Assembly (NCBI RefSeq): GCF_023566355.1 | Contig: NZ_JAKNSW010000001.1 | Coordinates: 310,001 to 374,000 of the forward strand | Reading direction: 5' to 3' | Source: Mesoplasma sp. JKS002658 | GTDB taxonomy: Bacteria > Bacillota_I > Bacilli_A > Mycoplasmatales > Mycoplasmataceae | Length of the DNA stretch: 64,000 nucleotides | Part shown: piece after piece, positions 1 through 64,000 of the stretch | How the letters are laid out: each line of letters opens with the position of its first letter | How positions within the stretch are numbered: position 1 is the stretch's first letter | Notes under the pieces: model-generated | The model's database searches: none | Seen by the model: only the letters and a program-made list of their open reading frames with translations | Told to the model about the DNA's origin: nothing | Made by a program: the position numbers and the translations under genes

Positions 1-1
1 A

Positions 2-406
2 AAGTTGTTTTATTCGAGTATCGGAGTTTATCTTAGTGGTGCTTTTTTTGCTTTAATCACTTTGATTTTTACCTTAACTCTAACTCCTGCAAAAACCATC
101 ATGATTGTTTTTGCTCCGTTTTATCTAATCGAGGTCTTGTGTTTAATTGCTGCTTCGATGCTTGAATCGATGAGTCGAGTTAATGAACAAATTTATCTTT
201 ACCAAGAAGAAAACAAGCGTTTAGAAGCAATTGCTAAGCAAGATCGAAGTGAACAAGCTGCTTATTCTGAACAAGGAATTAAACGAACTAATGAAGGAAA
301 ATCACTGTTGAGTGAAATCGAAGTTACTTCTGCTGTTAGTGAAGATTTAAAAGCAGAAATTCAAAATGCTTTAAGTGAACAGTCATTAGAGGAGAATGAA
401 AAATAA
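2..406 (+). CDS. Membrane protein, C-terminal part (5' end outside window)
   Basis: An open frame runs into the left edge, so only the last 134 codons are visible. The visible part begins with two hydrophobic segments (rough residues 3-28 and 32-52), followed by a charged, glutamate- and glutamine-rich tail of about 80 residues that looks helical and probably lies in the cytoplasm. The gene ends in TAA. A TTG near the left edge could serve as a start, but there is no room to see a ribosome binding site, so I treat the gene as truncated by the window. I do not recognise the family. About 100 bases separate it from the first PAP2 gene. Confidence 0.6.
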   Translation, partial: KLFYSSIGVYLSGAFFALITLIFTLTLTPAKTIMIVFAPFYLIEVLCLIAASMLESMSRVNEQIYLYQEENKRLEAIAKQDRSEQAAYSEQGIKRTNEGKSLLSEIEVTSAVSEDLKAEIQNALSEQSLEENEK

Positions 407-510
407 GTTTCATTTTAAAATATTCTCAAAACACAAAGCGGAAATTTCTGGTTTTCGTGGTAAAATTTCTCTTAGTTTTTAATTTTAAATAGAAAGTTTT
501 GATTATAAGA

Positions 511-1899
511 ATGACTAAAAACAAAACCCAGGCCTATTATTGAGAAAATATTATTGCAATTGCAGTAGTAGGGATTTTTTGTATTTTTGGCTTGATTAGT
601 TGAATTGTTGCTAGTAATTATTCTTTGGATTTAAAGTTTTCTGAAGCCTTGGATAATGGAATGAAGTACAAGTTTATCCGGTTTTGAACTATGTTTCGGG
701 TATTAGATGGATATGAGGGAGTAGTTACTTTCATTCTGCCAATGGTGTTTGTGATTGCAGAATCCTTTCTTTTAGCGATGAAAAAAGCTCGTCCTCACGG
801 ATGGTTTGCTCACCATCATGCTTCTTTTACTTGAGTATACTTATTGATGGCCGCTTTATGAAGTGCAGGAATTACCTTAGAGTCAGTTTATTTTTTCTTT
901 AGTAACCAAGGGTTTGGTCGGGGATACTGGTACTGGTTTCAAACTGGGTGAAGTTATCTAATCCCTGGATTTGTTGTTTCACTAACAATTCAGTTAGTTT
1001 ATTTGTGAACTGCTACTTGGTATGTGCACTGAAAATTAGCTCGTCGTCACGATTTTTTAACCAATCAATATTGAAAACGTGCTTGTGTGGCACTACTAAC
1101 TATTGGTTTTATTTATATCCCAATTGCTGTCTTTAAATCTGGTCTCCGTAGGGAATACTTGTATAACATTAGGTTTGCAGACTTACTGACTCGGATGGAA
1201 ACTGATTTTCCCCAACGATTTGCCTTCTATCTTAACCAGGGGGGGGTTGGTGGATGAGACTATGGTTTTAATCCTGATGCCTATTCTGATTCTGATTTAA
1301 AAAATTTGTTTGGAGAGCGTTATTTTGAATACGTGCAAAACCGTAAGGCTTATATTCAAGAATGAATCCAAAACTGAAATACCGATCATCCTGAGAATCC
1401 GATTACTTTAGTCAATAAATATTATTTCAATTTTCCTGAAAATAGTCCTCGTGATCTCTTTAACAATCCTCGTACAGGTTGAAACTACTTTGATTCAAAC
1501 CAAACTTATCCTTGATATAAACCAACCGGATGAGGAAAGTGGAGGGGCGATAACAACCTGTTAAAAGAAGCGATTCCTCACCAATCAGCTTTTCCTAGTG
1601 GCCATATGGCAGCCGCTTTTGGAATTTGTATGACAGTTTATATCTTTAAAGGTGATCGTCAAAAAAGTGTTGTAATTGGTCGTCGGATTGGGTTTGTTGC
1701 AGGATTAATTTTCTGTTTGGATATGTTCTTTTCTTTGGCAATTTCGTTAAGCCATTGATGAAGTGATCTTGGTTTTACGATGTTTTGGTTAGGACCAGCC
1801 CTAATAACAGCTTATGGAGTAACAATGTTGGGGACAAAGGTTTTGGTGAATCCGTTCTTTAAGTGAGTAAAGAATTGAAACCAACCTCACCAAAAATAA
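511..1899 (+). CDS. PAP2-family membrane phosphatase, copy A
   Basis: A 462-residue polytopic membrane protein. The C-terminal part carries two of the three PAP2 (lipid phosphatase/phosphotransferase) motifs: FPSGHMAAAFG, and a histidine followed four residues later by aspartate in SLSHWWSDLG. The first motif (KX6RP) is not clean: the nearest match is YKPTGWGKWRG, with one extra residue and no proline. Family members remove phosphate from membrane lipids such as phosphatidate, but the substrate here is unknown. The N-terminal 300 residues hold several membrane helices and a loop that are not part of the core fold. TGA must be read as Trp more than ten times. It is followed by a terminator and then by a close paralogue. 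Confidence 0.8.
921..1029 (+). repeat. Near-identical tract shared with PAP2 copy B
   Basis: These 109 bases match 2464-2572 (offset 1543) with a single mismatch, at 954/2497, although the two genes differ much more on either side. A second such tract is 1426-1530 against 2972-3076 (offset 1546), with two adjacent mismatches at 1475-1476. Islands of identity inside diverged paralogues are what gene conversion leaves behind. Confidence 0.8.
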
Positions 1900-1981
1900 T
1901 TCGCTTGATGCGAAAAAACTCTCAAAACGTAATGTGGATCAAATTGGAGTTAACTTATCAAGAAAAAAATAGTTATAGATT

Positions 1982-2022
1982 TGACAAGAAAACAACAAAC
2001 TGCTCTTTTCTTGTCATTTTTT
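1982..2022 (+). terminator. Terminator after PAP2 copy A
   Basis: An 11-bp perfect stem (TGACAAGAAAA with TTTTCTTGTCA) and a 13-base loop, followed by six T. It separates the two PAP2 genes. Confidence 0.75.
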
Positions 2023-2053
2023 AGTTTTAATCGAAGAAAGGCATTTATTTAAA

Positions 2054-3427
2054 ATGTTAAGAAAAATTAAAAACCCTTATAGTTGAGAAAATCTCCTTGC
2101 TTTTGGTGTGCTTGCTATCTTTTGTATTTTTGGCTTGATTAGTTGAATTGTTGCTAGTAATTATTCTGTGGATTTAAAGTTTTCTGAAGTCCTGGATCAT
2201 GGAATGAAGTACAAGTTTATCCGGTTTTGAACTATGTTTCGGGTTTTAGATGGCTTTGAAGGAGTAATTACTTTTATTTTTCCAATGGGATATATTGTTA
2301 TTGAATCCTTTCTTTTAGCGATGAAAAAAGCTCGTCCTCACGGATGGTTTGCCCATTATCACACAACTTCTGTTTGAATTTATTTGTTCATGTCTGGAGG
2401 GTGAACTGCTGGAGTTACCCTTCGCTCTGTTACCTTCTTTTTTGGTGATCAAGGGTTTGGTCAGGGATACTGGTACTGGTTTCAAACTGGGTGAAGCTAT
2501 CTAATCCCTGGATTTGTTGTTTCACTAACAATTCAGTTAGTTTATTTGTGAACTGCTACTTGGTATGTGCACCAAAAATTAGCTCGTCGTCACGACTTTT
2601 TAGTTCAGCAGTATTGAAAGCGTGCTTGTGTGGCACTACTAAGTATTGGTTTTATTTATATCCCGGTTTTAATTCTAAAAACTGGTTTTGGTCGCCCGTA
2701 TTTATATAACATTCGCTTTGGTGATTTATTTGTCAAAATGCAAAGTCAAGCTCCAGAACGTTTTGCTCATTACTTGAATCAAAGTCCAACTACTTGGCAT
2801 CGTAACGCAGGTTTTAACCCTAATCCTTACACTGCTGAACAATTAAAAGCCTTGTTTGGTGAACGGTATTATCAGTATGTCGAAAATCAACAACAACTGG
2901 TGCAGACTTGAGTTGATGATTGAAATCAAAATCATCCTGCCAACCAGATTGCAATTAATAACCATTATTACTTCAATTTTCCTGAAAATAGTCCTCGTGA
3001 TCTCTTTAACAATCCTCGTAGGGGTTGAAACTACTTTGATTCAAACCAAACTTATCCTTGATATAAACCAACCGGACAAGGGAATTGAAACGGAGATAAT
3101 AACTTGTTAGCAGCAGCAATTCCTGATGAAGGTGCCTTTCCTAGTGGTCATATGGTAGCAACTTTTGGGATTTGTTTGACAGTTTATCTTTTTAAAGATG
3201 ACCACGATAAACAAGTAGTTATCATTCGTCGGATTGGGTTTGTGATTGGTTTAATCTTTTATCTAGATATGTTCTTTTCTTTAGCGGTTTCTTTAAGTCA
3301 CTGGTGAAGCGACTTAGGATTTAGTATGTTTTGAACTGGCATTGGGGTTTTACTTGCACATGTAACAATGCTCTTGATTAATAAATTTTTAATTCTGCCC
3401 TTTTTTAGATGGGTTAAAATTAGTTAA
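2054..3427 (+). CDS. PAP2-family membrane phosphatase, copy B
   Basis: A 457-residue paralogue of the preceding gene, in the same orientation, with the same plan: N-terminal membrane helices, a long loop and the C-terminal PAP2 core. It keeps FPSGHMVATFG and SLSHWWSDLG. In the degenerate first motif the arginine of copy A (GKWRGDN) is replaced by asparagine (GNWNGDN), so the phosphate-binding basic residue may be missing. Either the two copies have different activities or copy B is failing. The N-terminus (MLRKIKNPYSWENLL) differs from copy A, while several internal blocks are nearly identical in DNA. Strong Shine-Dalgarno sequences are absent before both genes. Confidence 0.75.
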
Positions 3428-3557
3428 GATTATCTTCATTCACCAATTTCCCAACTAGTTGAATCTAAAAATTAGCACTTTTTTATCAACTAAGCTTGAA
3501 TAAAACTGAGGGTGGAGAAACTTTAGAAAACCCCCTGCTAATTGTTGCTTATCGTTA

Positions 3558-3563
3558 TATAAT
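3558..3563 (+). promoter_or_regulatory. -10 box for ldh
   Basis: TATAAT, 56 bases before the ldh start, with a weak TTG-type -35 element upstream. AGGAGA at 3605-3610 is the ribosome binding site. Confidence 0.55.
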
Positions 3564-3618
3564 CAAAATAGAGTGATTTTTCGTAAAGAAAACAAATTGA
3601 TGATAGGAGATAAAAAGA

Positions 3619-4575
3619 ATGAAAAACACCGCAAACAAAGTTGTCTTGATTGGGGCTGGTGCAGTTGGAACTTCCTTCTTATATTCTGCAATTAACCAAG
3701 GAATTGCTGCTGATTATGTGCTGATTGATGCTTTTCCAGACGCTGCAGAAGGAAATGCATTAGATTTAGCTGATACTGCTGCTGTCCTTCCGACCCCCTT
3801 TGCTCGCATTAAGGCGGGAAGTTATCAGGATTGTCAGGATGCTGATGTTCTGGTAATTACTGCTGGTCGTCCTCAAAAACCAGGAGAAACCCGTTTAGAT
3901 ATGGTTGCTGGTAACGCCCAAATTATGAAGTCAATTGCTTTGGAAGTAAAAGCTTCTGGTTTTAGTGGGATTACTGTGATTGCCTCTAACCCAGTTGATG
4001 TTTTAACCTTAGTGTATCAAGAAGTAACTGGTTTTGACCCTCACAAGGTTATTGGGAGTGGAACTACTTTAGACTCAGCTCGTTTAAGAAGATTAGTTGG
4101 AGAAAAATTAGCAGTTTCTCCAACTAATGTCGAAACCTTTTTAATGGGAGAACACGGTGATTCATCAGTAGCTGTTTGATCACATGCGACAATTATGGGT
4201 CAACCTTTAAGTAAATACATTGAAAGTAATCAAATTACTCAACAACAATTAGATGAAACTCGAACTCAAGCAATTAACATGGCTTATCGAATTATTGAAT
4301 TAAAACGAGCTACTTTTTATGGAATTGGTGCTTGTTTAACCAGAATTGTTAAAGCTATTCTCAATGATGAACGTTCAACTTTAATGGTTGGTGCGAAACT
4401 GAGTGGTGAGTATGAAAATAGTGATTTGTATACAGGAGTACCAGCAATTATTTCTGCTCAAGGGTGAGAAAGTATTATTGAATGGGATTTAACCAAAGAA
4501 GAACAAACACAATTTAACCAATCTTGTGCAACTTTAAACCAATCAATTCAAAAAGCTCGCGAAGCAATTAAGTAA
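3619..4575 (+). CDS. ldh: L-lactate dehydrogenase
   Basis: Reduces pyruvate to lactate with NADH and so regenerates NAD+ for glycolysis in the cytoplasm. The 318-residue product has the Rossmann glycine motif GAGAVG (residues 12-17), the mobile substrate loop GRPQKPGETR with the catalytic and substrate-binding arginines (R84, R90), and the catalytic histidine block MGEHGDSS (H179). The QKPGETR loop fits lactate rather than malate dehydrogenase. In-frame TGA codons encode Trp in VAVWSH and near the C-terminus. It stands alone, with its own promoter and a clear terminator. Length is normal for the family. Confidence 0.95.
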
Positions 4576-4586
4576 ATATTGGTGCA

Positions 4587-4611
4587 AAACTTCCCTAAGG
4601 GAAGTTTTTTT
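4587..4611 (+). terminator. Terminator after ldh
   Basis: Stem AAACTTCCC, loop TAA, then GGGAAGTTT running into a T tract. Confidence 0.8.
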
Positions 4612-4656
4612 GACATCAATTTTTCAACTGCTGAGGTTTTCTTACAGGCAAAACGT

Positions 4657-4662
4657 TATAAT
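4657..4662 (+). promoter_or_regulatory. -10 box for the coiled-coil gene at 4707
   Basis: TATAAT, 44 bases before the start codon. The -35 region is weak. The ribosome binding site AAGGGAG follows at about 4694. Confidence 0.5.
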
Positions 4663-4706
4663 TAAGAATATTAATCATTAGAACATAAACGATAAGGGAG
4701 AATTTA

Positions 4707-5750
4707 ATGACACCAGTTCGGAAAAAGATTATTGCTAGTTTAACTCCAGTACTTCAAGAAAAAATTTTGACTGAAGTTAAGGAAGGTAAAGAAGCACGCC
4801 AGGTCATGCGCGATTTAAACTTCTTTTTACAAGATTTTGATAAAGAGATGATGAAAATCACTTACAACTACGTGAAGTTTTTAGAGTCAGTTTGTCAGAA
4901 TGGTAAGGATACTAGCGCTGCATTTGAGCAGTTTTTAAATAAAATGGATTACCGGTATGATCATCCTGTGATTGGTGATACTGAAACCAAAACTGATGCC
5001 ACCCTGCTTGATGATACAACCACTTTTTTAGCAGGTGATTTAAACACTCGTGAAAGTGATCGTCAAAAGTATGATGAAATGATGAGTAAACTACAACATA
5101 CTCAAGTTAGAGTGGTTGGTGAAGAGGTTAAGCGAGTTAGTCAGTCTGATGAAGTTGAAAAAACAGGAGTAACAGTTGCTGATTTGCTAGATAAGGAACA
5201 AAAGATTGTTCAAGCATTGACTGACTTATCAGATTCAATTCATATTCGTAACTTGTATAACGACAATATGGAAGAAACTTTCAGTGGTTTGTTAAAAACG
5301 ATTCTTACTTCAGTTAACGAATTGAGTGAAAAGTACACCACTTTAGCACAACAAGTTGATGAACTAAGTGGTCAATTAACTGATTTGGAAATTAAGACTT
5401 TAAATAGTGTTGCAAAAATGCTAAACAAGGCAAAAAGTGACCATTCACCAACAACAATTTCTAATAATTTGGAAATTGATAATAACCAAGAACTGGTTGC
5501 TTTTATTCAAAAGCAACCTTCAAGTAATGAAGAGGGAGTATCTCAAGCAGAAGTTAATGAAGAATTGACGATGATCGAAGAAATTTTTACAATTGGTGAG
5601 GAAGTTTTTTATCAAGAAGAGATTTGAACAATCATTCAAGCTAGCCAAATCAAGAATAGTGTTACTGACGAAGAGGAAATTCGGATCAAAATTAAAAACA
5701 ATTTAACTCAAGAAGAGTTATGAGTTGGGTTTGAAGAAATTGATAAGTAG
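4707..5750 (+). CDS. Hypothetical soluble coiled-coil protein
   Basis: A 347-residue protein with no signal peptide and no membrane segment. The sequence is mostly helical, rich in Glu, Lys, Gln and Leu, with heptad-like stretches around residues 190-245. The C-terminus is strongly acidic. The start is fixed by AAGGGAG seven bases upstream. I recognise no domain. It has its own promoter and ends before a hairpin that separates it from the PTS gene, so it is probably a single-gene transcript. A structural or cell-shape role is possible from composition alone, but nothing in the sequence proves it. Confidence 0.6.
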
Positions 5751-5779
5751 TTTTTGGAAATAAAACTGGAAAATAAAAC

Positions 5780-5793
5780 CAGAGAATTCTCTG
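5780..5793. promoter_or_regulatory. 14-bp palindrome upstream of the PTS gene (candidate operator)
   Basis: CAGAGAATTCTCTG is perfectly self-complementary and lies 30 bases after the stop of the previous gene and about 120 bases before the PTS start. It could be a repressor site; no regulator gene is adjacent. Confidence 0.3.
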
Positions 5794-5850
5794 TTTCATC
5801 TTGTATTGTCTGGAAAAATTTTATAAATTATGTAGTGTTGCTAAATGTTG

Positions 5851-5872
5851 AAAAAAGGCTGCTGCCTTTTTT
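5851..5872 (+). terminator. Hairpin with T tract before the PTS gene
   Basis: Stem AAAAAAGGC and GCCTTTTTT with a four-base loop. It lies 100 bases past the upstream stop and only 42 bases before the PTS start. It may therefore end the upstream transcript, or sit in the PTS leader as an attenuator. Confidence 0.55.
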
Positions 5873-5914
5873 GATGTTTGGTTTAACTATAAAAAAGAGA
5901 AAGGAAAATAAAAG

Positions 5915-8572
5915 ATGCCTAAACAGCAAATTATTGGTGCTACAAATAAAACTGTAAATGATTTTATTAAGGACCAAAATGTTGATGAATTAGCTCGCAG
6001 TCAAGAAGAATTTTTAGTCAAGAGTTATAACAAAACTAAAGCGAAAACTTTTTTCCATAAACTTGGTAATTCATTAGGATTAGTTGTTGTCACCTTGCCT
6101 TTAGCTGGTTTACTGGCTGCTATTGGTGGGGTTGTCTTAACATATGCTGGTAATGAAGGAGTGGCTACTCTGGGGTTAGTTTTAAAGGGAATGGGTCAAA
6201 CTGTTCTTTCTAACATGGGATTACTCTTCATGCTTGCAATTATTATCGGATTTACTGGCAATAAAGGAATGGCAGTTTATGCAGGGTTACTTGCCTACAT
6301 AGCCTTTGTCGCCTTTTCGATTCCCTTCATTCGTTGAAATGGTGGGGACATTAACGGAACTAAGTTTTCAATTTGGTTCTGACATGATTTAGAAAAGAGT
6401 ACTCAATTAACCAGCGTCTTGGGATTGGGAACAGGAGCTGTTAGTGAACTTGGTGGTAAAGAATACTTAGTTCACAACTCATGACAAGGATTAGAAAGTT
6501 TAAACACTGGAGTTTTAGGAGGAATTTGTTTAGGGTTCATTTATGTTTGAACTTATAACCGTTTCAAAGACCTAAAATTACCAACTGCTTTTGCTTTCTT
6601 TGAAGGAGAAAAGTTTGTCGCTTTACTAAATATTGTCCTTGCTCCAATTGTTGCAAGTACGTTTATTATTGTTTGACCAGCAGTTAACTACGGATTGGGA
6701 TATATCGGAATTGGATTAAGCTACTTACCCTTTGGATTAGATTCCCTATTATATGGATTTGTAACTAGATTATTACTTCCATTTGAAGCCCACCCAGCGT
6801 TCTACGGACCGTTATGATGAACTTCAGCTGGAGGTCAATTAGGAGCTAACGAATATAAAATCGTTGGTGCAGCTGTGGCTAGAATTTATGGAGGATTAGC
6901 TCCTGGTGTTGGCCAAGAGTTAAACTTCTATGCTCATGATGTCACAAATTACTTAAATGGTATTAAGTTAAGTGATGGAACAACTTTGTATGACTTTATT
7001 AAAAATACAATCGGAGTAAACGGAACTGGATCTAATGGTTTTGAAGCTATTCGTCAACAATTGTATGATGGTATTATTCAAGCATTTAGAGATTCAAATA
7101 AAACTATTACTGATGCTCAAAATGCGCAGTTAAACGATTTGTTTACCCAAGCATATAGTAGTATTAACTGAACGATTGTCGGGGATCAATTTATGACCAT
7201 GGAATTGGTAAATAATAACCCTTACTTCGACCTTCGTGATGCTTGAGCAGTTAACTTAAAAGTTACTCGCTTTATTTCTGGAGGATATGCCAATGATTTA
7301 TTAATCATTCCAACAGTTGGAATGGCTATGTGGTCAACTTTAGATAAAGAAGCTCGTAAAAAGAAATTTGGATACTACATGGGGGCAGTTGTAACTTGTG
7401 TTGGTTTAGGAATTACTGAACCAATCGAATTCTTATTTGCCTTCTCAGCTCCATTAATTTTCTTTGGATTCTATGCTCCATTCTTCGGACTTTTCTTTGG
7501 TGCAGCTAACTTGTTCCAAGTGAGATTGGGTTCAACCTTCTCTCAAGGATTGTTAGACTTTGTGGTTAACGGAATTATTCCAACTGCAACTAGAAAACAT
7601 GAAGCAGTAGCACAAACTAACATCTATATTCCATTTATTCTTGGTTTAATTGGAGCGGCAGTTGCGTTCCCATTATTTAGATGAATCTTTATTAAGTTTG
7701 AATTTGCTGCTCCAGGATCAAAAGCAGCAGAACAAGGTATTGGAGTTTCTACTTCAAAATACCAACGTATTAAAGAAGATTATGATGGATTAGTACTTTA
7801 CTTTGGAGGTTTAGAAAACATTTCTGATGTAGAGCCAAAAGATAAAGGTCAAGTGATTGTCACAGTTAAATCACCAGAATTAGTGGTTAATAACGCCTTT
7901 ACCCAAGATAAATTGAATCAAACCTTACAAAAAGATCACAAGTATACAATTGATGTTGTTTCTAATCAAGGAATTGAATATTTAGAAATGATTGAAGGCA
8001 TTGTTAAAATGCGTAATGACGATCTTGAACGTCAGGTTTATCTAAAAAACTTGAAAAAGAGTTTCAAAGAACTTATTAAAACTACCCGTGATAAAAAAGA
8101 TCAAGCAGCAGCGCAAACTTTAAGAACAAAGATTAATGAAAATATCAAAGTCTTCAAAGCAAAATTAGTTCACGCTGAAAAAATTAACAAGATTAACGCT
8201 CACTGAGAATTTAAAGAAGATCAATTACTAAACACAAGTGAAATTGATAAACTGAAATATAAACATACAGTGAAGATGTGAGCCTTAAGCCATCAACAAG
8301 AACGTCAAATAGCAAAAGCTGATTACCAAATGGCTTTAAAATTAGCTAGTGACAAGGATGAAAAAGCAACTTTAAAGAGTGATTATCAAAAACAACTTGA
8401 TGGTTTAAAACCACAAAAAGAATTGATGAAAAAAGAAAAAGCAGCGTTCAAAACTAAACTTAAAGCTTTGCAAAAAGAAAAAAAGACAGAATATAAAAAA
8501 CAACGTGCTTTAGCAAAACAAGAAGCTGCAAAAACAAAGAAGATTAAAACTTCAAAAACTAAGAAAAAATAA
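5915..8572 (+). CDS. PTS glucose-family permease (EIIC) with cysteine-less EIIB-like domain
   Basis: An 885-residue membrane permease of the phosphotransferase system glucose family. After an 80-residue charged N-terminus come about ten membrane helices and the conserved EIIC signature GITEPIEFLFAF (from residue 499). Residues about 620-680 look like an EIIB domain (FGGLENISDV, then a strand ending IVTVKS), but the ACITRLR-type phosphorylation site reads PKDKGQVIV, without the cysteine. The last 190 residues are lysine-rich coiled coil, absent from ordinary permeases. With EIIB inactive, phosphate would have to come from another protein, or transport may not be coupled to the PTS. The sugar cannot be told. 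The start is supported by AGAAAGGA upstream. Confidence 0.8.
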
Positions 8573-8627
8573 GCCTTTCTAATGATTTTTAACCACTTAA
8601 TTTGTTTAGTTTTAACCAATTTTCAGG

Positions 8628-8633
8628 TATAAT
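8628..8633 (+). promoter_or_regulatory. -10 box for rpsU
   Basis: TATAAT, 33 bases before the rpsU start codon, in the short gap after the PTS gene. Confidence 0.55.
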
Positions 8634-8665
8634 ATAAGGGAAATGAATTGGTGGTGAAATAGATC

Positions 8666-8830
8666 ATGGCAAGCGTAATTGTGCACGAAGGTGAACCAAT
8701 TGATAAGGCTTTAAAGCGTTTCCAAAAAGTAGCTTCAGTAAATAAAGCTGAGGCAAGAAAAAGGGAATACTACTTAAGCAAAAAAGAAAAACGTATCTAC
8801 AAGCAAAAGCAGAATCGTCGATACAAGTAA
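8666..8830 (+). CDS. rpsU: Ribosomal protein bS21
   Basis: A 54-residue basic protein of the 30S subunit that helps translation initiation. MASVIVHEGEPIDKALKRFQ is the typical bS21 N-terminus, followed by the Lys/Arg-rich helix ending QKQNRRYK. Length is typical. It has its own promoter and is followed at once by a strong terminator, so it is a single-gene transcript between the PTS gene and ruvA. Confidence 0.95.
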   Translation: MASVIVHEGEPIDKALKRFQKVASVNKAEARKREYYLSKKEKRIYKQKQNRRYK

Positions 8831-8848
8831 TGTTCATTGCATAATTTT

Positions 8849-8880
8849 AAAAGTACCAAGGCATATTTGGTACTTTTTTT
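8849..8880 (+). terminator. Terminator after rpsU
   Basis: An 11-bp stem (AAAAGTACCAA with TTGGTACTTTT) followed by more T. Confidence 0.85.
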
Positions 8881-8911
8881 GTTTTTCTCCGTATTCTTTA
8901 ATGGGGTAAAA

Positions 8912-9475
8912 ATGCTTGACAGTCTCTTATTAAAGTCATCAAATCATTATTTAGAAGAAGATCAACTTTATTTTCTGGTTCAAGATCAAACCTTTATTTA
9001 TCAGTTAATCTTTTATAAAGCACAAGTTTCTACCAAAAAGGTTTATTTATTAGTTTATCACAATGAATTTAATACTATTTGGTTAGCTTTTTATAACCAA
9101 CACGAACGAACTTTATTTCGAGAATTATTAAAAATTCCTGGAATTGGTTTGAAAAACGCTCAATTGCTGGTGAAAAGTTACACTTACCAAGAAATTTTGA
9201 TGATTGTTAAAACTAATAATGAAGCTAAATTACTTGAATTAAAAGGAATTGGCACTAAAATGGCTAAAAATGTCATTACAAAACTCCAAAAAACGCTTTT
9301 TAACGTGACTTATTCTTCGCGTGAAGAGGAATTGATTAGTTGTTTAACCCGTCTTGGTTATTCTCGAATTAAAGTGTTAAATGTCATTAAAAATTTAGAT
9401 TTAACCAGAAATGATGAAGAATGTTTGCAGTTTTTATTAACGTGGTTAGGAGGAGAAGTTAATGAATCAAGATAG
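8912..9475 (+). CDS. ruvA: Holliday junction protein RuvA
   Basis: Binds four-way DNA junctions and loads RuvB for branch migration. The 187-residue product has an N-terminal beta-barrel region with weak similarity, two helix-hairpin-helix motifs (IPGIGLKNAQLL and LKGIGTKMAKNV) and the small C-terminal domain (EEELISCLTRLGYS) that contacts RuvB. The start is the first ATG after GGGG; an in-frame extension upstream would run through the rpsU terminator and is rejected. It overlaps ruvB by 14 bases, so the two are translationally coupled. No ruvC is nearby. Confidence 0.9.
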   Translation: MLDSLLLKSSNHYLEEDQLYFLVQDQTFIYQLIFYKAQVSTKKVYLLVYHNEFNTIWLAFYNQHERTLFRELLKIPGIGLKNAQLLVKSYTYQEILMIVKTNNEAKLLELKGIGTKMAKNVITKLQKTLFNVTYSSREEELISCLTRLGYSRIKVLNVIKNLDLTRNDEECLQFLLTWLGGEVNESR

Positions 9476-10394
9476 TGATGTTTGAGCTGAGTATCAAGGA
9501 CAGAATAGAATTATTACCAATTTAAAAATGTATGTTCAATCAGCAATGATTTTAGAAAAACCCCTTGATCACACGTTGATTTATGGACAAAGTGGAATGG
9601 GAAAAACTACTTTAGCAAAATTAATTGCCAAAGTTATGAAAGTAAAGATTCATATACTTAACGGAACAAGTTTGCAAAAACCAAGTGATATTATTTCAGT
9701 TTTGACAACTCTGAAACCAAATGAGATTATTTTTATTGATGAAGTTCATGCAATTAGTACCCAGGTTAGTGAAATTCTTTATCCAGTGATTGATGAAGGC
9801 AAAATTAGTTTAATTATTGGTCAAGAATACAATTCTAAAAATATTCAAATTACTTTACCACCCTTTACCCTAATTACTGCAACAACAGAATTAGATCAAC
9901 TCGCTTCTCCTTTTCTTAATCGGTTTCCTATTTATTTGTGCCTGGATGATTATGGTTGTGAAGAAATTGGCACTATAATTGCTGGTTATGCACAAACGAT
10001 TAATTTACCTTTAAATTTAATGATGGCGACTTATTTAGGAGGTTATGCTCGTAAAACTCCACGAATTGCCCTTAATTTAACAAAAAGAATTAATGATTTT
10101 TATTTAACAGGAAAAATCAAAAATCTTAACAATCAAGAAAATCTTAAGCAAATTTTACACCAAATGGGACTTTATGAGCAAGGATTAACTAGTGATGATT
10201 TGAAATATCTCCAAGTGTTGACCTCATCTTCACCATTGGGATTAGAAAATATTATGCAACGTTTAAACATTCCTTGAAAGATAATTAAATCAATGATCGA
10301 ACCCTATTTAATTGGTGAAGGATATGTAATTAGAACTAATAAAGGACGAATGATTACAGCTAAGGGTGAAGCATTCATAAAAAAAGTTGAGTAA
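9462..10394 (+). CDS. ruvB: Holliday junction helicase motor RuvB
   Basis: An AAA+ ATPase that drives branch migration with RuvA. The 310-residue protein has Walker A GQSGMGKTT (about residue 43), Walker B IIFIDEVHAI, sensor 1/arginine-finger region TATTELDQLASPFLNRF, and a C-terminal winged-helix domain. It is slightly shorter than the usual 330-340 residues, and several normally invariant positions differ (GQSGMGK for GPPGLGK; DEVHAI for DEIHRL). The start follows AGGAGGAG. Its stop codon directly abuts the stop codon of the convergent gene at 10395. Confidence 0.93.
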
Positions 10395-10406
10395 TTACTC
10401 AACTTT
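10383..10406. terminator. Bidirectional terminator made of two abutting gene ends
   Basis: A perfect 24-base palindrome centred exactly between the TAA of ruvB (10392-10394) and the TAA of the convergent gene (10395-10397 on the plus strand). Each arm ends in AAA/TTT. The last codons of both genes (lysine/valine/glutamate) form the stem. It would act as a hairpin for either transcript, with a short T tract. Confidence 0.6.
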
Positions 10407-11237
10407 AGCATCAATTTGGATTTGTTTTAATAGACAATCACCAAAATCAATCTTTAAGGTTAGTTGATTGATTAAAGCAGAAATGGCAATAAACTCTTTC
10501 CATTCTTTTTGTTTAGTTTCAACATTTAGCAAAGTATCAATTGACAAATTATTATTAACATAACTTTGATAACTTCTATCAGCAAACATGACAATAACAT
10601 CTTTAGCTTGAGTCTTTTCAGCTCAAGTAACCGTTGGAGAATTAATCACCGCTACTTCTTCACTAATATCCTTACTGATATCTTTGTTCTTATTATTTTT
10701 ATTTCTTTCGATATAATTTTCGATGTCAACACCGATTTCTTTGATTCCTTTGTTTAAAAGGTATTCAACATCAACAGCATCAATTTCTTTCACCAATTCT
10801 TCTTTGCCAATCTTATTTTGCAAATCACGAATAAAATCTAAGACTTTGCTCGCTTGATTAAAAGTGCGACCAAATTGAATTTTAATCATTAGTTTTGCCA
10901 TTGGGGGAGCAATTCCAGTAGTGGGATTAAACTGAACCAAGTTTTGCAAGTCAACTAAAGAAATTTGTCCATCTTTATCAGTAATGTTAATTTTTTGACT
11001 GTTGATAAAACCAACTGCATCAGAAAAACTTTTTAAATAAGATGCTTCACGGGTGATTTTGTTCAGTTCGTTAGTTAACTCTTGTTTATCGATGATAATG
11101 TTTGGCAATTGTGCGGGTAATTCAGAATCGTCATCTAACTTACTAAAGTCACTTTGAATCTGTTTTACCAAACGTTTGACTGTTTCTTGGGTTCAATTTA
11201 CTGTTGATTGGTCAATTGAATTTTTAAAAATTTTCAT
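10395..11237 (-). CDS. Hypothetical protein
   Basis: A 280-residue soluble protein without signal peptide or membrane helix, translated from an ATG at 11235-11237. It is mixed helix and strand, with a lysine/asparagine-rich linker (ENYIERNKNNKNKDISKD) near residue 190 and a C-terminal half ending QIQIDAKVE. I recognise no family. It is convergent with ruvB and divergent from the nuclease-like gene, with facing -10 boxes only a few bases apart, so the two divergent genes may be co-regulated. Confidence 0.6.
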
Positions 11238-11261
11238 GTAAAAACTAACCTAACTTTCTTA

Positions 11262-11277
11262 TATAATTTATATTATA
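11262..11277. promoter_or_regulatory. Divergent -10 boxes
   Basis: TATAAT at 11262-11267 on the plus strand (for the gene at 11321) and ATTATA at 11272-11277, which is TATAAT on the minus strand (for the gene starting at 11237). Opposed promoters overlap here, so the two polymerases would compete for the site. Confidence 0.5.
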
Positions 11278-11320
11278 TCTAATTTGGGTTCGCAATCAAC
11301 TAAATAGAATTGAGGTTATG

Positions 11321-12250
11321 ATGAAGAAGACCGATTTTAAACAAGAGGGCGATCACTATAAATTGAACAAGTACCAAAAGTTTTATGTGGATCAAAAGTT
11401 GGTAAAAGAACATTTATTAAAAATAATTAAGTTTCCAGTTGTAGTTATGGATACAGAATTTTTTAACCGTTCTCACGATAAGGGTAATTTTGATACCCAG
11501 CTTTATAATGAAGCAGAACCTTCGCTGATTTACACTTTGTCTTTTTCTTTTGCTCAAAGTTATATGGATTTATTACAAAGAAAGAATAAAAAGGCGATTT
11601 CTACTCTTTATGTCCGACGTAGGTATGAACAAAAGCACTTTAACTTTAAAAAGACGATGGATAAAATGTTGACCTCTTTTGTGAATACTTGCTTAACTAA
11701 AGAGATTAAAACTTTAGTTTTTGCTGGACAAAGCAATGATGTTAGAATTTTAGAACGTTGAATTAACCAACATCCCACGCTTTTAAACAATAAAACTACT
11801 GAACTTTTCTTTCGTTCAAAAGTTACTCAAAAAATTGAAATTAATACTTTTGATATTTATAAAACCTTAGAAAACGGGTTTAGTTTTACCAATTTTAATC
11901 AAACTGGTATTGAATTCTACAACCAAAAAAACTTGAAACCAGGTAAAATGGGTGAAAAAACAGTTCAACTTCCCGGCTTAGCTAAATTTTTTGATTATTT
12001 TGATAGTTATTATCAAGGTAATTTTTTAGCTGAAAAAACCAATATTTACCAACTGTGTATTAGCGCTTTGGAGTTTTATACAATTCCCAAATTCGCTGAT
12101 GTAGAACAATTCAATAGTTATAATGAAAAAATTAGAGAAGTTCGCCGTCATTGCCAAAATGATGTTTTAAAGTTATTGTATTTGATTAATTTTATTTATG
12201 TTTATGGAGTTAATAAAAATAGCAAGGTGGTTAGTGATGAAAAAATGTAA
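11321..12250 (+). CDS. Predicted DEDD-family 3'-5' exonuclease-like protein
   Basis: A 309-residue soluble protein that I cannot name, but its acidic residues are spaced as in the DnaQ/RNase H-like exonuclease fold. Motif I is VVVMDTEFF (D44, E46), motif II is FAGQSNDVRIL (D140), and motif III is RRHCQNDVLKL, with D281 and a histidine four residues before it (where DEDDy enzymes have tyrosine). A substrate could be DNA or RNA. ATG also occurs at 11318, but GAGG at 11312-11315 is better spaced for 11321. The stop overlaps the start of yqeH by 14 bases, so the product may work in RNA or ribosome maturation. Function is inferred, not known. Confidence 0.55.
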
Positions 12251-13328
12251 GGGTTGTGGACGAGAATTACAAACTATTGATCCCCAAAATTGAGGTTATA
12301 CTCCCAAAATTGAAGGAGACTATTGCTATCGATGCTTTCGGATTAAAAACTATAACGATTTAGTGGTGATTGATACCTCTATTGATGGAGTGAAGTTTGA
12401 GCAACAAGTAGTTGATTTAATTCACAAACAAGATGAGAATGATCATTTTTTTTATTTGTTAGATATTTTTAATTTGAATGCTAGTCGAATTCCTAATTTA
12501 GAAAAAAGTTTAAATCCAAGCACGAGCACAATTGTTATCAATAAAGTTGATTTATTGCCAAAAGCAGTAAAATTAAAGAAGATTGCAACTTACTTAGAAT
12601 CCTTATTTGCTTCCACTGGTTTAGCGGGTGTGAAAATTATTTTCTTCTCTAAAGTTAATAAACAAGGAATTGACGAACTATTAAAAGCTGTGAAAAAGTT
12701 CAAAAATAACTACTTTATTGGTCGAACTAACGTGGGAAAATCCTCAATTTTAAACAGTTTAATCACTGCTTTGGATCAAACTCCAAGCATTGTTGAATCA
12801 CCTTTTTTAAACACTACTATTGATTTAATCAGACTAGAGTATAACAACATCACCTTGGTTGATACACCAGGGATTATTGAAAAGAATTCCTTTACTTCCT
12901 TGATTGCTCCATCAGAGTTAAAATACCTTTACTTTAAAAAAGAACTAAAGCAAGTAACCTTTCAAATCGATCAGCCCCAAACTTTTGTTTATGGTAATTT
13001 ATTTGCTTTAACTTTAAAATTAAGTTCACCTCGAGATATTCATTTTTATCAAAACCCGATGGTCAATCTTCACCGTACCAAACCTGCTAATTTTGAAAGT
13101 TATTTAAATAAAAATTTCACTACTCTACATCCTGGGTTGTTGTATCAAGAAAGTTATCAACAAAAACAGGTTGTTCTGAATGAGAAACTTTGGTATCAAA
13201 AAATTGATGTTTTTGTTCAAGAATTGGGTTGAGTTAGTTTTTTACTTCACCCTAAGGATGAGGTTTGATATTTTGTTCCTGCAAAAAATTCTAATTTATT
13301 AGTCGAGACAAGAAAGGCACTGATTTAA
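12237..13328 (+). CDS. yqeH: Ribosome biogenesis GTPase YqeH
   Basis: A circularly permuted GTPase needed for 30S subunit assembly. The 363-residue protein has an N-terminal four-cysteine zinc finger (CKGCG ... CYRC). The GTPase motifs follow in permuted order: NKVD (G4) first, then the P-loop GRTNVGKSS (from residue 162), then VDTPG (G3). A C-terminal domain of about 150 residues follows. Translation is probably coupled to the overlapping nuclease-like gene upstream. TGA encodes Trp in several places near the C-terminus. Confidence 0.92.
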
Positions 13329-13371
13329 AAGAAAAGCTGTTTATTTTCAAGTAAAACAGTGTTTTAATCAT

Positions 13372-13377
13372 TATAAT
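13372..13377 (+). promoter_or_regulatory. -10 box for glk
   Basis: TATAAT, 26 bases before the ATG at 13404. A weak hairpin (CTGTTT ... AAACAG, 13337-13359) lies just upstream and may end the yqeH transcript. Confidence 0.5.
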
Positions 13378-13403
13378 AAGAATGTCATGAAATGAGGTTA
13401 AGT

Positions 13404-14378
13404 ATGAAAAAAGTACTAGGTATTGATTTGGGGGGAACATCTGCAAAGTTCGGTGTTATTAATCAATATGGTGAAATTGAACAAAAAGGTGAAGTCAAAA
13501 ACGACATGAAGAACTTACTTCCTAATTTGGTTAATCAAGTTATGGCAAGTTTAAAAGAATGGGGTTATGACTATAAAACTGATATCGAACGGATTGGGTT
13601 TGATTCACCAGGTTTTATTGATCATAAAAACGGAATTATTAAGATTGCAGGAAACTTAAATTGGTTTGACTTTAATTTAAAAGCAGAACTAGAAAAGTTG
13701 TTTATTGGCAAACCAGTTTATGTTTTAAATGATGCTAATGCTGCAGCACTTGGTGAATTTTGAACTGGTGCTGCTTCTAAGTATAATTCTGAGATTTTTT
13801 ATATTCTTGGTACTGGAGTTGGTGGCGCGATTGTCCTGGATGGTAAGTTGGTCACTGGTGAACACGGTTTTGCTGGTGAGTTTGGTCATGGTGGTCACAT
13901 GCAAGAAGTTTTTTCATGTAATTGTGGAATCAAAGAATGTTTAGAACCAACCACTTCAGCAGTCGGAGTGGCAAGAGCGATGAAAAAAATCTTTGATCAA
14001 AACCCTGAACATCCAGTAAAAAAACTTCTTGAAGTAAACGGTGTTAACATCGAGCGTTTGGAAATGAAAGATATTGCTACAGTTTATAAGAAAACCAAAG
14101 ATCCTCAGTTAAAAGAATTGTTATTAGAAATTTATAAACCCTTGTTAACCCATATGTCTTTAATGATTTATGCTTTAGATACAAAAGCAGTTGTTTTAGG
14201 GGGTGGAGGCTCAAAAATGGGTCAAGACCTAGTTGATATTGTTTGAGAAGGATTGGATAATATCATTGTTGACATGTATAAAAAAGATGTAGTGATTTCA
14301 GTTGCTGAGTTAGGAAACGATGCGGGAATTGTTGGTGCTGCTTATTATGCAATTAATGATTGAGAATGGACAATTTAA
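13404..14378 (+). CDS. glk: ROK-family glucokinase
   Basis: Phosphorylates a hexose, most likely glucose, with ATP. The 324-residue protein has the N-terminal phosphate-1 motif GIDLGGTSAKFG, the catalytic region LNDANAAALGEF, the glycine-rich GTGVGGAIV, the ROK motif GEFGHGGH and the zinc-binding CNCGIKECLE. An upstream ATG at 13392 is in frame, but GAGG at 13395-13398 is correctly placed for 13404. The stop overlaps the next start (TAATG). With lactate dehydrogenase and transketolase nearby, it belongs to sugar catabolism. Confidence 0.9.
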
Positions 14379-14635
14379 TGTCTAAGAACGAATTTTTATC
14401 AATCGAGCAATTAGACGAAGAGAGCTTAGTGCAAGAGATTAACCGTTTAACTAAATTAAGTAAAATTCGCACGCTAACTATTGAAGAAGCTGCTTATCGT
14501 GAGTTACTTCGTGAACGTTTCATTAAAAATTTTAAAGAAGGATTACGAAGTCAGTTAAGAACGATTAAAGTGGTAGATTCACCAGGACGAGATGTTAGTT
14601 CTCAAGAAAAAAAGGAAGAAAACAAGAAGGATTAA
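14378..14635 (+). CDS. DUF896 (YnzC-like) small protein
   Basis: An 85-residue helical protein. Repeated short helices end with the family signature around RSQLRTIKVVDSPGRDVS, as in Bacillus YnzC, a small cytoplasmic protein of unclear role. Starts at 14366 and 14360 are in frame, but the ATG at 14378 overlaps the glk stop and fits coupling. The lysine-rich C-terminus is encoded inside the left arm of the following terminator. Confidence 0.85.
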   Translation: MSKNEFLSIEQLDEESLVQEINRLTKLSKIRTLTIEEAAYRELLRERFIKNFKEGLRSQLRTIKVVDSPGRDVSSQEKKEENKKD

Positions 14636-14655
14636 ACTTTCTTGTTTTCTTTTCT
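14616..14655 (+). terminator. Terminator overlapping the end of the DUF896 gene
   Basis: A 12-13 bp stem (AGAAAACAAGAA with TTCTTGTTTTCT) whose loop contains the TAA stop codon, followed by TTTCTTTC. Confidence 0.7.
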
Positions 14656-14685
14656 TTCTGGGAGGGATTTGTCTGTTTTGGAGGG

Positions 14686-14691
14686 TATAAT
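14686..14691 (+). promoter_or_regulatory. -10 box for tkt
   Basis: TATAAT, 30 bases before the transketolase start; AAGGGG at about 14706 is the ribosome binding site. Confidence 0.55.
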
Positions 14692-14721
14692 CAAAAAGAA
14701 TCAACAAGGGGTAATAATAAA

Positions 14722-16692
14722 ATGTTTAATAATAAAGGTAATAACAATCTTAATGCTCTACGAATTTTGGCAGTAGAAATGATTAATAAGGCGAATTCGG
14801 GTCATCCAGGAATTGCTTTGGGTGCTGCACCAATGATGTATTCGTTGTATGCTGAAAATTTAAAAGTAGACCCCACTCACCCTCAATGGTTTAATCGTGA
14901 CCGTTTTGTTTTGAGTGCAGGACACGGAAGTGCTTTGTTGTACGCGACTCTTCATCTTGCTGGTTTTGATATATCAATTGATGATTTAAAGAATTTTCGT
15001 CAAACTGGAAGTAAAACTCCTGGACATCCCGAACTAGGTATTAGTGGTGTAGAAGCAACCACTGGACCTTTAGGACAAGGAATTGGAATTGCAGTGGGGA
15101 TGGCGGTTGCTGAAAAATTTCTTTCAGCAAAGTTTAACCAACCCGAGTTTGAGATTATCGATCATTTTACTTATGTGCTTTGTGGGGATGGCGACTTGCA
15201 AGAAGGGGTTGCTCAAGAAGCGATTTCATTTGCAGGGAAAAATAAACTCAGTAAACTAATTCTTTTGCATGATTCTAATGATGTCCAATTAGATGATTTT
15301 ATCGCTTCTAGTCAAGAAGAGAACTTTATCGAACGCTTTAAAGCAGAGAATTGAAATAGTATTAGAGTTGAGGATGGCGAAGACTTAGAAGCAATTTCTC
15401 AGGCAATTCAACAAGCTAAAAAAAGTGATAAGCCAACCTATATCGAAGTTAAAACAATCATTGGCCATGGCGCAACAAAACAAGGAACACCAAGTGTCCA
15501 TGGAGCACCGCTAGGCAACGATTTAAACCATGTTAAAGAGACTTGGGATTATCAATACGAAGAATTTAATGTTCCTGAAGAGGTTTATCAATTTTATCAA
15601 GAACACACCTTAAAAAGCGGTCAACAAGCATATAACCAGTGAAGTGATTTGTTTAAAATTTATCAACACCAGTTTCCTGAATTAGCAAAAACATTAGATC
15701 AAGCTTTAAAGAAGAATTATCAGGTTGATTTTGATGCTATGTTAAACCAAATTCCGACTAAGCCTCAAGCAACAAGAGTTTCTTCTGGTTTGGTTTTAGA
15801 TAATTTAACTACTAAAATTCCTACCATGATGGGTGGATCAGCTGATTTGGGTGGTTCAACTAAAGTGGTTGGTGCTGATGGAAAATTTTCTGAACAAAAT
15901 TTAATTGGAAGAAACATTATGTTTGGTGTCCGGGAATTTGCAATGGCTGCCATTGCAAATGGTTTAAGTTTGCACGAAGGAATTTTACCTTTTGTTTCAA
16001 CTTTCTTTGTGTTTTCAGATTATTTAAAACCAGCCCTACGACTTTCTGCATTGATGGAACAACAAGTTCTTTATATCTTCACTCACGATAGTGTTGCAGT
16101 TGGAGAAGACGGACCAACTCATCAACCTGTTGAACAATTAGCAATGATTCGTTCAATTCCTAATGTGGTTTTATTTCGTCCTTGTGATTATCAAGAGGTG
16201 GTTGGTGCTTATCACTGAGCAATCAAGCAAGGAAAGAAAGTTCCTAGTGTAATTGTAGCTACGCGTCAAGATTTGGTGCAATTGAATCACCAAAACGTTA
16301 TTGAACAAGTTGCTCGAGGTGGATATTTGATTCAAAGTGTTGATCAACCCCGAGTTAGTTTAATTGCTAGTGGAAGTGAGGTTTCTTTAGCTCTTGATGT
16401 GGCAAAAATTCTTGCCTCTCATCATATCAAAGTTAACGTTGTTTCGATGGTTTCTACTTCATTATTTGACCAACAACCCCTTGCTTATCGTCAATCAGTG
16501 ATTCGTCCAGATACATTTAAAGTTTCTTTAGAAATGGGAACTACTTTTGGATGGGCAAAATATACTGGAGATAATGGTTTAAATCTGGGAATTGATACTT
16601 TTGGTGCTTCAGGACCAGGTGAAGAAGTTATTAGTCAAGTAGGTTTTGATAGTCAAAAAATTAGTAATCAAATCTTAAAATTGGTAAAATAA
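14722..16692 (+). CDS. tkt: Transketolase
   Basis: Transfers two-carbon units between sugar phosphates, linking glycolysis to pentose phosphates. The 656-residue protein has the N-terminal NSGHPG, the thiamine diphosphate motif CGDGDLQEG (from residue 154), GHGATKQGTPSVHGAPL, and the pyrimidine-domain HDSVAVGEDGPTHQPVEQL, with a C-terminal domain of normal size. TGA encodes Trp at several points. The yneF gene follows 26 bases downstream and probably shares the transcript. Confidence 0.96.
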
Positions 16693-16718
16693 ACGATGAG
16701 ATAAAAAGGAGGAACCTT

Positions 16719-16946
16719 ATGACTGGTGGTGCATTAGCAGGTCTACTAGTGGGAGTGATTCTTGTTTCTTTAGTTGTTGGAGGAATTGCTGGGTTTTTTA
16801 TTACCCGAGCAGTTGTTCGCAAGCAATTGAAAAATAACCCCCCAATTAATGAAGCTCAAATTCGAGCAATGTATTTAAGTATGGGACGAAAGCCCTCAGA
16901 AGCTGACATTAAAAAAACGATGAATGCTGTTAAACGGGCAAAATAA
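16719..16946 (+). CDS. yneF: YneF family (UPF0154) membrane protein
   Basis: A 75-residue protein with one N-terminal membrane helix (about residues 5-28) and a cytoplasmic basic tail containing the family signature NPPINEAQIRAMYLSMGRKP. The function of the family is unknown. AAGGAGG at 16706-16712 supports the start. Transketolase followed by YneF is a common Firmicutes gene order. The stop is followed immediately by a 20-bp hairpin. Confidence 0.9.
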   Translation: MTGGALAGLLVGVILVSLVVGGIAGFFITRAVVRKQLKNNPPINEAQIRAMYLSMGRKPSEADIKKTMNAVKRAK

Positions 16947-16993
16947 TCAACAAAAACCCCCAAAGGTTCTAATCCTTTGGGGGTTTTTGTTGA
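16947..16993. terminator. Strong bidirectional terminator between yneF and plsY
   Basis: A 20-bp perfect stem with a 7-base loop, flanked by A and T tracts on both sides, so it can act on both strands. The right arm and loop also encode the last codons and the stop of plsY (16969-16971). Confidence 0.85.
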
Positions 16994-17907
16994 TCTAACT
17001 TATCGATTTTTTCTTGAATTTTCAACGCTTTTTGCGACAACTTATCAATCTTTTCTAACCGTTGAATTTCCTTACGTTCTTCAGCAGTAATTCGGGGTTG
17101 ATTGTGTAAATAACGAAGTTTAGCCTTTTCTTGAGCAGTTAATTTCGGGAAAGTTTGGGGTTCTTCGTGTTTGGCAATTCTAGAGAAATTTGGTCAATGA
17201 CGCACCAATAAGATGACTCCTCCGATTAAGTTGACAATTTGAATTTCTAACATTCCACTAGCAAACCCTTTAAGATGAGTAACGTGTTCAGCGATTGGCA
17301 TATGAAGATAATTCATCCAAGCAAACCTTAATCATACGCTGCTTCAAGCTTCTTGAACCCAAACATCATACGAGTTTCATCTTCAAGCAAACGAACTTAA
17401 ACCATTTAATCATGGTAATCAAATAATTAACCCAACAACTATTGCCCCAATAATTGAAGAAACACTGACCTTTCTACTAAAACCAGCAGCAATAAATCAG
17501 ACAATTAAGAAGATGAACAAGTATCATACATTAGAGATAAAAATCAAACCCAAGAAGCAAGAGACTGCCTTACCTCCTTTGAATTTGTAATAGATTGGTC
17601 AACAATGACCAATTAAAACAAAAACCGCAGGAATAAAATAACTAGTCTCACTAAATAAAGAAGAGGGGATTAAAGAGAATAGAACAGCAATTAGAGCTGC
17701 CACAACGACTTTAAATCCATCTAACAAGGCTGTAATTAAACCTCATTTTTTCCCTAGCAGTCTTGTAGTGTTAGTAGCTCCAGCGTTTTTCGATCCTACT
17801 GAACGAACATCAATGCCTCGTCTTCACCGAACAATAATAATTGATCAAGAAATTGAACCAATTAAATAAGCGGTAATACTAGCGAGAATTATTCCTAGAT
17901 AATGCAA
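16969..17907 (-). CDS. plsY: Glycerol-3-phosphate acyltransferase PlsY
   Basis: A membrane enzyme that transfers an acyl group from acyl phosphate to glycerol-3-phosphate, the first step of phospholipid synthesis. The 312-residue product shows YLIGSISW, SVGSKNAGATNTTRLLGK and YYKFKGGKAV, which match the PlsY motifs. It has several membrane helices. The start is a TTG at 17905-17907 after AAGGA; an in-frame TAA lies just upstream and no ATG fits. More than ten TGA-Trp codons break the frame under the standard code. It is about 100 residues longer than usual: an inserted Trp-rich loop lies before the last helix, and a charged coiled-coil tail ends the protein. Confidence 0.88.
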
Positions 17908-18000
17908 ACGAACCCAATCCTTTTTTTATACAATAATGTTATTATAAATTAATCGTTAATAAATAAAAGGGTTTTTCTAACCTCAAGAAGGAGAAATGCT

Positions 18001-18330
18001 ATGAGCACAAAACAAAGTAAATATAATCTAATTGATCCTAGTCAAATGAATGAAAGCGAACTTGAACAATTGATCACTACAACCACTCTAACTAAACAAA
18101 GTTATCAAGAACAAGAAAAAGCAGTTTATAAAAGGATTCGCGGTAAATTGTGATTATGATGGTTCTTACCAATTTTTGGTTGAGTAATTTACACGATGGT
18201 TTATTCACGCCGTTTAGAACAAGAAACTGCGCAAGTACAACTTGTTGGAGTAAAGACTAAAATTGCTGAATGTGAACTACAAGAAGTCTTTATTCAACGG
18301 CGCCAAAAAACGTTAAGTGAAGAAAAATAA
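18001..18330 (+). CDS. Small single-pass membrane protein
   Basis: A 109-residue protein with a Ser/Thr/Glu-rich N-terminal 50 residues, one tryptophan-rich membrane helix (LWLWWFLPIFGWVIYTMVYS) and a charged helical tail. AAGGAG nine bases upstream fixes the start. It diverges from plsY and precedes the YhgE-like gene in the same orientation, with 174 bases between. I do not recognise a family. Confidence 0.65.
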
Positions 18331-18504
18331 AAAAGCAATTGAAGTTTTTTTCGTTTACTTTCTTAGGCTTGTTAGATAAAATCTTTTATAATTGCTGAAG
18401 GTTTTATTCAACCAAAATCTCAGAAAACCACAAATTTTAAATCACTAGTTTTTAGTAATCAATCTTTTTAAGTTAAATTACCAAATTTTGAAAGGAACTA
18501 AATC

Positions 18505-21354
18505 ATGAGCAAAGATGGAAACTCACCCAAAAAAAATAATTCAGGACAAAAAAGTGGTGCTTGATTTGGGTCAGTTTGAAAAAAAAAGGAAGATCGCAAT
18601 CTCTCACAAAAGCCCGCTTTAGGAAAAAGGATTCGTACCTGGTTTGGATTAGTCTGAAAAACTTATATCACAGAGTTTGAAGACCGAGTGTTAAGTAGTC
18701 CTAAACGTTTAATTAAGTTTGCAGGAATTTCGATTATTCCAATTATTTATGGAGTTATTTGTATTGTTGCTTTCTGAAACCCGATTCAAAATATTGGTCG
18801 TGCACCAATGGTTATCATGGATCAAGATCAAGCTGTAGTCATGGTTCAATCGACTAAAGAAAACCCAACCACGACCACTAGTGCAACTAATCCTTACTTT
18901 TTTGGTCCTTTAGAAAGTATCAGTGATGTTGGTGTTAATGACATCAATAGCCAAATGGGTTATGATAGTGCTGATGAAACAAAAAGCATCCACCAATCGA
19001 GTAATGGTGCTTGGTTAATTCCTAATAGCTTAATTGATACGAACGTAAAAATCGCCAACCTTGAAGCAACAATTTTGGATGTCTTAAATAATCAAGCCAG
19101 TGCACCCACAATTACCTTAGCCACTCATGTTGATGGAGATAATGCTAGTTTTAGTTATGATTCAACCAATCCTACTTTTAACTTAAAGGTGATGAGTGGT
19201 TGAACCATTGCTAAAAGTGTTCTTCAGCCCTCAGGTGCTAATGAGAGTGATTTAACTCACACTTTTAAATCCAACAAAATTAATAGTACTTATCAGTTAA
19301 CTAATATTACTTATTTAAATAATCAAAAAGAGATTGATCATCAGTGAGAAGGAACAAAGTACTATGTTCAAATGAAGATTCCTGATGGTTTTATTGAAAA
19401 ACTTTTAACTTATATGGGAACAATGCTTGCTAAAAGTAATGCTACTCAAAATGATGATGGAACCACTACTGATCTTGATGGAGACTTTTTGACCCAATTG
19501 GTTACTAGTATGAAACCTCTTGATGTTTGAACTACCTTTGAGCGAAATTTCATTTTTGGATATTATTTAACCACGATTAGTAACGTTATTGGTGGAGTTT
19601 TTATCAAAGCGATTCCAACAATATTAAACAACGCACTAATTAGTAATACTGGGGCTAACATTTCTTATAAGGGAGCCACAATTAAGAAGTTAATTGGTTC
19701 AAGTAATGGTGAAGATGTCTTATGAGGTATTGAAGGTTCAACCACGCAAACAACTTTAGAAGATGCTACTACTTATGTCATGCCTGATGCTTCGAAATTA
19801 CCAGTTAATACTGCCACTAATGCTAATATTCGTGATTACACTGTTTTTGGAAATATTGATGCTGGGTTAAATAATGGAGAAATAGATCCAAATGCTACTG
19901 CTGATGAAGTTGGTGGTAAGTTTATTAATTTGTTAAAAACTGTGTTAAATACAGCAAGTAACTCGCCTTTATTAACCAGAATAATCGCGATTGCTAAAGC
20001 GCTTGGCATTAGTGGAGATGCAGAAAGTGTGATTGATTTACTAAACAAGGTAATTGCTGTAGTTAAGGGAGTTTTGGGTAATGCTCCAGTAGATCAAACC
20101 TTTGTTACGCTTAACTATGAAACTTATCAAGTTACTACTGGTCAAAAAAGTCTTGCTAGCACCAAATATTTAAGTAAGATTGTTTCAACAATTTGGAAGC
20201 AAATCACAGGAACTGATATTAATTATGATAATTTTAATTCTTCACCAATTTTTACTACCAAGGCGATTATGACCAACGATCAGTTTGTTACGAATTTAAA
20301 CATCAATATTAAAAACAATTCTACTTATCTTTTAGGAGCTACTAACATTAGCGAGTTACTGCCAAGAATTTTAGCACAACTACTTGCTAAAAATAGTTAT
20401 GGAATGACTAATCAAAAGTTGACTACGATGACGATTAAAGGTTCCAAATACGGTCTATATGGAATTGGTTTAGGGCAATTCTTCCTCTTAATTGGACTAT
20501 ATGTTGGTTCATTACTACAAAGTTTTATTTTTGATCGGGCTAAAAGAACCAAAAAAGCAACTGCTACAAGTTGATATGTGGGAAAATGAATGCTCTTTGC
20601 TACAATTGCCTTAGTTCAAGGAACACTTGTTACTTGAGTCACCTACGCAGTAGGGTGACACCAACTTGGAGTTAGCACGATGGTTTATATCTGGTTATGA
20701 TTGATGTTTAGCGTTTTAATTTTCATGACCATTATTCAGGGCGTCTGGTTCACAATTGAAGATGAGGCTGTTGGACGATTTTGTTGTGTTATTGTTTTAG
20801 TCCTTTCTTTAGCAGCTGGAGGGGGAACTTTTCCAGCTCTCAGTCAGTTTGCCTTCTTCCATGCCATTAGTTATGTTGTTCCTTTCACCTATGTTTTAAA
20901 GGGACTAGGAGCGATTGTTTATGGAGTTTCTGAATCAGGAACAACTGCTTTAACAACTAATTACATTTTCACACAATTGGGTATTCTTCTAATTTACTTT
21001 GTATTATTTATGACCCTTGGTTTGAGTGTTGGTAGTCGGTTATTGATGCGACAAATGAATTGGGGTTCACCTCGTGGAAAAATTGTCGTTCAAGCAATGG
21101 AGAACCTGGGCAGAGACAAAGAAGCAAAGATCTTTGCTACTGAGAAAAAGAGTCACCAATGATTAACTAAACATGGACGGGTTGGTTATAAATACCACTG
21201 GAACACTTTAAAACCTGATTTTGATGAAGAACTCTACTTTGCGTGTCGAGCAATTCGCTTAGATGATGGATTTAAGTGGTGAAAACAAAAAGAGCACGAC
21301 TTTGTCCAAAAACCAAACTATAGTGATGAAGAGTCAATTACACGAAACGAATAA
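18505..21354 (+). CDS. YhgE/Pip-like large membrane protein
   Basis: A 949-residue protein. A basic N-terminal tail is followed by a membrane helix (residues about 75-95), then the segment NPIQNIGRAPMVIMDQD, which resembles the start of the YhgE/Pip family (ABC-2-permease-like). A large extracytoplasmic region of about 500 residues follows, then five or six C-terminal membrane helices and a 70-residue charged tail. The layout of one N-terminal helix, a big external domain and a C-terminal helix bundle is that of YhgE/Pip proteins, associated elsewhere with phage receptors and type VII-related export. The external domain is rich in Asn, Thr and Ser. AAAGGA precedes the start. Confidence 0.7.
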
Positions 21355-21360
21355 TAGTCT

Positions 21361-21393
21361 GAAAACTCCCCTTTTAAAATAAGAGGAGTTTTC
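21361..21393 (+). terminator. Hairpin after the YhgE-like gene
   Basis: A 9-bp stem (GAAAACTCC with GGAGTTTTC) followed by a T-rich but broken tail. Probable terminator. Confidence 0.55.
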
Positions 21394-21424
21394 ATTCTCA
21401 TTTGGAAATTAAAAAAAGAAAAAA

Positions 21425-21454
21425 TTGCAGTATCTAATTATTAGTTAATATAAT
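21425..21454 (+). promoter_or_regulatory. Promoter of the ATPase-like gene
   Basis: TTGCAG at 21425-21430 and TATAAT at 21449-21454, with an 18-base spacer, 47 bases before the start codon. Confidence 0.6.
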
Positions 21455-21501
21455 AAAATGAATAATAGATTTCAAAACTTATTCATAGATCGGGGTTCAG
21501 G

Positions 21502-24246
21502 ATGCCAAAAACAGAAGTAAACCAAGTGGTCAAGACACCTTCGGCTAAAAAAATTATTAAGTATGCTAATAGTTCTATTGGTCAAATCCTAGATTCTTTG
21601 GATGCACCAAGCTTTGGTTTAACCGAACAATATGTAGCTTCAAAAGTTAAAAACCAAACCAAAAAAGAACACTTTCCCTGGCTTAAGTACTTCTTGGAAT
21701 CTTTTAAAGATGTTTTTACTTTAATTTTAGTAGCGATTATTATTTATAATCTGGTGATGTATGGATTAAATCCAAGCGCTAAAGATGCTTATACTTACTT
21801 AGCTGGAGCGCTATTAGTTTTTATTTCAGTTGGAATTTCTGTAGTGGTAACTGAATATACTAATTATGGTATTTGAAAAGGAAACCAAACCTTTTATAAC
21901 CATCACATTGAAACGGTCAAAGTTTTACGCAACGTTGTTTTAAATCCAGCAACTAATCCGTTTGCTAACCCTCTCCAGGCTCATGATTTAATGGGTCATT
22001 TAACTGATGTTGATGCACTTAACCTTCTTCGAGGTGATGTCTTTTATCTTCAACCAGGCGACATTGTTCCAGTAGATGCTCGCATTGTTTATGCAGATAA
22101 CTTTTATGTTAGTCAAGAATTATTAACTGGTTTAACCACTCCTGTTAATAAGAAGTACTTTAACAGCTCGTTTTCACCAAACATTTTTAATTTAACTGAT
22201 ATCATTTATCGTGGTAGTAAAGTCACTAGCGGAACTTGTTGAGCATTAAGTTTTAGTGATCTTAACAAAAACGTTTACAATGAACAGGTTGAAAAAATTC
22301 GGACTCGAGAAAGTAAAAGTACGTTTGACGATCAGGTTAAACGGGTGACCAGAATTTTAATCTACCTTTTAATTATTTTTGTTCCCACAATTTTTATTAT
22401 GGTTGCTTTATTATCTGGATCACGAAGTGGTTTTAGTGATGGTCAAACTTGAATTAGTGCTGTTTTATTTGCGATGGCAGTAGCAATTGCATTAAGTCCT
22501 GATGGTTTACCAATGATGCTTAGTGCTGCTTTTTCTCGGGTTCGTTCGCGTTTGGCAAAGAAGAAAATTCAAATTCGAGAACTTTCATCAGTTCAAAATA
22601 TCGGATCAATGGATGTTTTAGCGATTGATGTAGACAAAATCTTTGTGGATAAAGATTTCCATATTCAAAGTATGACCGGAATTGATGGCAATAAAAACGA
22701 ACTTATTCTTGATTATTTGCTACTTTCAATCAGTGTTTCACCTTCTGCAAATTTAGAGTTGAATAACTTACTTTTAAAAACATCCAAGTATCAAAATCGC
22801 TTGGAAACTTTAAAGAAACGTTATGTTTTTATTAATCGCACTACCAACCAGAATAGTTTTTATCTTCATTTTTACGACCAAGAGCAACAACAAGAATTAA
22901 TCATTAAGCGTGATAAAATCGACAAAGCATTAAATCTTGCTACCTTAGCAATAAAAAAAGATAACCAAGTAGTAGAGTTAACTGGTGAACAAAAACTTGA
23001 CCATCTTTATCAGGATAACCGTAAGGGTGCTTTTTATAGTATTGGAATTGATTATAAGTATCTTGAAAAAGGAACAAAAGATTATTCGACTGGAACGTTT
23101 TTTTATGATGACTACATCTTCTTAGGAAGAATTGATTTATTGAGTTCAACTAAAAGTGGCAGCAGTTCGATTGTTAAAGAAATTCAACACCAAGATATTA
23201 ACGTTTTGTTATTTTCAAAAAAGAGTTTAGGAGAAGTAATTGCTTTAGCGCGAGACCTTAATTTTAAAATTAAAAAAGCAGTTGATGGTAATGAAATTAT
23301 TAACTACACTGATAAACAATTAACTGAAAAAATTAGGAATGCAAATGTCTTTTTTAACTTGAATTTAAATGCCCAAACTCGGATTATTCGTCTCTTTAAA
23401 AAGTTAAATAACACCATTGGTTTTTTAGGTGCTGATAGTGAAGATAGTTTCCAACTTTTAACAGCTGATATTGGTATTACCTTAACTAATAGTGATGATT
23501 TTGGTAAATATTGTGCCACTCTGGTGATTAATCATTTGGATTTAATGCAGTTAATTACTTCCATTAAAGAGTCACGGATTGGGTTGATGAACACAGTTAA
23601 ATACATTAAGTTAAAGGTTACTGGAACAATTTCATTAACTTTAAAAATGTTGTTTGGAATTCTTTTCTTTAATCATGAATCAATCTCAGCAATCGAATTG
23701 TTGATTCAAAATATGGCTTATAATGTGATTGAATACACAATTATTTATGACAAAATTAACGATCAGTATTTGATTAAACCAAGTCAGTGAAAAACAAAGT
23801 CGATTATTCCTTTTGCCCTCTCAAATGCAATAATTTTAGTTGGATTAAACATTGTAATGACCTTAGTTTTAACCTTTGCTTTTAACCCGCACCTGTTAAC
23901 TAACATTCGTCAAGAACAAGGCGATTGAATCCACCAGTTAGAGCAAATTCAAACTTCAATCTTTATTGGTGATAGTCTCTCTCATATTACCTTTATCTTG
24001 GTAGCTAGAGATAACTATGCCCGATTCTATCAAAGTCGACCAAGTAAACCATTGACAATTGCTTTAATTACGGGAGTAGCTTTCTTTTTGGCCCTTCCTG
24101 TGATTCCTAAAATTCAAACTGCCTTTGATATGGTTACGCCGTGATGAGAGTTCTACTTGATGATTATTGGAGCGATGGTAATTTTAATGTTTGGAGTTGA
24201 CTTCTTAAAAGAGATTTACTTCCGCCATCAACGAACCTGATTTTAA
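21502..24246 (+). CDS. P-type ATPase homologue lacking catalytic motifs (pseudo-ATPase)
   Basis: A 914-residue membrane protein with the full architecture of an MgtA-type P-type ATPase: an N-terminal helix pair, an actuator domain (LLRGDVFYLQPGDIVPVDAR), a helix with LSPDGLPMMLS in place of TPEMLPMI, a large cytoplasmic domain and C-terminal helices. The catalytic residues are changed: TGES reads TGLTTPV (about residue 208), DKTGT reads IDVDKIFVD (D376 kept, the rest lost), and GDGxND reads GADSED (643-648). It should not form a normal phosphoenzyme or pump ions. The frame is long and uninterrupted, so it is not decaying. It could regulate a true pump such as the ATPase at 47482 or act as a membrane scaffold; this is inference. 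Confidence 0.8.
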
Positions 24247-24285
24247 AAAACAAACCAAAACACCTTATATTTTTTAAGAATATAT

Positions 24286-24291
24286 TATAAG
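24286..24291 (+). promoter_or_regulatory. Possible -10 box for tRNA-Lys
   Basis: TATAAG within an A/T-only stretch, 18 bases before the tRNA. The -35 element is unclear. Confidence 0.35.
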
Positions 24292-24308
24292 ATAAATATG
24301 TTCTTAGC

Positions 24309-24384
24309 GTCCGCTTAGCGCAACTGGTAGAGCAACAGACTCTTAATCTGTGGGTTGAGGGTTCGATCCCCTCAGCGGACACCA
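24309..24384 (+). tRNA. tRNA-Lys (anticodon CTT)
   Basis: A 7-bp acceptor stem GTCCGCT/AGCGGAC, a D-arm, an anticodon stem ACAGA/TCTGT with loop CTCTTAA (anticodon CTT, reads AAG), a T-arm GAGGG-TTCGATC-CCCTC, discriminator A and an encoded CCA end. It stands alone between the ATPase-like gene and ribF, and a strong terminator follows. Confidence 0.95.
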
Positions 24385-24396
24385 TTTTAAGAAAAT

Positions 24397-24442
24397 AAAA
24401 TCCCACCCTGAATGGTTAGTGACATTCAGGGTGGGATTTTTC
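24397..24442 (+). terminator. Terminator after tRNA-Lys
   Basis: An 18-bp perfect stem with an 8-base loop and a T tract, the strongest hairpin in this part of the window. Confidence 0.9.
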
Positions 24443-24464
24443 TGTGTTTTTAAATCTTAATTAG

Positions 24465-24470
24465 TATAAT
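24465..24470 (+). promoter_or_regulatory. -10 box for the ribF-like gene
   Basis: TATAAT, 25 bases before the start; AACAGGAG at 24481-24488 is the ribosome binding site. Confidence 0.55.
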
Positions 24471-24494
24471 TAAGAAAGTAAACAGGAGTCACAA

Positions 24495-25388
24495 ATGATA
24501 ATTAACTACAATCCACTCTTAATGATGTTGTGAAAGGTTGATCATAATATTATGATTATTAGTAATTTTAGTCATTGGGGAGATAATGAAAACCAATTAA
24601 TCACCAGAGCAAAACAATTACGTTTAAATGGTGAAAAAATCGCTTTGATGAATCTGCAAACAACTACTTCAAGACAAGAAAGTTTGCTCAGTGATGAAAT
24701 TATTGAATTATGGGCAAAATCTGAGCAGATTGATTATGTAATTAACTATGTGGTGGGCGATTATGAACAACAATTTGGTTTAGAAAACTTGTTTAGAGGA
24801 ATTCAAAAAAATTTACATGCTGATCAAGTAGTTATGAACAGTGACTTTTTGATAAATAATCAAATAATTAGTGAAAAATTTTTAAATAAAACTTTTGGTT
24901 CGCGCGCGGTGCACTTAATTCCAACAATTACTGAAGGGTCAATGATTGCTAAGTTAACTGCAGCATTGCACAAGGGAAAAGTAGAGGAATATTACCAGTT
25001 AACAGGTGGTTATTTTTCTTATCAAGGAATAATTGATCAAGGCAAACAGGTAGGAAGAAAAATTAACTATCCTACAACAAATGTAAAAGTTAGCCCTAAC
25101 TTTGTTTTAAAGCAAGGTGTTTATGCCACTATTAACTGGTTAACCACTCAAGAAACTCCGATTTTGGGAATGAGTTGTTATTGAATCAATTCTGATGGTG
25201 ATTATTTGATTGAAACCAACTTATTTGACTTTAATCAAGACCTTTATCACCAAGCGATTCGAACTGAATTTGTAGCTTATCTTCGGGATTTATGTGTGGT
25301 TGAAAATTTAGATGAACTGAAAGTTTTATTAAAAAATGATGAAGTTAACAGTAGAAAGAAATTAACAGGTAAACAAAATGATAAATAA
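24495..25388 (+). CDS. RibF-like riboflavin kinase with degenerate FAD-synthetase domain
   Basis: A 297-residue protein with the two-domain plan of bifunctional RibF. The C-terminal kinase half is well preserved: GRKINYPTTNV (from residue 187), QGVYATINW and IETNLFDFNQDLY match the riboflavin kinase fold, which makes FMN from riboflavin and ATP. In the N-terminal adenylyltransferase half, the usual GNFDGVHLGHQ reads SNFSHWGDNEN (residues 23-33), so the catalytic HxGH is lost. I infer a kinase without FAD synthetase activity, perhaps a second RibF paralogue. It is not next to truB, the usual neighbour. It overlaps endonuclease IV by 11 bases. Confidence 0.75.
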
Positions 25389-26286
25389 AGATTCTAAGCT
25401 TTTATTAGGAAGTTTTATTCCAATGAAAAAGAGCACTAACTACCTTTTGGGAACAATTGCTGAAGCTCAAATTGAGGGTGCTAATTGTTTTATGTTCTAT
25501 ACAGGACCACCACAAACTACTAAACGCACCCCGATTGAAGAATTGAATGTGACAGAATTTCGTCATCAAGCTCAAATGGGAGGGATTGATCTAAATACAC
25601 TAGCAATCCACGCTCCTTATGTTGTGAATATGGCAAATTCAATCAATCCCAGCACCTTTAGTTTTGGAGTAGATTTTTTAGTCCAAGAATTAAAAAGAGC
25701 TGATCAGATCGGGGTCAAAATCGTTGTGGTTCATCCTGGGGCGGGGGTTGGAGCTAGTTTAGAACAAAGTTTAAATCAACTGGTCAAAGGTTTAAACCAA
25801 GTAATTGAGCAAAAACCTCAGGGAATAAAAATTGCTTTAGAGACAATGAGTGGTAAGGGTAGTGAAGTTGGGGTTAACTTTGACCAGTTGGCTTATTTAA
25901 TTGACCATGTTGATAATAACCAGGACTTGGGAGTTTGTTTTGATACTTGTCACTTGTACGATAGTGGCTATGATATTAAAAACCAGTGAGATGCAGTCAA
26001 ACAAGAATTTAACCAAAAAATCGGTTTAAATAAACTTTATTGTATTCACCTCAATGATTCAAAGTTTGGACTAAATTCACATAAAGACCGCCACGCCAAT
26101 ATTGGGTATGGGATGCTTGGTTTTGAAGCGTTAGATAAAATTGTTCATGATCCTGAATTGATAATGATTCCTAAATATTTAGAAACCCCTTGAATTGGAG
26201 AAATCCCTCCCTATAAAGAAGAAATTGCAATGTTAAAGAATCACCAATTTTTTGACTTTATGAGTGAAATTGAAAACCAAGATTAG
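25378..26286 (+). CDS. nfo: Endonuclease IV
   Basis: Cuts DNA at abasic sites for base-excision repair. The 302-residue TIM-barrel protein carries [73 protein letters not shown] and LETPW, which supply the zinc-binding His, Glu and Asp residues. Size is normal. It is coupled to the ribF-like gene by an 11-base overlap. Confidence 0.95.
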
Positions 26287-26347
26287 GGTTTTTTATTTCT
26301 TTAATTAATGAGATAATTAATAGCAGTGAGCTTTAAAAGGAGAAACT

Positions 26348-27340
26348 ATGAAAAAGTGATTAACCATTCTTAGTGCTGTTGGTATTAGTGCTACTAGCAG
26401 TAGTAGTGTTCTTGCTTGTACTTATAAGGCAAGTTCGCCTGTAAATTATCAAAAGTTTACTGATTTCAATGCAAAAAACTTTAATAAATTGGGTGAAGGA
26501 AAAATTTTACTTTATCCACAAGAAGGATTTACTCCACAAAGTATTAAAGATTATTATGAAGGTGCTCAGGGTAGTTTGGCAGTAAAAAACTTGATTGCTT
26601 CTAGTTTTGCTAATTATAATAAAGCTGTTGAAATTCTTAGTGATAGTAGTATGAGTGTCATGATTCAAAATGTGCAAAGTATCGATGATCAAATCTCAGG
26701 TGCTTATGAAGCAACTTTTCAAGTTCAACAAAAAACTGATTCATTTACCAAAAAGAGTGAGTTATTAAGTTTTAAAGTTGTTAGTGGTGGCAGCTACAAA
26801 GTTTTAAGTAATGATAATGATACTTTATCAGGTATTGCTGGAGCGACAAAAATTACTGATGATATTAATAACCCTCACTCAATTTTTCAAAAAGATTTTC
26901 TTGCTACTGCCAAGTTTTTGTTAAGTTTAAATCCAGTTGATCGTCAAAATCTTCAAGATAATGGAGTAATGAGTTTAAACCATTGAGGAGATACAACTAA
27001 TAATTTTAATAACCACTGGATCGCTGCTTTAAAGACAGGCACTAGTAATACAGGAACCTTTTATCTTCCAGGAGTTGATCAAGATGGCAAGCAATATCAA
27101 AGTATTAATGCTCAAATTAATGATTCAGAATTGGGTGTAAAGAATTGAAGAAGTAAATTTATTCTTGGTGTTGTCACTGTTGTTTTAAATTATATTAATA
27201 ATGGCACGATTACTAATAGCAATTATCAACAAATTGGTCTTTACCAACTTGATGCTGCTTTTGCAAGTTCGCTTCCACCTAACTTAACAATTACCAACAC
27301 AGGAGTTACTGGTACTGCAACTTTAGAAAGTAATCAGTAA
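26348..27340 (+). CDS. Lipoprotein, coupled to nusB
   Basis: A 330-residue predicted lipoprotein. Its N-terminal signal peptide ends in SVLAC, with the lipid-bearing cysteine at residue 24, so it is anchored to the outer face of the membrane. The mature part is rich in Asn, Ser and Gln, with no domain I recognise. AAAGGAG precedes the start. The stop codon overlaps the nusB start (TAATG), so translation of NusB may depend on it. That is odd for a surface protein in front of a transcription factor gene. Confidence 0.8.
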
Positions 27341-27741
27341 TGTTAACCGTTAATTTAAAAAAAGATCGGAAAAACTTAGTCAACCTTTTTTATCATTATT
27401 TATTGATGAATAATGATGTTGATTATATGAAACAAGACATTCTCGACCAAACTCAGATGGTTTTTCTTGATTCAACAATTGAAAGCGTTGCGTTAGATAT
27501 TGCTACCAAATCACCAGAAATTCTTGGCGAAATTGAAAGTAAATTAAAAAATAACTGAACAATGGATCGGATTCCTGCCCTTATTAAAGCAATGCTTTTA
27601 GAAGGTGCTTGAGAAATTCAGTATACAGATAATGAAAAAGCAATTATTATTAATGATTTAGTTGAATATTGCAAGGCAGTCGAGCCAGACTTTGACTTTA
27701 AGTTTGTCAATGCGATTCTGGACCAATTTATTAAGTTTTAA
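27340..27741 (+). CDS. nusB: Transcription antitermination factor NusB
   Basis: A 133-residue all-helical RNA-binding protein that works with NusA, NusE and NusG in rRNA antitermination. The conserved C-terminal part reads WTMDRIPALIKAMLLEGAWE and then INDLVEYCKAV, typical of NusB (W encoded by TGA). It heads a nusB-xseA-xseB-tlyA block known from Bacillus, where folD often lies in between; folD is absent here. Confidence 0.88.
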
Positions 27742-27753
27742 GGGGATGGGACT

Positions 27754-29103
27754 ATTAAACCAATTTTAAGTGTTAATGAGTTAAATTTATTGTTGAAAAC
27801 AACTATTGATGATGCTTTGGTGTTTCAGGATGTTTATGTCACTGGTGAGTTAAGTAATCTGGTTTTTAACAAATCTGGACACGTTTATTTTTCATTAAAA
27901 GATGAAACTTCGACAATTGGGTGCATGATGTGAAAAACTCACACAGAAAAATTGCGTCAACTCCACCCAACTGATGGCATGAAAGTTAATGTTGTAGGAA
28001 AAATCGATTACTATGTCCCTTATGGAAAAATTAGCTTAGTGGTTCATGATGTTCAAATTGAAGGAATTGGTGAACTTCAAATTATTTATGAACAACGCAA
28101 AAACCAACTTGAATCACAAGGTTGGTTTGATCGTTCATTAAAAAAACCACTGCCCCTTTATCCTCAAAATATTGGGGTGGTTACTGCTGATACTGGGGCT
28201 GTGATTCACGACTTAATTACTACAATCACCAGAAGGTGACCATTAACAAATATTTTTTTATTTCCTGCTAAAGTTCAAGGTGAGGGTGCAAGTATTGATA
28301 TTGGTGCTAAAATCATCCAGGCTAATAACTTTGTTACTAATTTGGATGTTTTGATTGTTGGTAGAGGAGGAGGAAGTTATGAGGACCTCTGGGCTTTTAA
28401 CGAAATGCCAACTCTCAAAGCAATTCGTAATTCTCACATTCCCATCATTTCTGCTGTTGGTCACCAACCAGATGTTACTTTAAGTGATTATGTTGCTGAT
28501 AAACGTGCCCCAACTCCCACTGCTGCTGGTGAACTTGCCACTCCCAATATCGAAGAGATTAAACAAACTCTGATTTATCAACTAACAACATTAAAAAAAG
28601 CAATTCGACAAGTTTATCAAGAAGAAGTTCATACTTTAACTATTAACACCCAACAAATTGTTAACGAAATTAAAAACTTCACCCTTCATAACCAAACTCT
28701 AATAGCTAAAAACTTATCGTTAATGAAGTTAATTGCTACTAAATTAATCCAAACTCAACAAGTAAGAATTATTCATAATGAAAATAACTTGATGGAACTG
28801 ATTAAACAAAAAGACCAAACTTTAACCACTAAAATTGCTACCAGCCACCAATTTTTAACAATGATTATCAAGAATCTGACTTTAAAGTGGGAAAATAAGT
28901 TAAATCACGACCAAGAAACCTTGACCTTGTTAAATCCAACTAGACCACTGCATCAAGGTTATGCTTTAATTAAAAGAAACAATCAAATTCTAAGTGCGAA
29001 TCAAGTGATTAATAATGGTGAAGAATTACAAATCATGCGCTGGTTTGATGAAATTACGACGGTTGTAAAAGAAACCAAGAAAAGAGGTGAAGAGGATGAA
29101 TAA
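27754..29103 (+). CDS. xseA: Exodeoxyribonuclease VII large subunit
   Basis: The nuclease subunit that degrades single-stranded DNA from both ends, together with XseB. The 449-residue product begins KPILSVNELNLLLKTTI, an OB-fold that includes VYVTGELSNLVFNKSGHVYF. Then follow the catalytic-domain blocks PLYPQNIGVVTADTGAVIHD, VGRGGGSYEDLWAFNE and SAVGHQPDVTLSDYVADKRA, and a helical C-terminus. No ATG, GTG or TTG lies between the in-frame nusB stop and the conserved N-terminus. The best start is ATT at 27754, eight bases after AAGGGG. An ATG at 27746 is out of frame; one extra G would join it, so a sequencing error is the alternative. Confidence 0.88.
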
Positions 29104-29314
29104 TGAAGAAAAAGAATTAACTTTTGACGAACTAATGAAAACAACTGAACAAATGATTAACCAGTTAAATGATAGTGATATCACAATGGATGAAGCAATG
29201 AAACTCTTTGAACAAGGAGTTAAAAATCTTAATCAAGCAAAGGTTAAACTAAATCAAAATAAGGCAAGAATTCAAAAAGTTTTAGCAGATAATCAGTTAG
29301 AAAACTTTGAATAA
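29096..29314 (+). CDS. xseB: Exodeoxyribonuclease VII small subunit
   Basis: A 72-residue helical partner of XseA. ELTFDELMKTTEQMINQLN and then MDEAMKLFEQGVKNL match the XseB family. It overlaps xseA by 8 bases, and the start follows AGAGGTGA. Size is typical. Confidence 0.92.
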   Translation: MNNEEKELTFDELMKTTEQMINQLNDSDITMDEAMKLFEQGVKNLNQAKVKLNQNKARIQKVLADNQLENFE

Positions 29315-29315
29315 G

Positions 29316-30140
29316 ATGAGTAAAAATCGCTTAGATGTTTATTTAGTTGATCATAGTTTAGCACCAAGTCGCAGTCGTGCTCGAAGTTATATTCAAGGTG
29401 AACGAGATGTTTATGTTAACCAAACTTTAATAACTAAACCATCATTTTTAGTTAGCGAAGATGATGTGGTTGAAGTTAAACAAACTAAGATGGTTGAATT
29501 TGTTTCTCGGGCTGGGTATAAACTTGCTAAAGCAGTTGAAACCTGAGCTTTAAATTTAACTGGTTTAGTTTGTTTAGATATTGGTGCTTCAACTGGAGGT
29601 TTTACTCAATGTTGCTTACTTCATCATGCTAAAAAGGTCATCGCTGTTGATGTTGGTCACGATCAACTATCGTCAAATTTGCAACTAGACCCCAGAGTTG
29701 ATCAACTTGATAATCTTAACTTTAGATATATTACAACCACTCAAGTAAGTGCAAGTATTGATTTTTATTGTTGTGATGTCAGTTTTATTTCTTTAACTTA
29801 TATTGTTCCTGCACTTAACAAGTTAAATTTACAACCAGATTCTTTTGGTGTCTTTTTAATTAAACCCCAATTTGAAACTAGTCAAGCTAAAATCAAAAAC
29901 GGTCGAGCTCTTGATAAAAATGTTCATCTAGAAGTGATTAAAAAAGTTTTAAAGTTATTTACAGACGATAACTTCTTTACTTTTGGTTTAACCCCATCTC
30001 CTATTAAAGGACAGAAGAAGAGTAACTTAGAATACTTATTATTGGTAGGCAAACAAGAAACTTTCAACTCATACCAAGCGCGAATTTTTAGTGATCAAGA
30101 AATTAAAACAATCATTGATGAAGCTTGAACTTTGCTTTAA
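29316..30140 (+). CDS. tlyA: TlyA-family rRNA 2'-O-methyltransferase
   Basis: A 274-residue protein with an N-terminal S4 RNA-binding domain (NRLDVYLVDHSLAPSRSRAR) and an FtsJ-like methyltransferase domain with the SAM motif CLDIGASTGGFTQ; DVSFISLTYI and LIKPQFE are also characteristic. Relatives methylate 16S or 23S rRNA. An in-frame ATG nine bases earlier lies inside xseB; the ATG at 29316 follows the xseB stop directly and fits the family start. It belongs to the nusB operon. Confidence 0.9.
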
Positions 30141-30156
30141 AAGAAATGGTGAAAAA

Positions 30157-31422
30157 ATGAATGAAGAAAAAATTATTATGCATTTAGATATGGATGCTTT
30201 TTTTGCATCTTGTCTTCAACAAAAATACCCAAATCTCGCTCATAAACCCATTGTAGTGGCTTATAATGACCGAAAATCAATCGTAGTTACTTCAAGTTAT
30301 GAAGCTCGGAAATTGGGGGTAAAAACAGCGATGCCCTTATATCTGGCTAAAAAAGTTAGTCATCACCAAATCATTCGAGTTGATCCTGAATATGATTTAT
30401 TTTCTGATTATAACCACCAGGTGTTTGCTTTCATTAAAGAAGAATTTACTCCTTTAGTGGAGATTGCTTCAATTGATGAATGTTATTTAGATGTCACCCA
30501 ACAGTGAAAAAAACATGGCACACCAAGAAAAATGGCAATTGCGATTAAAACTGCAATCAAAAGACAGCTTGGACTATCTTGTTCGATTGGGATTAGTAAC
30601 ACTAAGTTCTTAGCAAAAATGATTGGTAAAGAATTTAAACCAAATGGCATTGGTACTCTTAATCCTTTGACCCTATCAACGACCTTGTGGTTGAAACCAA
30701 TTAACCAAATGTATGGAATTGGTCCATCCCTGGTTAAACAAATGCAAAAGCTTGGTATTCACAAAATTAAAGATTTAGTTTTTAGTGATGACCGGTTTTT
30801 GAATGCTCATTTTGGTAAATATAGTTTAGAGCTTAAAAAACGAGCGTTGGGAAGAAGTTCTAATCAAGTTCTAATCAAACATCCAGATTATAAAAACATC
30901 AGTAACGATTTGACTTTATCAAAAATTATTTATGAAGAGGAAGAGTTTTTAGATATTCTTCACCAAATTACCCTTCATGTTGCCAAAAGAGCTCAAAAAG
31001 AAAAAATGGTAAGTAAAACTGTTGGTTTAAGTGTTCACTATTATTGAAAAAACAAGAATCGTGAAAACTTTGATAAGGCAAAACACCATTCTCGCAAAAG
31101 CCGCCAAACTCAAATTGATCACTACACTAATGATGCTGAAGAGATTTATGCTCATTTAGTGCAAATCGCTTTAGAAACAATCGATTTTCAAAAAGGAGTT
31201 TATTTAGTTAGTGTTAGTTTAAAAGATACGATAAATATAAACAAAGTTCCTTATCAACACCAGATTACTCAAACAAGCAACTTGCAGTTTAACCAACTGT
31301 TAAGCAATTCTGGGCTTAAAAGAGCGAAAGACATTCAAGCTGGACAAGGAAAACTTCGTGAACAAACAAAATATATTCAACGCGAAAATATCCATTTTAA
31401 TAAACATCAAAAAACAACATAA
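30157..31422 (+). CDS. dinB: Y-family DNA polymerase (DinB/Pol IV)
   Basis: A translesion polymerase that copies damaged templates with low fidelity. The 421-residue protein has the catalytic motifs MHLDMDAFFASC and IASIDECYLDVT (acidic metal ligands), the palm segment SCSIGISNTKFLAKM, and a helix-hairpin-helix region IYGIGPSLVKQMQKLGI-like (here MYGIGPSL). A little-finger domain and a basic C-terminus follow. It comes 16 bases after tlyA and is the last gene of the operon; its stop lies in the terminator stem. Confidence 0.92.
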
Positions 31423-31456
31423 CCTTGATTATTTTTATCAAGGTTATGTTGTTTTT
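31410..31456. terminator. Bidirectional terminator between dinB and a lipoprotein gene
   Basis: A 20-bp perfect stem with a 7-base loop, with A and T tracts at both ends. It contains the dinB stop, and its right end touches the stop of the convergent lipoprotein gene at 31455. Confidence 0.85.
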
Positions 31457-32144
31457 AAATTAATCTGGCAGTTTGCAGTCTTATTAGTAAATCATTTTCT
31501 TTGGCTAACTTTTCACTTTTAATTGTAGCCACATTGTCTTCTAATCAAGTGATTTTATCTCTTCAAATCACTTCATTTTCTACATTCATTTTATAAATGT
31601 TCTTTGCATAAGTAAGTTGTTTTTGAGCTTGGTTAAGTTTATCTTTTGCTATTTCAAAAAGGTTTTTAATTTGTTGATAATTTCCGCTATTTTCATCGGT
31701 TTGATTTAGGATTTTTTCAACTGCTTTGTATTCGGCTTCTACCCCGTCAAAAACAACTTGAACTTTACTTATTGTTTGACTATCTTTTAACAAAGCTTTT
31801 TCAAAACTAGACAATCCTGCAATTGTGGTTGTTAATTCCTTATTATTAGAATCTAAACTTTGATTAATTTGATCCATTTCGATTTTCAACTCTTTAATGA
31901 TTGGATTTAAAGAATCGTCTGCTGGAATAAAAAGAGCAACTTCACTACCATCATAATAAAAGAGGATAACAGTAATTGAATTATCATCATTAATTGTTAT
32001 TTTTTCATTCAAGAGAATTTTTGTTTCATCAGGATCTGGAGTGGGGTTAAGGTTTTCTTGCTGATTGTTTGTACAGGCAACAACACTCGTAGTGGCAGTT
32101 GTAAATAAACCAATTGATCCCAAAATTGTTATTAATTTTCGCAT
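31455..32144 (-). CDS. Lipoprotein with helical C-terminal half
   Basis: A 229-residue predicted lipoprotein. The signal peptide MRKLITILGSIGLFTTATTS ends in VVAC, with the cysteine at residue 24. A short Asn/Pro-rich linker follows, then a small beta-rich part (to about residue 75) and a long helical region with heptad-like Leu/Ile spacing to the end. Two TGA codons near the C-terminus are read as Trp. The family is unknown. It probably has its own promoter; a TTGTATACAA palindrome lies at 32182-32191 upstream. Confidence 0.8.
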
Positions 32145-32230
32145 GTCATTTTCCTTTTCTGAGAATATCGTATTTATAACATTGTATACAAATAAAAAAA
32201 CAATAAAAATGAAATAGTTTAAAAACGATT

Positions 32231-32866
32231 TTATTTATCCTGTTCTTGAAGGAGTTTTGCTATTAATTCATCACCTTTAATAAAGAGATCATTTGTTTTC
32301 ATTGTTCGAGGATTGTTAACTAAAAAATAGTCGATCTGGTGGTGAAGATTATATTCATTTTGAATTTTAATCACCGAATTAAGTTCTTTCAATGAGCGAT
32401 TTCTTTCTTGACTAATAGTTTTTTTTCATCGATTTTTTGATCATTTACTCATCATTTTTGGATTAGCTAAATAAAGGTAACTATCGATTCCAGTTAGATT
32501 AGCTGATGGCAGAACTGCCCCTTCAATTAACAAGTTAACTTTTTCTGATTTCAAAACAAGAATAATTTCATCAGTCATGATTTTTAAGTATTTTCAAATA
32601 ATTGAAGAAATGAGGTGATTTTTCTTTTTATCTAAAAAAATGTAGTTAGCTAATTTTTGAAAATCAAAGTTTTGATTCTCATCAAAAAGATCAACAATTT
32701 GTTGATCTTTCAAATTAAGTAACTCAGTTTTTAAGGCTTGATTTTCTATAATCACATTATGAGCTAATTCATCTAAGCTTAAATAAACAAAGTGATATTT
32801 TTTAGCTAAATATTTTGCTAAAGTAGTTTTTCCTGAACCAATATTGCCATAAATACCAATAATCAT
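32231..32866 (-). CDS. coaE: Dephospho-CoA kinase
   Basis: Makes coenzyme A by phosphorylating dephospho-CoA. The 211-residue protein has an N-terminal P-loop IGIYGNIGSGKTTLAKYL, then YLSLDELAHNV (equivalent to the family's DADxIAH), a lid region and the late segment IDYFLVNN, typical of CoaE near the C-terminus. It starts four bases after the stop of the small gene upstream and is probably co-transcribed with it. Confidence 0.82.
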
Positions 32867-32870
32867 AGTT

Positions 32871-33161
32871 TTAGTTCAATCCCTTACTAATTAATTTCAT
32901 TTGCTTTTCAACAGAAATTTTGGTGCAAGTGATTAAAACATTTTCATCTTTTGAAAAGACGAAAAACATGTCTTTAGATTTACCCACCCCCACATAATAA
33001 TAATGATTATCTTCAAAACCATGGGTTGAAAGGTTGACCAATCGACGTACTTCTTCGCGCACTTCTCAATCGGTCTTATCTTTCATCTTCAAACGTTCTT
33101 TCACTCGTTGAAGTCCGTGATCACTATATTCAAAATTGCTCGCTTGTTGATAATAAGACAT
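32871..33161 (-). CDS. Small protein resembling DUF4258
   Basis: A 96-residue cytoplasmic protein with a good ribosome binding site (AAAGGAG). The helix YSDHGLQRVKERLKMKD, followed by a beta-rich half ending NVLITCTKIS, recalls DUF4258-type proteins (His-x3-Arg-x3-Arg helix plus sheet), a fold related to RelE-like small ribonucleases. No antitoxin-like partner is adjacent, so I would not call it a toxin. It precedes coaE by four bases. Confidence 0.5.
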
Positions 33162-33189
33162 CGCTGCCAGCTCCTTTACAACAATAAAA

Positions 33190-33222
33190 AAAATGATAAA
33201 AAACAGTTGTTTTTATCATTTT
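33190..33222 (-). terminator. Terminator after the membrane protein gene at 33227
   Basis: A 13-bp stem (AAAATGATAAAAA with its complement), with T residues following on the minus strand. Confidence 0.7.
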
Positions 33223-33226
33223 AACA

Positions 33227-34696
33227 CTAATTATTATCGTTTTTATCAGACGAATCTTTTTTGGATTTATGTTTGAAGAGACTCTCAACTCATAAACGGA
33301 ATTTTGATTTATTCTTAATTATTACTTCATCATTGTCAAAAAGTGATTCATCATAAGTATAAGACTGTCCCTGCATCGTAGCAACGATTGCTTGTTGGTA
33401 TTCAGCATTAGCTTTAACCATTTTATTACGGTCAGGACGAGGATTAACAATCAAGGTAAAGAGACACATTATTAAGGTAATTCCTAAAAAGGCAAGGGAG
33501 ATATCGATAAAAATAGTAACCCATCTTACTGGATACACCCTCATTATTCCTTCTCACCAAGTATTAAAAGTTGTTTCATTATAATTGTCAAAACTATTGC
33601 TATAGAAGTTTTTTCAACCTTGTTTTAAACTATCAGGTGAAGCAAAACGATAAATTTGAATAATTGATAGAGCAAAGAAAAGAATAGTAAAGAATAAAGC
33701 AAAATAAGAGATACGGTACTTTTCTCGGTTAGATTTTGGTCGAGCAAAACAAGCATAACCAAGATAAATTGCTGGAATCGCATAGAAGACGAAGGTAATA
33801 ATGCTTAAAAATCCACCAGATCCCATTGCTGCTAAATTATATTTGTTAGTGACATCACTCAAAACATGTCATTTACTTTCAGTGTTTGTTCCGATGATGG
33901 TTCAATCCAACATTGGATTAACACCATTATTGGCAATTTTATCAACTGAACCATTTAACGTAAAGCTAACACTAATTGCATAAGCATTGGCTGCAATCAA
34001 AACAATTGCAGAAATGATTCCAATCACTCCCAATATCATCTTAAAAATCGGCATTCATTTTGGTTTGGTACTGTAAGGATAGAAACGTGGATCAACTGCT
34101 GGTGATGAAGGCATATCAGCTAAACCTTGTTGTAAAGGATTAAAGAAATTATTCTGATGAGATTGGTGGTTGGATTCTTGGTTTCTTTGAACATTTTCAT
34201 CAAAATTACCAGCACCCACTTCTGGTTCAACAGTTTGTTTTTTTTCAGCTTCTTTTGCTGTTTTAATTTTTGCTTGTTCTTGTTCATCAAACTTATTAAT
34301 CGTTGCAGAAGACAACTTCGCACTAGTTAAAATATCTTCTTGATGAATACGTTGGTGGGGATCAATTCGACTTTGTTTAAAATCATATTTCTTAGCAATG
34401 TAGGCAATCAAATCGGTATAATCTTTGTACATCGCATCAACATCCCGATTATCTAAACGTTGAAACCTATGTTTTTGATCAGTTAAAAGAACAACAGCTT
34501 TTCCAAAGATAACCGCTCATTCTTGGTCTTCAAATGAAGCTTGGTGCTCTTTTTCTAAAGTAACTAAATCATTAATTAAACCGATTACTTGCTTTTGAAA
34601 CTTCTCATCTTTAAGTACTCAGTACTTTAACTTTTCATCCTTAAGTAGGACGTTTAAGAGTTCAATGACACTTTGGTATACTTTTTGTGAGTCCAT
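33227..34696 (-). CDS. Membrane protein with long cytoplasmic N-terminus
   Basis: A 489-residue protein. The first 210 residues are soluble and helical, ending in a Gln/Asn/Pro-rich linker (about residues 150-205). Then come four membrane helices: one at about residues 218-240, two separated by a short charged loop in the middle, and one near residue 390. The protein ends in a 70-residue charged tail. I do not recognise a family. Its ATG overlaps the holA stop by one base (TAATG), so it is translated after HolA, although a functional link is unlikely. Confidence 0.65.
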
Positions 34697-35664
34697 TAAT
34701 TTTCTCTTTCTATAACTTTAATTAACTCTAGTTTGGCAATAATTGTTGGGTCAATGCTCCCTTGAACTAATAAACTATTTAAGTCGTAAAGCACTAATAT
34801 TTTATCATTTAATGTATCAATATCTAAGTGTTTATACTTCTTAAAAGTCATTTTTATTCGATAAGGATGGGCATTTAAAAGTGTGGCAATTGTTTGAGAA
34901 CTTTTTTGTCGCTGTTTAAGTAAAAAACAGTCTCGCGTAAAAACTAGTTCACTTGCTAATAAATAAATCAAACTCACACAATCATTGTTGAGTTCAAAAT
35001 AATCACGAAGTTGAACAATAAATGCTTTAGTCTGGTTATTGATAAATGCTTCAGCAAGGTTGAATATATTTACCTCGCGATATTTACTGATATTCTGATC
35101 GATTGTATTTTGATCAATTATTGGTGTTGACAAAGCTGAGAGTTTTTCAATTTCATGATTAATTGCCACCAAATCATTGGGAATGATGGTTAAAAAATAT
35201 TTTATGTGTTGTTCAGTGATTTTTTTCTTTTTAGCTTGCAGACGTTGATTAACATAAGCTTGCAAATGAGCACTATCAAGTAAAGGTACTTCAATAACTC
35301 GACACTCATTAGCAAATTTTTGGGCAATTTTAGTTTTGGTTGAAATCTCATCAGTTTGGACACTAAAAATAATAGTTGTTTGGTCATTTTTACTTGCTAA
35401 AATCTTTAGCATAAGTTCCTTTTGACTCTTATTTGGATACTTTTTTTCATCCAAAGTCTGGTTAGTCAAAAATAAACAATCATTAATAATAATAGTTTTA
35501 TGTTGAGCAAACAAAGCAACAGTATTCACATTTTCATAAATTCTATTCAAATTATCATCAATTCATGAGTAAACTTGAACTTCTGATTCCAAAGTATGCT
35601 TCTTAATAATTTTTTCAACTTGGTTTTTTAATAAAAAGTGATCGGCGCTATAAACTAAATACAT
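34696..35664 (-). CDS. holA: DNA polymerase III delta subunit
   Basis: The clamp-loader subunit that opens the beta clamp. The 322-residue protein begins MYLVYSADHFLLKNQVEKII (family start), contains IINDCLFL, TTIIFSVQTDE and the helical LQAYVNQRLQAKKKKI region, and ends with the collar domain. Identity is modest, as usual for HolA. It sits near rpsT and comEC, the same grouping as in Bacillus, although the peroxiredoxin gene lies between. Confidence 0.85.
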
Positions 35665-35688
35665 ATCCTTCCCCTTTAATGGTTCTTC

Positions 35689-35694
35689 ATTATA
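35689..35694 (-). promoter_or_regulatory. -10 box for holA
   Basis: TATAAT on the minus strand, 25 bases before the holA start; AAGGGGAAGG follows. Confidence 0.5.
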
Positions 35695-35738
35695 TATGAC
35701 AACTACTCTTAATCTTCACAAATCAACAATAAAAAATA

Positions 35739-35771
35739 ATTAAAACTGGTTTTTGTTAGACCAGTTTTAAT
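35739..35771 (-). terminator. Terminator after the peroxiredoxin gene
   Basis: An 11-bp stem (ATTAAAACTGG with CCAGTTTTAAT on the plus strand); on the minus strand it is followed by TATTTTTTATT. Confidence 0.75.
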
Positions 35772-35774
35772 GTT

Positions 35775-36182
35775 TTATTTAGCTAATTTTTGAAGCAATT
35801 CCTCAATATGTTTGGTTGGTTCTACATTACGCATCTCAACTAAGATTTTTCCGTCTGAATCAACTACAAATGTACTACGAATAATTCCGCTCTGTTTTTC
35901 ACCAATCACTTTAAATTGATTGGTAATTTCTCTAGTTAAGTCAGAAATCAAAGGATAAGCTAAATCTTTTTCACAAGAAAAGTCGTCATTAGCTTTTTCA
36001 TCATCATTACTGATTCCCACAACGTTATATCCCAAATCTTGGAATTCTTTTAAATGTTTGTTATAAGCAGCTACTTCCAAAGAGCAACCACTAGTTCCTG
36101 CTTTTGGATAAAAGAAAATAATTAAACCTTTACTTCCACTCAACTTTTTCACATCTAAACTTTTTAAGACCCTATTTTCCAC
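35775..36182 (-). CDS. bcp: Peroxiredoxin of the Bcp/AhpC-TSA family
   Basis: Reduces hydroperoxides through a reactive cysteine. The 135-residue protein has FFYPKAGTSGCSLEVAAY, with peroxidatic C33 in the place of the Bcp motif PGCTxEAC. The resolving cysteine five residues later is alanine (A38); another cysteine occurs at C70. The start is a GTG at 36180-36182, eight bases after AGAGG; an upstream in-frame GTG is too close to that site. The protein is shorter than most Bcp at the N-terminus. Confidence 0.85.
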   Translation of the reverse strand: MENRVLKSLDVKKLSGSKGLIIFFYPKAGTSGCSLEVAAYNKHLKEFQDLGYNVVGISNDDEKANDDFSCEKDLAYPLISDLTREITNQFKVIGEKQSGIIRSTFVVDSDGKILVEMRNVEPTKHIEELLQKLAK

Positions 36183-36203
36183 AAAAATCACCTCTTATAT
36201 TCA

Positions 36204-36209
36204 TTATAA
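36204..36209 (-). promoter_or_regulatory. -10 box for the peroxiredoxin gene
   Basis: TATAAT on the minus strand, 22 bases before the GTG start. It is divergent from rpsT. Confidence 0.5.
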
Positions 36210-36293
36210 CTTGTCCTCACCTTTTTTTATTATTTTCAGGTCAATTTGAACCTTTTTCACATTTTTTAAAACTATAAATTAAGAAAGATTTGA

Positions 36294-36299
36294 TATAAT
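36294..36299 (+). promoter_or_regulatory. Extended -10 box for rpsT
   Basis: TGATATAAT: a TG-extended TATAAT, 42 bases before the start; AAGGAGAGA is the ribosome binding site. Confidence 0.6.
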
Positions 36300-36340
36300 A
36301 GACTTTGTAGTGTGAAAAAAGAATGTAAGGAGAGAGTTGA

Positions 36341-36586
36341 ATGGCAAATATTAAATCGCAAAAAAAACGTGTTTTAACTAATGAAAAATCACGTTTAGCA
36401 AATAAAGCACTTAAATCTGAAGTCAGAAAAGCAATTAAAAAAGCTAGAACTGCTAAAAGCGAAGATGCCGCTAACAAACAAGAATTAGTTAGCACAGCAG
36501 TTCGCTTAATTGACAAAAGCGTTACTAAGGGGATATATAAACCAAACAAGGCGGCTAGAGAAAAATCACGCCTAATGGTTGCTTAA
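36341..36586 (+). CDS. rpsT: Ribosomal protein bS20
   Basis: An 81-residue basic helical protein that binds 16S rRNA. MANIKSQKKRVLTNEKSRLA and the C-terminal KGIYKPNKAAREKSRLM are typical of bS20. It is a single gene on the plus strand amid minus-strand genes, with a strong promoter and ribosome binding site and a terminator that reaches into the end of comEC. Confidence 0.96.
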   Translation: MANIKSQKKRVLTNEKSRLANKALKSEVRKAIKKARTAKSEDAANKQELVSTAVRLIDKSVTKGIYKPNKAAREKSRLMVA

Positions 36587-36610
36587 TATATCCTTGCAAT
36601 AATTTTGATT

Positions 36611-36636
36611 AACACTCTTTATGGAGTGTTTTTTAT
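36611..36636 (+). terminator. Terminator after rpsT, overlapping the end of comEC
   Basis: Stem AACACTC with GAGTGTT and a T tract on the plus strand. The last codons of the convergent comEC are read through the same bases. Confidence 0.7.
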
Positions 36637-38685
36637 TTTAATAAAGAAATTGAACTTACCCCCAGTAACTTTATAAGGAATTGATAATTGTTCTAATTTA
36701 CTGATTGTTTCATCATTAGGAAATTGTCTTAATCCTTGTTTTTCTCCAGAAATAAACACTAATTTTGGTCGTAAATAAGTCAATCAAGGCAAAGTGGAAC
36801 TAGTTTTACTACCGTGATGTCCGGCCAACAAATAATCAATGGTTTTATTTTGAATACAGGCACGAAAATTAATATCATTTAAGAGTTTAATTTCACCTTC
36901 TGTTTCTAAATCATTCATAATCAAGAAGTTTTTGTGATGGAAATTTAATAAATAGACCAAACTATTATTATTTTCATTTTTACTTTGACTATCAAGATTA
37001 AAAAGATTAATCCGTACATCCTTGACTTGATAAAATCTCAGAGCAGTCTCTCTTTTAATCACTTTTTTAATCAAAATCTTATCAGTCATCAATGCTTCAA
37101 TCTGGTTATAGTGATCTTCGTGGTAATGAGAAATGAAGATTTCATCAATTCGACGAATTCCTCAATATTGACAATAATTTTTTAAAATACTCTTGCTATG
37201 ACCCGGACCCGATCCAGCATCAAACAAGGTGATGTGGTTTTTTTGTTTTAAGATTACAGTTTGACCATTACCAACATTCAAAATTTCGATTCCAGGTTGA
37301 AAATAAAGAAATTTTGCACTAAAAATAAAAACTAAACAAAGTAAAGTTGTTATCAACAATCCGCCTTTACACCACTTCGGAGTTGAAATCGTGAGAAACA
37401 ACTTTAAAAATCCAAAATAAAGAAAATATCAATAGATCTTAACGTGACCTGTAGCATAAAACCAATTAATCTTTGCAAAACAGGTTAATTCACTAGTAAC
37501 TAAATGATTTAAAAAATGATAAACAATATCAATTTTTGGAATTCAAAAAGTTAATCACGTTAAGATGTTTAAAAAACCCAATAAAGGTGCAAGTAGGACG
37601 CAAAAAACCTCATTTAAATAAAAGAAACGATAACCGATTAAACTATTAACTACACCAAAAGTTAGGTTACTAATTACAAAATTAAAAAGTAATTGTTTTC
37701 AAATTGATTGTGATGATGTGAAGCGAAAATAGATAATTACCATTACATAATATAAGAAAACATTACTTTGAATTAAACTATTATCTAAAGCAATTAAACA
37801 ACTATAAACAATCACTCAAATACTGATTAAATTTGGTTTAATCTTTTTAATTCTTAATCAATTGTGAACCAGACTGGTTAATGCGACTCTAGTCAAAACG
37901 AAGGGAAAATTTAGGGTAAAACCAAAACATAAAAGTAATCCATCAACAACTAATCCTGTTTTGTATTTCACGTGGACTTTCCCCTTAGCTTTTTGAATCA
38001 GTTTAGTTAAAGTTCAACTGAGAAAAAATCATGGTAAACCACCAAAGTTTAATAAATAAGTAATGCCCAATTGGTTCGTTCTTTGAATCAGTTCAATACT
38101 AGACTGATGATTATTTAAAAGAAAAACTTGTTCAAAATCACTGTGAAAAAATCGTTTATAAAAAAGATTTATTTTGAATAATCACCCGTTATTAGTAGAA
38201 ATAACCCGGTCTGGTCGTACTTCTTGATTAACTCCCTTTTGGTGTAAATAATTTTGAAAGTTGAATTCAAAATAATTACTTTGTTTTGATAAAGGAAGTG
38301 CTTGACCAGTAATTAAGAGTTTTTGGTGTAAATAAAATTGGTGGTCTGGGAGTAAAGATAAAGAACAATAGTATTTAATTCCATGATGATCAAGAAGTAG
38401 ATAGTTATCTTTAATTGTTTGGACAATAAATTTAGTTTGTATTAAAGTTGGTGGAGTTTTAACCAATCAACTCACCACACAACGAATCAAAAACGAAATT
38501 AGTAACAACAAACTCACAATCATTGGTGAAAATTTTACTTTTCAATCAACTAAAGTGAAAAGTAGTAGAACTCCAATTCCTGGAATCAAAATTCAAGGTA
38601 CCTTTAAAGAGATTAAGGCAATTAAGCCACTAAAAAGAAAATAAATCACAAAATAATCTTGAGGCTTTAAGAGAGTTTTAGTCAC
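36619..38685 (-). CDS. comEC: ComEC/Rec2-like DNA-uptake channel protein
   Basis: A 688-residue membrane protein. N-terminal helices and a soluble OB-like part are followed by the multi-helix competence domain (residues about 150-430). A C-terminal metallo-beta-lactamase domain has NVGNGQTVIL, FISHYHEDH (metal-binding His/Asp, about residue 520) and LLAGHHGSKTSS. In competent bacteria this protein carries single-stranded DNA across the membrane. The start is a GTG at 38683-38685, overlapping the small gene upstream by 19 bases. Many TGA-Trp codons occur in the helices. No comEA or pilus gene is seen in the window, so uptake is unproven. Confidence 0.88.
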
Positions 38686-38954
38686 ACCACTTCCCCCTCT
38701 ATTTCTAAAAACCCTTGCTCTAAATAAAGATAAAAGTTGTACTGACTTTTTTGAAAATGATGCTTAAAATCACTAGTTTGTTGTGGTTTAAAATTAATCA
38801 CTTTAGGATAAAGAATCATTTGGTTTTGATACGATGTCAAGTTTAGTAGTTTTAATTGGTACGTTGATTTATTAACCAAATAAGTAGTGGTTAAAAACCC
38901 TAAACAAATGGTGAAGAAAATTAATAAAAAAGAAAAACTAAGTTGTTTTTTCAT
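38667..38954 (-). CDS. Small membrane-anchored protein between valS and comEC
   Basis: A 95-residue protein with one N-terminal membrane helix (about residues 6-28; no lipobox) and a short extracytoplasmic part rich in Tyr, Gln and Leu. It has the strongest ribosome binding site nearby (TAGGAGG) and overlaps comEC by 19 bases, so it likely couples translation to ComEC. Its position suggests a competence helper, but it lacks the helix-hairpin-helix domain of ComEA. It could also be a detached N-terminal part of ComEC. The family is unknown. Confidence 0.6.
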
Positions 38955-38986
38955 GATTAACCTCCTAAAGAGATTAAGAAGAAAAC

Positions 38987-41641
38987 TTAGTTTTTTCTCA
39001 TTTTTAATTCAGCAATTTTTGCAGCAATATTTTCTGCTTGCAATTGGTATTCTTGATACTTGCTTTGTTCTAATGCCACCTTTTCTTGGGAAGCTTTCTT
39101 TATAAAATTAGGGTTAGTAAGAATTTTTTCACTTCGAGCTAATTCTAATCTTAATTGTTCTTGTTGAACTAAAAGATCATTTAACTCCTGTTCATAATCA
39201 AAAAAAGTTGTTGCATCTAATTCAATAAAGAAGTTTTTGATTCTTAAAGAAGTGATTTCTTGTTGAGCAAAGTTCAAAGTTTGATTAATTTCAAAATTAA
39301 CCATTCGTTTCAAATAAGCATTAATTTCTCCTAAGTTCTCGAATAATAATCCTTCTTGATCTGAAGTTAATTTTGTTAATTTTCCAGTTAAAGCTAAATC
39401 TTTTTTAAGTTGTTTTTCTGCTCTAAAGTCTCTGACTCCTTCAATCAAGGCAATTAATAAGTCTAAATAACTATTTTTTCCAACATATTCTTCAATGGTT
39501 AGTCGTTCTTCAAGAATTGATTTTTTTAATCCCAAGTGTTGGTAAATTTCTTCACTAACAAAAGGAATAAAAGGGTGCAACAAAACCAAGATTTCTTTTA
39601 AAACATACACCAAAACCTGTTTTGTTGGCGCATTGTTGTGTTCAAGTTCAACTTTTGAAAGTTCAATAAACCACGAACAATAGTCATCCCACACAAACGT
39701 TAATAGTTCGCGTCCACTTAAAGCAAATTCATAATCATTCAATTGGTCGATAACCCTTGCTTTTAATTGCTGCAATTTGCTAAGAATTCATTGGTCAGTT
39801 TTGGTTAAATCTTGTTGAATTAAAGTTTTGAAATCATCAACAAAAACAAAATCTTTGTCGATGTTCATTAAAACAAAGCGCGAAGCGTTTCAAAGCTTAT
39901 TGATAAAATTTCAAGCACTACGGATTTTTTCTTCGCTATATTTAATATCTTGGCCAGGAGTAGAGTTAGTCAACAAAAAGAAGCGCAACGCATCAGCACC
40001 ATACTGGTCAATAACATCCATTGGATCAATCCCGTTTCCTAATGATTTGGACATTTTCTTACCAGTTTCATCCCGAATTAAACCGTGAATTAAAACATCG
40101 TTAAATGGTTTTTCTTCTACTAAAGCAAGAGATTGAAAAACCATTCGTGCTACTCAAAAGAAAATAATGTCATAACCAGTTACTAATGTACTGGTGGGGA
40201 AAAAAGCTTTAAAGTAGGGATTTTGTGTCGTTTGTTCTGGATTTCAGTTCAAAGTTGCCAAGGGTCATAATCCTGATGAAAACCAGGTATCTAAGACATC
40301 AGGATCTTGAGTGTAGTTATTGATGTCATCAGGAGGATTGACACCAACATAAACTTCTTTAGTTTGATTATGATACCAAACTGGAATTTGGTGACCCCAC
40401 CACAACTGACGAGAAATCGTTCAATCATGAACGTTTTCCATCCATTTATTTAAGACTTCCATAAAGCGTGGAGGGAAAAATTTTACCGCTTCATCACTGG
40501 CTTGCAAATCCAAAACCATTGCTGATAAAGGTTTCATTCGCACAAACCATTGTTTAGAAAGATAAGGTTCAACCACTGCTTGACTGCGCTCAGAAAAGCC
40601 TACTTGGTGAGTAATATCTTCAACCTTAACTAGATTATCAGCTTTATTTAAGTTATCAACGATTTTTTTTCGAGCAGAAATGGGATCCAAACCTTCATAA
40701 GTTGATCCACCTTTCTTGTTGATTAAACCTTTAGTAGTTAAACATTTAGGCATTTTTAAATGATGACGTTGACCAATAACAAAATCATTTGGGTCATGAG
40801 CAGGAGTAACTTTCATTGCCCCAGTACCAAAATCCATCGCCACATACTCATCAGCAATAATTGGAATTGTTTCTTGATTTATTGGGTTAATCACCATTTG
40901 TCCTACTAATGTTTGATAACGAGAATCAAGGGGATTAACAACAACTGCTTGATCAGCAAACATTGTTTCAGGACGGGTAGTAGCAACTTCAATGTACTGG
41001 TTAGGTTCATTTTTTAAACGATACTTAAAGTAATACATCTTCCCTGCAACTTCTTGATAAACTACTTCAACATTAGAGATTGCAGTTTCTTGAACAGGAT
41101 CCCAGTTCACAATTTGTTCACCTTGATAAATTAAGTCTTGATGATACATCTGAACAAAAACTCAACGAACCAAATCATTAACTTGTGGATCTAAAGTGAA
41201 CTTTTCTTGACTATAATCCAATCCCAAACCAAGTTTTTTTCACTGCGAACGAATTACTTGAGCATAGTCTTCTTTTCATAACCAAGTTTTTTTTAAAAAC
41301 GCTTCTCGACCTAACTCGAATCGATTAACTCCAGTTTCTTTTAACTTGGCTTCAACTTTGGTTTGAGTAGCAATTCCAGCATGATCCATTCCTGGTAGAT
41401 AAAGTGTTTCATAACCAATTAACTTTTTAAACCGAATCAAAGCATCTTGTAAACTACCATCTCATGCATGGCCCAAATGCAATTTTCCAGTTACATTTGG
41501 GGGTGGTAAAACTAAAGAAAATTTTGGTTTTTGACTATTTGGGTCAGCTTTGAAATAGTTGTTCTTCATCCAAAAATCATATTTTGAACTCTCGATACTC
41601 TCTGGGTGATATTTTTTTTCTAAAACCAGATTTTCTTTCAT
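38987..41641 (-). CDS. valS: Valyl-tRNA synthetase
   Basis: Charges tRNA-Val. The 884-residue class I enzyme has [15 protein letters not shown] (HIGH motif at about residue 55), the editing domain, [13 protein letters not shown] (KMSKS) and a C-terminal coiled-coil arm ending in a Lys/Arg-rich tail. Length is normal. The upstream region has a poor -10 (TAGAAT, 41676-41681 on the plus strand) and no T-box elements that I can find. The small gene and comEC follow downstream in the same orientation. Confidence 0.96.
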
Positions 41642-41756
41642 TTCTTACTCCTTAAAATCAACGCCTAATAAGTTAATTCTACAATAAAACCTCAAATTAT
41701 TTAATCAATCTTATGGTGATAATCTGAGACTATCAAAACTGAAATATTTTTTTTGC

Positions 41757-41762
41757 TATAAT
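41757..41762 (+). promoter_or_regulatory. -10 box for the membrane gene at 41793
   Basis: TATAAT, 30 bases before the GTG start; AAAGGAG at 41780-41786 follows. Confidence 0.55.
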
Positions 41763-41792
41763 CATTTCCAGAAAAGTTTAAAGGAGCAGTTT

Positions 41793-42785
41793 GTGAAACA
41801 CCGCCATATTCTTGAAGAACTAGAAAAAGTCAATTCTACCAACAAAGACCAGATCAAAAGTGAAAAAGATATCTCCAATGACTTTGCCAAACTAACAATT
41901 ATTCACAATTCTTTTTTCTGATTCAACATGATTTCATTAATTATTATTACTTGTCTAACAGTCGCTGAAGTTCCCTTATTAATTCTAAATCGTGACAAAA
42001 TCTGAATTAACTTAATCGTAGCTTCTTTAGTGATGATTTGATCATTTACCCTCTATTTAATTTTTTCTAGTCAAGGAATTAGTGGATTTGAATATAATGA
42101 TATTTATTATAATAGTGGTCGTAATGTTAAACGCAATCATGAAGTAAGGTACTTAAACTACAAGTTGGTCGTTATTTCACTTTCAATTTGTGTGTTTGAT
42201 TTCTTACTCTTCTATGGAGCGGCCATCGATATGATTACTGGTGGAGATCACGTTGTTAAATATGAACGCGGAATTCCGATTTTTGCAGCCTTATCAATCA
42301 CTATGCCTGCAATGATTATTCCTTTGGTAGTGCAATTTATTAACCGCTACATTACCTATGACCACCAAATGGAAAGTTTTAATAAGTGGTTAGAAATGAA
42401 TGGGATTTCAAAACTAAATTATATTAGCAAGATTAATTATGAGGATGAAAATTTCACTTGAAAGGAAGTTGCAATTCAACTAGAACTAAATGCTAATGAT
42501 TTGATTTTAGATACTTCTTCTGAAAATAAGTCTAAAGAACAGATTGATCTTTACAATCAGGTTAAAATTAAAATTATTAAAGAGATGATTGTTCAATTTA
42601 ATAATAATATGGATAAGAAGTATCAACTTTATAAAACTATTAATGTTTATCATAATAAACATGGTCGAATGAGTTATAAAAAAACGCTGCGAAATAGTGC
42701 CATCATTTCTAAGGTTAAACGTTTAGATCGCAAAAATGAGATTATGGCTTTATTATTATTACCTTACTTTAATAAAACTATTTAA
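41793..42785 (+). CDS. Four-helix membrane protein
   Basis: A 330-residue protein starting with GTG six bases after AAAGGAG. The charged N-terminal 45 residues precede two membrane helices (about 48-68 and 76-97). A short loop and two more helices (about 125-145 and 165-190) follow, then a 140-residue cytoplasmic tail, acidic and then strongly basic at the end. I do not recognise a family. It is monocistronic, between a divergent valS and a strong terminator. Confidence 0.65.
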
Positions 42786-42787
42786 TT

Positions 42788-42826
42788 AAAAACCTTGATA
42801 AAGTGAATTTTATCAAGGTTTTTCTT
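42788..42826 (+). terminator. Terminator after the membrane gene
   Basis: A 15-bp stem (AAAAACCTTGATAAA and its complement) with a T-rich tail. Confidence 0.85.
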
Positions 42827-42840
42827 TTCTCTTCGCCCAT

Positions 42841-42858
42841 CGTTCATATGAGAGAACG
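42841..42858. promoter_or_regulatory. Inverted repeat upstream of the NAD(P)-binding gene
   Basis: CGTTC-N8-GAACG lies about 20 bases before the -10 box (TATAAT, 42879-42884). It could be an activator or repressor site; the evidence is only its symmetry and position. Confidence 0.3.
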
Positions 42859-42878
42859 TTTGGTTTTATTTTGAGTGC

Positions 42879-42884
42879 TATAAT
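42879..42884 (+). promoter_or_regulatory. -10 box for the NAD(P)-binding gene
   Basis: TATAAT, 31 bases before the start; AAGAGG follows at 42901. Confidence 0.5.
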
Positions 42885-42915
42885 TATAACCAATACAAGA
42901 AAGAGGTTAATAATT

Positions 42916-43554
42916 ATGAATAAACAAGTATTAGTAATTGGTGCTAATGGTCATTTAGGTCAAATGGTCGTTCAAGATTTATTGCAAAACAATGCTAAAG
43001 TTGTTACTTTAACCAGAAAACCGTTTAAAGTAACTAACACCACTGATATCGTTGGCGATCCAAAAAACTATGATGATGTCAAAAAAGCTGCTACAGAGGT
43101 TGATGCAATCATTTCTACAGTAGGAGCAGGAAGTATTGATGAATTAATCGCTATTGCTACCAATGTTGCTAAAGTAGCTGCTGAAATTAAAGTTCCACTG
43201 ATTTGATCAGCAGGAGCAGGAACTTTGATTCAAAAAGATGGCACTCGTTTAATTGATCAACCACAAAGTAATTTCCCTGCTCCACTTGCAGCAGCAATCT
43301 TTGGTCATGCTAAAGTCAAAGATTTGTTTCCTACCATTGATGAGTTAAACTATGTTTTTGTTTCTCCTGCCTTTACTTTAGATTTAGAGCGACCAGAACA
43401 TTCCTTTAAATTAGAAGTGACTGATCAAGTGTTATACAATAAGGATGACGAATCAATCATCGGTTATTTAACCCAAGCTAAAATTCTGGTTTATTTAGTT
43501 GACCATTACCAAGATTATTTAAACAAACAAATCACTAGTGTTGAAACTGACTAG
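42916..43554 (+). CDS. NAD(P)-binding Rossmann protein (atypical SDR/NmrA-like)
   Basis: A 212-residue cytoplasmic protein. The N-terminal VLVIGANGHLGQMVVQDLL is the GxxGxxG dinucleotide-binding motif of atypical short-chain dehydrogenases. VVTLTRKP (basic residue favouring NADP) and IISTVGAG follow. There is no obvious catalytic Tyr-x3-Lys, as in NmrA/YwnB-like proteins, some of which sense the redox state rather than catalyse. A WSAGAG segment uses TGA for Trp. It is monocistronic, with a possible operator upstream. Confidence 0.75.
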
Positions 43555-43560
43555 TCATCA

Positions 43561-43593
43561 AAAAAGAAGGAATGAATAATTCCTTCTTTTTTA
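43561..43593. terminator. Terminator between convergent genes
   Basis: A 14-bp stem (AAAAAAGAAGGAAT and its complement) with A and T tracts on both sides. It serves the NAD(P)-binding gene and probably the convergent lipoprotein gene. Confidence 0.8.
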
Positions 43594-45027
43594 GTTTTGA
43601 ACATCAAAGGCGATGTTAGCAGTAAATCCATAAAAAACAGTACTGATGTTTGCATAGTCTTTAATTTTTAAGTAGAAATTGTTATTTTCAAAATCAATAT
43701 AAACATCAACTTGATTTCGAATTGCATTAGCTTGTTGTGGGGTCAAATTATTTTGCGCAATAATTGCTGCTTTAATTTCACTCTCACTAGCACTATTATA
43801 AATCCCTTCTAATTTAGTTGTAGTAATTGTTGTCGCAAGATTACTTCGTTCATAATAATTAATCGTAATGTGGTTTTGTTCTGGATGCTCTCTATCATAA
43901 ACTTTTAATTGTTCTGCTGAGTCATCAATCTCAAAATCAATTTTTAGATTCTGAATTTCTAGGGAATTAACGTGTCATAAATCTTTGAGAATTTTGTCTT
44001 TATTATCTGCTTGATACCCATCAAGAAATAAAATTGGTTGTCACAACACACTGATGAAACTTCCACTATATTTTTGATTAGTTGCAGTTGCGGCAATAGT
44101 TAAAGTATTTGAAGTTTTTTGGACATCTAAAGCTGTTCAGTCAACTTTTAGATTAGTTTGACTAGTTTTGAATTGACTGATTGTTTTAACATTATCATTA
44201 TCAACATTGTAAGCAAAACCATTCAATCCTAAATCATTGACATTTTTTCGCACAATAATAGTTAAACTATCTCCACAATAAAATTCACTATCAGTTTTAG
44301 GAGTTAAAGTTAAAGTAAAGTCGTTTTGGTAGTTATAATCAGTAATTTCAAGTTGATTTTCATCAAAAATAAAATTGTTATTTAAAGCGCTTAATTGGTC
44401 TAAAACATCAGTTTTAGTAGCATTCTTAGTAGTAGTAAAATCAGTAATACTAATTAAACTTTGTAAAGTTTTTCTTGGAAAAGGGCGATAACCAATTTCT
44501 ATCGCTCCTCAATATTTTTTTGAATCAGCAATTGGGGTAATTCTAAATACGTTATGATCATAATCAAGATCAATATTTAAAACAGTAAAATCAAGTTCAG
44601 TGGTAATTTTTGACTTGATGACATCAATTGTTTTTTGGGAGAGATCAAAGTTAGCTTCATCAGCATTAACTATTGGAAAAAAATTAGCTGTATTCAGATT
44701 ATCACGAAGATTAATTTTTATATCATCTCCACCTCATTCATTACTAGTTTCTAAGACCGAAATTAGCACAGTTCTATGGTCTAGAAATTTAAAAGTAGCA
44801 TTTTTAATAAACGTCACTTGATCGATTTTGTTTATATTCAAAATTTTTCTAATGATTAAGTCGTCTTGATCATTTATTCCAACAACAATCTGTTTAATAC
44901 TAAATAAAGTCGATAAATTAGGTTTGTTGACTATCGTCTCGCTTTTGGTATTATCACAAGCAAGGACTGTTGTAGTTGTAGTTGTACTTAAACCCAGCAA
45001 CGCCAATAAACAAATAAATTGTTTCAT
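43592..45027 (-). CDS. Large lipoprotein
   Basis: A protein of about 478 residues. The signal peptide MKQFICLLALLGLSTTTTTT ends in VLAC (cysteine at residue 24). The mature part looks beta-rich, with repeated patterns of an acidic helix followed by strands such as KTDVLDQLSALNNNF and KYSGSFISVLW. The latter recalls the KYSGS strand of the repeat lipoprotein at 59191, so the two may be distantly related. The ending around FDVQN and TAA at the terminator is natural, but by my count the last ten or so codons need a one-base shift, so the exact 3' end is uncertain. Confidence 0.7.
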
Positions 45028-45126
45028 TATGAAACTCCTTTTTAATAATTTTTATTTTATCACTTTATTTTAGTAAGTTATAATTAAGTGATAAAGAAAT
45101 TAATCTCACTGATAGTATCGACAAAA

Positions 45127-45150
45127 AAACCACTAAATTCCTAGTGGTTT
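45127..45150 (-). terminator. Terminator after the MATE gene
   Basis: A 9-bp stem (AAACCACTA with TAGTGGTTT) followed by T on the minus strand. Confidence 0.75.
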
Positions 45151-45161
45151 AATCTTTTTAT

Positions 45162-47393
45162 TTAAAAACTAATTTTAGTCGCATCTAATGCTCATAATGG
45201 CTGCGGTTCAATTGGGGAGAAGAAAACTTTGATTGGTGTTAATTTAATTTTTCCACTCAAGATACCAACATAATACTCGTCATGTTGATCCATTCTTTGT
45301 TGCAATTTTTCATGTTTAACCTTAAATTCTTGTTCTAACTTAGTTTTTATTTTCTTGTTATAACCATTCTTTTTATGTTCTAAAGCATAAAGTTGTTTAG
45401 CTTGAGAACGATCAAGAAGTTTCTTTGCTGTATCACGAGGTGATTGACCAAGACTCATCGTGTCAAACATATATTTCTTTTCAACCTTTTGAATTGCTTT
45501 ACTTCTTATCGTCGCAATCTTTGTTTCTTGCTGCTCGTATTTGGTTTCCAATTTAGCTAGTTTTTTTGGTTGGTGGTGGTTAGTAGCTCTAAGAATTGCT
45601 TGTTCATACCAACGATCTAAATGGTTTAAATTTACCTGATAGGCCATATTAACTTCATTTAAGGCTGCTTGTTGAAGTGAGGGAGAAACAAAATTGTCGG
45701 GAACATCATTAATTTCATACTTCTTAATTGTTTTTTTGGTTAAGTTACTTAATAAAATGAAAGTAACAATAACAGCAGGAATTTCTGAAAGACCGTTAAA
45801 CAAGAAAATTGTCCAGTCTTGAGTACCATCATGAGAAAGTTTCTTAGCAATTACCCACCCAATGATAATAAAACCAATACCAAATAGTAGCGAACGAAAG
45901 ACTGCGATGAGAATTGCGTTTAAAGCATGACCAGTTCCTTGAAATAAAGATAAGGCACTATAAGTCATTGCTGCAAAGACAATTCCAGAAATATAAGCAA
46001 GAAACCATCAATTTAATTCTTTTGGACCATCAAAAGCCTCCATCATCGGTTTTCCTGCTCCAACAATCACGATTAAACAAAAGATTCCCCAGGCAATATT
46101 AATTAAAAGGTGGAGTCTTCAAATTTGCACCATTCGGTAACGTTTCTGCGCTCCTTTACAATAAGAATAGTTTGCATTAGCTCCCTCCATCATTCCAATG
46201 ATCGGAGCATATAAAATATTTAGTCACGGAAAGACCGAACTCATAACCCTCAGGGTTGGAGAGATATAAGTAGTGTCAGTTCTTGTTGAAGTGAAAAAGT
46301 TAACCACAATCGCATCATGGACCTGGGCTCCTGGATGCGCAACTGTAATTAAAAGGGTTGTCACAAAATTAGAAGCAGCAAAAATAAAGTTAGCTAAAAA
46401 GGGAGAAAAACCATTAATTCAAATTAACCGGGCATCAGTTCATTTAAATTTGATCTGTTTTAAATTAATTTTTAACAAGGTATTTTTTGAAAAAGCAATC
46501 ACTATTAAAATCGCTACAATACTAAATCCTCAAGCAAAAAATGATCCATAAACTGCAGCTTGCATCTTTTCTGATGCTGGAGCAATATCCATAAACAACT
46601 CACCAAACAGAATGTTTAAACAAATCGCTACAATGTTAATTCCAATCACTCACCAAACTTTTCCTTCAGTTCTTAAAAGGGTTGAAAGGAAAATTGACAA
46701 CGCCAACATCGGAAAACCTCAAATAAACATTTGTGTATAACTATTTGATAACAAAAAGATTAAAGAAGAATCTTTGCCACCATAACTCATATTTGCTTGG
46801 GAAGTAATAATATAGGGAGCCACGAAGTGGAGGACTAAAATACCAACCCCCCCCATCACAAAGGCTTGAAGTAAACCATTAATCAAAATCCCATCCATTC
46901 GGGCTTTGTCTCTCCGCCCCATTGCTTGTCCCCAGTTAATTGCTGTTCCTACAGCAGGAAGCAAGGCTAAAGCAGATAACAAGGTAATGATGGTATTTGA
47001 ATACTGGGTTGAAACATTAATTAGTTGTTTGGCAAAATCAATTCCATCTTGACTTCAATTATCAGAACTTCCAACAACAACAGGAATTCCTTCAGAAAGT
47101 GGATTATTTAGGTGTAAAATTCCGGTGATATAAGGAAACATATCTTGATCAGAATGTTTATACATTGTCAAAACACTATCAATTGCAAAGTTAAGTGCTA
47201 ATTGCTTATCAATAATCCCGTACAACGAGTTCACCAACTGGATAATTACCATTGGTCCAGCCATGAACATCAATGCCTTAAAAGGAGTGGCATAACGCAT
47301 GATTCATTCTCGTTTTGTAAAAAGATTCGCACTCTGAGAAAAATCTTTATCAGTATCAATTGCAGTAATTTTATTAGTTACAGTTGCTGTCAA
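45162..47393 (-). CDS. MATE-family efflux transporter with long charged tail
   Basis: A 743-residue membrane protein. After a soluble 40-residue N-terminus come about twelve membrane helices in two related halves (for example AGPMVIIQLVNSLYGIIDK and LALLPAVGTAINWGQAMGR in the first half), as in MATE exporters that expel drugs or metabolites against Na+ or H+. Unusually, the last 220 residues are a cytoplasmic, Lys/Glu/Gln-rich coiled coil. The start is a TTG at 47391-47393, six bases after AAGGGG; an internal ATG at 47300 would lose the N-terminal extension and has no ribosome binding site. Promoter TATAAT is at 47430-47435. Confidence 0.8.
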
Positions 47394-47429
47394 ATTTTTC
47401 CCCTTTTTATCACAAAAATACTTGAAAGA

Positions 47430-47435
47430 ATTATA
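47430..47435 (-). promoter_or_regulatory. -10 box for the MATE gene
   Basis: TATAAT on the minus strand, 37 bases before the TTG start. Confidence 0.55.
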
Positions 47436-47459
47436 ACGATTTTTTTAAGAAAAACCAAG

Positions 47460-47493
47460 AAAAAAGACCAAGAGAAAGTTCCTAGTCTTTTTT
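47460..47493 (-). terminator. Terminator after the cation ATPase gene
   Basis: Stem AAAAAAGAC with GTCTTTTTT and a 16-base loop; the gene's stop codon is in the stem-loop boundary. Moderate strength. Confidence 0.55.
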
Positions 47494-50385
47494 ATTTTTT
47501 TTCATTTGATCGCGTTTCTTTTCGTTGTCTTGTTTAACCATTCCACTGACAAGCGCGCGGTTTCTTTCTCACGGGTTCAAGGCGTAGTGATATCCAAAGA
47601 AAACCACTCCATCAGTTATCAAAATTAGTAGTGGTGAAGCAAGAGCAAAAGCAATTGAGACAAAGATAATTCAGCAGTTATGAACACTTCAATCGTGGGT
47701 TGGTAGCAAACTAAATACTTCATTATTTAATCCAGGAATAAAGATAATTAACAAATCCAGTCCCAGAGCAATTGCTGAAAACAATAATAAAGGTTTATTT
47801 CATTCGTATTTCAGTTTGCGATATGATTTTCAGTTTGATAAACGAATAATGTGAGCAATGATTGTTGGAGCAAAGGTAGCAACAATAAACATTGCCGTGC
47901 GCCCATAAACTAAAATCTGAGTTTTTGTAGTGCTATTACTAATGAAATTAGAATCCTTAATCGCTTGTTGTCAATTATCAAACGAATGACTCATTCCGTC
48001 TTTGAAAGCATCAGCAGGAAGGTTTGTATATAAATCACTTGGTGTGACAATCATTCCTACATAAAAAGCAGCAATCATCACTCCTCCCTGAATAATTCCA
48101 ATCTTTAAAATTGGGAATAATAAACCCTTTAGTAAACCACTATTATTATTCTTAATTGGTGGTAGACCCATGAGCGAATTATCATTTGGACCCATTCCCA
48201 TTGAAATTGCTAACAATGATTCCACCACTAAGTTAATTCACAAAATATCAGTGGCTTCTAAAGGTGAATTATGATTAATTAACGAAACAATGAGAATTCC
48301 TAAAACATTAGCAATGTTAACCCCTAACAAGAAGACAATCGTTCTTCTAATCTTTTGTCAGACGTTTCTACCTTCGTTAACCCCTTTCATCATGGTAGCA
48401 AAGTTGTCATCACTCAAGATTACATCTGAAGCTTGTTTAGCTACATCAGTACCAGTAATTCCCATCGCTACTCCAATATCAGCAATACTTAAACTCGGAG
48501 CATCATTAACTCCATCCCCAGTCATTGAAGTGATGTTATTTTTAGCTTGCAACGCTTGAACAATTCTAACCTTATGTTCAGGATTTACCCGAGCAAAAAC
48601 ATTGATCGTATCGACTACTCGATTTAACTGCTCATCATCAAGACTTTGTAAAGTTTTACTTGTCATCACTTCATAATCACTATAAGCAATTCCCAATTCA
48701 CGAGCAATTGCCAACGCAGTTATCTGATGATCACCAGTAATCATTACTACTCTAATCCCAGCCTGATGTGCTGTTTTCACTGCTTGAACAGCCGAATCAC
48801 GAACAGGATCAATCATTCCTACAGCGCCTATAAAGATTAAATTTTCTTCATAAGCACCTGGTTTTTGATCTAATCCATAAGCAAAACCAAGGACTCTTAA
48901 AGCTTGATCAGAAAGTTCTTCACTTAATTTTAAAATTGCCTCTTTATCTTTAGAAGATAAAGTTAACACTTTGTTTTTAACTTGAATACGTGTACATCTT
49001 TTTAATAATTCATCAATCGCTCCTTTAACAGCGACTAATTGGTGATCACCATCTTTATTAATCGTTGTCATCAACTTTCTTTTACTATCAAAAGGAATTT
49101 CATCCAAACGTTTAAACTTCTTGCGGTATTTAATTTCATCAACTTTCATCAACTCCGCAAAATCAATTAAAGCTAACTCGGTTGGATCACCAACCCGATC
49201 ATCACCTTGAGTAATTGCATCATTTGGCAAGACTAACAACTTCTTAAAAATATCTTTCTCATGGTTATCAGGAGTTTTTAAATATTCAGCAGCAGCAATA
49301 ATCTCACTATTGATAATTACTTTTTGTACTGTCATCCTATTTTGGGTTAGGGTTCCGGTTTTATCTGTACAAATAACATTAACTGAACCAAGGGTTTCAA
49401 CACTAGCAAGTTTTTTAACAATCACGTTTTCTTCAGCCAGACGTTTAGTTGAAAATGATAAGGTAATTGAAACAACAGCGCTCAAGGATTCGGGAATTAC
49501 TCCAATTGCTAAAGTAATTGCAACCATTAAATAGCTTGACCAAGAAGTTTTTTCACCACTTAAATACAAACCAATAAAAATAATAATTCCAATCAAAACA
49601 GCAGCAATAGAAATTCAATAACTGAACTTTGTTAATTTCTTTTCTAGGGGAGTTTGACTAACTTTATTATCATTAATAGTTTGAGCAATTTTCCCAATTT
49701 CAGTATCCAAACCTGTCTTAATAACTACACCAACACCCCGACCACTAACTGCAAAGGTATTCATAAAACAAATATTGGTTTGATCAGCCAAGATATCAGT
49801 TTTTTTAATTGCTTTGGCGTGTTTATCAACAGGAAATGATTCACCAGTTAAAATCGCTTCATCAACAGTGAAATCACTACTTTCAATAACCCGTAGTTCT
49901 GCAGGGATATATCTTCCTGCTTCAATTACAACAACATCTCCAACCACAAGTTGGGTAGCATCAATTTCAAAAGTTTTGTTATTACGGATAACAATTGCTT
50001 GGGGACGAGAAAGTGACTTTAAGCTATCAACTGACTTCCTTGCTTTGACTGTTTGGACAGTTTCTAAAATCGCATCAATGACCACAATCAAAATAATGAC
50101 AATAAAATCAATAAAATCGCCAATTTCTAAGGGGATATCTCAATTCCCGATTTTGGGAGCAATGACTGAAATTATCGCAGCAATCATTAAAATAATTTGC
50201 AAAGGTTCAACCAAGGCTAACAAAAAAGTGATATATCAAGGTCGGGTTTTTCCTTCAGGAATTTGGTTTTTTCCGTTTTTTTCTAACCTAAGACTAGCTT
50301 CTTCTTGACTTAGACCAGTTTCAAAATTTGTATCAACCACAGTTGCTACTTCTTGAGTGGTTAGGGTTTCTCAATCAGGTTTCAT
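47482..50385 (-). CDS. Cation-transporting P-type ATPase (Ca2+-type, class IIA)
   Basis: A 967-residue ion pump with every catalytic motif intact: AILTGESFPV (actuator), IPESLSAVV (membrane ion site), VICTDKTGTLTQNRM (phosphorylation, about residue 344), and TGDGVNDAPSL (hinge). The PES and TGES patterns fit SERCA/PMR1-like pumps that export Ca2+, although Na+ or Mn2+ cannot be excluded. The C-terminus has six helices and a short basic tail. The start ATG lies 14 bases after engB's stop in transcript order... the gene itself ends before the MATE promoter. It is the working counterpart of the dead homologue at 21502. Confidence 0.93.
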
Positions 50386-50399
50386 TCTGCTTCCTTTCT

Positions 50400-50999
50400 T
50401 TATGATAGGGGGGTTAAATTCAAATACTGACAAATTGTTAAATAAATCTGGTCAATATTTTGGTTTTTGGTCACTGAAGTTTTAATTAAAGGAGTGGTGG
50501 AATCAACATTCAAACTAGTACGAATTAACTCAACATTTTTTTTAATCTCGTTTTGCTTTAGTTTATCTAACTTCGTACCAATTAAAACCACAGGAACATG
50601 ATAATGTTTAAGATAATCATACATTATTAAATCATCTTTACTTGGAGAGTGACGTAAATCAACTAACATTAAAACTAATCTAAGGTTAGTTCGATTGGTT
50701 AAATATTCTTCCATCATTGGGGCAAAACTTGCTTTTAAATCACTGCTAACTTGAGCATAACCATACCCTGGTGCATCAACAATTCGAAACTGGTGATGGT
50801 TAATATCAAAAAAGTTTAAAAGACGGGTTTTTCCGGGGTGTGAAGACACTTTTGCCATTTTTTTATTATTCGTTAACGCGTTAATGATTGAAGATTTTCC
50901 GACATTAGAACGACCAACAAACAACACTTCAGGAACTTCATCATCAATTCAACCATCCTTACTAGCTGCTGATTTTACAAATTCTGCTCATTTAATCAT
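50400..50999 (-). CDS. engB: Ribosome biogenesis GTPase EngB (YsxC)
   Basis: A small GTPase needed for 50S subunit assembly. The 199-residue protein has GRSNVGKSSIINAL (P-loop), KTRLLNFF, VDAPGYGYAQ (G3, family signature) and GTKLDKL (G4, in place of TKxD). The start overlaps the upstream membrane gene by 8 bases, with AAAGGAG before it. It is the fourth gene of the unit that begins at 52836; the cation ATPase follows 14 bases later and may be co-transcribed. Confidence 0.95.
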
Positions 51000-51558
51000 T
51001 AGTTTGCTCCTTTTTAATTAATCCTTGTGCGGTCAAAAAATCTTTTAACTGTCAAGAATAACAAACTTTCATTTGTTTAATATTACCTTTAATCTTGTCA
51101 TCACGATAGTTTAAATAGAAAAAATGGTGGTGCGGTGAAGTTTTGATTAATGTAATTGTTGAAAAGGCAATTACATCACTTGTAGAAATTAAGTGATTAT
51201 TTTTCACCACAATGAGTAAACAATTAGCCCACCGATGTTCAAAATACATTAAAACAGTCATACTCAACATTTGCAAGAGAAAAACTATTTCAAAAGCAAT
51301 TAACAATCCTGAACTTTGATCAATTTCATAGCCAATAAACAAACCTCAACTTCCACAAGAAAGGATTAACATTAAAACACCTAAACTCATTAAAATTTTT
51401 CTGCGATGGTGATTTTCAAAGACCACAACAGTTTGAGACTTAAACTTTTTCAACTGGTGTAACTTTCTTGTCAAACTAACTGATGCCACTACAAAGATTG
51501 CAAAAATTAGTAAGGAAAGCACAAAACCAGAAATAACTAAACTACCATTCAAATTCAT
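50992..51558 (-). CDS. Membrane protein of unknown function, upstream of engB
   Basis: A 188-residue protein with an N-terminal membrane helix (about residues 8-28), a basic loop (FENHHRRK), then two more helices around residues 53-98. A C-terminal soluble part follows with strands such as NCLLIVVKNNHLISTSD and a final helix. The C-terminal half could be a small PH-like domain, but I cannot show this. It overlaps engB by 8 bases and follows the next gene after only four bases. Confidence 0.6.
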
Positions 51559-51562
51559 CTTC

Positions 51563-52204
51563 TTATCCTTTCTGGACCTTTTTTAAGTTTTCTAAAATAA
51601 TTACTGTCTTGATGTGATGATTAACAATCTCATAAACCCCTTGTTTTGTACTTAAAACAAATCCAGGAAGAAAACTCTTTGCTACTAAAACCATAATCGG
51701 AGCAATTTCATTCACAAGATCATAGGTGATTACTATTTTTTTCTGAGAATTAAAAAAAACAATCCGATGATTAGTAACTATCATTGTTGTCATAAAACCA
51801 GCATCCTTAGAATGTTGATTTGCTTTTCGTAGTGAATAAGTTCATCTTAAAAGACCAGTTCTGGTTTGCTCAGCATTCTCTTCTCACTGATCATCAGCAG
51901 GATTTTGATATTTTTTGTATAACCATCCAACCTTTTTAGATTTTTTTAGGTTATGAGTATAAACCTGGACCCTCTCTTCATAAGCATAAACCGCTTCGTT
52001 ATCATTTAACTTTAAATCTAGATTAAGCGGTGTTAGAGTCAAGAAATCTTGTTGAAGTGTGTGGTAATCAGCAAAATATTGTTTACGCTTGGCAATTTCT
52101 TCTTTATGTTTAACTTGATAAATTCAACTTAAAAAACCAAAAATTATCAACAACAGTAATCAAACTGTAATGATAACAATTAAGGCAATATATTTAGCGT
52201 CCAT
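51563..52204 (-). CDS. Membrane-anchored protein of unknown function
   Basis: A 213-residue protein with one N-terminal membrane helix (about residues 6-28), a helical segment, and a C-terminal beta-rich part (VTNHRIVFFNSQKKIVITYD, then strands and a final helix). GGTGGGGG precedes the ATG at 52202-52204. The C-terminal half resembles that of the adjacent downstream gene in layout, so they may be distant paralogues. No family recognised. Confidence 0.6.
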
Positions 52205-52212
52205 TCCCCCAC

Positions 52213-52836
52213 CTATTCTGCGTCAATATCACTTGTTAAAAAGCTTCAATAAGATAGCAAAGCATCAGTTTCGATTAATAAGTCAAAGAGTGCCAAAGTT
52301 TCGTCTTTTAAAATCTTAAATTCTTGCAATGCTTGAGCAAAAACAATCAGAAAACCTTCATTTAAATCATTAAGGTTAGTGGTGGTTGCCAAGATTTTGA
52401 TAACTTTAATTACTTCATCTGAAAAGTGATTATTAAGTTGAGGAAAAGTGATTATTTTTTGAATCACACTAGCAAAATTATCTTTAATTACCTCCTGTGC
52501 ACTTAAAAGATCAAGATCTTGATAGTTGTGACCTATCAATAACAAGTCGAGGTATTTACCTAAATAAACTGGTTCAGTTAAAGCAAGATAAAGTTCTTTA
52601 TCATTCAAGTATTTTTCATCTTGAAATAGTTCTTCATCAAATCCTTTCAAATCGTGATTGAACTCACTTCACCCTTCAGAGTCTTCAACATCCACTAACC
52701 GATCAATCAAGATATCTAACGCTTCACTTTGCTCTTGGCTTAGCTCAGTTAACAACTGGGTACCATCATCTAAACTAGCAACCATCAAGGCCAATCCGCG
52801 CTCAAAAAAGTCAAACTCTGCAATTTCGTGTTTCAT
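52213..52836 (-). CDS. Hypothetical acidic helical protein
   Basis: A 207-residue soluble protein, strongly acidic and rich in Leu and Asp, almost all helix (for example SQEQSEALDILIDRLVDVED and FKILKDETLALFDLLIETD). It is the first gene of the unit leading to engB; -10 at 52860-52865 on the minus strand and AAGGGG before the ATG. No domain recognised. Confidence 0.6.
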
Positions 52837-52859
52837 TTTGTCAATCCCCTTTTCTTTTT

Positions 52860-52865
52860 ATTATA
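52860..52865 (-). promoter_or_regulatory. -10 box for the engB operon
   Basis: TATAAT on the minus strand, 24 bases before the first gene of the unit. Confidence 0.55.
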
Positions 52866-52942
52866 ACCGATTCTCGACCTTAATTTGGATGAATGCCAGA
52901 GACTAAATTGGGTTTAAGTGGTGAAAGTAATCATTATTTTTG

Positions 52943-52948
52943 TATAAT
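52943..52948 (+). promoter_or_regulatory. -10 box for the gene at 52969
   Basis: TATAAT, 21 bases before the ATG; the ribosome binding site is weak (AGTGGTG), and the leader is very short. Confidence 0.45.
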
Positions 52949-52968
52949 TAAGTAAGTGGTGAAAAACG

Positions 52969-53673
52969 ATGATTGAAACTTGTAAAAAGAACTTTGGCTT
53001 AATTCACGAAGAGAATTTTAGTCATATTAAACCTTGGTTTGATAAGGCTATCATTAAAAACCAAAACCAATTAAGTAAATATTTGACCAGATTTGGTTGA
53101 GGCGAAAAACTTAAGCCTTATTTAAAGGATAAACACTCATTGGACTATAACCTTTTTATTACCAATGTCAAAAATACCTTCGATTTACTGGTGAGTAAAG
53201 AAAGTGGGATTGAACAAAGTGCCAAGTTAGTAAAAAAATTTAGTCGGTTTATTACTCTATCAGCACAAGAAGTAGGATTTGTTAGTCTCTTACACATTAT
53301 TGATGATTACTTTGAAGAAGTTAACAATCACGAAGTTGCCAAAAAACGTTTATTGGTCATTAAGTTAACAAACAAAACAATTACCCAACTTTATCAAGTT
53401 TATCAGAAGTTAATGTTAACAATTTTCAACGATCAAGCAGAACTTCAAAAAATGGTTAAAGAAGTCTTTGACACTGATGGATTTTATGTTGATCAAGTAT
53501 TTGACCCGAGTTTTAACATTCGCACCTTATTTAAATTTGCTAATAAAAGTACTAATAATAAAAAACTTACTACTGAAAGTTTTAATCAAGTTTATTTCAA
53601 TAGTTTATTTGCTGACAGTTATTTTACAACGCTACGGTATTATGTTGAAAACTTTATTAATAGTGTGTATTAA
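52969..53673 (+). CDS. Hypothetical helical protein
   Basis: A 234-residue soluble protein, basic and helical, rich in Phe, Lys, Leu and Asn, without signal peptide or membrane helix. One TGA-Trp codon occurs in RFGWGEK near residue 44. I do not recognise the family. It is a lone plus-strand gene divergent from the engB operon and convergent with aspS. Confidence 0.55.
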
Positions 53674-53701
53674 AAAACCTCTTGAAGCTTCAAGAGGTTT
53701 T
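53674..53701. terminator. Bidirectional terminator between convergent genes
   Basis: A perfect 28-base palindrome with arms of 14 bases (AAAACCTCTTGAAG and its complement), flanked by A and T. It lies directly after the plus-strand stop and four bases beyond the aspS stop. Confidence 0.8.
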
Positions 53702-53704
53702 AAT

Positions 53705-55441
53705 TTACTTTAATTTTAAATGAACCTCTTCTAACTGGTAATCACTAACATTATCAGGAGCATTACTCATCACATCAATACCATGGGCATTTTTAGGAAA
53801 AGCCATGACATCACGAATAGAATCTGCTCCAGTCAGTAACATGATAATTCGGTCCATTCCCAAAGCTAAACCTGCGTGATATGGGGCCCCATACTGGTAA
53901 GCTTCAATAAATCAACCAAAATTATTTTTTACTTGTTCTGGAGTTAATCCAATCGCTTTAAACATGCGAGCTTGAATTTCAGAATCAGTAATTCTTTGGC
54001 TTCCCCCGCCAATTTCAAATCCATTCATAACAATATCATAAGCATCAGCAATCGCATTTTGTTGATCAATATCAAAAGTAGGAAGAAAATCAGTTTGAGG
54101 CATCGTGAAAGGGTGGTGAGCAGCAACGTAGCGGTTTTCTTCAGCATTAAACTCAAATAAGGGGAAATCAACTACTCATAACAACTTATAAGGTTCTTGG
54201 TACAAGTCAAACATTTTTGCTGCTTGGTTACGAATTTCTCCTAAAGCATGCGAAACGTGGTGATACTTTCCTCCACCAATTAAAATTGTTGCCTTAGCAT
54301 TTTGATCCAAACCAAAAGTTTGTAATAGACCATTTTTTTCTTCTGGGGTTAAACTTGATGCTAAACCTCCTGTTCAGGTTTGGTTTTCTAATTTTAAAAT
54401 TCCTAAACTGGGTAAATTAAACTGAGCACTGATCTCATCAAAAATTTTAATCTGACCCTTATTTAACAATTGATTTTCAATAGCTATTCCTCGAATTTCA
54501 GCCTTTTCTTGGTTAAACTTTTGCATTAACTTATTTTCTGAATTAACAAAAAGTGAGGTTAAAGTTTTTAAGGGTAAATCAAAACGTAAATCTGGTTTAT
54601 CCACACCATACTTGTCAATTGCTTCTTGATAACTAATCTGTAAAAACGGTTCATTAATCTTGATGTTTTTAGTAACTTGTAAGATTTTTTTTAACAAGCG
54701 TTCAGTTAAATTCATCACATCTTCGCTAGTAGCAAAACTCATTTCTAAATCCAGTTGACTGAATTCTGGTTGTCGATCAATTCGTAAATCTTCATCCCGA
54801 AAACACTTCACAATTTGGAAATAGCGATCATAACCACCAATCATCAATAACTGTTTAAAAAGTTGCGGCGATTGAGGAAGGGCATAAAACTTACCACGAT
54901 TTAGTCTACTTGGTACTAAAAAATCTCGCGCTCCTTCAGGAGTTGATTTTCCAAAGACGGGAGTTTCAATTTCTAGAAACTGCTCATCAACTAAAAAATT
55001 ACGAATCAAGTGATTAACTTGGGCGCGCATGATTAAGTTGTGTTGCATTTTTGGCCGACGTAAATCTAAATAACGATACTTTAGACGGGTTTCTTCTGAT
55101 ACTTCAACATCATCATCGAGCACAAAAGGAGGCAATGCTGATGGATTAATCACTGTAATTATTTCTGCAGCAACTTCAATTTCACCAGTAGGAATTTCAG
55201 GATTCTTAGCTTTTCGTGCTTTGACCATTCCCTTAACTTCTAAAACGTATTCAGGTTTAATACCTTTAACCAGTGCTTCTTGACTTTCTTCGACCACGAC
55301 CTGGGTATAGCCATAACGGTCTCTTAAATCAAGAAAGGTCAATCCCCCTAATTTTCGAACTTTTTTCACTCATCCTTGTAAAATCACTACCTGATCCAAA
55401 TTTTTGGCAGTTAACTCACCACAATTATTTGTTCTAATCAT
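53705..55441 (-). CDS. aspS: Aspartyl-tRNA synthetase
   Basis: Charges tRNA-Asp. The 578-residue class IIb enzyme has an N-terminal OB anticodon-binding domain ([13 protein letters not shown]), the motif-1/2 regions ([34 protein letters not shown]), a bacterial GAD insertion domain and motif 3 GLALGMDRI. The ATG overlaps the hisS stop by 8 bases. hisS-aspS is a common pair in Firmicutes. Confidence 0.97.
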
Positions 55442-56702
55442 TGTTTTGCTCCCTAATCATTGTTTTAATAATTTCAATTTGGTTTAAATCAATCACCTGT
55501 TCTTTTCCTGTCACTTGGTTTTTTAACTTTGCTCGCATTGAAGTTAACTCTTGGCTTCCCAAAATTAAAACTTCTTTTGCTTGTAATTTTTTTGCTTGGT
55601 TAAAACCAGTTTTTAAGGTGTTGTTTAGTAAAGAAAAATCAACTACTAACCCACTTGCCCGCAGTGTTGAAATTAATTGCATTACTTGTGCATTAAACTC
55701 TAAGGCAATGACATATAAATCAAGTTCGCGACGGGTAAAAAGGTCTGGTTTTTCTTCACCCAACAAATTTAATAAACGTTCAATCCCTAAACCAAATCCA
55801 GCAGCAGGGACACTCGGACCTCCCAATTGTTGCACTAAGTTGTTGTATCGACCCCCACCAATCAGAGTTAAACTTTCCTGACTTTTATCTGCAGCATACT
55901 TAATTTCAAAAACCATTCCCGTATAATAATCCAGTCCTCGTACTAGACTTGGATCAAGTTTAACTTGATAATTTAAAGCTGTTAAACATTCAACAAGTTC
56001 TTTCATTCGCATTTGATCTTGAACACTAAGATAATCACCCATTGAGGGTGGATTAGTAAATTTATAGCCATCAATCTTACAATCCAAAGTCCGCATTGGG
56101 TTTTTTTGAATCCGCACTTGACAATCATCACACAAATCATCAAAGGTAGATAAATATTGGACCAATGCAGCTAAATAAGGCTTTTTCTCTTCACCACTAA
56201 CTAAATAATTTAAATAAATCACCGCGTTTTGCTCAAGAGTTAAAGATGTAAGAATTTCCATAGCCAAACTGATAACTTCGACATCTTGATTTAAATTATC
56301 AGCTCCAAAAGTCTCAATTCCTAACTGGTTAAACTGACGGTATCTTCCTGCCTGAGGTCGCTCATAACGAAACATACTGCCAACATAAAAGAACTTTAAG
56401 GGTAAATTGTTTAAAACATACATCTTGTCTTCAACTACAGCCCGAACCACTCCTGCGGTTCCTTCAGGACGTAAGACAAACACGCGGTTTTTTTTGTCAT
56501 TAAACTCGTACATTTCTTTGCTAACAACATCACTAGTTTCTCCGACCCCACGAACAAAAAGTTCTTTACTTTCAAATATTGGGGTCATGATTTCTTGATA
56601 ATTTGCTTGATGAAGAATTGTTTTAACTCTACCGATCACCCCATCAAGTACTTCCATTCTTCTTCCATAAACATCACTTGTTCCCCGAGGTTTATTAATC
56701 AT
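55434..56702 (-). CDS. hisS: Histidyl-tRNA synthetase
   Basis: Charges tRNA-His. The 422-residue class II enzyme begins INKPRGTSDVYG and has motif 2 (FYVGSMFRYERPQAGRYRQF), the HisA block LVRGLDYYTGMVFE, motif 3 (AAGFGLGIERLL) and the C-terminal anticodon domain. The ATG at 56700-56702 is eight bases after AAAGGA; an ATG at 56711 touches that site and is less likely. It overlaps relA by 8 bases. Confidence 0.97.
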   Translation of the reverse strand: MINKPRGTSDVYGRRMEVLDGVIGRVKTILHQANYQEIMTPIFESKELFVRGVGETSDVVSKEMYEFNDKKNRVFVLRPEGTAGVVRAVVEDKMYVLNNLPLKFFYVGSMFRYERPQAGRYRQFNQLGIETFGADNLNQDVEVISLAMEILTSLTLEQNAVIYLNYLVSGEEKKPYLAALVQYLSTFDDLCDDCQVRIQKNPMRTLDCKIDGYKFTNPPSMGDYLSVQDQMRMKELVECLTALNYQVKLDPSLVRGLDYYTGMVFEIKYAADKSQESLTLIGGGRYNNLVQQLGGPSVPAAGFGLGIERLLNLLGEEKPDLFTRRELDLYVIALEFNAQVMQLISTLRASGLVVDFSLLNNTLKTGFNQAKKLQAKEVLILGSQELTSMRAKLKNQVTGKEQVIDLNQIEIIKTMIREQNND

Positions 56703-58995
56703 TATTAGCATCCTTTCTTGAGGTTAAGTTTTCTTCTTCACGAGTCACTACCCGATCAACAGTTAATAATCCAGGGATAATTTTCATTGACGAAATAATC
56801 TGGTTAAGTTGATCAGAGTTATTTATCTTCAATTTAATTACTCCTGTTGAAAGATAAGTTTTTTCATTAGTACTAGCAGAAGCAGAAATAATCGCTGCTT
56901 TCAAAGAAGAAAGCATTCTGGTTATATCATATAACAAATTGGGGCGGTCGTTAGCACTAAACTTGATTTTTGTCACATAACTTTTATTACCTATTTGAGC
57001 ACGATTTCAATGAACATTAACCAAACGAGGTTTAGTTTCCTTGCCACTAACATTAACACAATAAGGCAAGTGAACTTTAATTCCCTTCCCCTTAGTCACA
57101 TAACCAACCACTGGTTCAAAAGGAATCGGTAAACAACAATTAGCAATTTCCACTTGCATATTAGAAATTCCATCAACAATTAAATCATTATTAATTTCTG
57201 GAGCTCAAGCTTGAGTTTTGCTTAGTTGATCAAGAATAACATTATCTTTATTAAACTCTGGATTAACTAAATATTTGTTAACCACTGCTTCGATTTTTAA
57301 ACGGTTATTGGCGACTTCTCAGTAAACATCATCTAGAGTTTGAAATCCATCTTTACGAAGCAACTCAATAGTCTCTTTCTCACTTCAGCGTTTTCCTTTT
57401 AAGTCGTTAGCGTTTAAAAAAGCACTAATTGCAGTTTTACTACGCGCAATCATTTGCTCACGCTCTTCTTTTTTAGTTAAGGTTTCACTCTCATTAACTA
57501 GGCTTTGGGCAAGATATTTTTTAATCCGGTTTTTCGCATTAGAAGTTTTCACAATTTTTAATCAGTTATGGTTAGGAGTTTGGGTGGGTGAAGTTTTAAT
57601 TTCAACCATTTCTCCAGAGTGTAAAACTGTGTTTAAAGGTAAAAAGACTCCATTAATTCTCGCTCCAATCGCATGTTCACCAACCTCAGAGTGAATTCGA
57701 AAGGCAAAATCTAAGACTGTTGAACCATAAGGCAGGGTAATCATTTGCCCATTAGGAGTTAGAACATAAATTGTTGAGGTAAAAATATCTTCTTTCAGTT
57801 CTTTTTCTAACTCTTGGTTTTGCTCTTCGTTATTTAACGAAATAATCCGACGAAAAATATCGAGTTTATCATCAATTTCTTTTTGTTTATCAGCTACCGA
57901 AACTTCATCATTTGCTTTGTAGCGCCAGTGAGCTGCCGCTCCAAATTCTGCATACTCGTCCATTTCATCAGTACGAATCTGTACTTCAAAAAGCAATCCA
58001 TTTTTATTCGCAACAGTTGTGTGTAAGGATTGGTATAGGTTATTTTTTGGTGTAGCAATATAGTCTTTGAATCGTCCTGGAATAGGCAAATACTTTTGGT
58101 GAATAAAACCTAAAATCTTGTAACAATCATCAACATTTTGCGCAATTATTCGCACCGCTAAAAGGTCATTAATTTCATCAAAAGTTTTACCAAACATTGT
58201 CATCTTACGATAGATTGAATAAACGGTTTTTTCCCGACCAAAAATTCGTACCACAGTAATCTGTTTTTCTTTAGTTAAGAAGTAGTTCAAATCAATAATA
58301 ATCTTTTTAATTTCAACATCACGAGTTTTGCGATCTTGAGCAATTAATTCTGCTACTTTGGCATAACTACCAGGGTCAAGCACCTTAAAACTCATGTCTT
58401 CTAACCATGATTTAGCACTATTCATTCCAATTCGATGAGCAATCGTAGCATACGTATCTAAAGTTTCTTGAGCAATCACTTGCTGTTTATCTAAAGGTAA
58501 ATTACCAATTGTGAACATATTATGTAAGCGATCACAAATTTTGATAATCATCACCCTAATGTCTTGAGCCATTGAAAGATAAAGTCTGCGCAAATAAGTT
58601 GCTTTTAACTGTTCACGATTTTCCTTGGCAAAATAACTCACCTTAGTAACTGCTCGAACTAACATATTAACTTCTTGACCAAATCTATCAATGATTTCTT
58701 GTTCTTGAACTGGTGTATCTTCAAAAATATCATGGAGCAATCCAGCAATAATCGTGGTTGGACCCATTTTGTATTGTGCTAAAAAATAAGCTGTTGTTAG
58801 CGGATGATAGATGTAAGGATCGCCATTAGCTCGTAGTTGCTTACCATGTTTTTGCTTAGCAAATTCATAAGCTTGAGTAATTTTAGTCAGTCAAGTTTCA
58901 TCGGTGATATAAGTTCGGGCTTCGTTGATTAATATTTTTAAATCATGAATTTCTTGAACTTTTAATTCATAATTTTTATTTGTCTGATTGCTCAT
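56695..58995 (-). CDS. relA: Bifunctional (p)ppGpp synthetase/hydrolase (Rel/SpoT)
   Basis: Makes and breaks the starvation alarmone (p)ppGpp. The 766-residue protein has an HD hydrolase domain (YIYHPL and LLHDIFEDT, about residue 86), the synthetase domain (GRFKDYIATPKNNLYQSLHT, EVQIRTDEMDEYAEFG), a TGS domain (LTPNGQMITLPYGSTVLDFA), a helical part and a C-terminal ACT domain. Both catalytic sites look intact. A minus-strand TATAAT at 59013-59018 precedes it by 18 bases. apt is normally its direct neighbour, but a large lipoprotein gene intervenes here. Confidence 0.96.
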
Positions 58996-59012
58996 TCTAA
59001 ACTCCTATTTTA

Positions 59013-59018
59013 ATTATA
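59013..59018 (-). promoter_or_regulatory. -10 box for relA-hisS-aspS
   Basis: TATAAT on the minus strand. The TAGGAG ribosome binding site follows within a very short leader. Confidence 0.5.
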
Positions 59019-59112
59019 TGCTAAGTTTTAAAGAAATAAAAACAAGCAAACTGAGGTTCTTTTGTGGTTGAATTTCATAGAAATTACCAAGCAAGCAACA
59101 ACTCCTTAAAAC

Positions 59113-59144
59113 AAAAAAACTAACTAATAAAAGTTAGTTTTTTT
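59113..59144 (-). terminator. Terminator after the repeat lipoprotein gene
   Basis: A 12-bp stem (AAAAAAACTAAC with GTTAGTTTTTTT) with T tracts on both strands, between the lipoprotein and the relA promoter. Confidence 0.8.
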
Positions 59145-59190
59145 ATATAAATTACAAAATTATTACACGATGAAGAAATTTTACCAATAT

Positions 59191-61806
59191 CTAATAGGTT
59201 TCTTGCCAAATACGTGTTGTTCATCAAATATTTCAAGAACCAGGAATCGCAATCGATGGACCGTCGGAAAAACCAAGATAAATATTGCAATAAAAATTAG
59301 GAAGATGTAAAACATATCCTGGAGTATTTAAGTCTTCTATAGAAGGCGTTACTCCATTAGGGAAGTTTCAAGCTCAATTATTGACGTAAACTGTTGTAAT
59401 GTTTTTAGCATAATCACAAAATTCTTTAAGTTCTCAGTTTAAGAATTCTTTAAATCGCACTGCCAAATTTCCTAATTGTGTAAGATAACCAGACCAAACT
59501 GTAGGTTGAAGTAAATCATTATCTGAAAGATCTTTTATAGCAGCAGCAAAATTATCCTTTGTTAAAATGTATCTAAGTCTAAGTTCAACAGTACCACGAT
59601 ATTGACTATCAAGTTTAGCAACAATATTCAAACGACCGTTTACTGAATATTTAGGTGCTTGGAAAGTTTCTAGAAAAACTTCATCAAGATTTAAAAGATT
59701 ATCTTTAAAAACATCACTATTTTTCTCTAAGAATACTTTAAAAACTTCTTCTTGTGTTGATTCTAAAGGTACTGCAATATTTGTTTCAAGACTTAAATCG
59801 TCTAAATTAATTATATTATTAAGGTTAACTTTTACACTACCACTATACTTACTATCTGGTTTAGCTTTAACGCTTAATTCACCAAATGAATTTTTACTTG
59901 GGGCAGTAAAACTCTCGATTTCAAGATTATCCCGTAAATCGCTAACTTCAGGGTTTAACTTAATAAATGCATCAAAAGCTTCCTGTTGTTTTGTATATAC
60001 TTTATCCACTTCTAAATTAAGGTGAAGATCAGTTAATGCTGTTTGACCAATTGCAGTAACTACAATGGTAATTGAACCAGTATATTTAGTACCTAGTTTA
60101 GCTGTAATAGTTAAAGAACCAGGAGTGGTATAAGTTGGTTTTGAATACTCTGAAGTGACGACACTATCTTTAAGTTCAGTAATGCTGTTATTATTCTTTA
60201 AGAACACTTCAAAAGCAGCGTCTTCATCCATCTTTTCTGACCCAGTGATTGCACTTTTATTTAAAGTGTTTAAGTTAGTTTGTTTGATTTCTGCGAAGTT
60301 AACTGTGACACTGCCTTGGTATTTATCTTCGCTGTTAGCATTGATGACTAGTGACCCAGGAGTTCCGTAACTTGATGAAACAAATTCACCTGGTTGAACG
60401 TTTCCTCTTAAATCAGCTACATTTTTATTTAATTCTAAGAAAGCGTTAAACGCATCATCTTGATTCGTGTATGCTTCACTTAATTCTAAATTAAGGTGAA
60501 GATCAGTTAATGCTGTTTGACCAATCGCAGTAACTACAATGGTAATTGAACCAGTATATTTAGTACCTAGTTTAGCTGTAATAGTTAAAGAACCAGGAGT
60601 GGTATAAGTTGGTTTTGAATACTCTGAAGTGACGACACTATCTTTAAGTTCAGTAATGCTGTTATTATTCTTTAAGAACACTTCAAAAGCAGCGTCTTCA
60701 TCCATCTTTTCTGACCCAGTGATTGCACTTTTATTTAAAGTGTTTAAGTTAGTTTGTTTGATTTCTGCGAAGTTAACTGTGACACTGCCTTGGTATTTAT
60801 CTTCGCTGTTAGCATTGATGACTAGTGACCCAGGAGTTCCGTAACTTGATGAAACAAATTCACCTGGTTGAACGTTTCCTCTTAAATCAGCTACATTTTT
60901 ATTTAATTCTAAGAAAGCGTTAAACGCATCATCTTGATTCGTGTATGCTTCACTTAATTCTAAATTAAGGTGAAGATCAGTTAATGCTGTTTGACCAATT
61001 GCATTAATTCTAACCATAACTGATCCAGTGTATGCTGTATTTGCTTTGGCCTTAATGGTTAAAGAACCATTACTTGTGTAAGTGGCAGCAGCAAAACTAT
61101 CAACTTCAACATAGTCGTTTAAGTTAGTTCAGCTGTTATTAACTTCTAAAAAAGCGGCAAACGCGACATCTTTATTCATCTTTTCAGTACCTTGAATGAT
61201 TGTGTTTGTTACTAGGCGAGCGATATTAGTTTTGATTAGTTCTGGAATCGTGATGGTTAAAGTTCCACTGTACTTTGTATTTGGTTTTGCTTTAACTTCT
61301 AATGATCCAGTTTGGTTGTAATCTGGAGCAGTAAAATTCTCAATTTCAAGATTATCGCGTAAATCACTAACTTCAGAGTTTAACTTAATAAATGAATCAA
61401 ACGCTGCTTGTTGGTTAGTTACTGGAAGTGATAATAAAGTTTTTAGATGCAAGTCGTTTAAACTTGTTTGACCAATTGCATTAATTGTAATTATAATTGA
61501 TCCAGTGTATGCTGTATTTGCTTTGGCTTTGATTATTAAAGAACCAGGTGTAGTATAACTTGGTTCGTTAAACGTTAAGTCAACGTTTGCTTCAAGATCA
61601 GTAACGTCTTTGTTGTTGTTTAAGAAGGCTTGGAATACATCTTCTTTGGTCATGCCTTCTGAAATAGTGATTGATTCCTTATTTAAAGTTAACGTGTTTA
61701 AATCGATTTTCACTTCAGAACGATTTTTCGTTCCACAAGCGACAACACTTATAGCAGCAGTACTAGTTAAACCAATTGATCCCAAAATAGTTAATAATTT
61801 CTTCAT
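59191..61806 (-). CDS. Repeat-rich surface lipoprotein
   Basis: An 871-residue predicted lipoprotein. The signal peptide MKKLLTILGSIGLTSTAAIS ends in VVAC (cysteine at residue 24). About nine units of roughly 79 residues follow, each with an acidic helix (such as AFEVFLKNNNSITELKD) and then strands with the pattern Y-x-TPGSL-x-I-x-AK-x-x-x-x-Y-x-GS. Two types of unit alternate, and the pair at units 4-5 is repeated almost exactly at 6-7. A last non-repeat part of about 110 residues ends rich in Trp. It probably forms a string of small beta domains on the cell surface. It interrupts the usual apt-relA order. Confidence 0.85.
60010..60483 (-). repeat. 474-bp tandem repeat, copy 1
   Basis: The DNA matches 60484-60957 almost base for base (one T/C difference seen near 60052/60526). 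Each copy encodes 158 residues, that is, two alternating 79-residue units. A third copy begins at 60958 but diverges after about 45 bases. Confidence 0.9.
60484..60957 (-). repeat. 474-bp tandem repeat, copy 2
   Basis: The second copy of the unit described at 60010. The near-absence of differences implies a recent duplication or ongoing exchange. Confidence 0.9.
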
Positions 61807-61855
61807 ATAAACTTACTTTCCTTTTGTAGTAAAATCCATAACATCGTAATTTGTT

Positions 61856-61861
61856 ATTATA
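61856..61861 (-). promoter_or_regulatory. -10 box for the repeat lipoprotein
   Basis: TATAAT on the minus strand, 50 bases before the start codon. Confidence 0.5.
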
Positions 61862-62064
61862 TTTAAACATTAGCATTTATGTTGTAAAAAAACGCTTGAT
61901 AACTCTTTAACAATCTCACTTTGTTACTATTATTTTATCATTTTAGTCTTAGATTTTTCAAGTTTTATTTTTAAAATTTTTTTAGGATTTTTTGATGAAA
62001 TTTATAAAAGTTAGCCATATAAATTCATTAATCAACAAGAAGATTTTGGTAATATCTTGACAAA

Positions 62065-62102
62065 AAAAACAGTGAAAAAGCAAAGGCGATTTCACTGTTT
62101 TT
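62065..62102 (-). terminator. Terminator after apt
   Basis: A 13-bp stem (AAAAACAGTGAAA with TTTCACTGTTTTT on the plus strand), with T8 following on the minus strand. Confidence 0.85.
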
Positions 62103-62133
62103 CATTATTTAAAACTGACAACTTATCAAAATT

Positions 62134-62646
62134 TTAGTAAGTAATTAATGACTTAACTTTATACTTTTTGTTTAATTCTTGATCATGGAGTTTAGTAATA
62201 TCAGCTAAAAACTCAATTCCAACAATTGTTGATCCTTGACTCTCAACCAACTCCACAATTGCATCAATTGTTCCTCCCGTGGCAAGAATATCATCAATAA
62301 TGACCACTCGATCAGAGGTAGTTAAATCACCTTTTTGCATCTCCACCTTACTGGTTCCGTATTCTAAGGTGTATTCTATTTGCTCAACTGCTCGAGGTAA
62401 TTTACCTGGTTTTCGCACTAAAACAAACTTAGTATTAGTTAAATAAGCAACTGCACTAGCAAATACAAAACCCCTTGCTTCAGGAGCAACAATTGCTGTA
62501 GCTTGTTGCTCTTGAACAAACTTAGCCATTTCATCAATTGCTGCTTTAAAAGCAGAGGGATGATTCAATAGCGGAGTAATGTCTTTAAAAACTACTCCTG
62601 GACTAGGAAAGTCAGGAACATCAGTAATATATTTTTTTAAATCCAT
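62134..62646 (-). CDS. apt: Adenine phosphoribosyltransferase
   Basis: Salvages adenine to AMP with PRPP; important because mollicutes generally cannot make purines. The 170-residue protein has PSPGVVFKDITPLL, APEARGFVFASAVAY, and the PRPP-binding loop VVIIDDILATGGT. Length is normal. It follows secDF after 21 bases with TAAGGAGACAG between, so the two are likely co-transcribed. Confidence 0.96.
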   Translation of the reverse strand: MDLKKYITDVPDFPSPGVVFKDITPLLNHPSAFKAAIDEMAKFVQEQQATAIVAPEARGFVFASAVAYLTNTKFVLVRKPGKLPRAVEQIEYTLEYGTSKVEMQKGDLTTSDRVVIIDDILATGGTIDAIVELVESQGSTIVGIEFLADITKLHDQELNKKYKVKSLITY

Positions 62647-62667
62647 CTCTAATTTCTGTCTCCTTAA

Positions 62668-64000
62668 TTAGTCGTTTATACCTTCAACAATCTGTTCTTC
62701 ACCTGATACTTTTAAAGACCTTACAAATTGTTTAGAAGCATAAGCGTTTCTAATTCGTTTCTTTTCAAAAAATATTCAAGTTGGTATCACAATGAATAAT
62801 GATACCATTCCTCCCATCAATAGTCCAATCAAAATAATTAATCCAAAATTAAAAATTGAAGGCATCGTAACAGTTAATGCTAGTGCGGTTAAAACAAAGA
62901 ATCCACCAATCGTAACATAACGTCAAAGAGAAAAATCAATTAAACGAGCATATAAATTCTTGAAGAAGAGGTTTCTGCGAGCGTGATAATCAATTTGTTC
63001 TTTAGTTTTAGTTTTGAACCCTTGATAGTCATCACGATAAGTTTTTTTCATTAAAGCGTAGTTATCTTCTGCTACTTCTAACTGGTTAAGTAAATCTTGA
63101 GATTCGTCTTGATCAACTTTTTTTTGACTTAGCTTCACTTGTTTTTTTAAATCACACAATGCTTTTTTTGCTTGTTTTAAAGTTTGTTTTTGATCATAAC
63201 GGTACTGACGTAATTTAATTGCATCATCGACTTCCTGATCAAAATGGTGATAAATTTTATCCTTAGCTTCTGCATTAAGAATATTCTTTCCCTTCCCTAA
63301 CACGAGCATCATCGTAATTAATGAACAAGTAATCAAGAAAGCAATTCCACTTAATAACTCAATAGAAACCGGAATGCGGAACAAGATTACCAGAGCGAAA
63401 ACACTTCCAATTGTTAAAACCAAGCCCAAAGCCATTGCCACATAATAAGTTCACTTAAAGCGAATAATCATATAAACCAATAAGGCTAAAAGCATAATTC
63501 CTAAAACAATTCCTAAATCACGCAACTGTTCTTTGCCACTATATGGTTCAAGAGTATAAGAAGCAATTTGCTCATCACTAGTACCATCATTATTATTACT
63601 TCATTCCCCATAAGCGATAAAACGCAGCAACTTTTTGAATTGAGAACGAGAACGTTCATTAGTGGCATTACTATTAACCTCTACAGCAACCGTAGTGGTA
63701 GAAGTTTCAACAATCACATAGTTTGGAATCATGACAATCGTATTTTTCTTTAAATCAATACCTCCTGCCTGACTGGTGATTTCAATGTAAAGTTCATGAT
63801 CAATCACATAGCGTAAAAAGTCCTGCACCATTTCAGCTTGGTGAGTATTTAAAGTATCATCATCAGCATTAGGATGATTATTTCGTCATTGGTCATCTTC
63901 AATCTTGAATTGGTCAACAAGTTTACTAATATCTTGGCTGTCTCAGTTCTCAGAGCTAATCACCCGGTCATAAGCTTCAGTGATTCCGTTTCCATAAACA
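62668..64000 (-). CDS. secDF: Protein translocase SecDF-like, C-terminal part (start outside window)
   Basis: The last 444 codons of a membrane protein whose start lies beyond the right edge. The visible part has an extracytoplasmic domain, membrane helices (DLGIVLGIMLLALLVYMIIR, then IELLSGIAFLITCSLITMML) in SecF-like arrangement, a 100-residue Lys/Asp/Gln-rich coiled-coil insertion, two further helices and a short tail. SecDF uses the proton gradient to help pull exported proteins through SecYEG. The secDF-apt-relA order matches Firmicutes and supports the call; the motifs alone are weak because the family is divergent in mollicutes. Confidence 0.7.

Follow-up and report, generated by a model that had tools for sequence, protein, structure and literature searches.

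A probable pseudo-pump clade among the MgtA-type P-type ATPases of Mesoplasma and its relatives

What defines a P-type ATPase is the aspartate of the DKTGT motif, which becomes phosphorylated. The closest described pumps to the protein studied here are the P3B (IIIB) Mg2+ P-type ATPases MgtA and MgtB (PDB 8uy7), with which it shares homology over the whole length, the domain order, the ten-helix fold, the PxxLP motif in M4 and the position of the phospho-Asp. Compared with them, its score against the P3B Mg2+-ATPase model TIGR01524 falls well below the cut-off; KTGT, TGD and GDG are gone, and the ATP pocket, the HAD motif-III Lys and Mg2+ site I are lost. The closest precedent is eukaryotic: TMEM94, or ERMA, is a degenerate P-type ATPase-like protein whose activity is disputed. 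One group claims Asp-dependent Mg2+ pumping, as D427N abolishes transport though DKTGT, GDGVND and TGES are degenerate; another group denies it, and one study reports a membrane domain with a phosphatidic-acid-like lipid and no ATPase activity (PMC13322241, PMC12134183). Like the present protein, TMEM94/ERMA has the P-type ATPase fold, keeps the phospho-Asp, lacks TGES and has its GDGxND replaced; unlike it, it is eukaryotic and keeps DKxGI. TMEM94 was absent among the 60 PDB chains listed by our sequence search and the top 50 of our fold search, and the losses described below arose within the bacterial P3B family.

Pseudoenzymes of this class had been called hardly known in bacteria by the initial annotation of this DNA. 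Our literature search, which covered few subscription papers, agrees: it gave no paper on a pseudoenzyme P-type ATPase and no published description of a selected bacterial pseudo-P-type ATPase clade, the eukaryotic parallel TMEM94/ERMA aside. The clade reported here is probably such a case, pseudo-pumps being almost unknown in bacteria.

A P3B-type gene with altered catalytic motifs

The whole stretch of DNA analysed here (the window, 64,000 nucleotides) belongs to a 0.77 Mb mollicute genome, that of Mesoplasma sp. JKS002658. The gene of interest lies at 21502-24246 (+) and has a frame of 914 codons (914 amino acids), noted as open from the sequence. It is open under code 4, in which eight of its codons are TGA and encode Trp. 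Table 11 breaks the frame, which could point to an error of assembly or alignment or to a wrong choice of genetic code; this can practically be dismissed, as the same code-4 frame is found in six separately sequenced genomes and the motif alignment is gap-free.

The MgtA-type homology over the whole length, first seen by eye, holds in profile and structure searches. TIGR01524 matches residues 15-913 (E 6.9e-84, 282 bits), and the best PDB matches are MgtA (9byb/9ejn, E 5e-59; 8uy7, E 2.5e-56). At the level of sequence, descent from P3B ATPases can be regarded as demonstrated. Against the curated TIGR01524 cut-off of 610.75 bits, the clade members scanned score 282-349 and intact mgtA 946-955. 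Pfam finds PF00122 (A-domain) and PF00689 (C-terminal part) in the window protein; PF00702 (HAD hydrolase) and PF13246 (nucleotide-binding domain) match none of the six clade members, and the intact paralogue L058 matches both.

Alignment with the solved MgtA structures, gap-free around the motif sites, reads AIDVDKI for CTDKTGT, TGLT for TGES and GADSED for GDGIND, exactly as originally reported, and further SKKS for TGDN/TGDS. On the plus strand, these sites are the A-domain TGES (residues 209-212, 22126..22137), the phosphorylation loop DKTGT, which reads DVDKI with Asp376 kept (376-380, 22627..22641), the P-domain TGD, which reads SKK (572-574, 23215..23223), and the hinge GDGIND (643-648, 23428..23445); the lysine of the N-domain KGA is replaced by Arg at residue 470 (22909..22911).

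A search of 60 relatives found five further proteins with the same losses. All six members have lost KTGT after the phospho-Asp, Gly and Asp of TGD, the leading Asp of GDGxND, the Lys of HAD motif III and three N-domain residues (Phe, Lys and Arg). The phospho-Asp itself, D376 (D373 of E. coli MgtA), is invariant (6/6), and TGES, whose Glu211 is replaced in five of the six orthologues, survives in M. seiffertii (L008) alone. The initial statement that all catalytic motifs are replaced thus stands for KTGT, TGD and GDG and fails for the phospho-Asp and for the TGES of M. seiffertii; it also missed the losses of the HAD motif-III Lys, the ATP-pocket residues and the ion-binding residues. Altogether, 42 sites that are near-invariant in 38 intact paralogues have been abandoned (residue kept by at most one of the six members), including K377, T378, G379, T380, F449, K470, R512, G573, D574, K625 and D644; Phe449, Lys470 and Arg512 are presumably the ATP contacts known from P-type ATPases. 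We infer that the window protein would be unable to hydrolyse ATP or to pump.

The invariant phospho-Asp counts against a pseudo-pump, because it would be unexpected without a role. Together with one group's claim for ERMA, it makes an Asp-dependent, unorthodox activity conceivable, in which the rearranged site still phosphorylates Asp376. ERMA D427N loses transport despite degenerate DKTGT, GDGVND and TGES, and the invariant Asp645, next to the lost hinge Asp, could bind Mg2+. However, ERMA keeps the Lys of DKxGx, whereas the clade has lost Lys377, Thr378 and the motif-III Lys625; the ATP-contact Phe, Lys and Arg and ion site I are gone as well, and positions 377-380 differ among the members, with no new common motif. 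We therefore consider a still active pump improbable.

Distribution, descent and selection

The six members come from the window genome, Mesoplasma lactucae (L005), M. seiffertii (L008), M. photuris (L009), 'Acholeplasma' multilocale (L007) and the bearer of L006. Their identity to the window protein is 57% for L005 and 31-35% for L006, L007, L008 and L009. Scans of 60 genomes from the family, 298 from the order and 395 sampled from the class turned up no additional member. When the 298 order genomes were searched with a profile built from the six, these gave 1332-1412 bits and the next best protein 507, and two conserved peptides, searched in 84,980 species genomes, recovered four of the six members and nothing else. 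A tree of 45 P3B ATPases places the six members in a single monophyletic group (SH-aLRT 100) with a long stem of 1.57.

The closest intact relatives are P3B paralogues from the same genomes or group (L058; clade-2 copies such as L055), which differ from the candidate pseudo-pump in having all catalytic motifs and TIGR01524 scores that are full or near the cut-off. The clade-2 copies (L055, L056, L057, L061, L068, L011) form a second intact subfamily with PEALP in M4, and perhaps have another substrate; L055 scores 569 against the cut-off of 611. The window itself also carries an intact P-type ATPase at 47482-50433 (-), with CTDKTGT, TGES and GDGVND, which by eye is of the Ca2+ type. A second degenerate P3B ATPase, L065:274-2952 (+) (G005:C1:785486-788719), reads SDVKGV for DKTGT and RGKD for TGES. 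Like the clade, it has lost the KTGT order, the Glu of TGE and the ATP-contact F/K/R and has kept Asp376; unlike the clade, it keeps GDG, the motif-III Lys and the M4-M6 ion residues, and nearly all clade-specific residues are absent. Grouping it with the clade gave an AU p of 0.405, so that a common clade is neither supported nor rejected and L065 is at most a possible independent second loss.

The frame appears to be maintained rather than decaying, in line with the first reading of the sequence. Between the window and M. lactucae proteins, the closest pair, dN is 0.347 and dS, which is saturated, at least 1.64; for intact mgtA of these two genomes the values are 0.170 and 1.56. The pairwise dN/dS of the candidate pseudo-pump is thus at most about 0.2 (dS saturated), well below 1 and roughly twice that of intact mgtA. 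Saturation of synonymous sites and branch lengths that had run to their limit led us to set codon-model omega aside; only pairwise bounds are used. Simulated neutral drift on the window sequence produced at least 14 stop codons (mean 25 to 46), as opposed to no stop or frameshift in any of the six full-length frames, which span 31-58% identity. Purifying selection has thus acted after the loss of the catalytic residues. A decaying pseudogene on its way out might be suspected from an evolution about two times faster than that of intact mgtA and from the patchy distribution within genera, but the six uninterrupted frames, the low dN/dS and ten new invariant residues make it very unlikely.

Orthologues exist, none of them with an intact DKTGT, and the constraint on them is clear; these points favour the non-enzymatic job proposed at the outset. 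Residues for phosphorylation, dephosphorylation, nucleotide and ion binding have been lost jointly while the constraint persisted, which leads us to the reading of a selected pseudo-pump: the protein would keep the MgtA-type (P3B) fold at full length, would have lost the phosphorylation cycle and the holding of Mg2+, and would be preserved by purifying selection for another, non-pumping function. We think it probable that it is a former P3B pump with such a job.

The contrast between membrane and cytosolic conservation was also considered as a sign of lost catalysis. It is opposite in sign in the clade and in mgtA; however, the clade-2 pumps, which are intact, share the pattern of the pseudo-pump clade, so the contrast is undiagnostic and was rejected.

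Ion site, predicted structure and gene neighbourhood

Ion-site residues were mapped onto E. coli MgtA with the residue list of PMC10925321. The M4 motif PE(M/A)LP reads PDGLP in the window protein (residues 333-337, 22498..22512, +), and the change of MgtA E331 to Asp is common to all six members. N706 has become T/A/S, N709 L/I, S776 L/I/F and D780 N/H/S/A/M, and D738 is N/S in five of the six. Mg2+ site I has thus lost N709, S776 and D780, and the Mg2+-site set E331, N709, D738 and D780 is not retained. At ten sites, the clade carries an invariant residue where intact pumps have a different, likewise conserved one: D334, F344, R359, F571, D645, T660, S691, K705, S711 and K715. Two of these are lysines in the M5 segment (residues 705-715, 23614..23646, +), in which MgtA Asn706 and Asn709 are lost: Lys705 replaces MgtA Thr702, which sits on the solvated ion path (PMC10925321), and Lys715 replaces MgtA Ser712. 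On the tentative partner model set out below, the M5 lysines would take the place of the missing cation in the membrane site.

An AlphaFold model built with 41 aligned rows reached a pLDDT of 82.9 and a pTM of 0.79 and retains the ten-helix P-type ATPase membrane fold. Its best solved match in the fold search is chain 8uy7_A of the E. coli MgtA dimer (TM 0.77 over 922 columns). This agreement is partly built in, because the alignment included intact pumps; it shows that the protein is compatible with the MgtA fold and is not independent proof of it. Aligning only the six members gave a poor model (pLDDT 63).

Upstream of the gene lies a YhgE/Pip-family membrane protein (949 amino acids, 18505..21354, +), which adjoins it in three of the six bearers. 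Its middle part is large and poorly conserved, and most of the relatives within the family have the protein, some of them in several copies. Genes yhgE and ribF flank the candidate pseudo-pump in the window genome, M. lactucae and G020; in G003, G016 and G009, yhgE and ribF are adjacent without it, in G029 and G023 yhgE is apart from it, and in the three multilocale-group bearers it is located elsewhere than between yhgE and ribF. As the yhgE-ribF locus occurs without it in relatives, a functional link to YhgE was dropped. Vertical descent with losses and one relocation fits the gene positions best.

A hairpin at 21360..21394, listed on the minus strand but with a symmetric stem, is a probable terminator separating the yhgE and pseudo-pump transcripts. 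A perfect TATAAT, seen by eye at 21449-21454, makes a promoter for the gene plausible. Despite these two elements, the earlier assertion of its own promoter and ribosome binding site has weak support, as a promoter scan did not rise above shuffles (12 found against 14.2 +/- 3.4 expected). Another hairpin (24397-24440, 18 pairs), between tRNA-Lys and ribF, is terminator-like on both strands. Elsewhere in the window, 499-1899 and 2054-3427 (+) encode, in tandem, two membrane proteins that closely resemble each other and carry a PSGHM motif, with the look of PAP2-type phosphatases, and 59191-61806 (-) encodes a putative lipoprotein with long near-identical internal repeats, such as TALTDLHLNLELSEAYTNQDDAFNAFLELNKNVADLRGN, present twice.

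Possible roles and significance

If the candidate pseudo-pump no longer transports Mg2+, we propose two possibilities for its action. First, it may act by contact with another protein, the likeliest being the intact MgtA of the same genome, whose non-catalytic partner or regulator it would be, as the locked copy in a mixed dimer; this we put forward tentatively. Because E. coli MgtA forms dimers (PMC10925321), the intact MgtA, also present in every bearer genome (6/6), is the natural candidate. In its most specific form, a dedicated regulator would pair with intact MgtA, and the membrane-site Lys, standing in for Mg2+, would lock one conformation and so set the activity of the true pump; so detailed a scheme is rather unlikely. 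Three observations count against the partner step. Relatives without the candidate pseudo-pump carry intact MgtA just as often, and K548, the sole conserved contact of the MgtA dimer interface, is general to all intact P3B copies, so that a heterodimer inferred from interface residues was rejected. Third, no conserved gene neighbour marking a partner was found among the bearers' loci. Other Mg2+ proteins were considered: in 16 genomes there was no CNNM and no CorA over the cut-off, which removes both as partners, and MgtE occurs in all 16, bearers and non-bearers alike.

Second, the protein may act independently of intact MgtA, as a stand-alone non-ATPase membrane protein that senses lipids or ions, forms a passive conduit or provides structural anchorage. 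The neighbour and co-occurrence searches gave no partner, the model retains the ten-helix membrane fold, clade-specific residues lie in M4-M5, and the membrane domain of TMEM94 holds a phosphatidic-acid-like lipid with no ATPase activity in one study. On the other hand, conservation of the cytosolic P domain (57-61% in the multilocale-group pseudo-pumps) comes close to that in an intact sister pump (63-66%), which argues that the cytosolic head is not idle. We regard this possibility as a real one whose chances fall somewhat short of even.

Homology-based annotation may label such proteins as Mg2+ pumps, which should be read as a warning. The candidate pseudo-pump opens a test of a regulatory use for MgtA dimers. 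Bacterial proteins that retain the fold and the Asp, yet have shed almost all the rest, would show uses of the P-type ATPase fold without pumping, and would provide an experimentally tractable parallel in bacteria to the disputed TMEM94/ERMA.
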